A stretch of DNA of 64,000 nt from Nitrosomonadales bacterium. Lineage in GTDB: Bacteria > Pseudomonadota > Gammaproteobacteria > Burkholderiales > Gallionellaceae. The translations under genes were made by a program, and so were the position numbers. The DNA is taken from positions 1 through 64,000 of the forward strand of contig JACRED010000019.1 in the NCBI GenBank assembly GCA_016218415.1, given 5' to 3'. Shown here one piece after another: positions 1 through 64,000 of the stretch (positions within the stretch are counted from its first letter, which is position 1; each line of letters opens with the position of its first letter). Below the pieces are notes generated by a model. That model was not told the origin of the DNA and did no database searches. It saw only the letters and a program-made list of their open reading frames with translations.

Positions 1-1
1 C

Positions 2-235
2 CTCAACGTCGCCAACCGCGTGGTGGGCATGGTGGTGGACGGGGTCTCCGACGTCATCACGCTGAAAGCGGCCGAGATCAAACCGGCGCCCGAATTCGGC
101 TCCGGGCTGGACACCAAATACCTGCAGGGCCTGGGCACGGCGGACGGGCGCATGATCATCCTCGTGGACATCGAGAAACTGATGACCAGCCGTGACATGG
201 AGCTGATCGAATCCGCGAGCGAGGCGGCAGCCTGA
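2..235 (+). CDS. CheW-like chemotaxis coupling protein, C-terminal part
   Basis: The left window edge cuts this gene; about 77 C-terminal codons are visible in a frame open from base 2. The residues match the last part of a CheW domain: a VVGMVVDGVSDVI strand, a proline-rich turn, then GTADGRMIILVDIEKL. CheW proteins bridge chemoreceptors to the CheA kinase at the cytoplasmic face of the inner membrane. Whether this is free-standing CheW, a CheV-type protein or the tail of a larger protein cannot be seen. A 7-bp inverted repeat (268-274 with 286-292) lies downstream but has no T-run. Family confident, gene identity less so. Confidence 0.75.
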   Translation, partial: LNVANRVVGMVVDGVSDVITLKAAEIKPAPEFGSGLDTKYLQGLGTADGRMIILVDIEKLMTSRDMELIESASEAAA

Positions 236-381
236 CTGGTGGAACCGGGGCCCGAGTCCTCAATGGCCGTACGATCGGGCACGGGTCGTACGCGGGCATT
301 GCGAATGGCAACGCGGGTCTGTTACAGTTTCGTCCGCGTGATCAAGTACGCAATCAGACCAAAATAAACCGAGGAGAAAAC

Positions 382-1107
382 ATGTTCAAGAAACAACTGG
401 CGGCGTTGTTGGCTGCCACCGCATTTGTCGTCCCCGCTCTTTCCCACGCTGCCGAACATCACGGCGGCGATGCTTCCGTGGCACGCGCTTATATCAAGGA
501 AATCCAGAAAGACGGGAAATCCTACCTGGCGGCGCACAAGTCGGACTTTTTCAAGGAACTGGCCAAAGGTCAGAAGCCGCGCGCTACCGTGGTCACCTGT
601 TCCGATTCGCGCGTGCATACCAATATGCTCGATAAAACCCCCGAAGGCGATCTGTTCATGGTGCGCAACATCGGCAACCAGCTGGCTACCGCCAAGGGTT
701 CCGTGCAATACGGCGTGAATCATCTGGGCTCCTCGCTGCTGCTGTTCATCGGCCACTCATCCTGCGGCGCGATCAAGGCCGCCGGCGGCGACTACTCCAC
801 GCTGGAAGACCCGATCAAGAAGGAATTGGATACCATCAACATCACCAAAGGCTCGGCGAACATCGACGGCGTGAAGACCAATGTCAATAATCAGGTCACC
901 GCGGCGATGCAGGAGTTCGGCGACAAGGTGAAGAACGGCGAACTGCTGATCGTCGGCGCGGTGTACGATTTTGCCGACGACATGAAGCAGGGTGCAGGCA
1001 AGCTCAACATCATCAACATGAACGGCGAGACCGACCCTGCGGTGCTGCGTAACATGCCGGCAACGGAAGAAAAATCCGGCCACGGGCACGATCACGAACA
1101 TCATTGA
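382..1107 (+). CDS. Secreted beta-class carbonic anhydrase
   Basis: 241 aa. An N-terminal signal peptide (KK, hydrophobic core, likely cleavage after SHA, residue 23) sends the enzyme to the periplasm. It should interconvert CO2 and bicarbonate with a catalytic zinc. The beta-class motifs are complete: C73-S-D-S-R77 (zinc Cys73, Asp75/Arg77 dyad) and H125-S-S-C128 (two zinc ligands). The C-terminus ends in a short His/Asp/Glu run (HGHDHEHH), a possible metal-binding tail. The start follows an AGGAG ribosome site (about 371-376). It stands alone, with a bidirectional terminator after it. A periplasmic beta enzyme is less common than the cytoplasmic form and would suit CO2/bicarbonate handling at the cell surface in an autotroph; that role is inferred. 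Confidence 0.93.
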   Translation: MFKKQLAALLAATAFVVPALSHAAEHHGGDASVARAYIKEIQKDGKSYLAAHKSDFFKELAKGQKPRATVVTCSDSRVHTNMLDKTPEGDLFMVRNIGNQLATAKGSVQYGVNHLGSSLLLFIGHSSCGAIKAAGGDYSTLEDPIKKELDTINITKGSANIDGVKTNVNNQVTAAMQEFGDKVKNGELLIVGAVYDFADDMKQGAGKLNIINMNGETDPAVLRNMPATEEKSGHGHDHEHH

Positions 1108-1126
1108 TTGTCGTCGGGGTATCGGG

Positions 1127-1162
1127 CAATAAAAAAACCGGCGCAAGCCGGTTTTTTTATTG
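1127..1162. terminator. Bidirectional rho-independent terminator
   Basis: A perfect 16-bp inverted repeat with a GCAA loop (1143-1146): CCGGC/GCCGG core flanked by A7 on the left and T7 on the right. It therefore reads as a terminator on both strands, serving the carbonic anhydrase gene from the left and the yggS-proC-yggT-yggU operon from the right (its last gene ends at 1164). Confidence 0.9.
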
Positions 1163-1163
1163 C

Positions 1164-1454
1164 TCATTCCGGTGGCAGCAGGGTTTCGGGTTTTACCGGG
1201 CTGCCGGTGATGGACACTACCTTGTGCCGCGATTGCCCGCCCTGCTGGAGTGCTATGTTGCGCAGCGGCACCGCAAAAATACCCGCCAAAAATTTCAGCA
1301 GGGCATCATTGGCGCGCCCTTCGACAGGCGGGGCTGACAGCCTTATTTTGAGCGCGCCGCCGTGCAGTCCTGTTATTTCGCTGCGCTTCGCACCCGGCTG
1401 CACATGCAGGGTGAGCGTGATGATGTCATCGTGGCGGCGGTACCAGTCGGTCAT
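1164..1454 (-). CDS. yggU: DUF167 / YggU family protein
   Basis: 96 aa, starting at the ATG at 1454; a longer reading would overlap the upstream yggT gene. The family core is visible: HVQPGAKRSEI, then GALKIRLSAPPVEGRAND and ALLKFLAGIF. DUF167 proteins are small cytoplasmic proteins of unknown biochemical function. It is the last gene of the minus-strand yggS-proC-yggT-yggU operon, a conserved order in proteobacteria, and its stop abuts the terminator at 1127-1162. Confidence 0.88.
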   Translation of the reverse strand: MTDWYRRHDDIITLTLHVQPGAKRSEITGLHGGALKIRLSAPPVEGRANDALLKFLAGIFAVPLRNIALQQGGQSRHKVVSITGSPVKPETLLPPE

Positions 1455-1462
1455 CACGGCGG

Positions 1463-2029
1463 TTAAATCATGCCGAGCGCGCCGCGCTCCAGCATGCCTA
1501 TCGGCACGATCACGATCAGCTGGCAGATTATGAACAATAGCAATGCGGACAGGTCCACGCTGCCCAGCACCGGCACGATACGGCGCAAAGGCTGCAGGAA
1601 GCGCCAGGTGACAGCGGTCAGCAGAGGCGCGACCGGAGTGTGCGGATTCACCCAGGACAGGATGGCCTGGGCAAACACGGCGCCCATCAGCAGATACAGG
1701 CTGATCTTGAGCAACTTGGCGACCGTCAGTATCAGCAGACCCGGCAGCAGGAACCCGTGAGTCGGAACATCCCACAGCAACAACAGCGCGGTCAGATAGA
1801 TCATTTCGACTATCAGGGCGAGCAGCAGGGTTGCGCTATCGAATCCCCAGGCGGAAGGCACAAAACGGCGCAGCCGCAATACCAGAAAATCGGTGAATAC
1901 CATGACGAATTCGCCGACCGGGTTGCGCAACGGCGCGCGCAGCCACTGCAAGTGAAAGCGCAGCAGCAGGATCGCCGCAAAGGGTTGTAGCAGCACGTCG
2001 ATCAGGAACTGCATTGCTTCGTTGAACAT
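1463..2029 (-). CDS. yggT: YggT family integral membrane protein
   Basis: 188 aa with about four to five hydrophobic segments in two similar halves, as usual for YggT (two YGGT repeats). Each half carries the family pattern of a membrane segment, a short polar stretch and P-h-R (for example NPVGEFVMVFTDFLVLRLRR and WRFLQPLRRIVP). YggT proteins sit in the inner membrane; roles in osmotic tolerance and, in relatives, division or thylakoid organisation have been proposed, but the molecular function is not settled. The ATG overlaps the proC stop by one base, so the two are translationally coupled. Confidence 0.9.
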   Translation of the reverse strand: MFNEAMQFLIDVLLQPFAAILLLRFHLQWLRAPLRNPVGEFVMVFTDFLVLRLRRFVPSAWGFDSATLLLALIVEMIYLTALLLLWDVPTHGFLLPGLLILTVAKLLKISLYLLMGAVFAQAILSWVNPHTPVAPLLTAVTWRFLQPLRRIVPVLGSVDLSALLLFIICQLIVIVPIGMLERGALGMI

Positions 2030-2853
2030 TAGCGTTTCCCCCCGGTTTCGCCGCCCAGCTCATCGCCCATTTCGCGGGAGCGCACCTGCGCGGCACGGGC
2101 CGCCTGTACGATGTGTTCGGCGACTTGATTGGCGGCCAGGCTAGACAGCGCACGCTCGGTGGTGCCGTTTTTCGAGGTGACGCGTGCCCGCAGCACGGAA
2201 GCGTCATCCTCGCTTGCGGCAGCCAGTTTGCCGGCGCCGAGAAAAGTCGCCAGGCTGAGGCGGCGCGCGTCTTCGGCGTTGAATCCCATATCCCGGGCTG
2301 CCTGTTGCAGCGCTTCGATGAAATAAAACACATAGGCCGGGCCGCTGCCGGAGATCGCGGTGACCGCGTCCAGCATGGCTTCGTCATTCAACCATAAAGT
2401 CTCGCCCACTGCCGCCAGTATATTCTGCGCCTGCTCGCGCTGCGCTGCGCCCACTGCGGGCAGGGCATACAGGCCGGTCATGCCGCTTTGGATCAATGCC
2501 GGTGTGTTGGGCATCGCACGGACGACAGACTGGCTATTGCACCAGCGCGCCAGATCGGCGGCGCGTATCCCGGCGGCGATGGAGACCAGCAGCTGCCCTT
2601 TAAGGATGGGCGCAAGCTGCCCTGCCACTTCGCGCAACTGTTGCGGTTTCACCGCGAGCACGATCGTATCGCAGCCCGCTATGCCTGCCGCCAGATCCGC
2701 TGTGGTTCGCACGCCGAATGACTGTTGGAGTTTGGCGCGGTTGTCCGCATTGATTTCCACCGCGCTGATCTGCTGTGCGGTAAATCCCTTGCCGAGCAGG
2801 CCGCCGATGAGCGCGGTGGCCATGTTGCCGCCGCCGATAAAACATATGTTCAT
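2029..2853 (-). CDS. proC: Pyrroline-5-carboxylate reductase
   Basis: 274 aa, full family length. Catalyses the last step of proline synthesis, NAD(P)H-dependent reduction of pyrroline-5-carboxylate, in the cytoplasm. The Rossmann motif (ICFIGGGNMATALIGGLL) is at residues 3-20 and the conserved C-terminal signature (DAVTAISGSGPAYVFYFIEAL) around 160-180. It overlaps the upstream yggS gene by 4 bases and the downstream yggT by one base, the classical yggS-proC-yggT order. Confidence 0.97.
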   Translation of the reverse strand: MNICFIGGGNMATALIGGLLGKGFTAQQISAVEINADNRAKLQQSFGVRTTADLAAGIAGCDTIVLAVKPQQLREVAGQLAPILKGQLLVSIAAGIRAADLARWCNSQSVVRAMPNTPALIQSGMTGLYALPAVGAAQREQAQNILAAVGETLWLNDEAMLDAVTAISGSGPAYVFYFIEALQQAARDMGFNAEDARRLSLATFLGAGKLAAASEDDASVLRARVTSKNGTTERALSSLAANQVAEHIVQAARAAQVRSREMGDELGGETGGKR

Positions 2854-3551
2854 GAGTTTTGCTCTCCATAATCTCTTGTGCCAAAAATGGCGGTGCCTAT
2901 TCGCACCATGGTAGCCCCCTCGGCTATCGCTGCGGCAAAGTCATGCGACATGCCCATCGACAGGGTATCCAGATGCAGGCCCTGTTTGTTCAGCTGGTCG
3001 CGCAATTCACGCAACCGGGCAAACGGCGTGCGCTGCGCGGCAACGTCATCGCCGGGTGCCGGGATCGCCATCAGACCGCGCAACTTCAAATTGGGCAGTT
3101 TTGCGACAGCGACAGCCAGGTCATGGACTTCAGCAGGATGAACGCCGCTTTTGCTGTCCTCGCCGCTGATGTTGACCTGCAAGCATACCTGCAATGGCGG
3201 CAAATGTGCTGGGCGTTGTTCGGACAAGCGCTCGGCGATTCTGAGCCGGTCCACGCTGTGTACCCAGGCGAAGTTTTCCGCGATGGCGCGCGTCTTGTTG
3301 CTCTGGATCGGGCCGATGTAATGCCATTCGACCGGCAGATCCCGCAGCGCAGCGATCTTGTCCAGCGCTTCCTGCACATAGCTTTCGGCGAAACGGGGCA
3401 TTCCGGCCTGATACGCCTCGCGCAGCGCCTCAGCCGGGAAGGTCTTGCTGACAGCCAGCAGGGTGATTTCATTGGTGCGGCGGCCTGCGGCCGTCGCCGC
3501 TTCTGTCATTGCGATGCGCACGGCTTGCAAGTTGGAAGCGATTGTTGTCAT
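2850..3551 (-). CDS. yggS: PLP homeostasis protein (YggS/PROSC family)
   Basis: 233 aa, a single-domain alanine-racemase-N fold that binds pyridoxal 5'-phosphate without known enzymatic activity and buffers PLP and amino-acid pools. The PLP lysine lies in LLAVSKTFP (about residue 36); the GLMAIP and LSMGMSHDFAAAIAEG signatures and the C-terminal TMVRIGTAIFG phosphate-binding segment are intact. First gene of the minus-strand operon, divergent from pilT with 104 bp between. That gap holds a short inverted repeat (GGAATCC/GGATTCC near 3603-3618) but no convincing promoter. Confidence 0.95.
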   Translation of the reverse strand: MTTIASNLQAVRIAMTEAATAAGRRTNEITLLAVSKTFPAEALREAYQAGMPRFAESYVQEALDKIAALRDLPVEWHYIGPIQSNKTRAIAENFAWVHSVDRLRIAERLSEQRPAHLPPLQVCLQVNISGEDSKSGVHPAEVHDLAVAVAKLPNLKLRGLMAIPAPGDDVAAQRTPFARLRELRDQLNKQGLHLDTLSMGMSHDFAAAIAEGATMVRIGTAIFGTRDYGEQNS

Positions 3552-3655
3552 AATCCCACGCGCTGCATGATCTCAAATTTGCGCGGCCCCCGATCCCGTT
3601 TCTGGAATCCCGGATTCCGGGTGCATGGCCGCTTCATCAAACAGGGAAGATTATA

Positions 3656-4699
3656 ATGGATATCACCGAACTGCTTGCCTTTGGTGTTAAAAACAAGGCC
3701 TCCGACTTGCATCTTTCCGCCGGCCTGCCGCCGATGATACGGGTGCATGGCGACATGCGCAGGATCAATCTGCCCGCGATGGAGCATAAGGAAGTTCACG
3801 GCTTGGTCTACGACATCATGAACGATGCACAGCGCAAGTTCTACGAGGAGAACAAGGAGGTCGATTTCTCGTTCGAGGTTCCGGGGCTCGCCCGTTTTCG
3901 CGTGAATGCGTTCATCCAGAACCGCGGAGCGGCTGCTGTGATGCGTACCATCCCTTCAAAGATACTGTCGCTGGAAGACCTCAAGGCGCCGAAAAGTTTT
4001 GAAACGATCTCCGATTACCCGCGCGGCATGGTGCTGGTCACCGGGCCCACCGGTTCCGGAAAATCGACCACGCTGGCGGCGATGATCAACCACCGCAACG
4101 AGCACGAGCTGGGGCACATCCTGACGGTGGAAGACCCGATCGAATTCGTCCACGAAAGCAAGAAATGCCTGATCAACCAGCGCGAGGTCGGACGCGATAC
4201 CCTGTCTTTCCAGAATGCCCTGCGCTCGGCGTTGCGTGAGGATCCCGACATCATCCTGGTCGGCGAAATGCGCGACCTGGAGACGATACGGCTGGCGATG
4301 TCCGCGGCGGAAACCGGCCACCTGGTGTTCGGCACGCTGCACACCAGTTCGGCGGCCAAGACCATAGACCGTATCATCGATGTGTTCCCCGCCGACGAAA
4401 AGGAAATGGTGCGCGCGATGCTGTCCGAATCGTTGCGTGCGGTGATCTCGCAAGCCTTGCTCAAGACCAAGGATGGCAACGGCCGGGTGGCGGCGCACGA
4501 AATCATGATTTGCACGCCGGCGATCCGCAACCTGATCCGCGAAGCCAAAGTCCCGCAGATGTATTCGGCGATACAAACCGGCTCCGCGCTGGGTATGCAG
4601 ACGCTCGATCAGTGCCTCTCGACCTTGATCAAGGAAAACAAGATCACGCCCGCAGAAGCGCGCTCCAAGGCGGCAAACAAGGACAACTTCCCTGGTTGA
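3656..4699 (+). CDS. pilT: Type IV pilus retraction ATPase PilT
   Basis: 347 aa, usual length. Hexameric cytoplasmic ATPase that depolymerises type IV pili for twitching. Walker A GPTGSGKSTT at about residues 128-137, Asp box TVEDPIEFVH, Walker B DIILVGEMRD and the His box TGHLVFGTLHTSSAAKTIDR are all present, and the C-terminus has the AIRNLIRE motif needed for retraction. The N-terminal PilT/U domain starts with TELLAFGVKNKASDLHLS. The 3' end of the gene forms one arm of a hairpin with the first copy of the repeat that follows. pilU lies downstream in the same direction. Confidence 0.97.
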   Translation: MDITELLAFGVKNKASDLHLSAGLPPMIRVHGDMRRINLPAMEHKEVHGLVYDIMNDAQRKFYEENKEVDFSFEVPGLARFRVNAFIQNRGAAAVMRTIPSKILSLEDLKAPKSFETISDYPRGMVLVTGPTGSGKSTTLAAMINHRNEHELGHILTVEDPIEFVHESKKCLINQREVGRDTLSFQNALRSALREDPDIILVGEMRDLETIRLAMSAAETGHLVFGTLHTSSAAKTIDRIIDVFPADEKEMVRAMLSESLRAVISQALLKTKDGNGRVAAHEIMICTPAIRNLIREAKVPQMYSAIQTGSALGMQTLDQCLSTLIKENKITPAEARSKAANKDNFPG

Positions 4700-4702
4700 T
4701 AA

Positions 4703-4857
4703 AATCAGCCAGGGAAGTTGCGGCGCAGGCTAACGTGCACGAAGTGAACGTTAAACGAGCAAGGCGAGTGGCCGTAGCCACAACTTTCAGGAATCAGCCA
4801 GGGAAGTTGCGGCGCAGGCTAACGTGCACGAAGTGAACGTTAAACGAGCAAGGCGAG
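4703..4857. repeat. Two 66-bp direct repeats between pilT and pilU
   Basis: Positions 4703-4768 and 4792-4857 are identical 66-bp copies, offset by 89 bases with 23 bases between. Inside each, TAACGTGCAC GAA GTGAACGTTA forms a 10-bp stem with one mismatch. The first 17 bases of each copy (from 4704) are also the inverted complement, with one G-T-type mismatch, of the last coding bases of pilT (4684-4700). Transcripts through pilT can therefore fold one 3' coding arm with either copy. No T-run follows, so this is not a standard terminator. Copy 2 ends three bases before a TATAAT hexamer. Confidence 0.85.
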
Positions 4858-4860
4858 GGC

Positions 4861-4866
4861 TATAAT
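4861..4866 (+). promoter_or_regulatory. Possible -10 element for pilU
   Basis: A perfect TATAAT lies 48 bases before the pilU start, directly after the second 66-bp repeat copy. No good -35 hexamer is found at 16-18 bp (the spacing position reads CGTTAA), so if it is used it would need an activator or the repeat sequence. Speculative. Confidence 0.3.
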
Positions 4867-4913
4867 TCATAAACCGAGCTTGGCGCTTATATAAGGTATT
4901 AGGAGTCATAGAT

Positions 4914-6050
4914 ATGGAAAGAGACCAGGCCACCGAGCTGATACACAATTTGTTGCGTGGCATGCTGGCCAAGAAGGCCTCCGACATGTTCATCACGACC
5001 GATTTCCCGCCGGCATTCAAGATAGACGGAAGGGTCACGCCGGTATCCAATCAGGCGCTGACTGCAACGCACACCCAGGAGTTGGCGCGCAGTATCATGA
5101 ACGACCGCCAGGCCGCGGAATTCGAAGCCACACACGAGTGCAATTTCGCGATCAGCCCGCATGGCATCGGCCGTTTCCGCGTCAACGTGTTCATGCAGCA
5201 GCAGCGCGTGGGCATGGTGTTGCGTACCATCACCACCAAGATACCGGATTTCGACGAACTGGGACTGCCGCCCGTGTTGAAAGATGTGGTGATGACCAAG
5301 CGCGGTCTGGTGATTCTGGTCGGCGGGACAGGCTCCGGGAAATCCACCACGCTGGCGGCGATGCTGGGCCACCGCAACAAGAACAGCTACGGACACATCA
5401 TCACGATCGAAGACCCGGTCGAATATGTGCACCAGCATATCAATTGCATGATCACGCACCGCGAGATCGGGGTGGATACCGATTCGTGGGAAGCCGCGCT
5501 GAAGAACACCTTGCGCCAGGCGCCGGACGTGATCCTGATCGGCGAGATTCGCGATCATGAAACCATGGAGCACGCCGTGGCTTTCGCCGAAACCGGACAC
5601 CTGTGCCTGGCCACGCTGCATGCAAACAGCGCCAACCAGGCACTGGACCGCATCATCAACTTCTTCCCGGAAGAACGCCGCATCCAGTTGTTGATGGATC
5701 TGTCACTCAACATCAAGGCGCTCATTTCGCAGCGGCTGATCCCGAGAAAAGACAGTGCCGGGCGTGCTGCCGCATTCGAGATCATGCTCAATTCACCGCT
5801 GATCGCCGACCTGATCTTCAAGGGCGAGGTGAATACGATCAAGGAGGTGATGTCCAAGTCGCGCGAATTGGGCATGGAGACTTTTGACGGGGCGCTGTTC
5901 AAACTGTACGAGGACGAAAAAATCTCCTACGAGGAAGCGCTGAAGAATGCGGATTCCGTCAATGATCTGCGCTTGCGCATCAAGCTGGAAAGCCGGCTGA
6001 CCCAGAACCGGGACGTGATGGCGGGCACCGAAAACATGAAGCTGAACTAA
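4914..6050 (+). CDS. pilU: PilT-like twitching motility ATPase PilU
   Basis: 378 aa. PilU is a PilT paralog that assists PilT in pilus retraction under load. Walker A GGTGSGKSTT (about residues 138-147), Asp box TIEDPVEYVH, Walker B DVILIGEIRD and the His box TGHLCLATLHANSANQALDR are intact. The acidic C-terminal extension after the core (YEDEKISYEEALKNADS) is typical of PilU. AGGAG at 4901-4905 precedes the ATG. The gene ends 10 bp from the convergent methyltransferase gene without a recognisable terminator. Confidence 0.96.
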   Translation: MERDQATELIHNLLRGMLAKKASDMFITTDFPPAFKIDGRVTPVSNQALTATHTQELARSIMNDRQAAEFEATHECNFAISPHGIGRFRVNVFMQQQRVGMVLRTITTKIPDFDELGLPPVLKDVVMTKRGLVILVGGTGSGKSTTLAAMLGHRNKNSYGHIITIEDPVEYVHQHINCMITHREIGVDTDSWEAALKNTLRQAPDVILIGEIRDHETMEHAVAFAETGHLCLATLHANSANQALDRIINFFPEERRIQLLMDLSLNIKALISQRLIPRKDSAGRAAAFEIMLNSPLIADLIFKGEVNTIKEVMSKSRELGMETFDGALFKLYEDEKISYEEALKNADSVNDLRLRIKLESRLTQNRDVMAGTENMKLN

Positions 6051-6060
6051 ATTCTGCTGT

Positions 6061-7203
6061 TTATGCGCGGCGGTTGCTGCCCGACACGATCTTGTATTCC
6101 AGCAGACGGCACTCGATCGCGCCATTGAACAACGGGGTGCGCCTGGACGGAGATAATCGCATCAGCTTCAGGATCGCCTTGTCGGCTGTGAACAGGTAAG
6201 CCGTCCAGCCACCGAATTTCTTTTTCAGCGCGTCGCCCAGCTTCGGGTACAGCTCCGCCAGCTCGTCCAGTTCGCCCATGCGCTCGCCATAAGGCAGATT
6301 GGCCACCAGTATCCCGTGCTCGGCGGGTGCCGAGATCTCCAGCACATTCGCCTGTTTGAGTTCCACGCATTCCGCCAGACCTGCTTCCTCCAGATTGCGA
6401 CCCGCAGTCTTCAGCGCGTCACCATACAGGTCGCTGCCGTAGATATCGAGCGGTTTGGCAGGCAACTGCGCGGCGATCGCCTGCTCGCGCATCCTGTTCC
6501 ATGAGTCCGCATCGAAATTCTTCAGCTTCTCGAACCCGAAACCGCGCGCGATACCCGGCTGGATGTTCAGCGACATCTGCGCCGCCTCGATCAGAAATGT
6601 GCCGCTGCCGCACATTGGGTCGAGCAGCGGCGTGCCGGGCTGCCAGCCCGACATACGCAAAATGCCCGCCGCAAGATTCTCGCGGATAGGCGCGATGTTG
6701 GTGTGCGACCGCACGCCGCGTTTGAACAGCGCATCGCCCGAGGTGTCGAGATACAGCATCAGTTTGTCGTCCTCGATGAACACATGGATGCGCACGTCAG
6801 GGTCTAAAGTGTCCACGCTGGGGCGCTCATTGCAGTGTTCGCGGAAGCGGTCGCATACCGCGTCCTTGACCAGCAATGTAATGAACTCCAGGCTTTTCAG
6901 CGGGCAGCGTATCGCCGTGGTGTTCACCCGGATGGTGTGGGAGACATCGAACCAGCGCTGCCATTGCAGTTCGAATACGGCTTTGTAGATATCCTGCTCG
7001 GTGCGGTAACGCGTTTCCTTGACGCGCCACAGGATGCGGCTGGCGATACGGCTTTCCAGATTCGCGCGATAACACAGCGCCCAGTCGCCGGAAAATTCCA
7101 CGCCGCCTTCGGTGGCGCGCGCGTTCTGTGCACTCAGCGCGGTGAGGTCGCCGAGCAATACGGCTTCGAGGCCGCGCGGGCAGGGGGCGAAAAATTCAGG
7201 CAT
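6061..7203 (-). CDS. THUMP-domain class I RNA guanine-N2 methyltransferase (RlmL/RlmK-N type)
   Basis: 380 aa. N-terminal ferredoxin-like and THUMP region (residues about 1-160) followed by a Rossmann methyltransferase domain. The SAM motif is DPMCGSGTFLIEAAQM (about residues 196-211) and the catalytic NPPY-type motif reads NLPYGERMGE (about 303-312). It corresponds to the N-terminal half of E. coli RlmKL, which makes m2G2445 in 23S rRNA; the RlmK half is absent, as in many betaproteobacteria. First described step is inferred from family. It lies 9 bp downstream of hemJ on the same strand and probably shares that operon. Confidence 0.88.
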   Translation of the reverse strand: MPEFFAPCPRGLEAVLLGDLTALSAQNARATEGGVEFSGDWALCYRANLESRIASRILWRVKETRYRTEQDIYKAVFELQWQRWFDVSHTIRVNTTAIRCPLKSLEFITLLVKDAVCDRFREHCNERPSVDTLDPDVRIHVFIEDDKLMLYLDTSGDALFKRGVRSHTNIAPIRENLAAGILRMSGWQPGTPLLDPMCGSGTFLIEAAQMSLNIQPGIARGFGFEKLKNFDADSWNRMREQAIAAQLPAKPLDIYGSDLYGDALKTAGRNLEEAGLAECVELKQANVLEISAPAEHGILVANLPYGERMGELDELAELYPKLGDALKKKFGGWTAYLFTADKAILKLMRLSPSRRTPLFNGAIECRLLEYKIVSGSNRRA

Positions 7204-7212
7204 GGAGATAAC

Positions 7213-7623
7213 TCAGAAAGGTTTTACGGTGACGAGGATGACCACGGCCATCAGGATCAGCACCGGCACTTCGTTAAACCAGCGATAGAATACATGACCG
7301 CGTTTGTTTTGGTCGGCGGCGAACAGCTTGACCAGCCTGCCGCAATAAAAGTGATATGCGATCAATACCAGAACCAGAAAGAACTTGGCATGCATCCAGC
7401 CGCCGCCTATGCCGTAGCCCAGCCATAGCCAAAGCCCGAAGATGATCGCCAGCACGGCAATCGGCGTGACAAAGCGGTACAGCTTGCCTTCCATCAGCTT
7501 GAGCCGCGCGATTTCGGCAGGCTCGGTGGCCATCGCGTGATTGACGAAGATGCGCGGCAGGTAGAACAGCCCGGCAAACCAGCTGACGACAAAGATGATG
7601 TGAAAGGCTTTAACCCACAACAT
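7213..7623 (-). CDS. hemJ: Protoporphyrinogen IX oxidase, HemJ family
   Basis: 136 aa, four predicted membrane segments. HemJ oxidises protoporphyrinogen IX to protoporphyrin IX in the inner membrane, feeding electrons to the respiratory chain. The family histidine in the first helix (KAFHIIFVVSWFAGLFYLPR, H8) and the conserved lysine in the third (MHAKFFLVLVLIAYH) are present. Known in many bacteria that lack HemG and HemY. It sits downstream of an ABC exporter pair without an obvious functional link. Confidence 0.9.
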   Translation of the reverse strand: MLWVKAFHIIFVVSWFAGLFYLPRIFVNHAMATEPAEIARLKLMEGKLYRFVTPIAVLAIIFGLWLWLGYGIGGGWMHAKFFLVLVLIAYHFYCGRLVKLFAADQNKRGHVFYRWFNEVPVLILMAVVILVTVKPF

Positions 7624-7632
7624 GACTATTCC

Positions 7633-8418
7633 TTATTTCGATAAACGCCGCCGGAACAGCACCAGCGACACATAAAAACCGGTCAATGCATAAGCCAGCA
7701 ACACCGCGATATGCAGCCACAGGCCGGGCGGCACCGCGCCGCTCATCAACGGCCGGGCGATGTCCACCGCGTGCGTCAGCGGCAAGGCTTGCGCCGCAGC
7801 CTGCCAGAATGGCGGCAGCTGCGCGACCGGAAAAAACACGCCGCATAATAACATCATGGGCGTGACCACCAGCGTGAAGTAGTACATGAAAAAGTCGTAG
7901 CTCGGCGCCAGCGCGGTCATGACCAGCCCGAGCGCGGCGAAGCACAATCCGACCAGCAGCGCCAGCGGGATCAGCCACAGCGACAGTGCCGAGTGTGTCA
8001 GCCCGAGCAGCACCGCGACGATCAGCACCGCCACGCCCGACATCAGGCTCTTGCTTGCCGCCCAGAGGATCTCCGCGAGCACGATGTCGTCCAGCGTGAC
8101 CGGCGTGTTCATGATCGCCTCCCAGGTGCGCTGCTCGTGCATGCGCGCGAAGCCGGAATACAGCGCCTCGAAGCTCGCGCTGTTCATTGTGCTGTAACAG
8201 ATCGTTCCGGCGGCGAGGAATACCATGTAAGACGTGCCGCCCATCTCGGGCAACAGGCTGCCGAGGCCGTAGCCCAGGCCCAGCAGATAGATCATCGGGT
8301 CGGCGATGTGGCCGATGATCGACGTGGCCGCGACCTTGCGCCACACCAGCATGTGGCGCCGCCAGATCGGGAAGAACCGGAGGCTGAGGCGCGGCGGGGA
8401 AAAATGATGTGCGCTCAT
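7633..8418 (-). CDS. ABC-2 type transporter permease (NodJ-like)
   Basis: 261 aa with about six membrane segments and the ABC-2 membrane fold; the N-terminal segment [13 protein letters not shown] and the later [30 protein letters not shown] region match NodJ/DrrB-type permeases. With the ATPase encoded just upstream (4-bp overlap) it should form an exporter; the substrate is unknown. NodI/NodJ homologs are widespread in non-nodulating betaproteobacteria, so a nodulation role is not implied. Confidence 0.88.
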
Positions 8419-9329
8419 TCCCGCATCTCCCTGCCCGTCAGTTTCAAAAACACATCCTCCAGATTCGCCGGGCGGTGCAGATAGCGCAACCCCGCATGCC
8501 CTTGCAGATGTGCCAGCAAGGGTTGCGCGTTGTTCACATAGCAGAACGCCGTTTCGCCGCTCACCTCGAAACGCTGGGAAAAATTCGCCGCGTATTCATC
8601 CGCCCATTTCGACACACCTTCGCCGAACACCTCTACCACCATAGGCTCGATGTGCTGCGCGATCAGTTCGCGCGGCGAGTCCTCCGCCACCATGCGCCCA
8701 TGGTCGAGGATCGCAAGGCGGTGGCACAGGCGCTCGGCCTCGTCCATGAAATGCGTGGTCAGCAACAGCGTCTTGCCCTGCGCGGTCAGTTCGCGCAGCC
8801 GCTGCCAGATCAGGTGGCGCGCCTGCGGGTCGAGGCCGGTGGTCGGCTCGTCGAGGAACACGATGTCCGGGTCGTTCACCAGCGCGCGTGCCAGCGTCAG
8901 GCGGCGTTTCATCCCGCCGGACAGCGTAGGCACCCTGGCATCGCGCTTGTGGGTCAGGTTGGCGAACTCCAGCAAATCAGGCAGGCGCGCCTCAATGGCC
9001 GCATCGCTCATGCCGAAATAGCGCCCGTATACCAGCAGGTTCTCCGCGACCGTAAAGTCGGGATCGAGGTTGTCCACCTGTGGCACCACGCCGACCCGCA
9101 AGCGCGCCTCACGCGCATGGCGCGGCACGGCAAGACCGAGCAGGCTGAGATGGCCTCCGTCCGGTGCTATCAAGCCGAGCAGCAGGCGCAAAGTCGTGGT
9201 CTTGCCCGCGCCATTCGGCCCGAGCAGGCCGTAGCACTCGCCTTTGTTGAGCGTGATGCTGACGCCATTCACTACCGTTTGTCCGGCGTAGGATTTGCGC
9301 AGGTTTTGCGCGAAGAGAGCCACACTCAT
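8415..9329 (-). CDS. ABC transporter ATP-binding protein (NodI-like)
   Basis: 304 aa. Complete nucleotide-binding domain: Walker [21 protein letters not shown] (about residues 33-52), Q-loop VPQVDNLD, signature [15 protein letters not shown], Walker [16 protein letters not shown] and H-switch [13 protein letters not shown]. The C-terminal extension (about 75 aa) is that of the NodI/DrrA group. Stop and start overlap by 4 bases with both neighbours (hydrolase upstream, permease downstream). Confidence 0.92.
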
Positions 9330-9970
9330 AGCCGCTGCCCCCGAAAATCCTGCAACACCAGTTGCTTGATCTGGTTCAGCCGCCCGTGGAAAAAATGCCC
9401 CGCCTCCGGCAGCACGACGATAGGCAGGTGCTGCGGGCGTGCCCAGTCCATCACGTCGGCGAGCGACACCACCTCGTCATGTTCGCCGTGGATCAGCAGC
9501 GTGTTGTGCGGCACATGCGGCATGCTGGTGCTGTTTTCAAATGCGGGAACTGAACGTTCCACCGCAGGCGCGATCAGCACCAGCCGGTGGGGTTGCGGAT
9601 GCAGGTGCTGTGCGGCGCGTGCCGACACATAGCCGCCGAAAGAAAAGCCGGACAAAATCAGCGGCAGATGGCCGAACTTCTCTTTCGCGTAATGCACGAC
9701 GGACAGTACGTCTTCCACCTCGCCGTTGCCGCTGTCGAATTCGCCATCGCTGGCGCCGACACCGCGAAAATTGAAGCGCAAGGTAGCGAAGCCCAGTTCG
9801 GCAAACGTCTTCGCCAGCGTCGTGACCACCTTGTTTTCCATCGTTCCGCCCATCGTCGGCAGCGGATGAGCGACGATGGCTATCGCACTGGGCGCAGCGT
9901 CCGGCAGATGTATGATGCCTTCGAGGTTGCCTGCACTGCCTTGGATGGATAGGCTTTTCTGTGGGCGCAT
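9326..9970 (-). CDS. Alpha/beta hydrolase
   Basis: 214 aa cytoplasmic hydrolase of the COG2945 type. Nucleophile elbow GFSFGG (Ser about residue 112), acid in HGEHDEVV and histidine in EAGHFFHG form the triad; the N-terminal [15 protein letters not shown] and [11 protein letters not shown] segments carry the oxyanion region. The substrate is unknown. First gene of the minus-strand operon with the ABC exporter. Confidence 0.85.
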
Positions 9971-10059
9971 ATTGGGGTGTCGATTTGGAATTCCGGGTAA
10001 AAAAACAGCCAGAAAGATAATGTCAGGTTTATTCTGTTGTGTCGTTTGTAATTGTTGGG

Positions 10060-12528
10060 CTAGGTTGAAAGTCCTTCAATACGGAGCATAAATTCATCAA
10101 CTGGTATCGGCTTGCTGAAGAAATAACCCTGATAAAGATTGCAGCCCATGTCTTTCAGCAAGGTGAGTTGCGTCATGGTTTCCACGCCTTCCGCAATGAC
10201 TTCCAGGCACAGGTTGCCGGCCATGCCGATAATAGTCTGAATGATAGCCGCATTGCTGGTCTTGATGTCGATGCTGTGCACAAAAGACTGGTCGATCTTC
10301 AATTGGTTGAGCGGCAATTGGGTCAGATAAGCCAGCGATGAATAGCCGGTTCCAAAATCGTCCATCGAGAAACTCACGCCGATATTTTTGAGCGCCTGCA
10401 TCTTGGTGATGGTATCGGCAACATCGTCAAGCACGATGCTCTCGGTCAGTTCGAGCTTCAGGCGTAACGGATTGACGCCGGTTTTATCGAGTATGCCGGC
10501 AACCTGTTCGACGAAATCCGCCTGGCGGAATTGCCGTCCGCTGACATTTACGGCCAGCTGCAAATCGCGGGTAAGCGGGGCGGACTCCCATGCCTTGAGT
10601 TGCTGGCAGGCGTTTTCCAGCACCCAGTTCCCGAGCGGGATAATGAGTCCCGTTTCTTCTGCAAGCGGGATGAATTTCAACGGGGAAATCAGGCCCCGCT
10701 GAGGATGGATCCAGCGCAGCAATACCTCAGCCCCCAGCACTTTTCCGGCCTGATTGACCTGCATCTGGTAGTAAAGCTGGAACTCATGTTTGCGCAACGC
10801 TTCGCGTAACCCGACCTCGAGGATGGCGCGCGCTTCCAGTTCTTCCTGCATCGCGGGATCGAAGAAACGCAGTGCGTTCCTGCCCGACCGCTTGGCTTCA
10901 TACATGGCCGTGTCGGCCTGCTTGAGCAGCTCGTCGAGTTTTTCCCGGTGATCGAAGAACAGCGTGATTCCCATGCTGGACGAGCTATGGAACTCGCTTC
11001 CCTCAAGCATGTAGGGCTGGTTGAGCGCGGCCAGCACTTTTTCTCCCACGCCCTGTGCCTGGATGGCGGCGTGCGCCCTGTCTTCGCTCAGGCTTTCCAG
11101 CAGCAGCACAAACTCATCCCCGCCGAAGCGCGCCAGTGTGTCGCCCTCGCGCACGCATGCCTGCAGCCGCTTGGCCACTTCGATCAGCAGCAGGTCTCCG
11201 ATGCCGTGTCCCCGGGTATCGTTCAGGGTCTTGAAGTTGTCGAGATCGATGAACAAAAGCGCGCCGCCAGTCTGGTTGCGTGTGCTGGTTGCGACTGCCT
11301 GGCGCAGGCGGTCCAGCAACAGGCGCCGGTTGGGCAGTTGACTGAGCGGGTCGTAAAATGCGAGATGGTGGATCTCATTTTCAGCCTGTTTGCGTTCGGT
11401 GAAATCGATGAATGCGCCGACGTAATTCGTGATCTTCCCGTCCTTGTCCACTACGGCGGAGATGTTCAGCCATTCCGGATAAATTTCCCCGTTCTTGCGC
11501 CGGTTCCATATTTCCCCTTGCCAGTTTTTGTCGCGGCGCAGGCTATTCCACATGTTCTGGAAAAACGCATCATCCTGTCGGTCCGACTTGAGCATGGACG
11601 GTTTCCTGCCGATTGCCTCTCCGGCGCTGTAACCGGTCAGCTTGGTGAACGCCTGGTTGACCCGGATGATTACCCCGTTATCATCGGTCACCATCATGCC
11701 CTCATCGGTTTCGAATGCGATGGCGGCAATGCGCAAGGCCGCCTCGCGTTCTTCCTGCTCCGACATCATGCGGTTAAACGCATGGGCCATCGCGGCGATA
11801 TCCTTCGGCCCCTTGGGCTCGACCCGTACATGCGACTCGCCCCTTTCGGCGCGCCCCATGCTGTCCGACAACTGGCCAAGAGGCCGCGTCATGCTGCGGG
11901 TAAGGGTGCGCAGGATCAGCAGCAGAAACAGCAACGCAAAGGAAAATGAGGTGGCCAGATTGGTAATGAAAATATCGGCGGTCATCCGGGTCAGCGCCGC
12001 CTTGCTCATGACCACCGAAACGGAGCCCAGCAGCTCGGGAGTGGCCGCCTCGCCAAAAGGCGATTCTGCGGACGGCTGCGAATAGACGGGCGCGGCAAAA
12101 TGCCATGCAAAACGGCTTTCCGCATCGAGCAGGGCGGCGGCCTGCAATCCGCCGGCATGGTTGGTCTGTTCCACGAGTTCGTCGGGTTTGTGCTTGGGGT
12201 TGCCTCGCGCCAGCAGCACACTCCCGTTGGCATGGCGTATTTCCACACCCACCACGCCGGGGAAAGCCATGGTGGCGCTCACCGCTTCGGCAGCGTTGTC
12301 TGCCGAGGAATAAATCAGCGCCAGGGAACTCTGGCGTGCCAGGCTCTCGGTGATGCGCTGGCCCTGCTCGATCAAATCGTGGCGCACCCGCTCGTTGCCC
12401 TGCCACGATCCCACTATCGAGGAGATCAGTGCCAGAAGCAGGATGCCGAGCGTGACAGTGATGCCGAGCTGCCGCTGGAAGGTCAGTTTTTGGGAAAATG
12501 CGGTGAGTTTTTTCTTCATGGTCGGCAC
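10060..12528 (-). CDS. Membrane GGDEF-EAL cyclic-di-GMP turnover protein (HAMP-PAS)
   Basis: 822 aa. Membrane segment 1 at about 21-42, periplasmic loop to about 184, membrane segment 2 at about 187-208, HAMP 209-260, PAS/PAC about 265-385, GGDEF about 390-555, EAL about 570-815. The cyclase motif is intact (R468-adjacent GGDEF at 469-473) and has the inhibitory RxxD site at 460-463. In the phosphodiesterase domain the signature reads EVL (601-603) instead of EAL, but the metal and catalytic residues (NVSGRQF, LTES, DDFGTGYSSL, KIDQSFV, EVIAEGVET) are kept, so both activities are possible. It starts 3 bp after the binding-protein gene, with which it likely forms a sensor pair. Confidence 0.93.
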   Translation of the reverse strand: MPTMKKKLTAFSQKLTFQRQLGITVTLGILLLALISSIVGSWQGNERVRHDLIEQGQRITESLARQSSLALIYSSADNAAEAVSATMAFPGVVGVEIRHANGSVLLARGNPKHKPDELVEQTNHAGGLQAAALLDAESRFAWHFAAPVYSQPSAESPFGEAATPELLGSVSVVMSKAALTRMTADIFITNLATSFSFALLFLLLILRTLTRSMTRPLGQLSDSMGRAERGESHVRVEPKGPKDIAAMAHAFNRMMSEQEEREAALRIAAIAFETDEGMMVTDDNGVIIRVNQAFTKLTGYSAGEAIGRKPSMLKSDRQDDAFFQNMWNSLRRDKNWQGEIWNRRKNGEIYPEWLNISAVVDKDGKITNYVGAFIDFTERKQAENEIHHLAFYDPLSQLPNRRLLLDRLRQAVATSTRNQTGGALLFIDLDNFKTLNDTRGHGIGDLLLIEVAKRLQACVREGDTLARFGGDEFVLLLESLSEDRAHAAIQAQGVGEKVLAALNQPYMLEGSEFHSSSSMGITLFFDHREKLDELLKQADTAMYEAKRSGRNALRFFDPAMQEELEARAILEVGLREALRKHEFQLYYQMQVNQAGKVLGAEVLLRWIHPQRGLISPLKFIPLAEETGLIIPLGNWVLENACQQLKAWESAPLTRDLQLAVNVSGRQFRQADFVEQVAGILDKTGVNPLRLKLELTESIVLDDVADTITKMQALKNIGVSFSMDDFGTGYSSLAYLTQLPLNQLKIDQSFVHSIDIKTSNAAIIQTIIGMAGNLCLEVIAEGVETMTQLTLLKDMGCNLYQGYFFSKPIPVDEFMLRIEGLST

Positions 12529-12531
12529 GGC

Positions 12532-13767
12532 TTACTGTTCCGGAAACGCCATATCAAAACTTTGCAGGCGGCTGGTATTGAGTTCGAGGTGTTTTGCAGT
12601 GCGCAGATTGACCGCCATGAGCACTTCGCGCAAAGGCAGCATACCGGATACATCGCCGCCGCCGGCAGCAAAGTTCAGTGCGGAGCCGGCCAGATGACGG
12701 CCCAATTCAACGTTGTTCGGGTATAGCGAGAACAGCACGCCGCGTTTGACATGGCCGAAACTGCTGGAGAACACTGCCAGGTTGCGTGTCCAGGATTCCT
12801 GCAGCACCAGCGGAAGCACGGAGCTTTCCTCTACTGTGGTGGAATCCTGCGGCAGCCAAAGCGCATCCTGGCTGCTGTCGGAGGAAGCGAATATTTCCTG
12901 ATAGGCTTGCATCGCGCTACGCAGATCCTGAGCGTCATAAGTTACAAGCTCCAGCCCCTGAGCGCGCGCAGCTTCCTTCGCCAGGCGCATCATCCATGCA
13001 TTCTGACGGGGATCGTAAACGGTAAATACCCGCCGTACCCTGGGCATCATGCCCTTCAGGCGCGAGAACAGCAGTGCCGGATCCGGCGACAAACTGTTTA
13101 CCTGCAGGTTGCGCGCCTCGTTTTCCGGTGCCGTCAGGACGCCCCCCACTATCACGCGGATATGACTGTCCAGACCGGAAGCGAGCTTCATTCCCTGCCG
13201 CCCCAGCGCGATCACCACTTTGGTGTCCTGGCGGCGCAGGGAATTATTCAGTTCTCCGGCATCCATGTTCGGCCCCACTGCGAAATTGGCAACATGCCCC
13301 CTGGCCCTGGCCTCGATACCGTCAATGATCTGCGCGAATATACTGCGATAGGGTTCGCCGATGTCCGGGTAGATCACTGCAATGGAAGCGGCGCCCGTTT
13401 CCATTGCGGCATTGTTGGAGTACTGCCTTGGATTGGCCGCAACTGTGGAACCGGCGACCTGAATGGGGAAAACCACCACCTCCGGATAAGCATCGATGGC
13501 TCTGGGGGGATATCCCGGCGACAACTGTAGCGATGCAGGCGAGGGGAAGTACGCGTCGATGGGGCGTATCACCGTAGCGTAATCGGCTTCCGACGACACA
13601 TAGGCGCGTGATAAGTCAGACTGATGATCCTGAGTTGCCCATGCGGGAGCCGCAGTACATATCAGGAAGGCGGATGCCATCACCCGTGCATGCAATCCCG
13701 TTTGCCGATGAAAAGAGGGTGTGATGCAGGACAGCAAAGGTGAGGTGAGCTTGCTCGTGATTATCAT
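12532..13767 (-). CDS. Periplasmic ABC-type substrate-binding protein, PF04392-like
   Basis: 411 aa from the ATG at 13767; another in-frame ATG at 13680 would leave a shorter signal peptide, and the frame is open upstream to 13968. A hydrophobic signal segment ends at TAAPAWA. The mature part has two lobes typical of the COG2984 group: AVIYPDIGEPYRSIFAQIIDG, KVVIALGRQGMK, VIVGGVL, VRRVFTVYDPRQNAWM, DALWLPQDSTT. No ABC permease or ATPase is nearby. Instead the gene is followed after 3 bp by the GGDEF-EAL gene, so it probably acts as the ligand-sensing partner of that protein. The ligand is unknown. Confidence 0.72.
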   Translation of the reverse strand: MIITSKLTSPLLSCITPSFHRQTGLHARVMASAFLICTAAPAWATQDHQSDLSRAYVSSEADYATVIRPIDAYFPSPASLQLSPGYPPRAIDAYPEVVVFPIQVAGSTVAANPRQYSNNAAMETGAASIAVIYPDIGEPYRSIFAQIIDGIEARARGHVANFAVGPNMDAGELNNSLRRQDTKVVIALGRQGMKLASGLDSHIRVIVGGVLTAPENEARNLQVNSLSPDPALLFSRLKGMMPRVRRVFTVYDPRQNAWMMRLAKEAARAQGLELVTYDAQDLRSAMQAYQEIFASSDSSQDALWLPQDSTTVEESSVLPLVLQESWTRNLAVFSSSFGHVKRGVLFSLYPNNVELGRHLAGSALNFAAGGGDVSGMLPLREVLMAVNLRTAKHLELNTSRLQSFDMAFPEQ

Positions 13768-13973
13768 CGCTTCTGTGTCGCTCAAACGGGCCCGGTCATA
13801 TGAGCACTCAAATATTTCTGCTGAAATTCCTGCACTGTTCCCATATATCACACACGCCGGACTATCCGGCGATGGGTAGCCGGGATCAATAAAGTTTCCC
13901 ATGTTTGCACATGATGTGCCGGCCCCATCCGGCTTGCCGCCGCCGGGCAAGCCATTGGTTACGGCCAATTCGC

Positions 13974-14002
13974 TTGCACCGGATAATATCAGCCTTTACA
14001 CT
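13974..14002 (+). promoter_or_regulatory. Weak candidate sigma70 promoter for the ThDP operon
   Basis: TTGCAC (13974-13979), 17-bp spacer, TACACT (13997-14002) in the 400-bp divergent region before the ThDP-enzyme gene. Match to consensus is only moderate (3/6 and 4/6). The 204 bases between 13768 and 13973 are open in the binding-protein frame but otherwise show nothing recognisable. Confidence 0.25.
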
Positions 14003-14171
14003 AATCTTGTACTGTTCACTATTGGTTAAAGTGCATGCGCTGCGGAAAATTGCGGTAGCATGATCCTTTGGTTGAAGGCCCCGTAGGCGGCCACAGACCG
14101 ATAGAGCCGATCTTGCAGAATCGCAGACGATAACAATTTAGATGCTGGACTTCACCGGGAGGGGCCCCGCT

Positions 14172-16007
14172 ATGGGCGCTGAAATTTTGCTTGCCGACAA
14201 TCTGATGGACGCGGGAGAGGAGCCGGGGGGGATTGCCGTTGCGCAAACGCTGGAAGTGGCCGATTTGCTGGTTGCCTATCTGGAGCAGATAGGCGTCGAA
14301 TACGTGTTCGGCGTGCCGGGTGGTGCTATCGAGCCGTTGTTCAACGCCATGGCGCGCAGCCAGCGTCGCGGTGGTTTGCGCCTGGTCGTGGCGCGGCACG
14401 AAGCGGGAGCGGCGTTCATGGCCGACGGCTATGCCCGCGAGACCGGACGACTCGGCGTATGTTGCACCACTTCCGGCCCCGGTTCGACCAACATGATCAC
14501 CGGTGTGGCATCCGCACATGACAACAACATCCCTTTGCTGGCGATCAGTGGCCTGCCGGTTCTGTCTTCGTTCGGTAAAGGTGCGCTGCAAGAATCGTCC
14601 AGCGCCGGCGTCAATGCCTTTGCCATGTTTCAACATTGCACCCGTTACAACGCCATGGTGTCCCATCCCAGCCAATTCGAACGCATGTTGGCTAATGCAC
14701 TGATGGCGTCACATCAGGCCCCCGGCGGCCCGACGCACTTGGCGATTCCGCTGGACATCCTGCGCGGCGCGGCACCAAGTCTCACACCGACTTACGATCT
14801 GGCTGCCTTGTTCAAGCACGAACCCATCCTGGTCGACGAGCGCGCGGTACAGCGACTCCTGAAAGAGCTGCGATTATCCTCGCACGTTGTGTTTCTGATC
14901 GGCGCCTCCTGTGGCGAAGCTATCGAAGCGATCATGGCACTGGTCGATCTGACCAAGGCGCGATTCATCACTACGCCCGATGCCAAGGGGTTCATTAATC
15001 CCCTGCATCCGTCTTATTGCGGGGTGTTCGGCTTCGGCGGTCACGCCAGTGCAAACGCGCTGCTGGCCAGCACGCCGGATATCGTGCTGGCATTCGGCAC
15101 GGGCTTCAGTGAATTCGTCAGTGGTGGCTGGTGCGACTCCCTGCTCAATGGCCGTCTTGTACACATCGATAATTCCGAGGAAAACCTGATGCGCTCGCCG
15201 ATGGCCATGCTTCATGTGCATGGCAATATCTATGCGATATGCGAGCGCCTGATCGAGTTACTCATAGCCCTCCCTCCGTCCGATATCGAGCGCATGGGCA
15301 AGCGCCGTGAATATCAAACTGAAGTTACCTTCCAGTCGCCCGAGGGTTACCATTCCGAGGCCACACCGATCAAGCCGCAGCGCCTCATGAAAGTGCTGTC
15401 CGAGCGTTGCCCACCCGATACGCGTTTCCTGGCCGACTCCGGCAATAGCATGGTGTGGACGGTACATTATCTCCAGCCGCGCAATCGGCGCATCGAGAGA
15501 GTGCGACATTATGTCGAAGGACAAATGCCGGAAAAGCGCTCGGGTCTGGCCAACTGGTTGCGCGTGCTGATGGACTTCTGCCCGATGGGCTGGGCCATCG
15601 GCGCTGCGGTTGGTATCGCACGGGGCAATCCAACCTGTCCGGTAGTCTGCATCACGGGAGATGGCGCCTTCCTGATGAGTGGGCAAGAGATGACCGTCGC
15701 GGCAACAGAAGGCCTCACAGTGGTATATGTCATACTCAACGATAGCTCTCTGGGAATGGTCAAGCATGGGCAACGCTTGGCTCAAGCCGAATCCATAGGT
15801 TGCGAATTGCCCCAGGTCGATTACCGCAAACTTGCAGAATCCATGGGAATACCCGGTCATGTCATCTACTCTCCACAAGAGCTGGATGCGCTCGACTTCG
15901 GTGCCATCCTGCAACGCAAGGGGCCGACGCTGCTCGATGTACACATCGACGGCGAAGAAGTGCCGCCCATGATGCTGCGCATGAAAACGCTGGGGACGCT
16001 GAAATGA
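14172..16007 (+). CDS. Thiamine-diphosphate-dependent enzyme, acetolactate-synthase-like
   Basis: 611 aa from the ATG at 14172, chosen because GGGAGGGG (14157-14164) is well placed before it; an ATG at 14142 has no ribosome site. Three domains as in acetolactate synthase/oxalyl-CoA decarboxylase: ThDP-pyrimidine domain (GVEYVFGVPGGAIEPLFNAM, catalytic Glu in VARHEAGAAFMADGYAR), central domain, and ThDP-diphosphate domain with the GDGAFLMSGQE...ND metal motif near the C-terminus followed by SSLGMVKHGQ. It should decarboxylate a 2-oxoacid or join it to a second carbonyl compound; the substrate is unknown. Its stop overlaps the next gene by 4 bases, the first of two citrate-synthase-like genes, and a TonB receptor follows, so a role in making or using an imported carboxylate is inferred. 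It is not next to ilvN or ilvC, arguing against ordinary branched-chain synthesis. Confidence 0.88.
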   Translation: MGAEILLADNLMDAGEEPGGIAVAQTLEVADLLVAYLEQIGVEYVFGVPGGAIEPLFNAMARSQRRGGLRLVVARHEAGAAFMADGYARETGRLGVCCTTSGPGSTNMITGVASAHDNNIPLLAISGLPVLSSFGKGALQESSSAGVNAFAMFQHCTRYNAMVSHPSQFERMLANALMASHQAPGGPTHLAIPLDILRGAAPSLTPTYDLAALFKHEPILVDERAVQRLLKELRLSSHVVFLIGASCGEAIEAIMALVDLTKARFITTPDAKGFINPLHPSYCGVFGFGGHASANALLASTPDIVLAFGTGFSEFVSGGWCDSLLNGRLVHIDNSEENLMRSPMAMLHVHGNIYAICERLIELLIALPPSDIERMGKRREYQTEVTFQSPEGYHSEATPIKPQRLMKVLSERCPPDTRFLADSGNSMVWTVHYLQPRNRRIERVRHYVEGQMPEKRSGLANWLRVLMDFCPMGWAIGAAVGIARGNPTCPVVCITGDGAFLMSGQEMTVAATEGLTVVYVILNDSSLGMVKHGQRLAQAESIGCELPQVDYRKLAESMGIPGHVIYSPQELDALDFGAILQRKGPTLLDVHIDGEEVPPMMLRMKTLGTLK

Positions 16008-16783
16008 GCAAAGAAAAAATCCACACGCGCATCTGGCGCGAAGAGCCGGAGCCAGACAACCCCTTCGCCGCGCGCGCGGCCTATTGCCGTGGCTACGATG
16101 TCTACGGCGAGATGCTGGGAAATGCGCGTTGGGTCGAGATGCTCTACCTGCTCTTCCAGAATGAAGCACCCACGGCGGCACAGGCCGATCTGCTGGAGGC
16201 CCTGGCGCTGGCGCTGGCCAATCCCGGCCCGCGCGATGCCTCGGTACATGCCGCGATGTGCGGCGGCATCACCGGCTCGACCGCCGCTTCCTTGCTGATG
16301 GCGGCGCTGGCGGTGGGCGCGGGTCAACTGGCGGGGGGGCGTGAAGTATTTCTGGCGATGCAAGGCTGGGCCGAATGTGGTGACGATCTCAACTCATGGC
16401 GCAAACGGCTATGCCAGCTGGAAGCTGTTCCGGGCAGCATCTGGCCTGCACTCGAGCATGCGCCGGGCTTCGATCCGCATGGTGTCAGCACGGCCACTGC
16501 GGTGAAGCAAACGCTCTCCTGTCTCGCAAGCTACCGGGTTGGGCAGTACCTGTCGTGGTTGCAGCAAAACCTGCCGGATATGGAAGCTGCGGCAGCTTGC
16601 CCTCTCGCCTTGTCTGGCGTGGCTGCTGCGGCTTTTTCCGACTTGGGTTTTAGCCCGGAACAAGGCGAGATGTTGCACCTGTTATTGCGCCTGCCCGGCG
16701 CGGCGGCCCACGCTTTGGAGCAGCGCCCTATCGGGTATAAGAATTTCCCGTTCGGCACATTGGAACTGGAGCAGCCGATATGA
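16004..16783 (+). CDS. Citrate-synthase/citryl-CoA-lyase-like protein, first copy
   Basis: 259 aa, shorter than citrate synthase (about 430 aa) and near citryl-CoA lyase length. Features of the small citrate-synthase family: an N-terminal helix pair with YDVYGEMLGNARWVEMLYLL, then HAAMCGGITGSTAASLLMAA where citrate synthases carry the first active-site histidine, and a C-terminal GFSPEQGEMLHLLLRLPGAA helix that aligns with the ALGIP...ARTSGW segment. The VDF aspartate expected before S-G is not seen (it reads LALSG), so classical chemistry is uncertain. Four-base overlaps couple it to the genes on both sides. Confidence 0.68.
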   Translation: MSKEKIHTRIWREEPEPDNPFAARAAYCRGYDVYGEMLGNARWVEMLYLLFQNEAPTAAQADLLEALALALANPGPRDASVHAAMCGGITGSTAASLLMAALAVGAGQLAGGREVFLAMQGWAECGDDLNSWRKRLCQLEAVPGSIWPALEHAPGFDPHGVSTATAVKQTLSCLASYRVGQYLSWLQQNLPDMEAAAACPLALSGVAAAAFSDLGFSPEQGEMLHLLLRLPGAAAHALEQRPIGYKNFPFGTLELEQPI

Positions 16784-17613
16784 GCGCGAGCACCAGAGGC
16801 CCGGAACTGCTGCAAGCAAACGCAGGGACGTTGAAAAGCCGCATGGGCACATTCTTCCCCGGCAGTCATGTGATTTTTCGCGGCCATGACCTGCATACCG
16901 ATCTGAAAGACATGGATTGGGTCGAGCTTTATGTGTTCGGCATCACCAATCGCCGCTTTACCAAAGAACAGTTGCGGCTGATGCATTCCATCTGGACCTA
17001 CACCAGCTACCCGGATGTGCGCCTATGGAACAACCGCGTGGCAGCGCTGGCGGGCAGCTCCCGCAGCACCGGTAATCTGGGCATTGCTGCGGCGCTAGCC
17101 GTGTCGGAAGCCTCCATATACGGGCGCGGCATAGATATGCGCGCCATCGATTTCCTGATTCGTACCCGTCGACAAGTGGATGAGGGAGGCGATCTCTCTG
17201 CATGTGTTCGCGAAGAACTGGATACACATCGCAGCATAGGAGGCTATGGCAGGCCGCTGGTCAATGGGGATGAGCGCAACCAGCACATGCTGGCCCTGGC
17301 CAGGGAATTGAACTTGGATAAAGGATCGTATCTGCGCCTCGCTTTTGCTGTTGAGGAAAGCCTGTCTGCCGGTCGCTTGCGCATGAAAATGAACTATGCA
17401 GGCTTGGCCGCAGCCTTGATGGCGGACATTGGTTTTTCGCCGCGCGAGTATTACCTGTTTTTGTTTCCGGCATTTTTGGCGGGAATGCAGCCATGTTTCA
17501 TCGAGGCAGCGGATCGCCCGGAAGGTACGCTGTATCCCGTTTCTTGTGCGGATATCTTGTATGAGGGAAAATCAAAGCGTACTTGGTTAAAGCAAGCTGC
17601 AATTAAGGGATGA
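16780..17613 (+). CDS. Citrate-synthase-like protein, second copy
   Basis: 277 aa, distinct in sequence from the preceding gene. The C-terminal half follows the citrate-synthase pattern: GGYGRPLVNGDERN in place of the GFGHxVY-DPR loop, then LRMKMNYAGLAAALMADIGF in place of NVDFYSG...LGIP, and LFPAFLAGMQPCFIEAADRP in place of the ARTSGWLAH helix. The loop histidine and the catalytic aspartate are both replaced. It may be a catalytically altered partner forming a heteromer with the first copy, or an enzyme with different chemistry. ATGA overlaps with both neighbours. Confidence 0.7.
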   Translation: MSASTRGPELLQANAGTLKSRMGTFFPGSHVIFRGHDLHTDLKDMDWVELYVFGITNRRFTKEQLRLMHSIWTYTSYPDVRLWNNRVAALAGSSRSTGNLGIAAALAVSEASIYGRGIDMRAIDFLIRTRRQVDEGGDLSACVREELDTHRSIGGYGRPLVNGDERNQHMLALARELNLDKGSYLRLAFAVEESLSAGRLRMKMNYAGLAAALMADIGFSPREYYLFLFPAFLAGMQPCFIEAADRPEGTLYPVSCADILYEGKSKRTWLKQAAIKG

Positions 17614-17657
17614 TCCACCGGATAGTCGCTTACTGGATTAATGAAGAAAGGGGAGTC

Positions 17658-19712
17658 ATGCAAACGTTTCACTGTCGAGCTCTTTGCGCCGTTCTGACTT
17701 TCGTCTGTGCCGGTGTTGCTGCCGCACAGTCCACCGAAGAAGAGGATCTGGCGCTGGCCTACGGCGACAAATCTACCGTCAGCATCGCCACCGGAAGCTC
17801 GCAACCCGTCATTCGCGCGCCCTCTGCCTCGACCGTGATCACTGCCCGCGACATAGAAGCCATGGGCGCCACCGATCTGGACCAGGTGCTGGAAAGCGTG
17901 CCGGGTCTGCATGTTTCCATATCCTCCATCACCATGAAGCCAATTTACGAAATTCGCGGCATTGCTGCCAAAGAAAATCCGCATGTGTTGATGCTGGTGA
18001 ACGGCATCCCGATCACCAATGTTTTTGCGGGTGATCGCAGCCAGGTCTGGGGCGGCATGCCACTGGAAAATGTGGCGCGCATCGAAGTGATCCGCGGGCC
18101 GGGATCGGCGCTGTATGGCGCCGATGCATTCTCTGGCGTGATCAATATCATCACCAAAATCGCCTCAGACATCAAAGGCACTGAATACGGTTTGCGCGCA
18201 GGCAGTTTCAATAGCCGCGAGGCATGGGTGCAGCACGGCGGCAAACTGGGCGTGCTCGACGCCGCTTTCTATCTGCGCGCAGGGAATACCGATGGACAGA
18301 AAGGCATCATCCAGAAGGATGCCCAATCTGCTTGGGATGCAGTCTATGGCACGAACGCTTCTCGGGCTCCCGGTTCAGTCAATGCGGAACGCAAGGCAAT
18401 CGATGCGCGCACCGATTTGTATTATGAACAATGGCGCTTCAGGGCGGGTTACCAGAAACGAGAACTCGGTGTTGGCGCGGGTGTCGCGGGAGCATTGGAT
18501 ACTGACGCGCGCGCGCATGCTTCAAGGTTTTATCTGGATATGAGTTATGAGAAAGCGAATTGGGTGCCGAATTGGGATGTATCAGGGGTTGCCGGTTATT
18601 ACGACATCAAGGAATACGGTGATCCCGCCTACACACTGTTTCCGGCAGGAGCTTTTGGCGGAGCCTTTCCCAATGGATTCATCGGAAATCCCGGCCATTC
18701 GGAGCGGCATACCCACGCCAGCATTTCCGCGTTCTACTCCGGCTTTGAACATCATCGGGTGCGTATAGGTACGGGATACCGGGTAGAGGATTTGTACAAA
18801 ACAAATGAGGAAAAAAATTTCGATGCAACTTTTGCCCCGTTGCCCGGCTTGGTGAATGCCGGCCCGAATTTGATCTACATGCTGCCGCACAAACGTAATC
18901 TGTCCTATGTGTTTGTACAGGACGAGTGGAGCCTCGCCAAGGACTGGGCGCTGACGGCCGGCGTGCGGCATGATCGCTACTCTGATTTTGGCGGCACGAC
19001 CAATCCCCGCCTTGCGCTGGTGTGGGATGCGGCGTACAACGTGGTCATCAAGGCCATGCACGGAACAGCTTTCCGCGCCCCCTCCTTCTCTGAACTCTAT
19101 TCCATCAATAACCCGGTGGTTGTCGGCAGTCCCAGTATCAATCCGGAGACTATCAACACCGACGAACTGGCGTTTTCCTGGCAGCCGGTAAGCAAGTTGC
19201 AAACCAACCTGAATTTTTTCCAATACCGCATGCGCAACATCATTTTGCCTGTCGCGGCGAAGTACGGGAATGCCGGCGACCAGACGGGTCGGGGCCTGGA
19301 ATTGGAAGCGACGCTGGATGCCACCGGCAACCTGCGTTTGACCGGAAATTATTCCTTGCAGCATTCAACTGACGGGGCTACCGGCAAGGATGCGGGCATG
19401 GCGCCGCATCGACGTTTATTCGCAAGTGCCGACTGGCGGGTTGTGCCGCTATGGCAACTTGGCGCGACAGTCAATCATGTGGCGGAACGAATGCGCGAAC
19501 CGGGCGACACGCGCGCCAAGATCCCGGACTACACCAGGGCGGATTTGACTCTGCGGCGCGAGAAGTTCGCCGGCGGCTGGGATATGCGCGCCATGGTGAC
19601 CAACCTGTTCAACAGCAGTGCCTATGAACCGACATTCATGTCCGTGGGCATGCAATCCGACTTGCCGCTTCCGGGCCGTGCCTATTACATCCAGATGCAG
19701 CTTAAACTTTGA
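17658..19712 (+). CDS. TonB-dependent outer-membrane receptor
   Basis: 684 aa from the ATG at 17658, which has AAAGGGGAG just upstream and opens a signal peptide ending at AGVAAAQ; an earlier ATG at 17610 overlaps the previous stop but would bury the signal. A possible TonB box (STVSIATG) precedes the plug domain (SASTVITARDIEAMGA to about VARIEVIRGPGSALYGADAF, residues about 45-160), followed by the 22-strand barrel. It resembles the colicin I receptor/catecholate-siderophore group. Such receptors import metal chelates, cobalamin or carbohydrates using TonB-ExbBD. As last gene of the ThDP/citrate-synthase-like operon it points to a metabolite that is taken up, or made, secreted and retrieved. 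Confidence 0.92.
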   Translation: MQTFHCRALCAVLTFVCAGVAAAQSTEEEDLALAYGDKSTVSIATGSSQPVIRAPSASTVITARDIEAMGATDLDQVLESVPGLHVSISSITMKPIYEIRGIAAKENPHVLMLVNGIPITNVFAGDRSQVWGGMPLENVARIEVIRGPGSALYGADAFSGVINIITKIASDIKGTEYGLRAGSFNSREAWVQHGGKLGVLDAAFYLRAGNTDGQKGIIQKDAQSAWDAVYGTNASRAPGSVNAERKAIDARTDLYYEQWRFRAGYQKRELGVGAGVAGALDTDARAHASRFYLDMSYEKANWVPNWDVSGVAGYYDIKEYGDPAYTLFPAGAFGGAFPNGFIGNPGHSERHTHASISAFYSGFEHHRVRIGTGYRVEDLYKTNEEKNFDATFAPLPGLVNAGPNLIYMLPHKRNLSYVFVQDEWSLAKDWALTAGVRHDRYSDFGGTTNPRLALVWDAAYNVVIKAMHGTAFRAPSFSELYSINNPVVVGSPSINPETINTDELAFSWQPVSKLQTNLNFFQYRMRNIILPVAAKYGNAGDQTGRGLELEATLDATGNLRLTGNYSLQHSTDGATGKDAGMAPHRRLFASADWRVVPLWQLGATVNHVAERMREPGDTRAKIPDYTRADLTLRREKFAGGWDMRAMVTNLFNSSAYEPTFMSVGMQSDLPLPGRAYYIQMQLKL

Positions 19713-19790
19713 GCGATAGTCAAGTGCTGCGGTTACAGGGAGCCGCATGGCACTCCAACGGTGTGCTCGGCAATGACGGCAAGTCCATCA

Positions 19791-20102
19791 TCAGATTTTA
19801 AGCCGCTCCACCACTCTGCCATTCTTCAAGTGTTCCTCGATGATTTCGTCGAGGTCGCTTTCATCTATATAGGTGTACCAGGTGCCCTCCGGATAAATCA
19901 CGATCACCGGGCCGTCGTCGCAGCGATCCATGCACCCGGCGGAGTTGATGCGGATGTTGTTCTGCTGTTTGGAAATCCCGAGCGCCTTGACCTTGTTCTT
20001 CACGTAATCTCGTGCCTGTTGTGCACGGTGGTCATTGCAGCAGGCGCTGCCGTCCTCGCGCTGGTTGGTGCAGAAAAACACATGCTTGTCGTAATAACTC
20101 AT
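19791..20102 (-). CDS. Thioredoxin-like [2Fe-2S] ferredoxin
   Basis: 103 aa. Matches the COG3411 group: HVFFCTNQREDGSACC at the N-terminus and INSAGCMDRCDDGPVIVIYPEG in the C-terminal half; four cysteines (C11, one of C21/C22, C57, C61) can hold a 2Fe-2S cluster in a thioredoxin fold. The partner is unknown. The ATG is at 20102. It is convergent with the TonB receptor; 78 bp between them show no clear terminator. Confidence 0.9.
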   Translation of the reverse strand: MSYYDKHVFFCTNQREDGSACCNDHRAQQARDYVKNKVKALGISKQQNNIRINSAGCMDRCDDGPVIVIYPEGTWYTYIDESDLDEIIEEHLKNGRVVERLKI

Positions 20103-20164
20103 GAAGGCTCCAGTTGAATGGTGCGGGATTATTTCATTATTCAGTCATATGGCGAAATATTGCA

Positions 20165-20189
20165 GGGGCGCGATGAATCGCGCCCCTAC
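20165..20189. repeat. Palindrome, variant of the GTAGGGGC family
   Basis: GGGGCGCGAT GA ATCGCGCCCC (20165-20186) followed by TAC. Same ends (GGGGC...GCCCCTAC) as the two identical 28-bp palindromes at 23266 and 56637, but with a different core. It sits in the 116-bp gap between the VanZ-like gene and the ferredoxin gene, both on the minus strand. Confidence 0.8.
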
Positions 20190-20218
20190 CGGGTTTTGTT
20201 CGTTGAAATGGAATGGGG

Positions 20219-21283
20219 TCATATCTTTCGGATTCGCGACAGGTGGAATATCAGCAGCAGCGGGAAGCACAGGGAGATGGTCTGCGCGAGGCCGTTGTAG
20301 TTGAGCAGATGGCCGTAGTGCCAGTGATAGACAGAGGTCGCGGCGGAGGGAGCGTTGCTGTCCAGCACGAAATTGATGATGACGAAGTAGGTCGCGGCCA
20401 TCAGCGTGCCAAAGGCCAGCATTGCAATGCTGGACAGCCACCGTAACGCGAGCAGCAGCAACATACCCGCTATGATTCCCAGCATGGCTTCGCTGTTGAC
20501 CCATAACAGCAATGCCCAGGATTTCAGCAGCACGGCGGCAGCGATGAATTTGGCCAGCGCCACCACACTTAACACGACCAGCGATGCGGTGGCGGCATTG
20601 CGCGGAATGCGCAGCAGGGTCAGCATCAGCGTGCCCAGCATCAACAGGTTCAGCGTGACCGCGCCGCTTTCCCACCAGTCGAACGGCACCGGCGGCAGTT
20701 TCGCGAAAGGCTGTCGCGCCACCTCGCTGATGAATACATTGCCCAGCATCGGCAGCGACGGGTTGATCTGGCCGAACATCCACAGCGCGAGCAAGGCCAG
20801 GCCAAAATCGATCTCCTTGCCGTGATGGAACAGGCTGCTGCGCCAGTGTGTCAGACGGGCGAGCAGCCATGGCCGCGAGGTGATGCTCACCGCCAACAAC
20901 GCGCCGATCAGCGTGCCCAGGCTGTTGGATAACAGGTCGGTGTTCGAACTGTTGCGCGACGGCAGATACATTTGCAGGTATTCCATGCCGGCCGACAGCA
21001 ATACGCCGGCACACACGCCGAAGAACACACTGGCCGCCGCGCCATGCCGCGCGCGCAAAGTCAGCACGACCAGAAAGCCCAGGGGCAGATAGGACAACAG
21101 ATTCACGATCGCATCGAACGCGGTATAGGTGAATCCGAGATGGAGCACCTCGCCGAATTCCAGCCCCTGATTGCGCCAGCCGGCAAATGGTGACAAGCTG
21201 GCGTACACGATGAACAGCGCGTAGCCTGCCGTCAGCCAGGTGCGCAGCCTTGCGTGAGTCTGGATGGGATATGGATTGCTCAT
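20219..21283 (-). CDS. VanZ-like family membrane protein
   Basis: 354 aa from the ATG at 21283; an upstream TTG (21316) is less likely. The N-terminal 130 residues form a VanZ-like domain (YALFIVYASLSPFAGWRN, FDAIVNLLSYLPLGFLVV, GMEYLQMYLPSRNSSNTDLL with the acidic N-TDLLSNSLG motif). The C-terminal half adds about five further hydrophobic segments of unknown function. VanZ is named for mild teicoplanin resistance, but most homologs have no proven role. Divergent from the SRPBCC gene. Confidence 0.82.
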   Translation of the reverse strand: MSNPYPIQTHARLRTWLTAGYALFIVYASLSPFAGWRNQGLEFGEVLHLGFTYTAFDAIVNLLSYLPLGFLVVLTLRARHGAAASVFFGVCAGVLLSAGMEYLQMYLPSRNSSNTDLLSNSLGTLIGALLAVSITSRPWLLARLTHWRSSLFHHGKEIDFGLALLALWMFGQINPSLPMLGNVFISEVARQPFAKLPPVPFDWWESGAVTLNLLMLGTLMLTLLRIPRNAATASLVVLSVVALAKFIAAAVLLKSWALLLWVNSEAMLGIIAGMLLLLALRWLSSIAMLAFGTLMAATYFVIINFVLDSNAPSAATSVYHWHYGHLLNYNGLAQTISLCFPLLLIFHLSRIRKI

Positions 21284-21359
21284 GGCCGAATGGGTGTGTC
21301 TCCAACAGTCGCGCAAGTTTATCCTATCCGCTGTCCGTGCAACCGGGGAGGGAAAGCAA

Positions 21360-22004
21360 ATGGCCTTAATCGAACCACGCCGTCACCTGTTGCTGCTGCT
21401 CTTGCTCTGTTGCGATGCCGACGCGCAGGCGCCTGATAAGATGCCCGCGTTTGAGAAGCCGGCACCAGTGGTGAATATCAAGCGGCAGGGCTCCAGTTTC
21501 ATCGTTCATGCCGCGGTCATACTGCCCGTGACCCGCTGCGAGGCCTATGCGCTGCTGACCGATTACGCCAGCCAGCCGTCTTACATTCCCGGCATGCTGG
21601 AGATCGGCGTCGAGCGGATATCGGAGACGGTCGTGAAAGTCCGCCAGCTGGTTGAGGCGCATGTGCTGTTCTTCAGCATTGATGTGGAGATCGTGCTGGT
21701 GATGGAAGAGATGCCCGGCAGATACATCACCTTCAGGCAGACCGAAGGAGACTTGGAGTCGTACAGCGGCATATGGACGCTGCTGGACGCGGCGGAAGGA
21801 ACGAAGCTGACCTACGATGCGGAGCTGCTATTCGCCGGTTATGTGCCGGGGTTCCTCGGCAAGATGGTGCTGGAAGACGAGTCGGCTAAGCGCTTCGAGG
21901 CGGTCGCCAAAGAGGCGGGCGCGCGCAAGGCCGGCGGACGGCTGAGTTGCAACTCAGCGCAGTCTGAAAATGACGCCCCGGTCAGCAGGTATACTGCACG
22001 CTGA
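21360..22004 (+). CDS. Secreted SRPBCC/START-like (polyketide cyclase type) protein
   Basis: 214 aa from the ATG at 21360, preceded by GGGGAGGGA (21345-21353); a longer reading would overlap the divergent VanZ gene. A leucine-rich signal peptide (HLLLLLLLCCDADAQA) is followed by a helix-grip domain: AYALLTDYASQPSYIPGMLEI, GDLESYSGIWTLL, LTYDAELLFAGYVPGFLGKM. This resembles the ribosome association toxin RatA/coenzyme-Q-binding family but exported, so it may bind a hydrophobic ligand in the periplasm. Function unknown. Confidence 0.75.
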   Translation: MALIEPRRHLLLLLLLCCDADAQAPDKMPAFEKPAPVVNIKRQGSSFIVHAAVILPVTRCEAYALLTDYASQPSYIPGMLEIGVERISETVVKVRQLVEAHVLFFSIDVEIVLVMEEMPGRYITFRQTEGDLESYSGIWTLLDAAEGTKLTYDAELLFAGYVPGFLGKMVLEDESAKRFEAVAKEAGARKAGGRLSCNSAQSENDAPVSRYTAR

Positions 22005-22024
22005 AGGAGCAACCTGCCGCTGCA

Positions 22025-23269
22025 ATGACGATCCATCCGCTATTTCCCGTTTTAACCCAAGCACAAGCCGTGAATTTTCAGGCCTTGCCGCCGCTGTCGC
22101 TGTACATCCATGTCCCGTGGTGCGTGCGCAAATGTCCCTATTGCGATTTCAATTCGCATGAAGTGCATACTCCCTCTTCCTTGCAGGGAGAGGGCCGGGG
22201 TGAGGGTAGAATTCTTGAGGCACTCGAACAGCAATATGTCGCGGCGCTTATCCGCGATCTGGAGCTGGCGTTGCCTCAGATATGGGGGCGCAAGGTGTAC
22301 ACGGTGTTCTTCGGCGGCGGCACGCCCAGCTTGCTGAGCGGGGAGAGCGTCGCGGAGATTCTGCGCCAGGTGCGCATGCTGCTGCCGCTTGCCGGCAACG
22401 CCGAGATTACGCTGGAAGCGAATCCCGGCACGGTCGAGGCGGCACGCTTCGCGGCCTATCGCGACGCGGGCGTGAACCGCCTGTCGATGGGCATCCAGAG
22501 CTTTAACGATGCGCACCTGAAGGCGTTGGGGCGCATCCATTCCGCCGATGAAGCGAAGCGCGCGATAGGCATCGCGCAACAGCATTTCGACAATATCAAC
22601 CTGGACCTGATGTACGCGTTGCCAAATCAATCATTGGGCGAGGCGTTGCAGGATGTGCAGACCGCGCTGACGTTGGCGCCGCAGCACCTGTCCTGTTACC
22701 ACCTGACACTGGAGCCGAACACGCTGTTCTACCGCAATCCGCCTTCGCTGCCGGATGATGATGCGAGCAGCGACATGCAACAGCGCATCGAGGAATCGCT
22801 GGCGGCGCACGGCTACGAACATTACGAAACTTCGGCCTTCGCGCAACCGCAACGCCGCGCCAGACACAACCTCAACTACTGGCAGTTCGGCGACTATCTG
22901 GGCATAGGCGCGGGGGCGCACAGCAAGCTGAGTTTTCCCGACAGGATCATCCGGCAGGCGCGCTACAAACAGCCGCAAGCGTATATGCAGCAAGTCGCCA
23001 GGGATGCGCCGCTGCAGAGCGAACAGGAGGTTGCAACCGACGAGTTGGCATTCGAATTCATGATGAACGCGCTGCGCCTGAACGGGGGATTCGATAGCGC
23101 GTTATTCAGCGAGCGCACCAGCCTGTCGCTGTTCGCGATCCGGCGCGAACTGGCCGAAGCGGAAAAACGCGGGTTGTTGTTCAGGGATCATCTGCGCATC
23201 GCGCCGACGCAGAGGGGGCAGCGCTTTTTAAACGACCTGCTGGAGATGTTTCTGAAGAATGCGGCGTAG
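22025..23269 (+). CDS. hemW: Radical SAM heme chaperone HemW (with in-frame repeat insert)
   Basis: 414 aa. HemW delivers heme and is related to oxygen-independent coproporphyrinogen oxidase HemN. The CxxxCxxC cluster motif is in HVPWCVRKCPYCDFNSHE; FFGGGTPSLL, ITLEANPGT, GVNRLSMGIQSF and the ARHNLNYWQFGDYLGIGAGAH signature follow. Between CDFNSHE and the QQYVAALIRDLE helix lies an extra stretch of about 17 residues (TPSSLQGEGRGEGRILE) encoded by a palindromic repeat. The TAG stop lies within another palindrome (23266-23293). Confidence 0.94.
   Translation: MTIHPLFPVLTQAQAVNFQALPPLSLYIHVPWCVRKCPYCDFNSHEVHTPSSLQGEGRGEGRILEALEQQYVAALIRDLELALPQIWGRKVYTVFFGGGTPSLLSGESVAEILRQVRMLLPLAGNAEITLEANPGTVEAARFAAYRDAGVNRLSMGIQSFNDAHLKALGRIHSADEAKRAIGIAQQHFDNINLDLMYALPNQSLGEALQDVQTALTLAPQHLSCYHLTLEPNTLFYRNPPSLPDDDASSDMQQRIEESLAAHGYEHYETSAFAQPQRRARHNLNYWQFGDYLGIGAGAHSKLSFPDRIIRQARYKQPQAYMQQVARDAPLQSEQEVATDELAFEFMMNALRLNGGFDSALFSERTSLSLFAIRRELAEAEKRGLLFRDHLRIAPTQRGQRFLNDLLEMFLKNAA
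22169..22208. repeat. In-frame palindromic repeat inside hemW
   Basis: An imperfect inverted repeat: CTCCCTCTTCC on the left, TTGCA centre, GGGAGAGGG and GGGTGAGGG on the right. It belongs to the same CCCTC...GAGGG family as 50559-50600 (in bioH) and 52878-52928 (intergenic). Translated in frame it adds SLQGEGRGEGR to HemW. Confidence 0.75.
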
Positions 23270-23293
23270 GGGCACGGCGCGCCGTGCCCCTAC
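23266..23293. repeat. 28-bp perfect palindrome between hemW and trmL
   Basis: A perfect palindrome (14-bp arms, ends GTAGGGGC...GCCCCTAC), identical to 56637-56664. It contains the TAG stop of hemW (23267-23269) and, on the other strand, the TAG stop of trmL (23290-23292). It is likely to fold as a hairpin and may end transcription from both convergent genes, though no T-run follows here. Confidence 0.9.
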
Positions 23294-23763
23294 AAGATGA
23301 CGGATGCGCCCTCAAACCCGCACTGCCGCCACGCCTCATAGACGGCCACCGCGACGGTGTTGGACAGGTTCAGGCTGCGGTTGTCGGGCAGCATCGGCAG
23401 GCGGACGCGATGGTCGGTATCAAACTGGCCGAGCACCTCGGCAGGCAGGCCGCGGCTCTCCGGGCCGAACAGGAGTGCATCGCCGGCCCGGTAGTTCATT
23501 TGATGAAAAGCCTGCGAGCCTTTGGTGGTGAGCGCGAACACGCGCGCCGGGTCGAATGCGGCCAGACAACCCGGCAATGTTTCGTGGACTTGCAAGGTCG
23601 CGAACTCGTGGTAGTCCAGTCCGGCACGCACCAGCTGCTTGTCTTCCAGCGTGAAGCCCAGCGGCTTGACCAGGTGCAACCGGCTGCCGGTGTTGGCGCA
23701 TAGCCGGATGATGTTGCCGGTGTTGGGCGGAATTTCGGGTTGGTACAGAATCACGTGAAACAT
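23290..23763 (-). CDS. trmL: tRNA (cytidine/uridine-34 2'-O)-methyltransferase TrmL
   Basis: 157 aa SPOUT enzyme that methylates the wobble ribose in tRNA-Leu isoacceptors. Family motifs: [20 protein letters not shown] at the N-terminus, [11 protein letters not shown] (SAM-binding knot) and IPM-like [19 protein letters not shown] at the C-terminus. Length is normal. Convergent with hemW; the two genes end inside the same palindrome. Confidence 0.96.
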
Positions 23764-23861
23764 AAAAAATACCCGCTAAGTCCTTGTCATCATCGCGAAA
23801 AACGGCTAACTTCCGCCCCTGTGAGAATTGCGTCTCGGAAATATCTACTCAGGGGAGAATT

Positions 23862-25565
23862 ATGGCGCGTCCGGAGAAAGTTCGCTTAGGCGATTTGCTG
23901 GTACAGCAGAAACTCATTTCGCAAGACCAGCTCAAGTTTGCGCTCGAGCAGCAGAAGCGCAGCGGGCGCAAACTGGGTCGCGTGCTGGTAGACAATGCCT
24001 TCGTCACCGAGGAAAACATCTCCGAAGCGCTTGCCAAGCAACTCAACATCCCTTACATCAATCTCAAGTACTACCATATCAATCTCGAACTGGTCCGGAT
24101 GCTTCCGGAAAACCAGGCGCGGCGTTTCCGCGCCATCGTGCTGGAGGAGCGCAATGGCCTGCTGCTGGTCGGCATGGCCGATCCGACCGATCTGTTCGGC
24201 TTTGATGAGATCGGCCGCATCCTCAAACGCGACATCGATGTGGCGGTGGTCACCGAAGGCCAGTTGCTGGAAAGCATAGATCGCGGCTACCGGCGCACCG
24301 AGGAAATCACCGGCCTGGCCCGCGAGCTCAGCGAGGACATCGGCGACACCTATGTGGACTTCGGGGCGCTGACCGACACCGTCGGCACCGAAGAGGCGCC
24401 GGTGGTCAAGCTGCTGCAGAGCCTGTTCGACGATGCCACCAACATCCGGGCTTCCGACATCCATATCGAGCCGCAGGAAGGCAGGGTGATGATCCGTTTC
24501 CGCATCGACGGCGCGCTGCATCTGCAAACTGAAGCCGACAGCAAGATCGCGCCCGCGCTGGTGTTGCGCCTCAAGCTGATGTCCGGCCTGGATATCTCGG
24601 AAAAACGCCTGCCGCAGGACGGGCGTTTCCATGTGCGCGTGCGCGATCACGGCGTGGATGTGCGTATCGCGACCTGCCCCACGCAGAACGGCGAATCGGT
24701 GGTGATGCGGCTGTTGCGCCAGGATGGCGGGATGGTCGGTCTGGACAAGCTGGGCATGCCGCCCGATATGCTCAAACGCTTCCGCGAGATTATCCGGCGC
24801 AGCAACGGCATGATACTGGTGACCGGCCCGACCGGCAGCGGCAAGACCACCACGCTGTATTCCGCGCTGGCCGAGATCAACACCATAGACCAGAAAATCA
24901 TCACCGTGGAAGACCCGGTGGAATATCGTTTGTCCGGCATCAATCAGGTGCAGGTGAACGAAAAGATCGACCTGACGTTTTCGCGCGTGTTGCGTTCAGC
25001 TCTGCGCCAGGACCCGGATGTGATCCTGGTCGGCGAGATGCGCGATGCCGAGACCGCGCAGATCGGCCTGCGCGCCGCGATGACCGGCCATCTGGTGTTC
25101 TCCACGCTGCATACCCGCGATGCCGCAGGAACGCTGTTCCGTCTGGTAGACATGGGCACGCCGCGCTACATGGTGGCTTCCTCGGTGCAGGCGGTGATCG
25201 CGCAACGATTGCTGCGGGTCGTGTGCGGCAGTTGCAGCGAAGCGCATATCCCGACGGCGCAGGAAGCCGAGTGGTTGCAGGTGGAGGGCGTGACGCCGGA
25301 TCAATTCGGCGGATTGCAGCACGGGCGCGGTTGTTCGCATTGCAACGGCACCGGTTATCGAGGCCGCATGGGCGTGTACGAGATGCTGGAAATGAACCGC
25401 GAGATGGTCGAGGCGGCGGCACATGACAATGCCACCCACTTCATGCAGGTCGCATACAAGCATATGCAGGGCAAGACCATCCTGTCGCGCGCGCTGGAGC
25501 AGATGAAACTTGGCCATACCACGGTTGCCGAGGTGATGCGCATCAGTAATCAGGTAGAGGATTAG
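23862..25565 (+). CDS. mshE: MSHA pilus extension ATPase MshE
   Basis: 567 aa from the ATG at 23862 (AGGGGAGAA at 23851-23859). Cytoplasmic GspE/PilB-type ATPase driving MSHA pilus assembly. The N-terminal MshEN domain has two copies of the c-di-GMP-binding motif (RLGDLLVQQKLISQDQLKFA and KLGRVLVDNAFVTEENISEA). The ATPase core has Walker A GPTGSGKTTT, Asp box TVEDPVEYRL, Walker B DVILVGEMRD and His box TGHLVFSTLHTRDA. A zinc-binding CGSCSEA...CSHCNGTG loop is present. First gene of the long MSHA locus; it ends 2 bp before mshG. Confidence 0.95.
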   Translation: MARPEKVRLGDLLVQQKLISQDQLKFALEQQKRSGRKLGRVLVDNAFVTEENISEALAKQLNIPYINLKYYHINLELVRMLPENQARRFRAIVLEERNGLLLVGMADPTDLFGFDEIGRILKRDIDVAVVTEGQLLESIDRGYRRTEEITGLARELSEDIGDTYVDFGALTDTVGTEEAPVVKLLQSLFDDATNIRASDIHIEPQEGRVMIRFRIDGALHLQTEADSKIAPALVLRLKLMSGLDISEKRLPQDGRFHVRVRDHGVDVRIATCPTQNGESVVMRLLRQDGGMVGLDKLGMPPDMLKRFREIIRRSNGMILVTGPTGSGKTTTLYSALAEINTIDQKIITVEDPVEYRLSGINQVQVNEKIDLTFSRVLRSALRQDPDVILVGEMRDAETAQIGLRAAMTGHLVFSTLHTRDAAGTLFRLVDMGTPRYMVASSVQAVIAQRLLRVVCGSCSEAHIPTAQEAEWLQVEGVTPDQFGGLQHGRGCSHCNGTGYRGRMGVYEMLEMNREMVEAAAHDNATHFMQVAYKHMQGKTILSRALEQMKLGHTTVAEVMRISNQVED

Positions 25566-25567
25566 GC

Positions 25568-26806
25568 GTGGCGGTATTTGCCTACAAGGGGCGCAACGGG
25601 CGCGGCGACATGGTGGCGGGCACGCTCGACGGCGAAGACAGCGGCGTGATCGCGGACCAGTTGATGAGCACCGGCATCACGCCGGTTGAAGTCAAGCCGT
25701 TTCGCGGTATCGGGGGCAGCTCATCCGGCAAGCCGGACTGGATGAAAAATGTGTTCAGGGACACGCAGGTCACCCAGGTCGATCTGATGCTGTTCAGCCG
25801 CCAGATGTACACCCTGCTCAAGGCGGGCGTCCCCATCATGCGCGCGCTGGCCGGATTGCAGGAATCCACGCAGAACCCGGTGTTTTCAACGGCGCTCCAG
25901 GATGTGCGCGAAAGCCTGGATAGCGGCCGCGAACTCAGCGCTGCGCTGCGCCGCCATCCGAAAATATTTTCCGCGTTCTATGTCAGCATGGTGCAGGTCG
26001 GGGAAATGACCGGCATGCTGGATGAGACCTTCATCCGGCTGTATGGCTATATCGAATTCGAGCGGGATATGCGCGAACGCATCAAGTCCGCGATGCGTTA
26101 CCCCAGTTTTGTGGTGATCGCGATGGCGATCGCCATTTTCGTCATCAACCTGTTCGTGATTCCCGCCTTCGCCAAGGTTTATTCCGGCTTCCATGCCGAA
26201 TTGCCGATGCTCACCAAAATACTGATCGGGTTCTCCGGTTTCATGGTGAACTACTGGGTGCTGATACTGGCGGCGATGATAGCCGCAGCGGTGGGGTTCC
26301 GCTCTTATATCAACACACCGGATGGCCGCTACAAATGGGACAAGTACAAATTCAAGCTGCCGGTGGTCGGGGATATCATTCTCAAGTCCACGCTGTCGCG
26401 TTTTGCGCGCGGCATGGCGCTGTCTTTCAAGAGCGGGATGCCGATCCTGCAGGGGATGAACGTGGTCAGCATGGTGGTGGACAACGAATTCATGCGCAGC
26501 CGCATCGAGCAGATGCGCGATGGCGTGGAGCGCGGCGAGAGCATCCTTCGCACCGCCGTCGCCGCCGAGGTGTTCAATCCGGTGGTGCTGCAAATGATCT
26601 CGGTGGGCGAGGAAAGCGGCGACATGGACGGCATGATGTTCGAAGTTGCCGAAATGTACGAGCGCGAGGTCAAGTATGAAGTCGCGAACCTCAGCGCAAA
26701 GATCGAGCCTATCCTGATCGTGGCGCTCGGCATCCTGGTATTGATTCTCGCACTGGGCGTGTTCCTACCGATGTGGGATCTGGGCAAAGCGGCGATGCAC
26801 CGATGA
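25568..26806 (+). CDS. mshG: MSHA biogenesis platform protein MshG
   Basis: 412 aa with a GTG start 2 bp after mshE. Inner-membrane GspF/PilC-type platform protein with two T2SSF domains (about residues 70-195 and 275-400) and three membrane segments (about 175-200, 222-245, 378-400). It couples MshE to pilin assembly. The family signature FSRQMYTLLKAGVPIMRALAG is present. ATGA overlap with the following prepilin gene. Confidence 0.95.
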   Translation: MAVFAYKGRNGRGDMVAGTLDGEDSGVIADQLMSTGITPVEVKPFRGIGGSSSGKPDWMKNVFRDTQVTQVDLMLFSRQMYTLLKAGVPIMRALAGLQESTQNPVFSTALQDVRESLDSGRELSAALRRHPKIFSAFYVSMVQVGEMTGMLDETFIRLYGYIEFERDMRERIKSAMRYPSFVVIAMAIAIFVINLFVIPAFAKVYSGFHAELPMLTKILIGFSGFMVNYWVLILAAMIAAAVGFRSYINTPDGRYKWDKYKFKLPVVGDIILKSTLSRFARGMALSFKSGMPILQGMNVVSMVVDNEFMRSRIEQMRDGVERGESILRTAVAAEVFNPVVLQMISVGEESGDMDGMMFEVAEMYEREVKYEVANLSAKIEPILIVALGILVLILALGVFLPMWDLGKAAMHR

Positions 26807-27393
26807 GCAAGGGAAGCACAGATGCAAGTTCCAGGGTTCAAGGTTCAAGATCAAATTCTTGCCCCTTGCCCCTTGCCCTTTGTACCTCAAAAGGTTTCAC
26901 GCTGATCGAACTGATCGTTGTCATCATCATCATCCTGATTCTGAGTGGGCTGTTCCTGAACCGCATGATGTTCTATATCGGGCAGGCCGAGAAAGTGGCG
27001 ATGGAGGAGGTGGCGGGCACGATACAAAGCTCGCTGACCATGCAATACGGCAAGCTCCTGACACGCGGGAAACCGTCCGATCTGGCCGCATTGGCCAATG
27101 ACAATCCGATGGCCTGGTTGCAGAAAAAACCGCGTAATTATCTCGGCGAATTTTACGGACCCACCCCGCAGTCGGTGGAGTCCGGCAACTGGGTATTCGA
27201 TCTCAAGACGCGCGAGCTGGTCTATCTGGTGCGCAATGGCGGTTATTTCAAGCCGGGCGCGGATGGGGAGAGCTGGATACGCTTCCATGTGGTCATTGAT
27301 CGCGATCCGTCGCGCTTGCCTTCGCTGAAAAATGCGGCACCCGAAGTGACTGGCATTCTTTTCAAGCCGGTAACGCCATACCAGTGGTTTTGA
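26803..27393 (+). CDS. MSHA minor pseudopilin (MshB/MshF position) with long leader
   Basis: 196 aa from the ATG that overlaps the mshG stop. Prepilin peptidase site SKG|FTLIEL with Glu5, then a long hydrophobic helix. The leader before the cleavage site is 31 residues, against the usual 5-10, because a low-complexity repeat (26827-26886) is translated in frame. It occupies the position of mshF/mshB in known loci. Residues after the helix (YGKLLTRGKPSDLAAL, PRNYLGEFYGP, GNWVFDLKTREL) resemble type IV pilin-like proteins of this locus; which one it is cannot be told. Confidence 0.82.
   Translation: MSKGSTDASSRVQGSRSNSCPLPLALCTSKGFTLIELIVVIIIILILSGLFLNRMMFYIGQAEKVAMEEVAGTIQSSLTMQYGKLLTRGKPSDLAALANDNPMAWLQKKPRNYLGEFYGPTPQSVESGNWVFDLKTRELVYLVRNGGYFKPGADGESWIRFHVVIDRDPSRLPSLKNAAPEVTGILFKPVTPYQWF
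26827..26886. repeat. TTCAAGG/CCCCTTG dispersed repeat in prepilin leader
   Basis: GGTTCAAG-type tandem units on the left (GGGTTCAAGGTTCAAG) face CTTGCCCCTTGCCCCTTGCC on the right, giving an imperfect hairpin around 26847-26856. Translated in frame within the leader of the prepilin gene (residues about 9-29). Such runs are a common style of dispersed non-coding repeat, so its presence in a reading frame suggests insertion. Confidence 0.65.
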
Positions 27394-27468
27394 TGACTAT
27401 GAACCCAGCTACCTCGGATAACGAGTATGCGTCGCCATGTCCGTGTGTTGGGAATACGGGGGTGACAG

Positions 27469-28080
27469 ATGCATGCTAATTCATTCGTGACCTTGTTGTG
27501 GCGCGACTTGACGATATTCCTGCTTTTCGGAGCCTTGCTCGGCGTATTGCTTGGGTTGATACTGGTTTTCAGGCCGCAGTTGCTGGAGCGGCTCAACCAT
27601 GTGGCGAATCGCTGGGTCTCCACGCGATACATGAACCGGTGGCTGGATCGCAGCATCAGCATCGAACGCTGGTTTTACCGGAACCATCGCGCGGCGGGGC
27701 TGGCCATCATGCTCGGCGCGACCTATATCCTTGTTTACTTTGGCATGCTGTTTGACAAGGCCTACATGCTGCAACATTTGAGCGGAAAGATACCGGACAG
27801 GATGCTGGATGGTCTGCTGGATGCGCTGGTGCTGTGTGCCCTGATGGGGGGCATGTTTGCGCTGCTGGCAGGGCTGTTGATTTGGTTGCGGCCCAGCTTA
27901 TTGCGCGGCATGGAAAAAGAGGCCAATCAATGGGTATCCTTGCGCAGAGCCACGAAAATACTGGATGTGCCACATGATCAAGTGGATCTTTTTGTGGCGC
28001 GCCATGCGCAAAGGGTGGGCTGGCTGCTGCTGCTGGGCAGCATTTACCTGTTTTTTATCCTGCTCCGTTCGTTGATATAA
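27469..28080 (+). CDS. Hypothetical membrane protein with internal duplication
   Basis: 203 aa, four hydrophobic segments (about 10-33, 75-95, 118-142, 180-202). The protein is two copies of one unit: FRPQLLERLNHVANRWVSTR with a trailing RNHRAAGLAIMLGATYILV, and LRPSLLRGMEKEANQWVSLR with RHAQRVGWLLLLGSIYLFF. Each unit is helix - RP-LL - amphipathic (A/V)N-WVS-R segment - helix. I do not recognise the family. It lies between a minor pilin gene and mshA, which is unusual for MSHA loci, with a GGGGGTGA ribosome site upstream. Possibly a membrane accessory to pilus function; this is guesswork. Confidence 0.85.
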   Translation: MHANSFVTLLWRDLTIFLLFGALLGVLLGLILVFRPQLLERLNHVANRWVSTRYMNRWLDRSISIERWFYRNHRAAGLAIMLGATYILVYFGMLFDKAYMLQHLSGKIPDRMLDGLLDALVLCALMGGMFALLAGLLIWLRPSLLRGMEKEANQWVSLRRATKILDVPHDQVDLFVARHAQRVGWLLLLGSIYLFFILLRSLI

Positions 28081-28141
28081 AGCCGCCGCCGGTCGATTAG
28101 GGCTTGCGTGCATATCGGACTTCGCTTAGAGTGCGCCCCGT

Positions 28142-28158
28142 CCGGTCAAAATCTTGCT
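28142..28158 (+). promoter_or_regulatory. Candidate sigma54 promoter for mshA
   Basis: CCGGTCAAAATCTTGCT matches the -24 GG and -12 TTGC-T of sigma54 promoters with the required 10-base gap. It lies 76 bases before the mshA start; a transcript would begin near 28170. Major pilin genes are often RpoN-dependent. The -24 half is weak (CCGGTC rather than TGGCAC). Confidence 0.4.
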
Positions 28159-28234
28159 GCGGCAAGGAGTTAACGGTCGAAGTAAAAGTACTTCATAACC
28201 AAGGCTGCGGCCTTAATTTTTAGGAGAACAAGTA

Positions 28235-28612
28235 ATGAAACAACATCAATCTGGTTTTACCCTGATCGAGCTGATTATGGTTATCGTGATTCTGGGCATC
28301 CTGGCGGCAACCGCTTTGCCAAAGTTTGTTGACTTGAAGGGTGATGCACAGGCTGCAGCGTTGCAAGGCGTGGTCGGTGCAATCAATTCAGCCAGCACCA
28401 TTAATTATGCGGCACGTTCTGCCAATGCTGCAAAAGGCACCGCAACTATTGGATTGACTTGCACAACTGCTGCAAATGCAATACTGGAAGGTGGTGCTAT
28501 GCCTACTGGTTATACGACATCGGCTGTAGTGTTGGTAGCAGGATCTAATACATGCGTGGTTACTCAGACGGATGGTGGTGCCGTTGCCAACGCAGTAATA
28601 TTGGGCGTTTAA
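28235..28612 (+). CDS. mshA: Major MSHA-type pilin MshA
   Basis: 125 aa. Short leader MKQHQSG, cleavage before F, mature [20 protein letters not shown] with Glu5, and the alpha/beta pilin body with a cysteine pair (C68 and C111 of the precursor) forming the D-region loop. TAGGAGAACA is a strong ribosome site. Unlike its neighbours it has its own candidate promoter upstream and a good terminator downstream, as expected for the abundant major subunit; codon use is also less GC-biased. Confidence 0.95.
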
Positions 28613-28618
28613 TCCGCG

Positions 28619-28693
28619 TCAGGTGCAGTAAACGCAACGCATTGCACCTGATGGTGGAAATGAACAGGGGAGGCTTAGGCCTCCCTTGTTTTT
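28619..28693 (+). terminator. Hairpin plus rho-independent terminator after mshA
   Basis: TCAGGTGCA (28619-28627) pairs with TGCACCTGA (28643-28651). Then GGGAGGC TTAG GCCTCCC (28668-28685) is followed by TTGTTTTT (28686-28693), a standard intrinsic terminator. It probably limits read-through so that mshA is expressed far above the minor pilins. Confidence 0.88.
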
Positions 28694-28761
28694 CGCCCGT
28701 CGTTTGCGGTTTTTGCTACACTGCGTCCATACCTCATTCCATACCTGAAGGCCCATAATAC

Positions 28762-29301
28762 GTGCGTTTGAGTTCCAGCCAAAGCAAAGCGATCAAGCAT
28801 GAGACCGGATATTCTTTCGGTGCTCAAGCAGGGGCATCGCAATCTGGCACGCGCGCGAACGACCGTCAGCGCGGCTTCACGCTGGTCGAGATGATCATGA
28901 CGATGGTCATCGTCGGGATACTGGCCGCCGTCGTTGCGCCGCGTTTTTTTGACAACAATGTATTCCAGTCGCGCGGCTTTGCCGACCAGGTTCAGGCTTC
29001 GTTGCGCTACGCGCAGAAGGTGGCGATCGCGAAACATCGATTTGTTTGTGCGGCGTTTACCAACAGCAGCATCACCTTGTCCTTCGGCGCCACCGCAGCC
29101 TGCGGGACGCCCGTGTCGTCGCTTTCGGATGCGGGAAACTATGTGGTCAACGCGCCTGCGGGCATTACCTTTGCCGCATTGCCGGCGGATTTCAGTTTCA
29201 ACGCTCTGGGCACACCTTCGGTTGCCCAGGCGATCAATATTACCGGTGCGGCGAACGGCGTCGTCATCGAGGCGGAAACGGGCTATGTGCACTCGCCATA
29301 A
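28762..29301 (+). CDS. mshC: MSHA minor pilin MshC-like
   Basis: 179 aa with a GTG start at 28762 in a frame open from there. Prepilin site QRG|FTLVEM, then IMTMVIVGILAAVVAPRFF. The mature domain has two cysteines (VCAAFTNS, AACGTP) and the MshC-like DQVQASLRYAQKVAIAKHR helix. The leader is 37-38 residues, long for the family, and the true start could be an internal non-ATG codon. Position after mshA matches known loci. Confidence 0.85.
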   Translation: MRLSSSQSKAIKHETGYSFGAQAGASQSGTRANDRQRGFTLVEMIMTMVIVGILAAVVAPRFFDNNVFQSRGFADQVQASLRYAQKVAIAKHRFVCAAFTNSSITLSFGATAACGTPVSSLSDAGNYVVNAPAGITFAALPADFSFNALGTPSVAQAINITGAANGVVIEAETGYVHSP

Positions 29302-29311
29302 GCAAAGCCCG

Positions 29312-29391
29312 CGTAGGTTGGGTGGAGCGTAGTGATACCCAACAATGGGATCACGAACGATGGGTATCGCGTTGCTCAGCCCATCCTGCGG
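29312..29391. repeat. 80-bp TGGGTGGAGCG dispersed inverted repeat
   Basis: GTAGGTTGGGTGGAGCG...TGATACCCA on the left pairs imperfectly with TGGGTATCGCGTTGCTCAGCCCA on the right. It begins 10 bases after the mshC stop and sits before the broken nucleotidyltransferase. The sequence style matches a dispersed intergenic element seen in many proteobacterial genomes (from memory). Confidence 0.7.
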
Positions 29392-29412
29392 ACTACTTTG
29401 TAGACGTGCAGC

Positions 29413-29903
29413 ATGAATATGTTCAAACTGCTCAAGTTGTTGGCGTTGTCCAAAGTGGATTTTGTGCTGGTGGGGGGCTTGGCAGTGGCCTTGCGCGGTT
29501 ATTCGCGTTTCACGATGGATGCGGTGTCGTCCTGGCGATGGATGCAGCCAATCTGCGAAGGTCCATCGGAGCGGCGACCGAAGCGGGATTGCATCCCACT
29601 ATTCCAGTGCCGCTGGAATTTTTGGCGCAACCCGGGTTGATCGAGCAGTGATAGAAGGATAAAGGGATGCTGGTTTTCAGCTTGAGAAGCAGGGAAGTCA
29701 TCGCAACGGTGCTGGACGTTTTGGTAAGGCCTGTCGTTCCTTTTGCCGAGTTGCGCAAAGAGGCCACACTGCTTGATGTCGGTATAGTGCAAGTCCCTGT
29801 TGCGAGCATCGGGCATTTGATCGCTATGAAGACAGGAACCGGGCGCAGCAAGGATCAGATTGATATCGAGGAATTAAGAAAAATACAGTCGAGCAATGAA
29901 TAA
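29413..29903 (+). pseudogene. Broken nucleotidyltransferase-like gene
   Basis: Reads as a small nucleotidyltransferase of the kind paired with HEPN or AbiEii proteins (FKLLKLLALSKVDFVLVGGLAVALRGYSRFTMD with the GG...S-FT-D core), then a frameshift near 29520-29530. The remainder continues in another frame: VVLAMDAANLRRSIGAA, PLEFLAQPGLIEQ, then two adjacent stops (TGA TAG at 29649-29654), then MLVFSLRSREVIATVLDVLV and ASIGHLIAMKTGTGRSKDQ to the TAA at 29901. The acidic residue pair of the catalytic site is lost at the frameshift. It interrupts the pilin gene run mshC-mshD. Confidence 0.8.
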
Positions 29904-30630
29904 AGCCGAACACAATTACCGTTTGCTAAAGGAGATCGAGGAGAATCGTCGCTTCCTGTTGCAGATGTATGTGAAAAACCCCGAGTTGCTTAAAAACGCA
30001 GATAAACGCATACGTCCGCTTCTTGTGCCGCTGGAAATCGAGAAAAATCTGATCTCGACAAAGCAGTCCGGCATCAGCCTGATCGAACTGATCATGTTCA
30101 TCGTCATTGTCAGTGTTGCGCTGGCAGGCCTGTTGCTGGTGATGAACACGGTGACCAGGGGCAGCGCCGACCCGCTGATCCACAAACAGTCGCTGGCGAT
30201 CGCCGAATCGCTGCTGGAAGAAATCGAGCTGATGCCGTTCACCTTTTGCGATCCGGACGACCCGGCTGCCGGGTTGGCTACGACCGTGGATACCACTGCC
30301 TGCACTGCTCCGGCCGGCGGTGAGGCTATCGGGCCGGAAGCGGGCGAGACGCGGTATTCGGCAGCGACCCCGTTCGATAACGTCAACGATTATCACGGCT
30401 TTGATAGCACAGCCAGCGGCGGCATCAAGGATATTGCAGGAAATCCGATTGCCGCTCTGGGCGGCTACTCGGCTACCGTTGTCGTGGCAGCGCAGGCTTT
30501 TTCCGGCATTGCCGCGTTGGATGTGAACGGCGCTCCCCAATCCTTGTTGATCACCGTCACCGTCACCGGCCCCGACGGGACGCCGGTGGCGGTCGAAGGC
30601 ATGCGCACCCGTTATTCGCCGAGGATATGA
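29896..30630 (+). CDS. mshD: MSHA minor pilin MshD-like, fused to an unrelated N-terminus
   Basis: 244 aa in the open frame. Prepilin site QSG|ISLIEL then IMFIVIVSVALAGLLLVM, and the MshD body (SLAIAESLLEEIELMPFTFCDPDDP). The first about 57 residues (MNKAEHNYRLLKEIEENRRF...) look like the soluble start of another small protein, and the ATG overlaps the end of the nucleotidyltransferase remnant by 8 bases as a second gene of that module would. The native pilin start may be a GTG at 30027. If the long leader is used, processing by prepilin peptidase is doubtful. ATGA overlap with mshO. Confidence 0.82.
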   Translation: MNKAEHNYRLLKEIEENRRFLLQMYVKNPELLKNADKRIRPLLVPLEIEKNLISTKQSGISLIELIMFIVIVSVALAGLLLVMNTVTRGSADPLIHKQSLAIAESLLEEIELMPFTFCDPDDPAAGLATTVDTTACTAPAGGEAIGPEAGETRYSAATPFDNVNDYHGFDSTASGGIKDIAGNPIAALGGYSATVVVAAQAFSGIAALDVNGAPQSLLITVTVTGPDGTPVAVEGMRTRYSPRI

Positions 30631-31484
30631 TGATGCGGCGCACACAGACAGGTTTTACGCTGGTAGAGATGATCATGGTGATCGTCATCACCGGCATCAT
30701 CGGCGGCATCGTCGCGGTGTTTCTGAAAGCCCCGATACAGCAGTATATGGATGTGGGGCGCCGCGCCGACATGACCGATATCGCCGATACCGCATTGCGC
30801 CGCGTGACGCGAGACCTGCGCCTGGCCTTGCCGAACAGCGTGCGCGTGACCGGGACTTGCAACGATGCGGCGACGTCCACCTGTTTCATCGAGTTTCTGC
30901 CGGCGCCGAGCGGGGGGCGTTATCGTGCGGGTGCGCCGGGTGATCCGCTGGACTTCACGGCTGCGGATGGCAGTTTCGATGTGCTGGGGCCGATGCCCGC
31001 CGTGGCGGTTGGGGACCAGGTCGTGGTGTACAACCTCGGCATCACAGGTGCGAACGCCTATGCCGGGAATACATTGGCAACGCACAATCGGCGCGCAGTC
31101 AGCGCAGTGGGCGCGGGCAGCATCAGCATATCATCGGCCAATGCGCTGCCTTTCGAATCGCCGGGGCAGCGCTTCCACATCGTTTCCACCCCGGTCAGCT
31201 ATGTGTGCGATGGCGCGGGCGCGCTTTGGCGCTATTGGGGTTATGCGATTCAGGCCGCGCAGACGAGCACGGATACGATCGCGGAACTGGATGCGCTGGT
31301 CACGCCGGCTACCGCCACGCGGGGAAAAGCACGGCTGGCGACCAATGTCAGCGGCTGCCGTTTTAGTTACGATGCCAACGTGGTTGCGCAGCGTTCCGGT
31401 CTGGTGACGATGCGCTTGGCGATCACGGAAGAAAATGAAACGGTGTCACTTTATAACGCGGCGCATGTGAGCAACCAGCCATGA
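30627..31484 (+). CDS. mshO: MSHA minor pilin MshO-like
   Basis: 285 aa. Leader MMMRRTQTG, cleavage before FTLVEMIMVIVITGIIGGIV, Glu5 present. The body has four or more cysteines and the MshO/PilW-like pattern RRADMTDIADTALRRVTRDL...DQVVVYNLG. In type IV pili PilW/MshO-type pilins help initiate the fibre tip. Overlaps mshD and mshP by 4 bases each. Confidence 0.88.
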   Translation: MMMRRTQTGFTLVEMIMVIVITGIIGGIVAVFLKAPIQQYMDVGRRADMTDIADTALRRVTRDLRLALPNSVRVTGTCNDAATSTCFIEFLPAPSGGRYRAGAPGDPLDFTAADGSFDVLGPMPAVAVGDQVVVYNLGITGANAYAGNTLATHNRRAVSAVGAGSISISSANALPFESPGQRFHIVSTPVSYVCDGAGALWRYWGYAIQAAQTSTDTIAELDALVTPATATRGKARLATNVSGCRFSYDANVVAQRSGLVTMRLAITEENETVSLYNAAHVSNQP

Positions 31485-31933
31485 AGACCCAGTGCAAAAT
31501 TCAACGCGGTTTCAGTCTGATCTCGGCGATATTTTTGCTGGTAGTGGTCGCCGCGCTGGGCACGTTCGCGGTCACACTGTCGACCACCCAGCATCAGAGC
31601 GCAGCGCTGGACGTGATGGGCGCGCGCGCCTATCAGGCGGCACGGGCGGGTATAGAATGGGGCGCGTTCCAGGTGTTGCCGGGTACGGCTGGCGCCTTCG
31701 CCGCCGCTTGTCGGGCCGGGGCGACCTCCCAAGTGGTTTCACCCTTGCCGAATACGCTGAATGGCTTTACTGTGAATGTGGGATGTAGAGCGACAGCGCA
31801 CGATGAGGGGGCGCGCACGGTTGCAGGCGGCAATCCGTTATGGGTGTATCAGCTGACCTCGACGGCAACGCTGGGGGCGGTCGCCGAACCCAACTACGTC
31901 GAGCGGGTGATCAGCGTCACGATCGCCCAGTAG
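31481..31933 (+). CDS. mshP: MSHA biogenesis protein MshP
   Basis: 150 aa. N-terminal QRG|FSLISAIFLLVVVAALGTF lacks the Glu5 of true pilins, as in MshP/PilX-type proteins; AARAGIEWGAFQVL is the family signature. Two cysteines (CRAG, VGCRA) may form a disulfide. It lies between mshO and the first mshQ and is coupled to mshO by ATGA. Confidence 0.88.
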   Translation: MKTQCKIQRGFSLISAIFLLVVVAALGTFAVTLSTTQHQSAALDVMGARAYQAARAGIEWGAFQVLPGTAGAFAAACRAGATSQVVSPLPNTLNGFTVNVGCRATAHDEGARTVAGGNPLWVYQLTSTATLGAVAEPNYVERVISVTIAQ

Positions 31934-31978
31934 CGGAAAGTGTTTGAAATAAAGTTATTGTCATCTTTAGAGGCTTCT

Positions 31979-34900
31979 ATGTCGAAATGGTCTGCAGGCT
32001 TTAAACCAGCCTTTGTCCTGTTCCTGGCGATTTTGCTGAGTTCCCCGCTGGCGCGCGCCGACTATGTGGGCGAGCTGGAAACCACCAAGTATTTCGATCC
32101 GGACACCATCGCTCTTATACAGTCGCGCCTTCCTGGTGGCTTGCTGGCGGGCGACGAGATTTCCTATTACATTCAGTTCACACCGACCAACAACGGCGGC
32201 ATGGTGGGCGGCGGCGGCTTTGTCACAGACTATATCCCGGCGGGTACGCAGGTAGTCAACGCACAGTTTGTGCGCCTGAACAGCGACGGCAGTTATACCC
32301 AGATCGCGCCGCCCGGCCCGGCTGCCGTGTTGCCGGCTTATGTCCCGCTGTATTCCGACACCGGCATTTTCTATTCCACCAATCCTAAAACAGCGGTTTA
32401 TTCCAACCCGGTCAGTCCGACCATCACCCCGGCTAACGGTTATGCCACCATCGGCGGTGGATGCGGCGGGATATCTTTACCCAGCACCACACACAACGCA
32501 TGGGATAGCGCCATGGTGACCAAGTTTCAAGGAGCGGCACGCAACACAACCGGGACATGTGCAGCCCCGCCTGCCATAAACTACAACGTACTCGGTTTGT
32601 CGCCTGTGGCCGGGCCGGATTCCTTCCTGACATTGGATTCCACCGGTGTAGTCGGCCCATGGCAACGCATTGCCTACCCCGGATCCTACAAGGGTACGGC
32701 CAAAGGTGTAGCCTCCTATGGTTCGACGAATGCATGTATCGGTGGCACACCCACCTCGGCGGGTTACAACCTTTCACCGAGCAACCCTTTGCCGATTAAC
32801 ACCACGGCTGTTCGCTTCGCTGCCGGCAAGGTAACGGTGGGTGAATTGTTCAGTGTGCGTATTACACTCAAGCTGACGTCCAACATGCCAGTGGCTGGCC
32901 TGATCAACAACACCGAAGTATTTGGCGGCGATGCCAGTCTCGATCCGGGCAGTACAGCCGGCAAGGACAATCACTGGAAATATCATTGTCCGGCCGTGGC
33001 GGTGGCTAACTCCAACCTGTTGCTGGTGAAACAACTGGTGGGCGCGTGTACCGGTGTCGGATGTGTTCCTGCGCCCATTACAGCGGGTGTGGTCCCTTCC
33101 GCAATCAATCTCAAGCTGCGCTATACGATTCAATATCTGAATTTGAGTGGATCTGCACAGACCAATGTGGTGCTCAAAGACACATTTGCGATCGGTGCGT
33201 CCTATGTGGCCGGCTCGGCAGTGCAGTTGAGCGGCGCTCCCATCGGTGCGCCGACCCCCTCAGCCGCACCGGTTGTACTGACCTTCCCGACCATCGCCAG
33301 TTTGGCATCTGGCACAGGTGGCAAGGTGCAATATGACGTGGTTTTTGTATCTGCCCCATCGAATAATGTGGCGCTGATCAATACCGCCAATATGGTCAGT
33401 ACCCAGGTGCCGGCGCCGGGAGTCTCCTCGAAAGCCATCGCCACTGCCTCCACCAAGGCTAACCTGTGGATCAGCAAGAGCACCGGCACGCCCAGCGTGA
33501 CCTCGGGCAGCGCGGTGACCTATACCATTTCCATCCCCAACAACGGCGCAGCGAGCGCAACGTCGGTGGTGGTCAAGGATTACCTGCCCAGCGCAGGCGG
33601 GACGACGGTGAATGACCGCTTCTCCTATTTGTCGCTTGCGTCCGCCACAATAACGACATCTGCGGGTGTGGTGAGCAATGTCGTGCCGACGGTGGCCAGC
33701 GGTGCGGTCGCGGCGGCGGCACCCTACACCGGACTCAACCGCGAGCAGGTGACCTTTACCTTGCCCGCTGCGACTGCCATCCCGGCGGGGGGCAAGCTCA
33801 CCATCACGTTCAACGCTACGGTGGGCAGCAACGTACCCGCCAGTACTACGCCTTATCTGAACGATGCCAATGTGGGTTATGTCGGCGGCGCTACGGCTAC
33901 GAGTTTGTCCGAGACTATCGGTACGGCACCGGTGACCGTCACCGCGCCGATGTCGCTCACCGCCAAGGTGGATTGTGTGTATGCCGGCGCGGTCTGCGTG
34001 CCCTATACCAGCGGCACCATCGCGCCACTCAGCAAGATCAAATACAAACTGAGCTATAGCAACATCAGCGCGGCGGCGTTGAGCACGCTGGTATTGACCA
34101 ACACCCTGCCCGCGAATACCAGCTATGTGGCGGGCACCACCATACGCGATGGGGCTGCCATCGCCAATCCCGGAATTGCAGGGCAAGTGTTGACCTTTGC
34201 CACGCTGGCTACGCTGAATTCCGGCGCCACCGGCTATGTCAGCTTTGATGTGCAACTCGGCGCAGGTGTCACCAATGGCACAGACATTATCAACACCGCC
34301 AAGATCACGGCATCAACCTTCCCGGCAGGTGTCACCGTGAGTGTGACCACCTCGGTACGCGACCAGGCCAATCTGCAGATTACCAAGACAGCATCGCCTT
34401 CTACCATTCAGATCGGCGGCTCGGTCACTTACACCATCACGGTGACCAATACCGGTAATGCACCGGCCAGCGGCATCAAGATTTATGACGAACTGCCGTT
34501 CGTCGGCGCGACAGCGGATCCTTTGTTGCGCTTCAATTTCGTCGCAAATAGCGACGCGTTCAACTTGACGAACACCAGCGGCAACAGCACCCTGAATTTT
34601 ACCGGGCATACTCTCGCCACCACGGTGCCGCCAACTTTTAGCGGCTACACCGGACAAACCAACCGGCAGGAGGTTTTATGGACATTTGTCGCAGTTAAGG
34701 AGTTGGCGAGCGGGGACAGCTTCACGCTGACCTACACCGCCACGGCGGGCGCCAATATTCCGGCCAGCGCGACGCCCTATAACAGCGATGTGCAGGCGCA
34801 ATACATTTCGGCCACCAACACCATGTACTCCAGTGCCGCCAGCACTGCGCCGGTGACCATCGGCGGGCTGGATCACATACGCATCCTGCATAACGGGACC

Positions 34901-36919
34901 GGGTTGACCTGCATGCCGGAGACGCTCACGGTGCAAGCCTGCGGCGATGCGGCATGCGGTACGCTCTATACCGGTTCGGTGACCACGACTGTCAACGGAG
35001 TGGGTGCGACTACCTTCAGCGGCGGCACCACCACGGTCAGCTTGCCGGTCACCACGGCAGGCTCCTTCACGCTGGGCGCAACCTTGACGAGCCCGGCGCC
35101 GCAAACCGCTGCACGTTGCTTTAACGGTGTAACCGAGACATGCACGTTGAATTTCTCCGATGCCGGGCTCATTATTTCCACAGTAGCGGATGGAACGGAA
35201 ACGGTCATCCCGAATCAGGTGGCGGGGGTGTTGTCAGGCAACTATGTGCTGCGCGCGGTGAAGAAAAACACGGCCACGAGTGCCTGCACGGCGGCATTGA
35301 CCGGTGCGCAAACGGTCAATCTGGGCTACGAATGCAATGACCCGACCAGTTGCGCAGCAGGTAATCTGTTGAAGGTGAATGGTTTTGCGGTGCAAAGCAA
35401 CGGCAACAATCCGTTCCTGGGTTACAGCTACACCGGCGTCAGCCTGACGTTTGATGCCAACGGCAATACCACCACGCCGATCAGTTTCAGCTACGAGGAT
35501 GTCGGACAAGTCACGTTGCGTATGCAAAAGACCGTTAACGGTGCGGACCTGCTCGGTACTTCCAACGCCTTCATCGTCACACCACATCACTTCGCAGTCG
35601 ATGTGTGCGGCGCCGCAACGGCGGGCGATTGCGCGGCGGGTACGGCTGCGACGCTAACAGATGGCACAGGAGCGGTATTGGCCGTGGCGGGCACGGCATC
35701 CACGCAAACCGGCGCGGCATTCAAGGCGACGGTGCGCTCTATGTCGGCGAACAACAACATCACGCCGAGTTTTGGCACGGCAGGTTCGGCAAATGGTGGA
35801 ACCAGTCCTATTACAGAGACGGTTAATATCACGCACACCTGTGTCGCACCGATCATCGCACCAGCCACGGCCTGCGCGGCGAACGGCACGTTGAGTGGAA
35901 CTCAATCGACTACGCGTAGCGGTTTCGCCAGTGGCGTATCCACCGTAAGCGATTTGACATGGAGCGAAGTCGGGGTGATTACGCTGACTGCGACCAATTC
36001 CAGCTTCATGGGCGCCGGTTCCAGCACCGGTACGAGCGCGAACGCCGGGCGCTTCACGCCGGATCACTTCGATACGTTGGTGGCAGGACAAATGCCCTGT
36101 ACTGCTGATGCAGGGTGTGCAGCACCCGTCACGCAGATGGTTTATTCGGGCCAGGTGTTCAATTCGGTGAGCGTTATGCCCAGGAATGCGAACAACGCCC
36201 AGACCGGCAATTATCAGGGTGCATTTGCCAAGGTTGTAAATTTGAGCGCGGTGGATGTTGCTGGTGGTACGGGTACGCCAGCGGGCGGCAGCGTGATCGG
36301 CACCAATACGGTCGCGGCAACTGCCTTTAACGCGGGTAGCGGCACACTGACAGGTAACCTGGCCGCAAACACCGGCGCACCCGTGTTCACTTTCAATACC
36401 AGTCCCACTGTGCCGACAGATGTGTATGTGCGTGCAATGGACAGTGATGGCGTGACCTCCAAGCGCCCTGCAAATTCTATCGAAGGCGGAGTCAAGGTGG
36501 TGAGTGGCCGCTTCATTGTGGGCAATGTGCACGGCTCGGAATTGCTGCCGTTGCAGATGACTGCGACCGTGCAGTATTGGAACGGCGCCAGCTGGGTGAA
36601 AAGCGCGACCGATAGCGTGACGCCGATCAATACCAATCTCAGCACTGCGGGTGGCAGCATCGTGGCTGCAAATTTCAGCGCGCCGCTGGCTTCCGTCAGC
36701 GTGGCAGCACCCGGTGCCGGAACGGTAGCGGCTGGATTGAGAACCTTTACGCTAAACAAGCCCAATATACCCGGCAGCGTGGACATCAGTCTGAGCGGCC
36801 CCGCTTACCTGCTGGCGGGCAGCAATGGCGCAGGTGTCAATCCGAGCCGGACAGGTCACGCGACGTTTGGCGTGTACAAAGGCGCGAACGAGTTTATCTA
36901 TTTGCGTGAAAACTATTAA
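31979..36919 (+). CDS. mshQ: MshQ-like surface protein 1 with DUF11 repeats
   Basis: 1646 aa from the ATG at 31979 (AGAGG at 31969-31973); an upstream GTG at 31940 is weaker. Signal peptide to LARA (about residue 27). The N-terminal part (to about 320) has a disulfide-rich domain, then about four Ig-like DUF11-type repeats (for example ANLWISKSTGTPSVTSGSAV and ANLQITKTASPSTIQIGGSV). From about residue 955 (LDHIRILHNGTGLTCMPETL) to the end lies the DUF6701 tail typical of MshQ, closing with GVYKGANEFIYLRENY. Probably presented at the MSHA pilus tip or surface as an adhesin; inferred. Confidence 0.9.
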   Translation: MSKWSAGFKPAFVLFLAILLSSPLARADYVGELETTKYFDPDTIALIQSRLPGGLLAGDEISYYIQFTPTNNGGMVGGGGFVTDYIPAGTQVVNAQFVRLNSDGSYTQIAPPGPAAVLPAYVPLYSDTGIFYSTNPKTAVYSNPVSPTITPANGYATIGGGCGGISLPSTTHNAWDSAMVTKFQGAARNTTGTCAAPPAINYNVLGLSPVAGPDSFLTLDSTGVVGPWQRIAYPGSYKGTAKGVASYGSTNACIGGTPTSAGYNLSPSNPLPINTTAVRFAAGKVTVGELFSVRITLKLTSNMPVAGLINNTEVFGGDASLDPGSTAGKDNHWKYHCPAVAVANSNLLLVKQLVGACTGVGCVPAPITAGVVPSAINLKLRYTIQYLNLSGSAQTNVVLKDTFAIGASYVAGSAVQLSGAPIGAPTPSAAPVVLTFPTIASLASGTGGKVQYDVVFVSAPSNNVALINTANMVSTQVPAPGVSSKAIATASTKANLWISKSTGTPSVTSGSAVTYTISIPNNGAASATSVVVKDYLPSAGGTTVNDRFSYLSLASATITTSAGVVSNVVPTVASGAVAAAAPYTGLNREQVTFTLPAATAIPAGGKLTITFNATVGSNVPASTTPYLNDANVGYVGGATATSLSETIGTAPVTVTAPMSLTAKVDCVYAGAVCVPYTSGTIAPLSKIKYKLSYSNISAAALSTLVLTNTLPANTSYVAGTTIRDGAAIANPGIAGQVLTFATLATLNSGATGYVSFDVQLGAGVTNGTDIINTAKITASTFPAGVTVSVTTSVRDQANLQITKTASPSTIQIGGSVTYTITVTNTGNAPASGIKIYDELPFVGATADPLLRFNFVANSDAFNLTNTSGNSTLNFTGHTLATTVPPTFSGYTGQTNRQEVLWTFVAVKELASGDSFTLTYTATAGANIPASATPYNSDVQAQYISATNTMYSSAASTAPVTIGGLDHIRILHNGTGLTCMPETLTVQACGDAACGTLYTGSVTTTVNGVGATTFSGGTTTVSLPVTTAGSFTLGATLTSPAPQTAARCFNGVTETCTLNFSDAGLIISTVADGTETVIPNQVAGVLSGNYVLRAVKKNTATSACTAALTGAQTVNLGYECNDPTSCAAGNLLKVNGFAVQSNGNNPFLGYSYTGVSLTFDANGNTTTPISFSYEDVGQVTLRMQKTVNGADLLGTSNAFIVTPHHFAVDVCGAATAGDCAAGTAATLTDGTGAVLAVAGTASTQTGAAFKATVRSMSANNNITPSFGTAGSANGGTSPITETVNITHTCVAPIIAPATACAANGTLSGTQSTTRSGFASGVSTVSDLTWSEVGVITLTATNSSFMGAGSSTGTSANAGRFTPDHFDTLVAGQMPCTADAGCAAPVTQMVYSGQVFNSVSVMPRNANNAQTGNYQGAFAKVVNLSAVDVAGGTGTPAGGSVIGTNTVAATAFNAGSGTLTGNLAANTGAPVFTFNTSPTVPTDVYVRAMDSDGVTSKRPANSIEGGVKVVSGRFIVGNVHGSELLPLQMTATVQYWNGASWVKSATDSVTPINTNLSTAGGSIVAANFSAPLASVSVAAPGAGTVAAGLRTFTLNKPNIPGSVDISLSGPAYLLAGSNGAGVNPSRTGHATFGVYKGANEFIYLRENY

Positions 36920-36939
36920 AACGGCGTAGCCGTTTTAAT
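36915..36939 (+). terminator. Hairpin after first mshQ
   Basis: ATTAAAACGGC GTA GCCGTTTTAAT, an 11-bp perfect stem that includes the stop codon, with T4 inside the right arm. A related hairpin, AAACGGC GAT GCCGCTTT with one bulge (40706-40723), follows the second mshQ, and the next bases (GGTTGC) also agree, so the flank was duplicated together with the gene tail. Confidence 0.6.
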
Positions 36940-37001
36940 GGTTGCGGGAACTGGAGTTTCCGTGTGTCCTGCGGACATACGTGCAGCCGGGAGGAATGTA
37001 T

Positions 37002-40000
37002 ATGGGTACCCCGAACAAATATATTCCGGCAGGATGGGCAGGTTTGCTGTTCATCAGCGCCCTGATGTTCAGCATCCAGGATGCGCGGGCGGTTATCGCT
37101 TTTCGCGCCGCGTCTTTCGCCGGAGTGCGTTCGGCGACGATCAGCTACCAGGCTACCGGTACTGTGGTCAGTGCGGCCAGCGGCAACGTTACGCCGACTT
37201 TGTCGAGCGTCAGCCTGAACAACCTGCTTATCTGTCTGGTGGAGCAACACGACAACGTTGCCATCAGTTTCCCCGCCGGGTGGACGCAGCTGTATTCCAT
37301 CAGCACGACCGCGACGCACCGCGCGGCGGGATACTACAAAATATCCGCCGCTGCCGAAGCCAATCCGCTGATCACCCACCCGGGCGGCAACAGCATCACC
37401 GCGCGCTGTTCGACGTTCCGCGGCGTGGACCCCGGCAATCCGCTGGACGTGGCCTATGCGGCGCAATATGCGGCGAGTTCCACCAGCGTCACTTCCGGCA
37501 GCGTGACCACGTTGAGCGCGAACGACTGGATGCTGTACGCGATGCACATTGCCAACAGTCCCACCATCACCGTTGCGCCCGGCGGGACGGGCGGCGTGAC
37601 CTGGACGCAGCGTTATTACAGTTCAACCACGCTGGGGCTGGATTCGGCGGTCGGACTGTATACCGGTCCCAAGGCCGTCGCCGGTGCAGTGGGCCCGATC
37701 ACTTCCACTGTTTCACTTGCGTCGGAAAACCATGGTGTGCTGATGGCGCTGCGCAACGGCAGCCGTCTTTCCATCCCGTTGCCGGCCGGAACGGTGGCGG
37801 GCGACGTGATGATCGCCGCCGTCGCCACCACGCCCAGCACCGTGACCATTACAGCGCCAGCCGGATGGACGCTGATCCAGACGGTCACCCAGGCGACTGC
37901 CACCAGCAACCGCGTCGCCACCTATTACCGCGTGGCGACCGCAAGCGAACCGGCGAGTTATTCCTGGACATTCAGCACCACCCACAGCGGTGCGGCGGGC
38001 GGTATCGTGAGTTACAGCGGAGTGGACAACACCGCGCCGGTCGACGTCAGCGCAGGCGCAGCCACGGCCAGTGCGCTGACCCACACCGCCCCTGGCATCA
38101 CCACCGCCGCGGCCGGCGACATGCTGGTGACGGTGCATGAATACGCCAGCGGCCGCAGCTGGACACCGCCGGCAGGCATGACCGAGCGTGTGGACATCGC
38201 TTCGCGTTCCGCCAGCAACAACGGCATTACGCTGGAGATGAACGAACTGTTGCTGGGTGCGGCGGGAGCGACCGGCGCGAAGACAGCCACGGCTTCTGCC
38301 GCTGCCGATACCGGCGCCACCGTTTCCATCGCGTTGCGGCCGGCGGTGACGGCGCCGCACCACATCCGTATCGAGCACGATGGCTCGGCCTCCAATTGCG
38401 CGCCGGAGACGATCACCATCAAGGCCTGCGCCAATGCGGCCTGTACTGCGCCGCATTTCACGCTCGGTAATGTGACCGGCATCACCCTTGCGGCGACCGG
38501 CACAGGAGTAGTCTGGACGCCGGCCAACCCGCAAACCATATCGGCGGCGGGCGGCGGTATCAATAGCGGCATTACCCTGGCCCGCGGCAATGCCGGAACC
38601 GCCACGCTGTCCATCACCGGCACGCCGAGCCCGGCGCCAGGCGCAGCTTACGAGTGCTACAACACCGCAACCGGCACCAGCGGCGATTGCGGCCTGGTGT
38701 TTTCCGACATCCTTTCGTTCGATGTGCTCAACCAGACAGCAGGCACCCCGCAAGTCGTCAATATGACGGTCTGCGCGTCCAGTTTTGCAAGCACTACGCG
38801 CACCGTGAAGTTCTGGTCCACCTATGTGAATCCGGCAACCGGCACGTTGGCCGGGAAGGTCGTCGCGGGCACCGGCAATGCCGATTGCGCAACGGGTTAT
38901 TCCGCATTGGGCACGGCCTCCGCAACACCCACTTCGTTGAATCTCGCGTTCGGCGCCGGCACTTCGCCGCAGGCAACCTTCAGCCTGTGCTATCCGGACG
39001 TGGGGCAGGTGAAGCTGGATGCGCGTTACGATGGCGCAGCCGGCAATACGCCGCCGGATGCCGGTGTGGTCAAACTGGGCGGCGACAATTTCATCGCCAA
39101 GCCGGATCACTTCAGCGTGTCGGCGATCAAGTGCACCACGGCGAATGCGGCCAATTGCGGTGTCGGCGCACTGGCGATGCCCACTCCCGGCGACAACCCC
39201 GCCGCCGCCGATGCCACGGGCGGCTCCTTTATGCGGGCGGGCGATGCGATGGCGGCCGCGACGCGCTTCTCTGCCACGATCACGGCCAGGAACGCACTCA
39301 ATGCGGTTACACCAAACTTTGGACGGGAAAACGCGCCGGGGCCGGAAGGCGTCAGGCTGACTTCGGTGCTGGTCGCACCGGGTGGCGGGGTATCCGGCCT
39401 GCTGACCTGCAAGGCTTCGGCGACAGCCTGCATCGTGCCCGGCGGAGCGGCGAACTTTACCGGCGGCGCGACCACCATCACCGATCTGGCCTGGGATGAG
39501 GTGGGCATCATCACGCTGTTGCCTGTGATCGGTGATGCCGACTATCTGGGCACCGGGGCGCTCGCTACACCCACTGCCAGCGGTAACATCGGACGTTTCA
39601 CACCGGATCATTTCGAGGTCAACCCGGATGCGGTGTATCCTGTCCTCGTGCGCGCCGACATGACGCAGGCGACAGCGAACGCAACGGGAACAACCGCCCC
39701 CGCTACGGTGATCGACGTGGACGATACGACGGGTTTCAGTGTGGGCGGCAAGGTGCGCATCCCCGGTGCCGGCGTGGCAGGCGCGGCGTTCACCGCGACG
39801 GTTACTGCGGTCGATAGCATCGGGCTGACGCTGACCCTGGACACCGCGATAGCGACTACCCTGAATGGCGGCGAGAGCGTGATCTCGGAGTGGGGCAGCT
39901 ACATCGGAGAAATGATGAAGGCGCAATTTACGCTCACCGCGCTGGATCGTAATGGCAATACCACGCAGAATTACGCATATTCCGCCACAACCGCGAATAA

Positions 40001-40706
40001 CTACGCCAAACTCGATCCGACGGCAGCAGGCAATCCCCTGGGCTTGGGGGCGGTGGATACGGCAGGGCCGACCTACAATCTGCCGCTGGATACTTCATTG
40101 TCCGCAAGCGGCAATTTTGCCGCCGGCAGCGCGGCGATTAGCGCGCCGCTGGCCGTGACGCGCGGTGCTGTCGCCGTCGGCCCATATAACGCAGTGAAAT
40201 TTGGCATCGCGCCCACCGATGCGGACGGCGTCAAAATGAACGCATACGACCTGGGCGTGTTCGGCGCCGCAGCCGATCACGCCAGCATCATGGATACGCT
40301 CGTGCAGAATGTGGTTGCGGCCCGCTATGGACGCATGAAGGTGGCGAATGGCTACGGTTCGGACCTGCTGTCGCTGCCGGTTGAACTGACTGCACAGTAC
40401 TGGAACGGGGCAACATACGTTACCAATGCGGAAGACAACGATACGCTGCTGACAGTTGCCGATATCTCGCTGGGCAATTATCAGCGCAAGGCAGGAGATA
40501 CATGGACGACCACAATCGGTGACATTGCCAATGCGGGAATCGCGACGTGGCAAGCTGTCCTGACCAAGCCGGCAGGGACCATCAGCGGCAAGGGCAGCGT
40601 GGACGTTTCGACCAATGCGCCGTCCTATCTGCCCGGAACGGGCCGCGCGACGTTTGGTGTATACAAGGGCGCGAATGAGTTCATTTTCCTGCGCGAAGAC
40701 TACTGA
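37002..40706 (+). CDS. MshQ-like surface protein 2 with a different head
   Basis: 1234 aa from the ATG at 37002, placed 7 bases after GAGG (36991-36994); an ATG at 36996 is too close. Signal peptide to QDARA. The head (about 30-450) has two repeats of a beta-sandwich unit (NNLLICLVEQHDNVAISFPA...GWTQLY and AGDVMIAAVATTPSTVTITAPAGWTLIQ, each followed by a YY-RVA/KISAA...FRGVD or YSGVD strand). From PHHIRIEHDGSASNCAPET onward it matches the DUF6701 tail of the preceding gene, ending GVYKGANEFIFLREDY. It is a tail-sharing paralog with a replaced binding head. Confidence 0.88.
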   Translation: MGTPNKYIPAGWAGLLFISALMFSIQDARAVIAFRAASFAGVRSATISYQATGTVVSAASGNVTPTLSSVSLNNLLICLVEQHDNVAISFPAGWTQLYSISTTATHRAAGYYKISAAAEANPLITHPGGNSITARCSTFRGVDPGNPLDVAYAAQYAASSTSVTSGSVTTLSANDWMLYAMHIANSPTITVAPGGTGGVTWTQRYYSSTTLGLDSAVGLYTGPKAVAGAVGPITSTVSLASENHGVLMALRNGSRLSIPLPAGTVAGDVMIAAVATTPSTVTITAPAGWTLIQTVTQATATSNRVATYYRVATASEPASYSWTFSTTHSGAAGGIVSYSGVDNTAPVDVSAGAATASALTHTAPGITTAAAGDMLVTVHEYASGRSWTPPAGMTERVDIASRSASNNGITLEMNELLLGAAGATGAKTATASAAADTGATVSIALRPAVTAPHHIRIEHDGSASNCAPETITIKACANAACTAPHFTLGNVTGITLAATGTGVVWTPANPQTISAAGGGINSGITLARGNAGTATLSITGTPSPAPGAAYECYNTATGTSGDCGLVFSDILSFDVLNQTAGTPQVVNMTVCASSFASTTRTVKFWSTYVNPATGTLAGKVVAGTGNADCATGYSALGTASATPTSLNLAFGAGTSPQATFSLCYPDVGQVKLDARYDGAAGNTPPDAGVVKLGGDNFIAKPDHFSVSAIKCTTANAANCGVGALAMPTPGDNPAAADATGGSFMRAGDAMAAATRFSATITARNALNAVTPNFGRENAPGPEGVRLTSVLVAPGGGVSGLLTCKASATACIVPGGAANFTGGATTITDLAWDEVGIITLLPVIGDADYLGTGALATPTASGNIGRFTPDHFEVNPDAVYPVLVRADMTQATANATGTTAPATVIDVDDTTGFSVGGKVRIPGAGVAGAAFTATVTAVDSIGLTLTLDTAIATTLNGGESVISEWGSYIGEMMKAQFTLTALDRNGNTTQNYAYSATTANNYAKLDPTAAGNPLGLGAVDTAGPTYNLPLDTSLSASGNFAAGSAAISAPLAVTRGAVAVGPYNAVKFGIAPTDADGVKMNAYDLGVFGAAADHASIMDTLVQNVVAARYGRMKVANGYGSDLLSLPVELTAQYWNGATYVTNAEDNDTLLTVADISLGNYQRKAGDTWTTTIGDIANAGIATWQAVLTKPAGTISGKGSVDVSTNAPSYLPGTGRATFGVYKGANEFIFLREDY

Positions 40707-40831
40707 AACGGCGATGCCGCTTTAGCGGTTGCTACACCGAGTCAATATTGTCGAGGAGGCGTATTGGGGCGATTTCAGTGCCCAGTTCCGGCGCGGGAAT
40801 AGGCGGACCGCCAGTTTTTATAAAAATATCA

Positions 40832-40860
40832 TTGACTCCAGTGAGTTATTGAACTATCTT
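40832..40860 (+). promoter_or_regulatory. Candidate sigma70 promoter for mshI-N
   Basis: TTGACT (40832-40837), 17-bp spacer, TATCTT (40855-40860): 5/6 and 4/6 matches to consensus. Predicted start near 40867, so the leader before mshI would be only 4-13 bases. The rest of the 164-bp gap after mshQ2 holds the hairpin at 40706-40723. Confidence 0.45.
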
Positions 40861-40870
40861 CACGCTAATT

Positions 40871-41832
40871 ATGGGGATCATGAATATTTCCAAGCTGTTC
40901 AAGACGCAAAGCCGTGACGCCGGTTGGTTTGCTATCGTGAGCGGGGAGCGCGGATTTTTTCTGGCCCAAGTCAATCTGGATGCGCCGATGCCGAGCGTGT
41001 CGCGCTGCGAATACATTGAGACCGGTGAGGTGTCGTCAGCGCAACTGGACAAGATCAGGCACAGCGCAAACATCGCGAATCATAATTTCACCACGCTGTT
41101 GTCCCCGGGCGAATATCAGATGCTGCTGGTGGATGCGCCCAATGTTCCCGTCAACGAATTGAAGACGGCGATACGCTGGAAAATCAAGGATGGCCTGAAT
41201 TATCACATCGACGATGCGACCGTGGATGTGCTGCAGATTCCCGCCGGCAAGTACGGATCGGATCGGATCGCGCGCAGTCGCTGTACGCGATCGCTGCGTC
41301 CAACGAGACCATACAGAAACGCATCACGTTGTTCGAGCAGGCCAGGATCGAGCTGGATGTGATCGATATCCCGGAAATGGCGCAGCGCAACATCGCAGCA
41401 TTGTTCGAGCAGAGTGATCGCGCGCTGGTGTTGCTGGCATTCGATGACAACGGCGGGCTGATGACTTTTACGTCCAAGGGCGAGTTGCTGCTGGCGCGGC
41501 GCATCGAGATCACCGCAGGCCAGTTGCAGGATGCCAATGAGCAATTGCGTCAGCAGTACCGTGACCGCGTCGAATTGGAGTTGCAGCGCTCGCTGGATTA
41601 TTTCGACCGGCAATACAATCATCTGCCGGTCAGCCGCGTGCTGGTGTGCGTGCCCGAGGATGCCGGCATGGTGGATTTGCTGGCGGAAGCGGTGGAGGCC
41701 AAAGTGGAGCGGCTGGATTTATCCCAAGTCATGGACATCAGCAAAGCCCCCGCGCTGGCGGACAGCGAGTTTGTCGCGAGAGCTTTGCCGGCGCTGGGTG
41801 CGGCGTTACGGCACGAGAAACGGACGCTATGA
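40871..41832 (+). pseudogene. mshI: mshI, interrupted by a frameshift in a pentanucleotide array
   Basis: MshI-like (PilM-like cytoplasmic) protein in two frames. 40871-41254 encodes the N-terminal part (MNISKLFKTQSRDAGWFAIV to QIPAGKYGSD); ATG at 40880 is an alternative start. Translation in that frame ends at 41362. From about 41260 the downstream frame gives AQSLYAIAASNETIQKRITL, FEQARIELDVIDIPEMAQRN and so on to 41832. The switch lies in GGATC repeated three times (41255-41269). Removing one 5-bp unit joins the frames as KYGSDRAQSLYAIAA, restoring about 318 residues. Either phase-variable, a recent mutation, or an assembly error. Stop overlaps the next gene (ATGA). Confidence 0.88.
41255..41270. 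repeat. (GGATC)3 tandem repeat in mshI
   Basis: Three perfect GGATC units plus one G. With two units the mshI frame is continuous; with three, as here, it is shifted. Arrays of 5-bp units are known substrates for slipped-strand mispairing, although three copies is short for a phase-variable switch. Confidence 0.9.
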
Positions 41833-42470
41833 GCCAGCAGATCAATCTGTTCAACCCGATCTTTCTGAAACAGCGCAAATATTTGTCGCTGGTGACGATG
41901 CTTCAGGCGCTGGGCCTGATCGTGCTGGGTTCGCTGCTTTTTTACGGTTACGCGCTGTATCAGGTAGGACAACTCAAGAAGCAGTCCGAGGAAAGCACCA
42001 GGCGTTTCAATGCAGAACAGGCCCGCCTGGCGCGCTTTGCGGCTGAATTTTCCCCGCAGCAGGCGAATCAATTGTTGCAGGACGAGATCCGGCGGCTGGA
42101 GAAGGAGCTGGCCGAGCAGACCATGATGGTCGACACCCTGAAGTCGGGTTCGGTGGGTAATACCACCGGTTATTCGCAATACATGCAGGCATTTTCGCGC
42201 CAGGTGGTGCAGGGTTTGTGGCTGACCGGATTCAAGGTGACCGGGGATGCGGCGCAGATCAGTTTGAGCGGCGGTGTGCTGGATCCGGAGTTGCTGCCGA
42301 TCTACATTCAGCGGTTGCGCAGGGAGCAGGTCATGCAGGGCAAGTCATTCTCTGCCTTGCAGATGCAGCAATCCAAGGTGGATCCCGCGAAGGATAGCAA
42401 AGCTGCCGTTGCGGCGCGGTATGTTGAATTCACGATACGTTCGATTACCGAACCCGAGGTGAAGAAATGA
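41829..42470 (+). CDS. PilN-like MSHA assembly protein (MshI2)
   Basis: 213 aa. Short cytoplasmic start MSQQINLFNPIFLKQRKYLS with the INL-N motif that in PilN binds PilM, one membrane segment (about 23-45), a coiled coil (about 47-95) and a periplasmic ferredoxin-like domain (about 105-213). It takes the place of the second mshI gene in known loci. Four-base overlaps couple it to mshI upstream and mshJ downstream. Confidence 0.88.
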   Translation: MSQQINLFNPIFLKQRKYLSLVTMLQALGLIVLGSLLFYGYALYQVGQLKKQSEESTRRFNAEQARLARFAAEFSPQQANQLLQDEIRRLEKELAEQTMMVDTLKSGSVGNTTGYSQYMQAFSRQVVQGLWLTGFKVTGDAAQISLSGGVLDPELLPIYIQRLRREQVMQGKSFSALQMQQSKVDPAKDSKAAVAARYVEFTIRSITEPEVKK

Positions 42471-43177
42471 AGCGCTACTGGGAATTGGCGCGCACCAGGA
42501 TAGACGATATGTCGTTGCGCGAACGCGCGATGATTTTTGCCGCTGCCGGTTTTGTGGTGATCTCGCTGATCAATTCCCTGCTGCTCGATCCCCTGCTGGC
42601 AAAGCAGAAAATATTGTCCACACAAGTGGTGCAGCAACAGGAAAAAATGAAGGAGTTGCAGGCGACGATAGAATCGCTATTGCAGGCCAAGCGTGACGAT
42701 GAATCATCGCCGATGCGTGCGCGTTCCGTGGAGCTCAAACAGCAATTGCAGGAACTCGACGATTATTTGCAGAACCGCCGTAGCCGCCTGGTCGAACCCG
42801 ACAAGATGGCAGACCTGCTGAAGCAGGTGCTGGGCAAGAATAGCGGGTTGCAACTGGTTGAGCTCGCGACGCTGCCGGTCGGGCTGCTGATCGAGAAGCC
42901 CAAGGCGGCGGACGTCGTCGAAAAACCTGCGGCAACGCCGCATGTTGATGAAGGTCAGGACCAGCCCGGCGCGCAAAAACAGATATTCAAGCATGGCGTG
43001 AAAATCAGCGTGCGCGGCAATTACCTCGATCTGATGCGTTATGTAGGCGCGCTGGAGAAGATGCCCGCGCAAATGTTCTGGGGGGAAGTGAGCTTGAGCG
43101 TCGATCAATATCCCAATTCGGTGCTGACGCTGACTTTGTATACCCTGAGTCTGGATAAAAAATGGCTGACGGTATGA
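42467..43177 (+). CDS. mshJ: MSHA biogenesis protein MshJ (PilO-like)
   Basis: 236 aa. Cytoplasmic N-terminus RIDDMSLRERAMIFAAAGFV with a membrane segment at about 21-42, long coiled coil (about 50-100) and a C-terminal periplasmic alpha/beta domain (about 165-236, VKISVRGNYLDLMRYVGALE). With the PilN-like protein it forms the inner-membrane alignment complex. Confidence 0.9.
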   Translation: MKRYWELARTRIDDMSLRERAMIFAAAGFVVISLINSLLLDPLLAKQKILSTQVVQQQEKMKELQATIESLLQAKRDDESSPMRARSVELKQQLQELDDYLQNRRSRLVEPDKMADLLKQVLGKNSGLQLVELATLPVGLLIEKPKAADVVEKPAATPHVDEGQDQPGAQKQIFKHGVKISVRGNYLDLMRYVGALEKMPAQMFWGEVSLSVDQYPNSVLTLTLYTLSLDKKWLTV

Positions 43178-43617
43178 TGCGCAATCTGCTTGCTTTAACC
43201 ATCTCGCTGTACTCTGTTGTCGCAACCGCAGCAGATTTTCCCGACCCCACCCGTCCACCGTCCTGGATAGCAGGCGCTGATTTTGGCGGGGTACCCGGTT
43301 CGGGCATGCCCGGGCAGGGGCAGACCCAGAACCGCCGGACAGGCTTGCAATCCACGATTATTTCCGGCGCGCGTCGCGCTGCGATCATCGACGGCAAGAC
43401 TGTCGAACTGGGCGAAAAACACGGCAATGCCCAGTTGATCGAAGTGAACGAAGGCAGCGTAGTGCTGCGCACCGCCCAAACCCGTCGGGTGCTGTCGCTT
43501 TTCCCCGACGTGAAGATGACGCAGAAAGAAATTAAAACCAGAAAGACATCGCCCGAAAGCGGGGCGCGACCTGTTGAAACCAGCGCAATGCCGGACGCGC
43601 AGAAGGAGAAGAAATGA
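43174..43617 (+). CDS. mshK: MSHA biogenesis protein MshK
   Basis: 147 aa from the ATG at 43174, which overlaps the mshJ stop; an ATG at 43162 is also possible. Signal peptide MMRNLLALTISLYSVVATAA, then the DFPDPTRPP motif and LQSTIISGARRAAIIDGKTV typical of GspB/MshK proteins, which act in the periplasm near the secretin. Lysine-rich C-terminal tail. ATGA overlap with mshL. Confidence 0.88.
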   Translation: MMRNLLALTISLYSVVATAADFPDPTRPPSWIAGADFGGVPGSGMPGQGQTQNRRTGLQSTIISGARRAAIIDGKTVELGEKHGNAQLIEVNEGSVVLRTAQTRRVLSLFPDVKMTQKEIKTRKTSPESGARPVETSAMPDAQKEKK

Positions 43618-45290
43618 GAATCGCGTTATACCTAGTGACAGTGCTGCTGTTGGCGGGCTGCTCTACGTCAAATAACCGCAGCGGGACGATCGATGCCATT
43701 GAGCGGGAGATGGACGATGCGGCCAAGGCGAATGTGCAACCGAGCAAGGCCGAGGCGGTGAATGATGCACTAATGCCGCCACTGGCTGTGGCCATGCCCA
43801 GGGTCGGAGATAAACCGCTGGAAACCAAATTCGACCTGAATGTGAGCAATGCGTCGGTCAATCAGGTGTTCTCGGCCATCGTGTCCGGCACGCGTTACAG
43901 CATGTTGCTGCACCCCGAGGTGGGCGGGAGCATTTCGCTGAATCTGAAAGACGTGACGGTGTTCGAGGCGCTGGAAACGATACGTGAAATATACGGTTAC
44001 GATTACAAGGTGGACGGCACGCACATCTACATCATGCCGCTGACGCTGCAAACGCGGATATTCCAGGTGAGTTACCTGACCGGGCAACGCGAAGGCAAAT
44101 CGTCGCTGCGGGTCGCATCCGGATCGGTTGCCGATGTGGCCATCGGCGGAACAGGCGGCACGGGCGGTACCGGGACTGGAGCAACCACTTCCAGCGCCAA
44201 CCGCGACAGCAGCAAGGTGACCATGACTTCCAGTGCCGATTTCTGGGAAGAACTGAGCAAGGCGCTGAAAGCGATTGTGGGCGAGGAAAAGGGACGCAGC
44301 ATAGTCGTCAGCCCGATGTCGGGGGTGATCGTGGTGCGCGCGATGCCGGACGAATTGAAGAATGTCGCCGCCTATCTCAAGGCATCGCAGATTTCCATCG
44401 AGCGCCAGGTAATACTGGAGGCCAAGATAGTCGAAGTTCAGCTGAACGATGTTTTCCAGTCGGGCGTGAACTGGGCGTCGTTTAAATCCAACTCGCTCAA
44501 CCGCTCTTCGGTGGGGCAGTTGTCGTCCGGCACCAATCTCGCGCTGACCGGTGCGCTCACCAACGGTCTGGTGACTTCCACGCCTGGCACCAACCTGACT
44601 CTGGCCGGTGCCGCAGGGCAGGCTACCGGCTCCCTGTTCGGTCTGGCTTTCCAGACCAGCAACTTTGCCGCGCTGCTGAACTTCCTCGAATCCCAGGGTA
44701 ACGTGCATGTATTGTCCAGCCCGCGCATCGCGACACTGAACAACCAGAAGGCGGTGCTGAAGGTCGGTACGGATGAGTTTTTCGTGACCGAAGTGACCGG
44801 CGGCACACAGGCCACCTCCACGGTCGCGGGGACTGCGCCCTCGGTGAAAGTGCAGCCGTTCTTTTCCGGCATCGCGCTGGATGTGACGCCGCGTATCGAC
44901 GAGAACAACGAGATCATCCTGCATGTGCATCCTTCGGTCAGCACGGTATCGACCGTGAACAAGCTGGTGGATTTGGGGACGAGCATGGGGACCTACAATT
45001 TGCCGCTGGCGTCGAGTTCGGTTTCGGAGACGGATAGCGTGGTGCGCGCCAGGGACGGGCAGATCGTCGCCATCGGCGGTTTGATGCGCCAGGCGACCCA
45101 GGACGATGAATCCGGTTTGCCGATGCTGCCCAAGTCGATATTCGGCCAGACCAGCAAGCATACAGAAAAGCGCGAACTGGTGATTCTGTTGAAACCCACC
45201 GTGGTGGACAGCGACAAGGACTGGTCGGATGACATCACGCGCAGTCGCGATCGTTTCAGCAGCATGAACGGGCGGGGCACAAAGCCTTGA
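43614..45290 (+). CDS. mshL: MSHA pilus secretin MshL
   Basis: 558 aa lipoprotein; lipobox LLAGC (Cys16). N-terminal STN/N0 domain (about 80-150, FDLNVSNASVNQVFSAIV), N1 region, a glycine-rich loop (GGTGGTGGTGTG, about 180-192), and the secretin domain (about 265-540) with IVVSPMSGVIVVRAMPDEL, ILEAKIVEVQLNDVFQSGVN and the C-terminal RELVILLKPTVV signature. It forms the outer-membrane pore for the MSHA pilus. Confidence 0.96.
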   Translation: MRIALYLVTVLLLAGCSTSNNRSGTIDAIEREMDDAAKANVQPSKAEAVNDALMPPLAVAMPRVGDKPLETKFDLNVSNASVNQVFSAIVSGTRYSMLLHPEVGGSISLNLKDVTVFEALETIREIYGYDYKVDGTHIYIMPLTLQTRIFQVSYLTGQREGKSSLRVASGSVADVAIGGTGGTGGTGTGATTSSANRDSSKVTMTSSADFWEELSKALKAIVGEEKGRSIVVSPMSGVIVVRAMPDELKNVAAYLKASQISIERQVILEAKIVEVQLNDVFQSGVNWASFKSNSLNRSSVGQLSSGTNLALTGALTNGLVTSTPGTNLTLAGAAGQATGSLFGLAFQTSNFAALLNFLESQGNVHVLSSPRIATLNNQKAVLKVGTDEFFVTEVTGGTQATSTVAGTAPSVKVQPFFSGIALDVTPRIDENNEIILHVHPSVSTVSTVNKLVDLGTSMGTYNLPLASSSVSETDSVVRARDGQIVAIGGLMRQATQDDESGLPMLPKSIFGQTSKHTEKRELVILLKPTVVDSDKDWSDDITRSRDRFSSMNGRGTKP

Positions 45291-45291
45291 T

Positions 45292-46248
45292 ATGTATCTA
45301 CAGCACTTTGGCCTGCGCGAACCACCCTTCGGCCTGACTCCGGATACCAGCTTTTTTTTCGCCTGCTCCAGCTATCAGGAAGCGCTCAACACGCTGCTGG
45401 TGGCCGCGCGCAACGGCGAGGGTTTCATCAAGATCACAGGCGAAGTGGGCAACGGCAAGACTTTGTTGTGCCGAAAATTTCTCGCCACGCTTAATCAGGG
45501 CAGGCAATCCACCACGCTGATCGGCACGCAGGATCAGGCGGCCAGCGCGCCGCCCGCGCCGCGATTCATCACCGCATATATTCCCAACCCCTATCTTGAA
45601 CCCAAGAGTCTGCTGCTGGCGTTGGCGGAAGAATTCCGCTTGCCGCAGGAACCGAATACCGACCAGCATCTGCTGCTGAAAAGTCTGACGCAGGCGTTGC
45701 TGGAATGCGCCAGCAAAGGCCAGCGCGCGCTGGTGTGTCTGGATGAGGCGCAGGCGATGCCGCTGGAAAGTCTCGAAGTGTTGCGGCTGCTCACCAATCT
45801 TGAAACCGAGAAGCGCAAGTTGTTGCAGGTGGTGTTGTTCGGGCAGCCGGAACTGAACGAGCGGCTGCGGCACAACTCGATACGCCAATTGCGGCAGCGC
45901 ATCAGCTTTCAATACGACCTGCAAGGTTTGCGCAAGGACGAACTGGAGCGTTATTTGCGCCATCGCCTGGGCGTGGCGGGCTTCGCCGGCGAAACGATGT
46001 TCAGCAAGGGAGCGGTGGGCAAACTGCACCGCATCACGCGCGGCACGCCGAGACTGGTCAACATTGTGGCGCACAAGGCGATGATGCTGGCCTTTGGCGA
46101 GGGCAGGCAGCAGGTGCTGGCCAGCCATATCCGCGATGCCGCGGCCGACACGCCGGAAGTCCGCCGCGATTGGCTGCCCTGGGCGGTGGCGCTCGCCTCG
46201 GTAACGATGCTCGCACTGATGGCGATCTCGTGGAGAGCGCTGCAATGA
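45292..46248 (+). CDS. mshM: MSHA biogenesis AAA ATPase MshM (ExeA-like)
   Basis: 318 aa, 1 bp after mshL. N-terminal FGLREPPFGLTPDTSFFF is the ExeA/GspA signature; Walker A GEVGNGKTLLC (about residues 47-57), Walker B RALVCLDEAQAM (about 145-156), sensor LFGQPEL. A C-terminal membrane segment (about 293-313) anchors it. GspA-type ATPases help place the secretin through the peptidoglycan. ATGA overlap with mshN. Confidence 0.94.
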   Translation: MYLQHFGLREPPFGLTPDTSFFFACSSYQEALNTLLVAARNGEGFIKITGEVGNGKTLLCRKFLATLNQGRQSTTLIGTQDQAASAPPAPRFITAYIPNPYLEPKSLLLALAEEFRLPQEPNTDQHLLLKSLTQALLECASKGQRALVCLDEAQAMPLESLEVLRLLTNLETEKRKLLQVVLFGQPELNERLRHNSIRQLRQRISFQYDLQGLRKDELERYLRHRLGVAGFAGETMFSKGAVGKLHRITRGTPRLVNIVAHKAMMLAFGEGRQQVLASHIRDAAADTPEVRRDWLPWAVALASVTMLALMAISWRALQ

Positions 46249-47372
46249 GCGTCATCAATCAGGTGCTCAACCAGCTCGAACAGCGCGGCGCGCACACCGC
46301 CGCAGAGCAAACCATGGTGCGCGTCGTGCACCATCCGCGGCGCGATTTTGTCATGCCCCTGCTGGCGGCCGGATTTGTGCTGGTAGCCGCGCTTGCCGCA
46401 TGGCAATGGATGGCGACACGCAAGCCGGACGTGGTGGAGGCGAAGACTGCATCCAAAGCGGGCAATCCTGCGGGCGTTGCCGAGCCCGATCTGCTGGCGC
46501 TGCAAACGCGAGCGGCCGGGGCTGTGCCTGCGGCAAACGTTCCGGAAGGGGAGCCGCCGGTCGCCCCGATTGCGCCAGCCTCGCGCTTGAGTCTTGAGCT
46601 GGGTTCCCTGCCGCTGCCTGACAGCCTGCGCCAGAATTCCGGACTAGCCTTGAAGGGCGGCAATGTGGTGCCGGCTGAAAATGTGGCGTCAACTGCCGGG
46701 ACCCGGGCAGGCACGCCGGCAATACCGGTGCGGGCAAAGCCCGCCGCAAAAGAAAAAGTCGCGGCTTCAGCATCCGATGGCGCTGCGCCGATGAAACGGG
46801 TCAGCGTTTCGCAGCAGGCCGACGCGGAGTTTCGCAGGGCAGCCGGGTTGATGCAGCTGGGCCGTATTGCCGACGCGATGGCCGGATACGAGGCGGCATT
46901 GCGACTGGACGCGGGGCACGATGCGGCGAGGCAGGCTTTGGTCGCCTTGCTGCTTGAAGGCAAGCGCAACGCGGACGCCGAAAAGGTGCTGTTCGACGGG
47001 CTGAACAGCAAACCCGAACATACCGGACTGACGATGCTGCTGGCACGCTTGCAGGTGGAGCGCGGCGCGCTTGAACAGGCCGTAATGACACTGGAAAAAT
47101 CGCTGCCCTTTGCCGAAACCCAAGCCGATTACCGCGCGTTTCTGGCGGCACTATTGCAGCGCCAGAATCGCAACGAGGAGGCGATCGGGCATTACCAGGT
47201 CGTGTTGCAGCACGCTCCGGGCAACGGCATCTGGCTGATGGGCTACGGTATTTCCCTGCAGGCCGTGCAGCGCAATGCCGAAGCCAAAGATGCGTTCCAG
47301 CGCGCACTCGATACGCAGACGCTCAGCCCCGAGTTGCAGGCGTTCGTGCAGCAAAAGATCAAAGGGCTGTAG
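46245..47372 (+). CDS. mshN: MSHA biogenesis TPR protein MshN
   Basis: 375 aa, ATG overlapping the mshM stop. N-terminal VINQVLNQLEQRG and a membrane segment (about 36-55), a long Ala/Pro-rich linker (about 60-190) and TPR repeats in the C-terminal half (RAAGLMQLGRIADAMAGYEA, LLLEGKRNADAEKVLFDGL, LLQRQNRNEEAIGHYQVVL). Last gene of the MSHA locus; its end overlaps the convergent comF gene by 14 bases. Confidence 0.92.
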   Translation: MSVINQVLNQLEQRGAHTAAEQTMVRVVHHPRRDFVMPLLAAGFVLVAALAAWQWMATRKPDVVEAKTASKAGNPAGVAEPDLLALQTRAAGAVPAANVPEGEPPVAPIAPASRLSLELGSLPLPDSLRQNSGLALKGGNVVPAENVASTAGTRAGTPAIPVRAKPAAKEKVAASASDGAAPMKRVSVSQQADAEFRRAAGLMQLGRIADAMAGYEAALRLDAGHDAARQALVALLLEGKRNADAEKVLFDGLNSKPEHTGLTMLLARLQVERGALEQAVMTLEKSLPFAETQADYRAFLAALLQRQNRNEEAIGHYQVVLQHAPGNGIWLMGYGISLQAVQRNAEAKDAFQRALDTQTLSPELQAFVQQKIKGL

Positions 47373-48105
47373 CGCCGCGCCCCTGCGCGTGCTGGTGTGG
47401 CAAGGTTCTGGCCACCACCCATGTGCTGATTTCTGCCGCGCCCTGTTTTAGCACTGCACCGGCGAGCGAGTTCAGACTGGCGCCGGTGGTCAGCACATCG
47501 TCCACCAGCGCAACCCGTTTGCCGGTCAAATCCATATCGCAGTGAAACGCGTTGCGCACATTCTTCTTGCGTTCCTTCCAGGGCAGCGCTGATTGGGGCG
47601 GCGTGTCGCGCACCCGCTGGCATGCGTCGGGCAACAGACTGAGCCCGTGTCTGCGCGCGATCCTCGCGGCCAGCAACAGCGACTGGTTGAAGCCGCGCTC
47701 GCGCAGCTTGGCGGGATGCAGCGGCATCGGGATCACATAATCGGGCAGCACGGTTTGATTGATGCGCTGCGCCAGCTTTTCGGCGAAGGCTGGCGCCAGC
47801 GCGAGCTGCTCGCCGTATTTCATTCCCTGTATCAGCTTGTCCAGCGGAAAGGCGTAACCGAATACTGCCGTGGTGCGGGCAAACAGCGGCGGATGCGACA
47901 GGCAGCGTCCGCACACTTCGCCGGTCGGTGTAGGCAACGCGCAGACCGGACAATGCGGGACATCCAGATAGGGCAAAGACGCGTCACAAGCCGCGCACCA
48001 CAAGCCATCCCGGCTCATGCTGCCGCACAGTACACAGGGTTGTGCAGGCAGGATGTGCTCGATTATTGAGCCGATGTTCAGAAAATGACTGCGTGCAATT
48101 GACAA
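47359..48105 (-). CDS. comF: ComF family phosphoribosyltransferase-like protein
   Basis: 248 aa. N-terminal zinc-finger cysteines (CVLC, CAAC, CPVC, CGRC) followed by a phosphoribosyltransferase domain with the PRPP motif VALVDDVLTTGAS (about residues 193-205) and PMPLHPAKLRERGFNQS. ComF homologs are linked to DNA uptake in competent bacteria; the biochemical role is unclear. Often found next to biotin genes in betaproteobacteria. Divergent from bioB (69 bp between). Confidence 0.9.
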   Translation of the reverse strand: MSIARSHFLNIGSIIEHILPAQPCVLCGSMSRDGLWCAACDASLPYLDVPHCPVCALPTPTGEVCGRCLSHPPLFARTTAVFGYAFPLDKLIQGMKYGEQLALAPAFAEKLAQRINQTVLPDYVIPMPLHPAKLRERGFNQSLLLAARIARRHGLSLLPDACQRVRDTPPQSALPWKERKKNVRNAFHCDMDLTGKRVALVDDVLTTGASLNSLAGAVLKQGAAEISTWVVARTLPHQHAQGRGATAL

Positions 48106-48174
48106 GGCGTTACCCTTTCAAGGATGATGCCGCGCTCCGATGATACCCGCAAGCCGATACCCGGTTAAGACCTT

Positions 48175-49170
48175 ATGAACACCGAAACAGTCAAATTCAT
48201 CCGCCCCGTCAAGACCAGTGACACTCCGCAACGCTGGAGCGTGCCGGATGTTGAAGCGTTGTTCAAACTGCCGTTCGCCGACCTGATGTTCCGCGCACAG
48301 CAGGTGCACCGCGAACATTTCGACCCGAACGCGGTGCAGCTCTCCACGCTGTTGTCGATCAAGACCGGCGGTTGCTCGGAAGATTGCGGCTATTGCCCGC
48401 AGTCCGCGTTCCACAATGCGGGGGTGGAGAACCGCAAGATGCTGGATGTGAGCGAAGTGGTCAAGGCCGCGAAAGCCGCGCAGCAGAGCGGCGCGGACCG
48501 TTTCTGCATGGGTGCTGCGTGGCGCGAACCCAGCGCAGAAGATATGTTGAGCGTAGTTGAGATGGTCAAGGCGGTGCGCGGATTGGGCATGGAGACCTGC
48601 GCGACACTGGGTATGCTCAATGATGAGCAGACCGAACAATTGCGTACTGCCGGTCTCGATTACTACAACCACAACCTCGACACCTCGCCGGAATTCTACG
48701 GCGATATCATCAGCACTCGCGATTACCAGGACAGGCTGGACACGCTGGAGCGCGTGCGCCGCGCGGGCATGCACGTGTGCAGCGGCGGCATCGTCGGCAT
48801 GGGCGAGAACCTGACACAGCGCGCCGGGCTGGTTGCCCAGCTCGCCAACATGAACCCCTACCCCGAGAGCGTGCCGATCAACAATCTGGTGAAGGTGGAA
48901 GGCACGCCGCTGGCGCAAACCGAAGACCTCGACCCGCTGGATTTTGTGCGCACCATTGCGGTGGCGCGCATCACGATGCCGACTGCACGTGTACGTCTTT
49001 CCGCAGGACGCCAGCAGATGTCCGATGCGATACAAGCGCTATGCTTCCTCGCCGGCGCGAACTCGATCTTCTACGGCGAGCAACTGCTGACGACCGGCAA
49101 TCCCGAGGCTGAGCGCGATCGCGCGTTGCTGGACAAGCTGGGGATGTATCCGTTTGCTGAAAAACACTAA
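48175..49170 (+). CDS. bioB: Biotin synthase
   Basis: 331 aa. Radical SAM enzyme inserting sulfur into dethiobiotin. The CxxxCxxC motif is in [16 protein letters not shown] (about residues 63-78); [19 protein letters not shown] and [11 protein letters not shown] are the remaining biotin-synthase signatures, including the arginine that binds the 2Fe-2S cluster. First gene of a bioB-F-H-C-D cluster; bioA is not in the window. Confidence 0.98.
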
Positions 49171-49177
49171 AACCCTG

Positions 49178-49238
49178 ATCCGCAGATTTCGCAGATTTAC
49201 ACAGATTGAGTCGGCGTTAATCTGTGTAATCTGCGGAT
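49178..49238. repeat. ATCCGCAGATT inverted repeat between bioB and bioF
   Basis: Left arm 49178-49207 and right arm AATCTGTGTAATCTGCGGAT (49219-49238) pair with an extra about 10-bp unit (TCGCAGATTT) in the left arm. Related elements lie at 51209-51277 and, degenerate, 52826-52842, all within or at the end of the bio operon. The bioF start follows 11 bases later. Confidence 0.85.
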
Positions 49239-49249
49239 GAAGATCGATT

Positions 49250-50404
49250 GTGCCATTCTCACAATTACAAACTGAACTCGACGAGCGTATGGCGCAAGGC
49301 CTGCTGCGGCAGCGCCGCACGCTGCAAAGTCCGCAGTCGCCCCACATCGTCGTCGACGGCAAGCCCTACCTGTCCTTCTGCAGCAACGACTATCTCGGCT
49401 TGGCCAATCATCCTGAATTGATAGATGCGATGCAGCGGGGCGCGGCGCAGTACGGTGCGGGTGCGGGTGCGGCGCATCTGGTGAGCGGGCATACGCGGGC
49501 GCATCACGAGCTGGAAGTTGCGCTCGCAGATTTTGTGAGCAAACCCGCCGCATTGCTGTTCTCTACCGGCTATATGGCGAATCTGGGCGCGGTGCAGGCG
49601 CTGGTCGGCAAGGGTGACACGGTATTCGCCGACAAGCTGAACCATGCATCGCTGAACGACGCGATGTTGCTGTCGCGCGCCGAGGTGCAACGCTACCGCC
49701 ACAACGACATCGCGCAACTCGCGCAGCTGCTGGAGAAGCCCAGGAGCGGGCGCAAACTCGTCATTGCCGATGCGGTGTTCAGCATGGATGGCGACCTCGC
49801 ACCGCTGCCGGAATTGCTGGCGCTGTGCGAGCGGCACGATGCCTGGATGCTGGTCGATGACGCGCACGGATTTGGCGTGCTGGGCGAACAGGGGCGAGGT
49901 TCACTGGCGCATTTCAAACTGGATTCGCCGCGCATCATCTATATGGCGACGCTGGGCAAGGCGGCGGGTGTGTTCGGCGCATTCGTCGCGGCGGAGCAAG
50001 TGGTCATCAATACGCTGGTCAACCACGCGCACAGCTATGTCTACACCACGGCCACGCCGCCCGCATTGTCGGTTGCGTTGCTGGATAGCATTAAACTTAT
50101 TGAGCAGGGCGACGGGTTGCGCGCGCATTTGCAGTTGCTGCTCGCGCAATTGCGCAGCGGCCTGCACGATCTGCGCTGGAAGCTGATGCCGTCTTCGACC
50201 GCGATACAGCCGCTGCTGATCGGCGACAACAAGGCGGCACTGGAGCTGAGCAACGCCCTGCGCGAGCGCGGCATCTGGGTCGCGGCGATCCGTCCGCCCA
50301 CGGTGCCGCAGGGCACCGCGCGGCTGCGCATCACCCTGTCTGCCGCGCATACCGCAGCGGACGTAACACGTTTGATCGGGGCATTGCATGAGCTTGCACG
50401 TTGA
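49250..50404 (+). CDS. bioF: 8-amino-7-oxononanoate synthase
   Basis: 384 aa with a GTG start. PLP enzyme joining pimeloyl-ACP (or -CoA) to alanine. Signatures: FCSNDYLGLANHP, GAGAAHLVSGHTRAHHELE, DDAHGFGVLGEQGRG and the PLP lysine in TLGKAAGVFGAF (about residue 237). Its 3' end overlaps bioH by 17 bases. Confidence 0.97.
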   Translation: MPFSQLQTELDERMAQGLLRQRRTLQSPQSPHIVVDGKPYLSFCSNDYLGLANHPELIDAMQRGAAQYGAGAGAAHLVSGHTRAHHELEVALADFVSKPAALLFSTGYMANLGAVQALVGKGDTVFADKLNHASLNDAMLLSRAEVQRYRHNDIAQLAQLLEKPRSGRKLVIADAVFSMDGDLAPLPELLALCERHDAWMLVDDAHGFGVLGEQGRGSLAHFKLDSPRIIYMATLGKAAGVFGAFVAAEQVVINTLVNHAHSYVYTTATPPALSVALLDSIKLIEQGDGLRAHLQLLLAQLRSGLHDLRWKLMPSSTAIQPLLIGDNKAALELSNALRERGIWVAAIRPPTVPQGTARLRITLSAAHTAADVTRLIGALHELAR

Positions 50405-51209
50405 CCGTTACGAACACCGTGGTTCAGACAGTGGTGCGCCGTTGCTGCTGATCCACGGCTGGGGCATGCACGGTGGCATGTGGCGCGGCGTTGCCGAACA
50501 GCTGGCGCAACACTGCGATGTGTATGCGGTGGATCTGCCGGGGCATGGATATAGCGAGCTCCCCTCGCCCGCAGGCGGGAGAGGGGGTGGGGGTGAGGGA
50601 CGTTCTGCATCACTCTCGCTGGATTCCTTGGTCGATCAACTCTCCGCGCAATTCGATGAGCCGCTCGCCGTGTGCGGCTGGTCGCTGGGCGGGCAGGTGG
50701 CATTGCGCTGGGCGCTGCGACATCCGCAACAAGTGGAACGATTGGTGATGGTGGCGAGCACGCCGTGCTTCGTGCGGCTGGACGGCTGGAAGTATGCGTT
50801 GAGCGCCGAGATACTTGAGGAGTTTGCGGTCAATCTGCAGAAGAATTATGCAATGACGCTGAAGCGCTTCCTGTCGTTGCAGATGCGCGGCAGCGAGCAG
50901 GAGCGCGAAGTGCTGGCGGTGCTGCGCGACGGGTTGTTCAGCCGGGGCGAGCCAAATCTGGCCGCGTTGCAGGCCGGGCTGGAGATACTGCGCGGCAGCG
51001 ACCAGCGCGCCGCGTTGCCCGAGTTGCGGCAGGCCACGCTGGTGCTGGCGGGCGAACGCGATACGCTGATCCCGCACCAGGCCACGCAGTATCTGGCGGA
51101 CAGGATACCGGACGGGCGGCTGGCGACGATCAGGGGAGCTGCGCACGCGCCGTTTTTGTCGCACCCGGATGAGTTTGTCGGGCTGATAAAGGATTTCTTG
51201 AAAGGATGA
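50388..51209 (+). CDS. bioH: Pimeloyl-ACP methyl ester esterase BioH (with in-frame repeat insert)
   Basis: 273 aa alpha/beta hydrolase that releases pimeloyl-ACP methyl ester. HGWGMHGGMW near the N-terminus, nucleophile elbow GWSLGGQVAL, acid GERDTLIP, histidine AAHAPFLSHPDEF. Between DLPGHGYSEL and SLDSLVDQL lies an extra GRGGGGEGR-rich stretch of about 20 residues encoded by a palindromic repeat (50559-50600), absent from usual BioH. It falls in a surface loop before the nucleophile, so activity may survive. Confidence 0.92.
   Translation: MSLHVDRYEHRGSDSGAPLLLIHGWGMHGGMWRGVAEQLAQHCDVYAVDLPGHGYSELPSPAGGRGGGGEGRSASLSLDSLVDQLSAQFDEPLAVCGWSLGGQVALRWALRHPQQVERLVMVASTPCFVRLDGWKYALSAEILEEFAVNLQKNYAMTLKRFLSLQMRGSEQEREVLAVLRDGLFSRGEPNLAALQAGLEILRGSDQRAALPELRQATLVLAGERDTLIPHQATQYLADRIPDGRLATIRGAAHAPFLSHPDEFVGLIKDFLKG
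50559..50600. repeat. In-frame palindromic repeat inside bioH
   Basis: CTCCCCTCGCCCGC AG GCGGGAGAGGG plus GGTGGGGGTGAGGGA; core CCCGC/GCGGG at 50568-50579. Same CCCTC...GAGGG family as in hemW and at 52878-52928. In both genes it is read in the frame that yields G-x-G-x-GEGR. Confidence 0.78.
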
Positions 51210-51277
51210 TCTGCAGATTACGCAGATTAAAAGCAAAGGCTGAGTTAAATCTGCGCAAATCTGCGTAATCTGCGGAT
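51209..51277. repeat. ATCTGCAGATT inverted repeat between bioH and bioC
   Basis: Left arm ATCTGCAGATTACGCAGATT (51209-51228) and right arm AATCTGCGTAATCTGCGGAT (51258-51277). The left arm starts on the last base of the bioH stop. Same family as 49178-49238. bioC begins 11 bases after it, exactly as bioF does after the other copy. Confidence 0.85.
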
Positions 51278-51287
51278 AAAGGTTGTT

Positions 51288-52160
51288 ATGAACGAATTCG
51301 AAATAGACAAAAAACAAGTGCGCCGTGCTTTCAGCAAGGCCGCGCCGGACTACGACGCGACTGCGGTGATGCAGCGCGAGGTGTGCTCGCGGATGCTGGA
51401 GCGGCTGGATTACATCAGGATGAAACCATTGAGCATCCTGGATGCAGGCAGCGGCACCGGCTGGGGGACGCGGCAGCTGGCGCAGCGCTATCCGGCTGCG
51501 CAGGTGGTCGCGCTGGACATCGCGATCGGCATGCTGCACACCGCGCGCGGGCGTTCCGGCTGGTGGCGCAAGCTGTTCGGCGGCGAAAAGCAGTTGCAGC
51601 TGTGCGCCGATATCGAGGCGCTTCCGGTGGCGGCGAATAGTGTCGAGATGGTGTGGTCTAACCTCGCGGTGCAGTGGTGCAACGACCTGCCTGCGACTTT
51701 CACCGAGTTGCATCGCGTTTTGAAGGTGGACGGGCTGCTGATGTTCAGCACCTTCGGGCCGGACACGCTGAAGGAGCTGCGCATCGCCTTCAACGGCGTC
51801 GACGAACACAACCATCTGAACCGCTTCGCCGACATGCACGACATCGGCGACATGCTGATGGCCAGCGGCTTCGCCGAACCGGTGATGGACATGGAGATGC
51901 TGACGCTGACCTACGGCGACGTGCGCGCCGTGTTGCAAGACCTCAAGACGATAGGCGCGCACAATGCCACGGCGGGCAGGAATCGCGGGTTGATGGGCAA
52001 GCAGGCCTGGGCGCGGCTGATCGAGAATTACGAACGCCTGCGCAACAACGGCAAGCTGCCCGCGACCTTCGAGGTGGTGTACGGCCACGCGTGGAAACCC
52101 CAGCCGCGCACCACCCGCGACGGAGCGGCGATCATCAAGACTTCGTTCAAGCTGAAATGA
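51288..52160 (+). CDS. bioC: Malonyl-ACP O-methyltransferase BioC
   Basis: 290 aa. Methylates malonyl-ACP to start pimelate synthesis. SAM motif ILDAGSGTGWGTRQLA (about residues 47-62), VVALDIAIGML, the post-motif SNLAVQWCNDLP, and the BioC-specific FSTFGPDTLKELR. N-terminal FEIDKKQVRRAFSKAAPDYD is typical. Overlaps bioD by 4 bases. Confidence 0.96.
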   Translation: MNEFEIDKKQVRRAFSKAAPDYDATAVMQREVCSRMLERLDYIRMKPLSILDAGSGTGWGTRQLAQRYPAAQVVALDIAIGMLHTARGRSGWWRKLFGGEKQLQLCADIEALPVAANSVEMVWSNLAVQWCNDLPATFTELHRVLKVDGLLMFSTFGPDTLKELRIAFNGVDEHNHLNRFADMHDIGDMLMASGFAEPVMDMEMLTLTYGDVRAVLQDLKTIGAHNATAGRNRGLMGKQAWARLIENYERLRNNGKLPATFEVVYGHAWKPQPRTTRDGAAIIKTSFKLK

Positions 52161-52825
52161 GCTATTTTGTTACCGGTACCGATACCGATGTCGGCAAGAC
52201 GCTGGTCAGCTGCGCGCTGCTGCATGGTTTTGCCGCACAGGGCAGGCGGGTGGTCGGCATGAAGCCGGTTGCGGCGGGATGCGACGACAATGAGGTCAAT
52301 GAGGACGTGCGCCAGTTGCGCGCGGCGAGCAACGTGGCGGCCAGCGTGGGGCAGGTCAACCCTTATTGTTTTGCGCAGGCTATAGCGCCGCACCTGGCCG
52401 CGCAATTCGTCGGTGTCATCATCAATCTGGAGCGTATCGTAGTATCGTTCAGGGAGTTGAATGGACAGGCCGATGTGGTGGTTGTGGAAGGTGCCGGCGG
52501 ATTTCTGGTGCCGTTGAATGCGACGCAGGATGGCGCAGACATGGCTGCCCAGCTCGGCATTCCGGTCATATTGGTGGTGGGGATGCGTCTGGGATGCCTG
52601 AACCATGCGCTGCTGACGGTCGAAGCTATCAGTTCGCGGGGGCTGGTTCTGGCCGGCTGGGTGGCGAACGTGGTGGACGGTAACATGGCGATGCTGGGCG
52701 AGAATGTCGCGGCATTGCGGCAGCGCATCGCCGCGCCGTTGCTGGGTGTGGTGCCGAGGATGGAGGAGCCGGATGCGCGGGTGGCGGCGGGGTGTCTGGA
52801 TTTGGGGTTGCTGGGGCGGGATTGA
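52157..52825 (+). CDS. bioD: ATP-dependent dethiobiotin synthetase
   Basis: 222 aa from the ATG overlapping the bioC stop. Closes the ureido ring with CO2 and ATP. P-loop GTDTDVGKTLVSCAL (about residues 7-21), substrate lysine in GMKPVAAGC, VVVEGAGGFLVPLN. Last gene of the biotin cluster. Confidence 0.97.
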   Translation: MSYFVTGTDTDVGKTLVSCALLHGFAAQGRRVVGMKPVAAGCDDNEVNEDVRQLRAASNVAASVGQVNPYCFAQAIAPHLAAQFVGVIINLERIVVSFRELNGQADVVVVEGAGGFLVPLNATQDGADMAAQLGIPVILVVGMRLGCLNHALLTVEAISSRGLVLAGWVANVVDGNMAMLGENVAALRQRIAAPLLGVVPRMEEPDARVAAGCLDLGLLGRD

Positions 52826-52928
52826 TCCGCAGGTTTCTGCGGCGGATTAAACTCAGGTTGCATGGAAGCGAAGAGATTACCCCCATCCCACCCTTCCCCC
52901 TTGCAGGGGGAGGGTTAGGGTGGGGGTA
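52826..52928. repeat. Two repeat elements after bioD
   Basis: First, TCCGCAG GTTT CTGCGG (hairpin 52827-52842) continuing GCGGATTAAACTCAGG, a degenerate relative of the bio-operon ATCCGCAG repeats. Second, a long imperfect palindrome at 52878-52928: TACCCCCATCCCACCC... TTGCA ...GGGGGAGGG and GGGTGGGGGTA, of the same CCCTC...GAGGG family seen inside hemW and bioH. It could also act as a terminator stem for the bio operon. Confidence 0.7.
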
Positions 52929-52964
52929 GAAGCGTTGGGTCAATATTATTCATAATCGGTATCA

Positions 52965-53675
52965 ATGAGCGAATTCAGTTTCATTGCGGTATTTTTCGTC
53001 GGGCTGCTCGGCGGCGTGCATTGCCTCGGCATGTGCGGCAGCATCGTCGGCATTCTGACAACGCAGCTGCCGCAAGACAGGGTGCGCTGGCCGTTCCATC
53101 TGGCCTATAACGGCGGGCGGCTGGCGAGCTATGCGGTCGCGGGCGCGCTGGCAGGAACCCTGGGGCAAGCCGGGATGCTGTTGCGCGACCAAGTGCCGGT
53201 GCAGCATCTGCTGTTTGCGTTGTCCAGCCTGATGCTGATCGCATTGGGCCTGTATCTTGCCGGTATCTGGGGCGTGGTGCGGCGCATCGAGCAGGTCGGC
53301 GGCATACTGTGGCGGCGCATACAGCCACTGACGCGCGGCCTGTTCCCGATTGCCACGCCGATTCGCGCTTTCCTGCTGGGAACGCTGTGGGGCTGGCTGC
53401 CGTGCGGACTGGTTTACAGCGTGCTGGTCACCGCATTGGCCAGCGGCCATGCGCAAAGCGGCGCGCTGATCATGCTGGCGTTCGGTCTGGGAACGCTGCC
53501 GAACCTGCTGGCGATCGGATTGTTCTGGGACAGCATCAAGCGCCATGTGCAGGCGCCGCGCGTGCGGATGGCGGCAGGCCTGCTGGTGACGGGCTTCGGG
53601 GTGTATGGCTTGTTCAAGGTGGGCTATACGTTTTATGTGCATGGCTGGGCGGGGGCGTGTCATGTGGCCGCTTGA
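52965..53675 (+). CDS. TauE/SafE-like (COG2836) membrane protein
   Basis: 236 aa with six or seven membrane segments. N-terminal GLLGGVHCLGMCGSIVG with H-C...C, a likely copper-binding site, and the DsbD-like LWGWLPCGLVYSVLV segment. In relatives this family sits near cbb3 oxidase genes and is implicated in copper supply for the oxidase; here a SCO protein follows and ccoN is 9.6 kb downstream. Exact substrate unproven. Confidence 0.85.
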   Translation: MSEFSFIAVFFVGLLGGVHCLGMCGSIVGILTTQLPQDRVRWPFHLAYNGGRLASYAVAGALAGTLGQAGMLLRDQVPVQHLLFALSSLMLIALGLYLAGIWGVVRRIEQVGGILWRRIQPLTRGLFPIATPIRAFLLGTLWGWLPCGLVYSVLVTALASGHAQSGALIMLAFGLGTLPNLLAIGLFWDSIKRHVQAPRVRMAAGLLVTGFGVYGLFKVGYTFYVHGWAGACHVAA

Positions 53676-53676
53676 A

Positions 53677-54273
53677 ATGTTGATTTTCAGGAGCATGTTT
53701 CGCACCTTGCTGGTATTTTTTGCCGTGGGTTTTCTGGCGGCCTGCGAGCAGAAACTGCCCTCGCCATTCAAGGCCGGCGACGTCACTGCAAAATACGCGC
53801 AGGCCGATTTGCGATTGACCGACCACAACGGCAAGCCCCGTACGCTGGCGGATTTTCGCGGCAAGGTCGTGGTGCTGTTCTTCGGTTATACCCACTGTCC
53901 GGACGTGTGTCCGACCACGCTGGCCGATCTGGCGCAGGTGATGCGCCTGCTCGACAAGGATGCCGACAGAGTGCAGGTGTTGTTCGTTACGGTGGACCCG
54001 GAGCGCGACCAGCCGGAGATGCTGGGGCAATACGTTCCCGCGTTCCATCCTTCTTTCCTTGCGCTATACGGGGATAAGCAGGCCACGGAGCAGGTCGCGA
54101 AAACCTTCGACGTGACCTACCTGAAACAGCCGACCACGTCGGGCTACAACATCGACCACAGTGCGGGCACGTTTCTGATCGACCCGGCTGGCCGGGTGCG
54201 CCTGCTTGCACCTTACGGTCAGCAAGCCGAGATGCTGGCGGCAGATATTCGGCTGCTGCTGGCTGGGGTATGA
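53677..54273 (+). CDS. SCO1/SenC-type copper chaperone lipoprotein
   Basis: 198 aa from the ATG at 53677; starts at 53662 and 53695 are also possible. Signal ends in FLAACEQ, a lipobox, so it is anchored in the periplasm. The thioredoxin-like domain has FGYTHCPDVCPTTL (copper cysteines) and the conserved histidine in NIDHSAGTFLIDP. SCO proteins load copper into the CuA or CuB sites of oxidases. The start lies right at the end of the preceding gene, so the pair is probably one operon. Confidence 0.93.
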   Translation: MLIFRSMFRTLLVFFAVGFLAACEQKLPSPFKAGDVTAKYAQADLRLTDHNGKPRTLADFRGKVVVLFFGYTHCPDVCPTTLADLAQVMRLLDKDADRVQVLFVTVDPERDQPEMLGQYVPAFHPSFLALYGDKQATEQVAKTFDVTYLKQPTTSGYNIDHSAGTFLIDPAGRVRLLAPYGQQAEMLAADIRLLLAGV

Positions 54274-54366
54274 TTGCAAATTGTTGGCAACAGGCTTTTG
54301 AGCCGGGGGTGTTTTTGATGAGTCAAAATTTTTGGGTGCCATCCGGTAATTCATTTCGGGTACGTT

Positions 54367-56640
54367 ATGTCTGAAGCGGTCAGCGATTCTCCAGCCGGAA
54401 AGTTGTTCATGATATTGCGCGAATCGCGCTGGCTGTTTCTGGTCGCCAGCGCGTTGTATGTCGCGATGGTGCTGTACGGTTACCACCCGGACGATCCTGC
54501 ATGGTCGCATAGCGCCAGCGGTGCGTTGACGGGGAATCCCGGCGGGGTGTTGGGCGCGTATCTTTCCGATCTGCTGTTGTACCTGTTCGGGTTTTCCGCA
54601 TGGTGGGTGGTGCTGTTCATGCTGCAACGCGTTTGGACGGGGTACCGGGAATTGCGCGCCGACAGTATTTTCACCAAGCGGACATGGTGGGTCTCGATCG
54701 CGGGATTCGTGGCGCTGCTGCTGGCCAGCAGCGCGCTCGAGGCGATCCGCCTGTACACGCTGAAGGTCGAGCTGCCGCTGGCGCCCGGCGGTATGCTGGG
54801 CGCGGTATTGGGCGACGCGTTGGCGCGCGTGTTCGGGTTTACCGGCGCGACCTTGCTGCTGCTGACGCTGATCGCCACCGGCTTCAGCGTGTTCAGCGGA
54901 TTGTCCTGGTTGCGTTTTGTCGACTGGCTGGGTGAGCGGCTGGAAAACGCCTTCCGGCTGGCATACCTGGCCTGGCAGCGGCGACAGGACAGGCGCATCG
55001 GCGCGCAGGCGACCCATGAGCGCGTGGCCGTATTCGAGGAAGAAAAGAAAAAACGCGTCGAGGAACATCAACCCATCCATATCGAAATGCCGCTGGTCGA
55101 AGTGCCCAGGTCGGCCCGTATGATCGAGGAAAAGCAGGCGCCGCTGTTCGCCGACCTGCCGGACTCGCCGCTGCCGCCGCTGCATTTGCTGGATCAGGCC
55201 GCGCGCCATGTCGAGACTGTGTCTGCCGACACGCTGGAGTTCACCTCGCGCCTGATCGAGCGCAAGCTCAAGGATTTCGGCGTCGAGGTGAAGGTGGTCG
55301 CGGCCTATCCCGGCCCGGTGATCACCCGTTACGAGATCGACCCCGCCACCGGCGTGAAGGGCAGCCAGATCACCAATCTGGTGAAAGACCTGGCGCGCGC
55401 CTTGTCGGTGGTGAGCATACGCATGGTCGAGACGATACCCGGCAAGACCTATATGGCGCTGGAGCTGCCCAACCCCAAGCGGCAGATCGTGCAGCTTTCC
55501 GAGATCCTCGGCTCGCAGGTCTATGCCGACATGCATTCCGCGCTGACGATCGCGATGGGCAAGGATATCGCCGGCAAGCCGGTGGTCGCCGACTTGGCCA
55601 AGATGCCGCATGTGCTGGTCGCGGGCACCACCGGTTCCGGGAAATCGGTGGCGATCAACGCGATGATCCTGAGCCTGCTCTACAAGGCCACGCCGCAGCA
55701 GGTGCGGTTGATGCTGATCGATCCGAAGATGCTGGAGTTGTCCGTGTACCAGGATATCCCGCATCTGCTCGCGCCGGTGGTGACCGACATGCGTCAGGCC
55801 GCGTCAGGCCTGAACTGGTGCGTGCAGGAAATGGACAGGCGCTACCGTCTGATGTCCGCGCTCGGCGTGCGCAATATCGCCGGTTACAACCAGAAGCTGC
55901 GCGATGCCGAAAAAGCCGGGCAGCGCTTGACCAACCCGTTCACGCTGACGCCGGAAAGCCCGGAAACGCTCGAAGAATTGCCTTTGATCGTTGTGTTCAT
56001 CGACGAGCTTGCGGACCTGATGATGGTGGTGGGCAAGAAGATCGAAGAGCTGATCGCGCGGCTGGCGCAGAAGGCGCGCGCCTCCGGCATTCATCTGGTG
56101 CTCGCGACGCAGCGCCCCTCGGTGGACGTGATCACCGGCCTGATCAAGGCCAACGTGCCGACGCGCGTGGCGTTCCAGGTGTCGAGCAAGATCGACTCGC
56201 GCACGATACTCGACCAGATGGGCGCGGAAGCCTTGCTCGGGCAGGGCGACATGCTGTACCTGCCGCCCGGCAGCGGCTACCCGCAGCGCGTGCACGGCGC
56301 GTTCGTGTCCGATCAGGAAGTGCACCGCGTTGCAGAATACCTCAAGTCTCAAGGTGCGCCGCAGTACATCGAAGGCGTGCTCAATTCGCTGGAGGAAGCC
56401 TCTGAAGAGGGCGGCGCAGGCGGCGCGACGCTGGATGCGGAAGCCGATCCGCTGTACGACCAGGCGGTCGAGATCGTGCTGAAAAACCGCCGCGCCTCGA
56501 TTTCGCTGGTGCAGCGCCATCTGCGCATCGGCTACAACCGCGCCGCGCGGCTGGTCGAGCAGATGGAAGCGGCGGGTATCGTCTCGGCGATGCAGAGCAA
56601 CGGCAACCGCGAAGTAATTGTTCCGGCACGGTCAGAGTAG
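54367..56640 (+). CDS. ftsK: DNA translocase FtsK
   Basis: 757 aa. N-terminal membrane domain with four segments (about residues 15-185), short linker (about 200-270) and the motor: alpha domain, Walker [16 protein letters not shown] (about 418-432), Walker [15 protein letters not shown], and the winged-helix gamma domain (about 690-757, [20 protein letters not shown]) that recognises KOPS. It pumps chromosome ends across the septum and activates XerCD. Its TAG stop lies in a 28-bp palindrome. Confidence 0.97.
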
Positions 56641-56664
56641 GGGCACGGCGCGCCGTGCCCCTAC
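56637..56664. repeat. 28-bp perfect palindrome after ftsK (terminator-like)
   Basis: Identical to 23266-23293. It contains the ftsK TAG stop (56638-56640) and is followed by TTTTTGG, so it can work as an intrinsic terminator before lolA. Confidence 0.9.
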
Positions 56665-56697
56665 TTTTTGGTTCTATCCTTCCGGTTTAGGAAATCG

Positions 56698-57311
56698 ATG
56701 AAATATATTCTTACCGTTTTATTGTTGCTTGTTGCACCGTTGCCAGCTCACGCAGCAGCCATCGACAAACTCAAAACCTTCATTGCCGCGACACGGTCCG
56801 CGCAGGCGGACTTCACCCAGGAGGTGCTGGATCAGAACGGCAAGCGCATCCAGAGCGCTTCCGGCACGATGCAATTCCAGCGCCCCGGAAAATTCCGCTG
56901 GTCATACCGGAAACCTTACGAGCAATTGATCGTCGGCGACGGCGAAAGATTCTGGCTGTATGACGCGGACCTGAACCAGGTGACGGTCAGGAAGCTGGAT
57001 GCCGCATTGGGAAGCAGCCCCGCCGCGCTGCTTTCCGGCAGCAACGAGATCGAGCGCGGTTTCACGCTGACGGAAAATGGCAGCAGGGAGGGGCTGGAAT
57101 GGCTGCTGGCTACACCCCGTTCGCAGGACGGCAGCTTCTCCAGGATACTGATGGCCTTCGACGCGCAATCCGGGCTGGCCGCGATGGAGCTGAGCGATAT
57201 GTTCGGCCATAAAACGGTGCTGCGTTTTTCCGCGATGCAGCGCAACCCCAAGCTGCCCGAACAGCAATTCCGCTTTGCGCCGCCCAAGGGCGCGGATGTT
57301 CTGAGCGAATA

Positions 57312-57312
<1 letters not shown>
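56698..57312 (+). CDS. lolA: Outer-membrane lipoprotein carrier LolA
   Basis: 204 aa from the ATG at 56698 (AGGAAA before it). Signal peptide MKYILTVLLLLVAPLPAHA. The mature protein ferries lipoproteins from LolCDE to LolB across the periplasm. Family segments: ARSAQADFTQEVLD-like start (TRSAQADFTQEV), SGTMQFQRPGKFRWSYRKPY and LNQVTVRKLD. Followed by rarA with a one-base overlap. Confidence 0.95.
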
Positions 57313-60770
<3,458 letters not shown>

Positions 60771-60774
<4 letters not shown>

Positions 60775-62156
60775 CGCAGCAGACGTTTCAAAGGCTTGAT
60801 CAGCCGATAGGATATGGATTCGGAATCGATGGATGCGGGCCCGGGCTCTAGCCGTTTGAGCATGTCGTAGTAGTTGCGGATACTCTCCACCAATATCACC
60901 GCCTCGCCGCCGCGCGCATAACCCCGCTTCAACGTTTCGTAATAACCCGGCTGATTCAGCTTGGGCATCCATTTCTTTATGTCCGACCAGCTGTCCGGGT
61001 CAAGTCCTGCGCGCAGGGTCAGGATGCGCGCATCCTCGAGATGTCCGTAGCCCTGGTTGTAGGCGGCCAGAGCCATCCAGGTGCGGTCCGGTTCCGGAAT
61101 GCGTTCCGGCATCTGCTTCTTGAGCAAAGCCAGATATTGCGCTCCAGCCAGTATGCTTTCGCGCGCATCAAGACGGTTGCTGACGCTCATCCGGTCGGCA
61201 GTGTCCTCGGTCAGCATCATCATGCCGCGCACATTGGTGGGAGAGCTGGCGAGCGGGTCCCACTGCGATTCCTGGTAGGCCAGCGCAGCCAGTAGTCGCC
61301 AGTCTTCGCCGGTTATCGAGGCGGCTTCTTCGAACAGGCGGCGATAATGCGGGAGTGTGGTTTTGACATTGGCAATGAAGGCGGCGGCATCCATTTTGTC
61401 CAGCCGATGATTGTGGCCGTAGTAGCGATCCAGCAAGCGGTTAAGGGTGCCGTCTTGCCGGATGCGGGTGAAGAAAATCCGCGCCTGGCTGAGCAATTCC
61501 GGATCCGCATCCCCGGGGAATCCCCAGGCGAGCCTGGAGGGGGTGGCAATCTCGAGCGCTTCGATCAGGTTGGGATGGTAATTGTGCGCATCGGCCAGTT
61601 GCAGTTCGTTGACTGCCGCGCAGTCCAGCGCGCCTGCTGCAACTTCGGCCAATAGTTCTGCCTGGGTGAGATTCTGGCGAGCCTGCCATTGCAACGACGG
61701 CATATTCTCCCGTGCCTCGCGCAACGTCGCTTCCTGGTCTGAGCCGGCCACTGCGGCAAATCTCTTTGCGCTCAGGTCGGCAAGCTTTCTGGGTGGCGGA
61801 TGGTCGTGATTGCATACCACCAATTCGCGTACGTTCTGGTAGCTGGGGGCAAACTGTAGTGCGGCCATATCGGTTTCGCGGCGCAGCGAAACGGCGGCCA
61901 GATGCGCTTGATGTCTCTGCAATGCGGAGGCGGTTTCGTCTTGCGGTATCGTGATTGTTTCTAGTGTCACTTGCAGTTGCTCGGCGAACAGCTGTGCCAG
62001 TTCGCGCTCGAATTGCGCCCTTGCGCTCTGCGCGGTCTCCGGCATGATGACCACCAGTTTTCCTGCGTCCCATGCGGGTAACTGCTGGTTGCAGGCGGAC
62101 AGCAGCAGGCTTAAGCCCGCAAATGCTGCCCTTGAACGCCAAATTGAATTTCGCAT
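60771..62156 (-). CDS. mltF: Membrane-bound lytic murein transglycosylase F
   Basis: 461 aa from the ATG at 62156; signal plus lipobox LLLSAC. N-terminal SBP_bac_3-type domain (about 25-255), C-terminal lytic transglycosylase domain with the catalytic glutamate in LAALAYQESQWDP (about residue 306), RGMMMLTEDTA and LAAYNQGYGHL. It cleaves peptidoglycan at the periplasmic face of the outer membrane. Confidence 0.94.
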
Positions 62157-62221
62157 GCGAACATTCTGCCCGAAATCCGGGGTAGCTGGTAGAATGCGCG
62201 CCGCTGTTTGTCGACCCACAC

Positions 62222-62317
<96 letters not shown>

Positions 62318-62347
62318 CAGGTTGTTTCGAAATCTATCATCGCCAGT

Positions 62348-62390
62348 TTGATTTATATCAAACTCCCCCCCCTGCTTTTTTTACTATTAT
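62348..62390 (+). promoter_or_regulatory. FNR/Anr-dependent promoter of ccoN
   Basis: Perfect FNR-type site TTGATTTATATCAA (62348-62361). A -10 element TATTAT (62385-62390) predicts a start near 62396, which puts the site centre at -41.5, the classical class II activator position. Anaerobic or microaerobic induction of cbb3 oxidase by FNR/Anr is well known. The transcript would carry a leader of about 194 bases. Confidence 0.85.
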
Positions 62391-62420
62391 CGGCCCGTGC
62401 GGTCGGATGCCAAATCCCGA

Positions 62421-62469
62421 GCGTAAATGGGGGATATGGTCTTGCTTTGGCGCGTTTTCCCCTTTACGC
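62421..62469 (+). other. Stem-loop in the ccoN 5' leader
   Basis: GCGTAAATGGGG (62421-62432) pairs with CCCCTTTACGC (62459-62469), 11 bp with one bulged base, closing a 26-base loop. A smaller CAGCTT TAA AAGCTG hairpin follows (62497-62511). The rest of the 278-bp gap after the tRNA has no gene with support; a short reading frame opens near 62523 but conflicts with the ccoN frame. Confidence 0.5.
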
Positions 62470-62589
62470 ATGCGGATAGGTATGCCATGATTGCGCAGCT
62501 TTAAAAGCTGTAATGAGGAGGTGTGTTGTTTGCCCTGTTTCGGCAAGTAATCATCTTGTTTTTAAACTTTGCTCTAGGAGGAGACTACT

Positions 62590-64000
62590 GTGGAAGCAAC
62601 TCAAGCGACACCAGTAAAATACGACATGGACGTTGTCCGATGGTTCACCATCGCGGCAATCGTCTATGCGGTGGTAGGTACGCTGATCGGTGTGTATGTG
62701 GCATCGGAATTGGCGTGGCCGTTTTTGAACTTTGACATCCCTGAAATCACCTTTGGTCGTCTGCGTCCGCTGCACACCAATGCGGTGATTTTTGCGTTTG
62801 GCGGCTGCACGTTGATGGCTACCGGCTTCTATATCGTGCAACGTACCTGTTCTACCAAGTTGTGGAGCAACAGTCTGGCCTGGTTCACCTTTGTTGGCTG
62901 GAATCTGATCATCGTTTGCGCAGTTATTACTTTGCCTTTGGGGCTGTCGCAAGGTAAAGAGTATGCCGAGCTGCCATGGTGGGTGGATATCATGATAGCG
63001 GTTGTATGGTTGTCTTATGGCCTCAACTATTTCATGACCATAGGCATACGCAAAACTTCGCATATCTATGTGTCCAACTTCTTCACTGCCGGCATGATCG
63101 TGATGATCACTTACCTGCATGTGGTAAACAGCATGGCGATTCCGGTGGATTGGGCAACCTCCTATTCCATTTATTCGGGCGTGCAGGATGCGATGATTCA
63201 ATGGTGGTGGGGCCATAATGCGGTGGGTTTCTACCTGACCGGCGGTTTCCTCGGCATCATGTATTACTTCATTCCCAAGCAATCAGGTCGTCCAGTGTTC
63301 TCGTATCGTTTGTCCGTGTTGCACTTCTGGACATTGACTTTCGGTTACGTTTGGCTGGGTGCCCACCATCTGCAATACACCGCTTTGCCTGACTGGACCG
63401 GTTCCTTGGGTGCGGCAGTTTCCCTGGCGATGATCATCCCGTCCTGGGGTGGTGCGATGAACGGTATGATGACGCTGTCCGGTGCATGGGACAAGTTGCG
63501 TACCGACTACATCCTGCGCTTCCTGGTGACTGCGATGGCGTTCTACGCGATGTCCACGTTCGACGGTCCGGTGATGGCGATCAAGTCTGTTAACGCATTG
63601 TCACACTACACTGACTGGACCGTGGGTCACGTACACGCTGGTGCTCTGGGCTGGATGTCGATGATCTCCTTCGGTGCGTTGTATCACATGGTGAAAAAGC
63701 TGTGGAATACCGAAATGTACTCCGACAAGCTGGTTAACGTTCACTTCTGGGTGGCGCTGATCGGTGCGACAACTTATGTTGTGGCGATGTGGGTATCCGG
63801 CATCATGCAGGGCCTGATGTGGCGTGATTATGATGAATACGGCACGTTGACCTACACTTTTGTTGAATCTGTATCGGCGATGCATCCGTACTACGTGATG
63901 CGTGCGGTCGGCGGTGCGATCTTCAATCTGGGCGCGTGGATCATGTTGTTCAACGTGGTAATGACTGTTCGTCAAGCGGGCGCTGTTCGCGGTACGAGTC
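62590..64000 (+). CDS. ccoN: cbb3-type cytochrome c oxidase subunit I, N-terminal part
   Basis: GTG start with a near-perfect ribosome site AGGAGGAG (62576-62583); the frame is open to the window edge (470 codons), so the C-terminus is missing. Begins [20 protein letters not shown]. Heme and copper ligands of the CcoN family are visible: H in [15 protein letters not shown] (low-spin heme b), [13 protein letters not shown], the HH pair in [14 protein letters not shown] (CuB) and [11 protein letters not shown] (heme b3 and heme b). It reduces O2 to water with high affinity in the inner membrane. The SCO and TauE/SafE genes upstream may serve its copper loading. Expression is predicted to be FNR-controlled. 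Confidence 0.97.

What the first reader, a model, noticed from the sequence alone, without database searches (positions are those of the whole stretch)
14172..19712. ThDP enzyme + two citrate-synthase-like proteins + TonB receptor: possible new carboxylate or metallophore system
Four genes are locked together by ATGA overlaps at 16004, 16780 and 17610. A carboligase/decarboxylase-type ThDP enzyme could make a 2-oxo or hydroxy-carboxylate, two different citrate-synthase-fold proteins could extend or cleave an acyl-CoA adduct, and the TonB receptor could import the product with a metal. Both citrate-synthase-like proteins lack the expected Asp and one lacks the loop His, so they may work as a heteromer with new chemistry. 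No ilvN, NIS synthetase or NRPS is present, so it does not fit known siderophore or branched-chain pathways. Whether this exact set is already described elsewhere cannot be told from the sequence.
Basis: partly seen in the sequence, partly recalled or inferred. Interest (0 to 1): 0.78.

Follow-up and report, generated by a model that had tools for sequence, protein, structure and literature searches.

The report
Make, import and sense gene locus
Six neighbouring genes kept together in many bacteria pair three enzyme-like proteins, predicted to build a small molecule, with a receptor and a sensor that would likely bring it back in and report it, and some relatives keep only the receiver half.

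Summary
The gene set is real, conserved and larger than reported. A ThDP enzyme and two citrate-synthase-like proteins (CS1, CS2) lie between a TonB receptor and a divergent pair: a periplasmic binding protein (SBP, PF04392) and a GGDEF/EAL sensor. All six recur in 22 of 30 loci compared. Of 150 same-family genomes, 35 have full CS2; all 35 have CS1 and 34 have the SBP. The ThDP enzyme fails the acetolactate-synthase cut-off; its nearest solved relatives are alpha-hydroxy-beta-keto-acid synthases. CS1 and CS2 are citryl-CoA-lyase relatives without the catalytic His/His/Asp in this window; CS2 carries a nearly invariant Tyr/Arg/(Ala or Gly) instead. Seven genomes have SBP, sensor and TonB but no match to the three enzymes. 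At one chromosomal slot the enzyme cassette is present, reduced to ThDP, or absent. I read this as a make, import and sense system for a shared small molecule, more signal-like than metallophore. Substrates, product and signalling are inferred. Against a strictly dedicated signal: one producer and one receiver-only locus share SBPs 92% and sensors 91% identical, with TonB only 52%.

The parts
10060..12528 (-). HAMP-PAS-GGDEF-EAL sensor with an N-terminal region of about 270 residues shared by sensors with other outputs
   Evidence: Pfam domains; N-terminal 270 residues matched in 24 other ORFs of the fetched loci, including histidine kinases of L066 and L024
12532..13968 (-). Periplasmic binding protein of family PF04392 (SBP); true start uncertain, probably inside this ORF
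   Evidence: PF04392 36.1 bits, cut-off 25.9; conserved neighbour
13974..14002 (+). Conserved upstream element, promoter-like (TTGCAC, 17 bases, TACACT); core 13983-14002
   Evidence: Alignment; core at 1 mismatch here and at up to 5 mismatches at the matching place in 9 of 10 other divergent producers, 5 of 9 receiver-only and 2 of 2 ThDP-only loci; not flagged by the generic promoter scan
14172..16007 (+). ThDP enzyme, nearest solved relatives HKA synthases; an in-frame ATG also at 14142
   Evidence: Pfam, NCBIfam, PDB sequences, fold
16004..16783 (+). CS1, citrate-synthase-like protein without the catalytic His/His/Asp
   Evidence: Profile match to citryl-CoA lyase 6hxp E 6.7e-21; residues
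16780..17613 (+). CS2, citrate-synthase-like protein with Tyr/Arg/Ala at the three positions
   Evidence: Profile match to 6hxp E 3.8e-15; fold; residues
17658..19712 (+). TonB-dependent receptor; ORF opens at 17610 but 17658 is the likelier start
   Evidence: Plug and barrel Pfam domains; start

Best explanation
The locus is a conserved unit of six neighbouring genes whose three enzyme-like proteins likely build a small compound derived from a hydroxy-keto acid, which the TonB receptor is predicted to import and the binding protein with its GGDEF/EAL sensor would report as a change in c-di-GMP. Inferred chemistry: the ThDP enzyme joins two 2-oxo acids into an alpha-hydroxy-beta-keto acid, as its nearest characterised relatives do. 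The CS1/CS2 pair then acts on it as a composite, probably CoA-dependent, site with chemistry other than citrate synthase's, in the place that CybF holds in furanolide pathways. Inferred biology: the product is released and shared; producers carry the enzyme cassette, receiver-only relatives keep receptor, binding protein and sensor. Shown here: gene linkage, co-occurrence, loss of the citrate-synthase residues, different sensor outputs on one sensor region, and presence, reduction or absence of the cassette at one chromosomal slot. Not shown: any substrate, product, heteromer or signalling event.
For: All six genes in 22 of 30 loci. CS2 with CS1 in 35 of 35, with ThDP in 33 of 35 and with SBP in 34 of 35 genomes, among 150. 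Nearest PDB sequences of the ThDP enzyme are BbmA and CsmA (264 and 233 bits; acetolactate synthase I 188); top seven fold matches are titled ThDP-dependent HKA synthase. [quoted passage not shown] Tailoring-type genes in relatives point to biosynthesis: SDR in 13 of 24 named loci, a carbamoyltransferase in L066, a sulfotransferase in L098 and its 91% relative in L097. Receiver-only loci: 7 genomes plus 2 second copies. One slot in four states. Shared upstream element. Sensor region joined to GGDEF/EAL or to histidine kinase.
Against: SBP and sensor do not follow the cassette: L047 (producer) and L093 (receiver-only) share SBPs 92% and sensors 91% identical while TonB is 52%. L026-L029 and L056 have the enzymes but no TonB or SBP match in the stretch held. 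L097 and L098 have ThDP without CS1 or CS2. No exporter gene was recognised between the six genes. The partial correlations come from 22 related loci and show no link of ThDP to TonB (-0.10) or sensor (0.00). The CS2 model is of middling confidence, pLDDT 66. CS1 was not modelled and no complex was predicted.
Confidence: 0.5

Rival explanations
1. Metallophore system: the enzymes make a small hydroxy-carboxylate chelator, the TonB receptor imports its metal complex, and the SBP and sensor report the chelate. Receiver-only strains pirate it.
For: TonB receptor beside biosynthesis-type enzymes; receiver-only loci are also what pirates of a chelator would look like; several carriers are named as Gallionella and Sideroxydans, which are known as iron oxidisers (recalled).
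Against: No Fur-box match above shuffles in the window (L048 alone reaches 14 of 19). Receptor below the siderophore receptor cut-off, 142.5 against 223.5 bits. A GGDEF/EAL or kinase sensor with its own binding protein is not a usual part of such clusters (recalled).
Confidence: 0.22
2. Catabolic system: the TonB receptor imports an environmental compound, the SBP and sensor detect it, and the ThDP enzyme with CS1/CS2 (and SDR) cleave it.
For: ThDP lyases and citryl-CoA lyase relatives can run in the cleaving direction (recalled); SDR in 13 of 24 named loci; SBP and sensor kept without the enzymes.
Against: The CS catalytic residues are gone. Nine receiver-only loci keep the TonB receptor without the enzymes. 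Carbamoyltransferase and sulfotransferase genes in some loci fit synthesis better. Nearest solved ThDP relatives are carboligases.
Confidence: 0.18
3. Two units that only travel together: an enzyme-TonB cassette inserted beside an unrelated, general SBP-sensor pair.
For: SBP and sensor stay fixed while TonB and cassette change between L047 and L093. The genome has two other PF04392 proteins beside sensor-like sequence. Partial correlations group ThDP-CS1-CS2 apart from TonB-SBP-sensor.
Against: The same six genes occur in other orders in distant lineages. SBP is present in 34 of 35 genomes with CS2 and in 15 of 115 without. TonB stays with SBP and sensor when the enzymes are absent.
Confidence: 0.1

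Closest known systems
ThDP-dependent alpha-hydroxy-beta-keto acid (HKA) synthases: CybE (cyanobacterin), CsmA, BbmA (written BpmA in PMC12395478)
   Same: Nearest solved sequences and folds to the ThDP enzyme; in the cyb pathway the product goes to a CoA-dependent carbon-carbon-bond-forming partner (passages of PMC12395478 and PMC13288894).
   Different: Only 28% identical in the fold alignment. The partner CybF is described as a 3-oxoacyl-ACP synthase (PMC8777810); here the neighbours are two citrate-synthase-like proteins. Linked to a TonB receptor and sensor.
Citryl-CoA lyase and ATP-citrate lyase C-terminal module (6hxp and relatives)
   Same: Fold and profile similarity of CS1 and CS2.
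   Different: NCBIfam cut-offs missed by far, catalytic His/His/Asp lost, two distinct paralogues side by side.
Binding-protein sensing pairs LuxP/LuxQ (AI-2) and NspS/MbaA (recalled, not compared)
   Same: A periplasmic binding protein beside a membrane sensor with kinase or GGDEF/EAL output; in AI-2 sensing the signal is self-made (recalled).
   Different: Here the making enzymes and a TonB receptor sit in the same locus. No sequence relationship to LuxP or NspS was tested.

Membership tests
Acetolactate (acetohydroxyacid) synthase | Score above the curated cut-off of the biosynthetic large-subunit model | tested here: not met
   TIGR00118 276.3 bits, cut-off 538.35; the other 24 models listed of 58 are also below theirs
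Acetolactate (acetohydroxyacid) synthase | Regulatory subunit ilvN next to it | tested here: not met
   The neighbours are CS1 and the divergent SBP; an ilvN-like ORF, read by eye, lies beside another ilvB-like gene on contig C39
HKA synthase (CybE/CsmA/BbmA type) | Closer to known HKA synthases than to acetolactate synthases among solved structures | tested here: met
   264 and 233 bits against 188; top seven fold matches. No tree was built
HKA synthase (CybE/CsmA/BbmA type) | Forms an alpha-hydroxy-beta-keto acid from two 2-oxo acids | not testable with these tools
   Needs an enzyme assay
Furanolide-type pathway | CybF-type 3-oxoacyl-ACP synthase beside the ThDP enzyme | tested here: not met
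   The Pfam matches of the seven window proteins scanned, ThDP, CS1, CS2, TonB, SBP, sensor and 21264-22004, hold none; the rest of the genome was not searched
Citrate synthase / citryl-CoA lyase | Fold | tested here: met
Citrate synthase / citryl-CoA lyase | Curated family cut-offs | tested here: not met
   PF00285 20 bits for CS1 (cut-off 27), none for CS2; citryl-CoA lyase 50.6 and 44.8 bits, cut-off 261
Citrate synthase / citryl-CoA lyase | Catalytic His, His, Asp (residues recalled) | tested here: not met
   CS2 0 of 153 at any of the three positions; CS1 4, 1 and 0 of 33
Siderophore system | TonB receptor above the siderophore receptor cut-off | tested here: not met
   TIGR01783 142.5 bits, cut-off 223.5
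Siderophore system | Fur-controlled | tested here: inconclusive
   12 of 19 in the window, shuffle maximum 13; L048 14. A consensus match is a weak test
Siderophore system | Product binds metal | not testable with these tools
   Product unknown
Self-signal sensing (AI-2 type) | Making enzymes, binding protein and sensor genetically linked | tested here: met
   22 of 30 loci with all six; linkage only
Self-signal sensing (AI-2 type) | Self-made ligand bound by the SBP alters the sensor | not testable with these tools
   Needs binding and mutant tests

The most novel reading that the evidence does not exclude
A new class of bacterial chemical communication: a ThDP carboligase and a heteromer of two citrate-synthase-fold proteins with a Tyr/Arg/Ala site make a diffusible signal derived from a hydroxy-keto acid; a TonB receptor retrieves it and an SBP-gated sensor writes it into c-di-GMP or phosphorelay output; producer, partial-producer and eavesdropper alleles replace each other at one chromosomal slot.
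Probability: 0.3. Interest if true: 0.9.

Novelty: new variant of a known kind. Interest (0 to 1): 0.72.

Why it matters
If right, it gives environmental Beta- and Gammaproteobacteria, among them Gallionella and Sideroxydans relatives, Methylomonas and Dechloromonas, a self-made small molecule tied to c-di-GMP output, with natural producer, ThDP-only and receiver-only genotypes that make the idea directly testable. It would also be a use of the citrate-synthase fold without its catalytic residues, possibly standing in for the CybF-type partner that follows HKA synthases elsewhere. Whatever the ligand, many proteins now named citryl-CoA lyase or hypothetical (2,294 matches to CS2 at E 0.001 or better, 120 listed) may be misnamed.

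Tried and rejected
Standard acetolactate synthase: rejected on the cut-off and on a separate ilvB-like gene. Standard citrate synthase: the genome has a full one on contig C8. Known cobalamin, heme or siderophore receptor: below the cut-offs of the 25 models listed of 33. Fur control: no match above shuffles in the window, 14 of 19 in L048. Plasmid-borne: no match in PLSDB. CybF as a citrate-synthase-fold enzyme: I suspected this; PMC8777810 calls it a 3-oxoacyl-ACP synthase. Generic promoter scan: no more sites than shuffles, and it does not flag the conserved element, whose first hexamer is weak.

Papers: no paper describing this gene set was found in searches. Searches looked for BbmA, CsmA, HKA synthases or the cyanobacterin enzymes. 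Only passages were seen of PMC12395478, PMC13307353, PMC8777810 and PMC13288894. The Nature Chemistry 2025 paper on the two ThDP enzymes was seen only in a reference list.

Structure: the CS2 model is of middling confidence. CS1 was not modelled, and no complex could be predicted. No family tree was built.
Full report
What is in the window. Two of the three ATGA overlaps stand, at 16004 and 16780. The one at 17610 is probably chance: the receptor more likely starts at 17658, behind AGGGGAG and ahead of a signal-peptide-like stretch (by eye), and most close homologues align only from about residue 11-17. Upstream and divergent lie a PF04392 binding protein and a HAMP-PAS-GGDEF-EAL protein. The genome is a 2.5 Mb draft, 86% complete. 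Its nearest named relatives for CS2 are Gallionella and Gallionellaceae records.

Conservation of the unit. A scan of genome contigs with CS2 gave 24 named loci: Gallionella, Sideroxydans, Sideroxyarcus, Herbaspirillum, Noviherbaspirillum, Janthinobacterium, Methylomonas, Dechloromonas, Thiogranum and unnamed Beta- and Gammaproteobacteria. In four of them the order is TonB-CS1-CS2-ThDP-SBP-sensor; the sensor of L024 is a histidine kinase. Asking for at least half coverage (not for the SBP), all six are present in 22 of 30 loci compared: these 29 and the window. Of the eight others, seven are on short contigs or cut by a contig end; L056 has no TonB or SBP match in 20.8 kb. Four more loci (L026-L029), not among the 30, have ThDP-CS1-CS2 without TonB or SBP matches. 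In L026 the neighbours are a protein kinase-AAA-GAF-histidine kinase protein, a LuxR-type response regulator and an FkbH-type protein. An SDR match is found in 13 of 24 named loci, in 11 of them directly upstream of CS1.

Co-occurrence. In the same 150 genomes of the family the searches matched CS2 in 37, CS1 in 39, ThDP (E 1e-100 or better) in 42 and the SBP in 49. I dropped two fragmentary or weak CS2 genomes (G470, G490) and one weak CS1 (G424), leaving 35 and 38. Joint counts: CS2 and CS1 35 of 35, CS2 and ThDP 33 of 35 (same contig in all 33), CS2 and SBP 34 of 35 (same contig in 30); 99 genomes have none of the four. The genomes are related, so the Fisher values printed there are not probabilities. 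In a wider sample of the phylum 18 of 398 genomes match CS2, 10 of them, the window's own included, at E 1e-25 or better.

Receiver-only loci. Seven genomes have the SBP but none of ThDP, CS1 or CS2. In their loci (L090-L096) the SBP lies beside sensor sequence and a TonB receptor; in L091 the sensor gene, and in L096 the TonB match, is cut by the contig end, and in L095 only the N-terminal sensor part matched. Four of these genomes are listed as 94-99% complete. Two producer genomes, G438 and G484, also carry a second, enzyme-free copy (L102, L101). In several genomes the unit sits between folD-like and EamA-like genes, named by eye. There the slot holds ThDP-CS1-CS2 (L045, L047), ThDP-SDR-CS1-CS2 (L048, L054), ThDP alone with a sulfotransferase gene beyond TonB (L098), or no enzyme (L090, L093; L102 shares the neighbouring upstream marker and the EamA marker). 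A 20-base element taken from the producer alignment lies, with at most 5 mismatches, at the matching intergenic place in 10 of 11 divergent producers (from which it was derived), 5 of 9 receiver-only loci and 2 of 2 ThDP-only loci, against 0.4 expected per shuffled 64 kb. It was not found at that place in L057, L093, L095, L096 or L101, nor in the loci with other gene order. So the cassette is gained or lost next to a receptor and sensor that persist, in part behind one control element.

Results against a dedicated signal. L047 (producer) and L093 (receiver-only) have SBPs 92% and sensors 91% identical, but TonB receptors only 52% identical. Within the group of close loci the TonB type follows the CS pair better: type A in the eight close producers compared, in L049 and in receivers L090, L091, L092 and L102; type B in L093-L095, L097, L098 and L101, none of which holds CS1 or CS2. 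But the receptor of producer L064 (Dechloromonas) is slightly closer to type B (51-55%) than to type A (48-50%). The SBP and sensor may read a feature shared by several ligands.

The ThDP enzyme. It keeps the activating Glu and the GDG...ND motif (recalled motifs, read). It scores half the cut-off for acetolactate synthase, and the genome has an ilvB-like gene elsewhere, beside ORFs read by eye as ilvN and ilvC. Its nearest solved relatives are BbmA and CsmA, titled ThDP-dependent HKA synthases. [quoted passage not shown] In the cyanobacterin pathway the acid goes to CybF and a CoA thioester; CybF is described as a 3-oxoacyl-ACP synthase. Here the CS pair stands in the neighbouring place; that analogy is inference. 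The family holds two ThDP types: 11 genomes besides the window's at 71-82% to the window's enzyme, the other 30 at 53-59%, so the enzyme can be exchanged, perhaps with its substrates.

The CS pair. CS1 and CS2 are related to each other (hhalign probability 99.1) and to citryl-CoA lyase; neither reaches the family cut-offs. At the positions aligned with the catalytic His, His and Asp, CS2 has Tyr in 149, Arg in 153 and Ala or Gly in 149 of 153 sequences; CS1 has a first His in 4, a loop His in 1 and the Asp in none of 33 (the 153 include proteins reached by two routes). Strict conservation of the replacements argues against decay. Partial correlations of pairwise distances link ThDP to CS1 (0.60), CS1 to CS2 (0.49), TonB to sensor (0.53) and SBP to sensor (0.45); CS2 to TonB is 0.34 and CS2 to sensor -0.28. 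The loci are related, so this is suggestive only. AlphaFold2 gives mean pLDDT 66 for CS2 and 75 for the ThDP enzyme; the matches of the CS2 model to citryl-CoA lyase support the fold, not a function.

Verdict. The best reading is a make, import and sense locus for a shared small molecule (0.5), ahead of a metallophore system (0.22), a catabolic one (0.18) and two units that only travel together (0.1).

Noticed in passing
L056:6399-10864: A Rhodocyclales bin has CS1-CS2-CS1-CS2-CS2 in a row behind ThDP and SDR, with no TonB or SBP match in the 20.8 kb held.
   Followed up: no
L066:467-19544: In Thiogranum the unit follows genes read by eye as chemotaxis genes (MCP, CheR, CheD, CheB) and includes an SDR, a NodU-type carbamoyltransferase, the SBP, an sCache-type histidine kinase and a response-regulator-like gene.
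   Followed up: partly
L073:3847-8861 and L074:7389-9670: The two other PF04392 proteins of the window's genome also sit beside sensor-like sequence: a PAS-histidine-kinase ORF read by eye in L073 and a match to the GGDEF/EAL protein in L074, which hints at a general family of binding-protein and sensor pairs.
   Followed up: partly
L097:7969-13493 and L098:10811-16287: ThDP and TonB with a sulfotransferase gene but no CS1 or CS2; the sulfotransferases are 91% identical. The ThDP product may be sulfated here instead.
   Followed up: partly
G470, contig C2:69629-71540: A 57-residue match to the C-terminal end of CS2 lies right beside an intact ThDP match, and CS1 is not matched in this genome: a likely remnant of a lost CS pair.
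   Followed up: no
G445, contig C127:2556-6016: A ThDP enzyme 81% identical to the window's sits beside CS1 and CS2 of a distant type (37% and 29%), so ThDP and CS types can be recombined.
   Followed up: no
window 19791-22004: Downstream neighbours are a small ferredoxin-like ORF (by eye), a VanZ-family protein and a polyketide-cyclase/START-like protein; they were not part of the recurring clusters.
   Followed up: no
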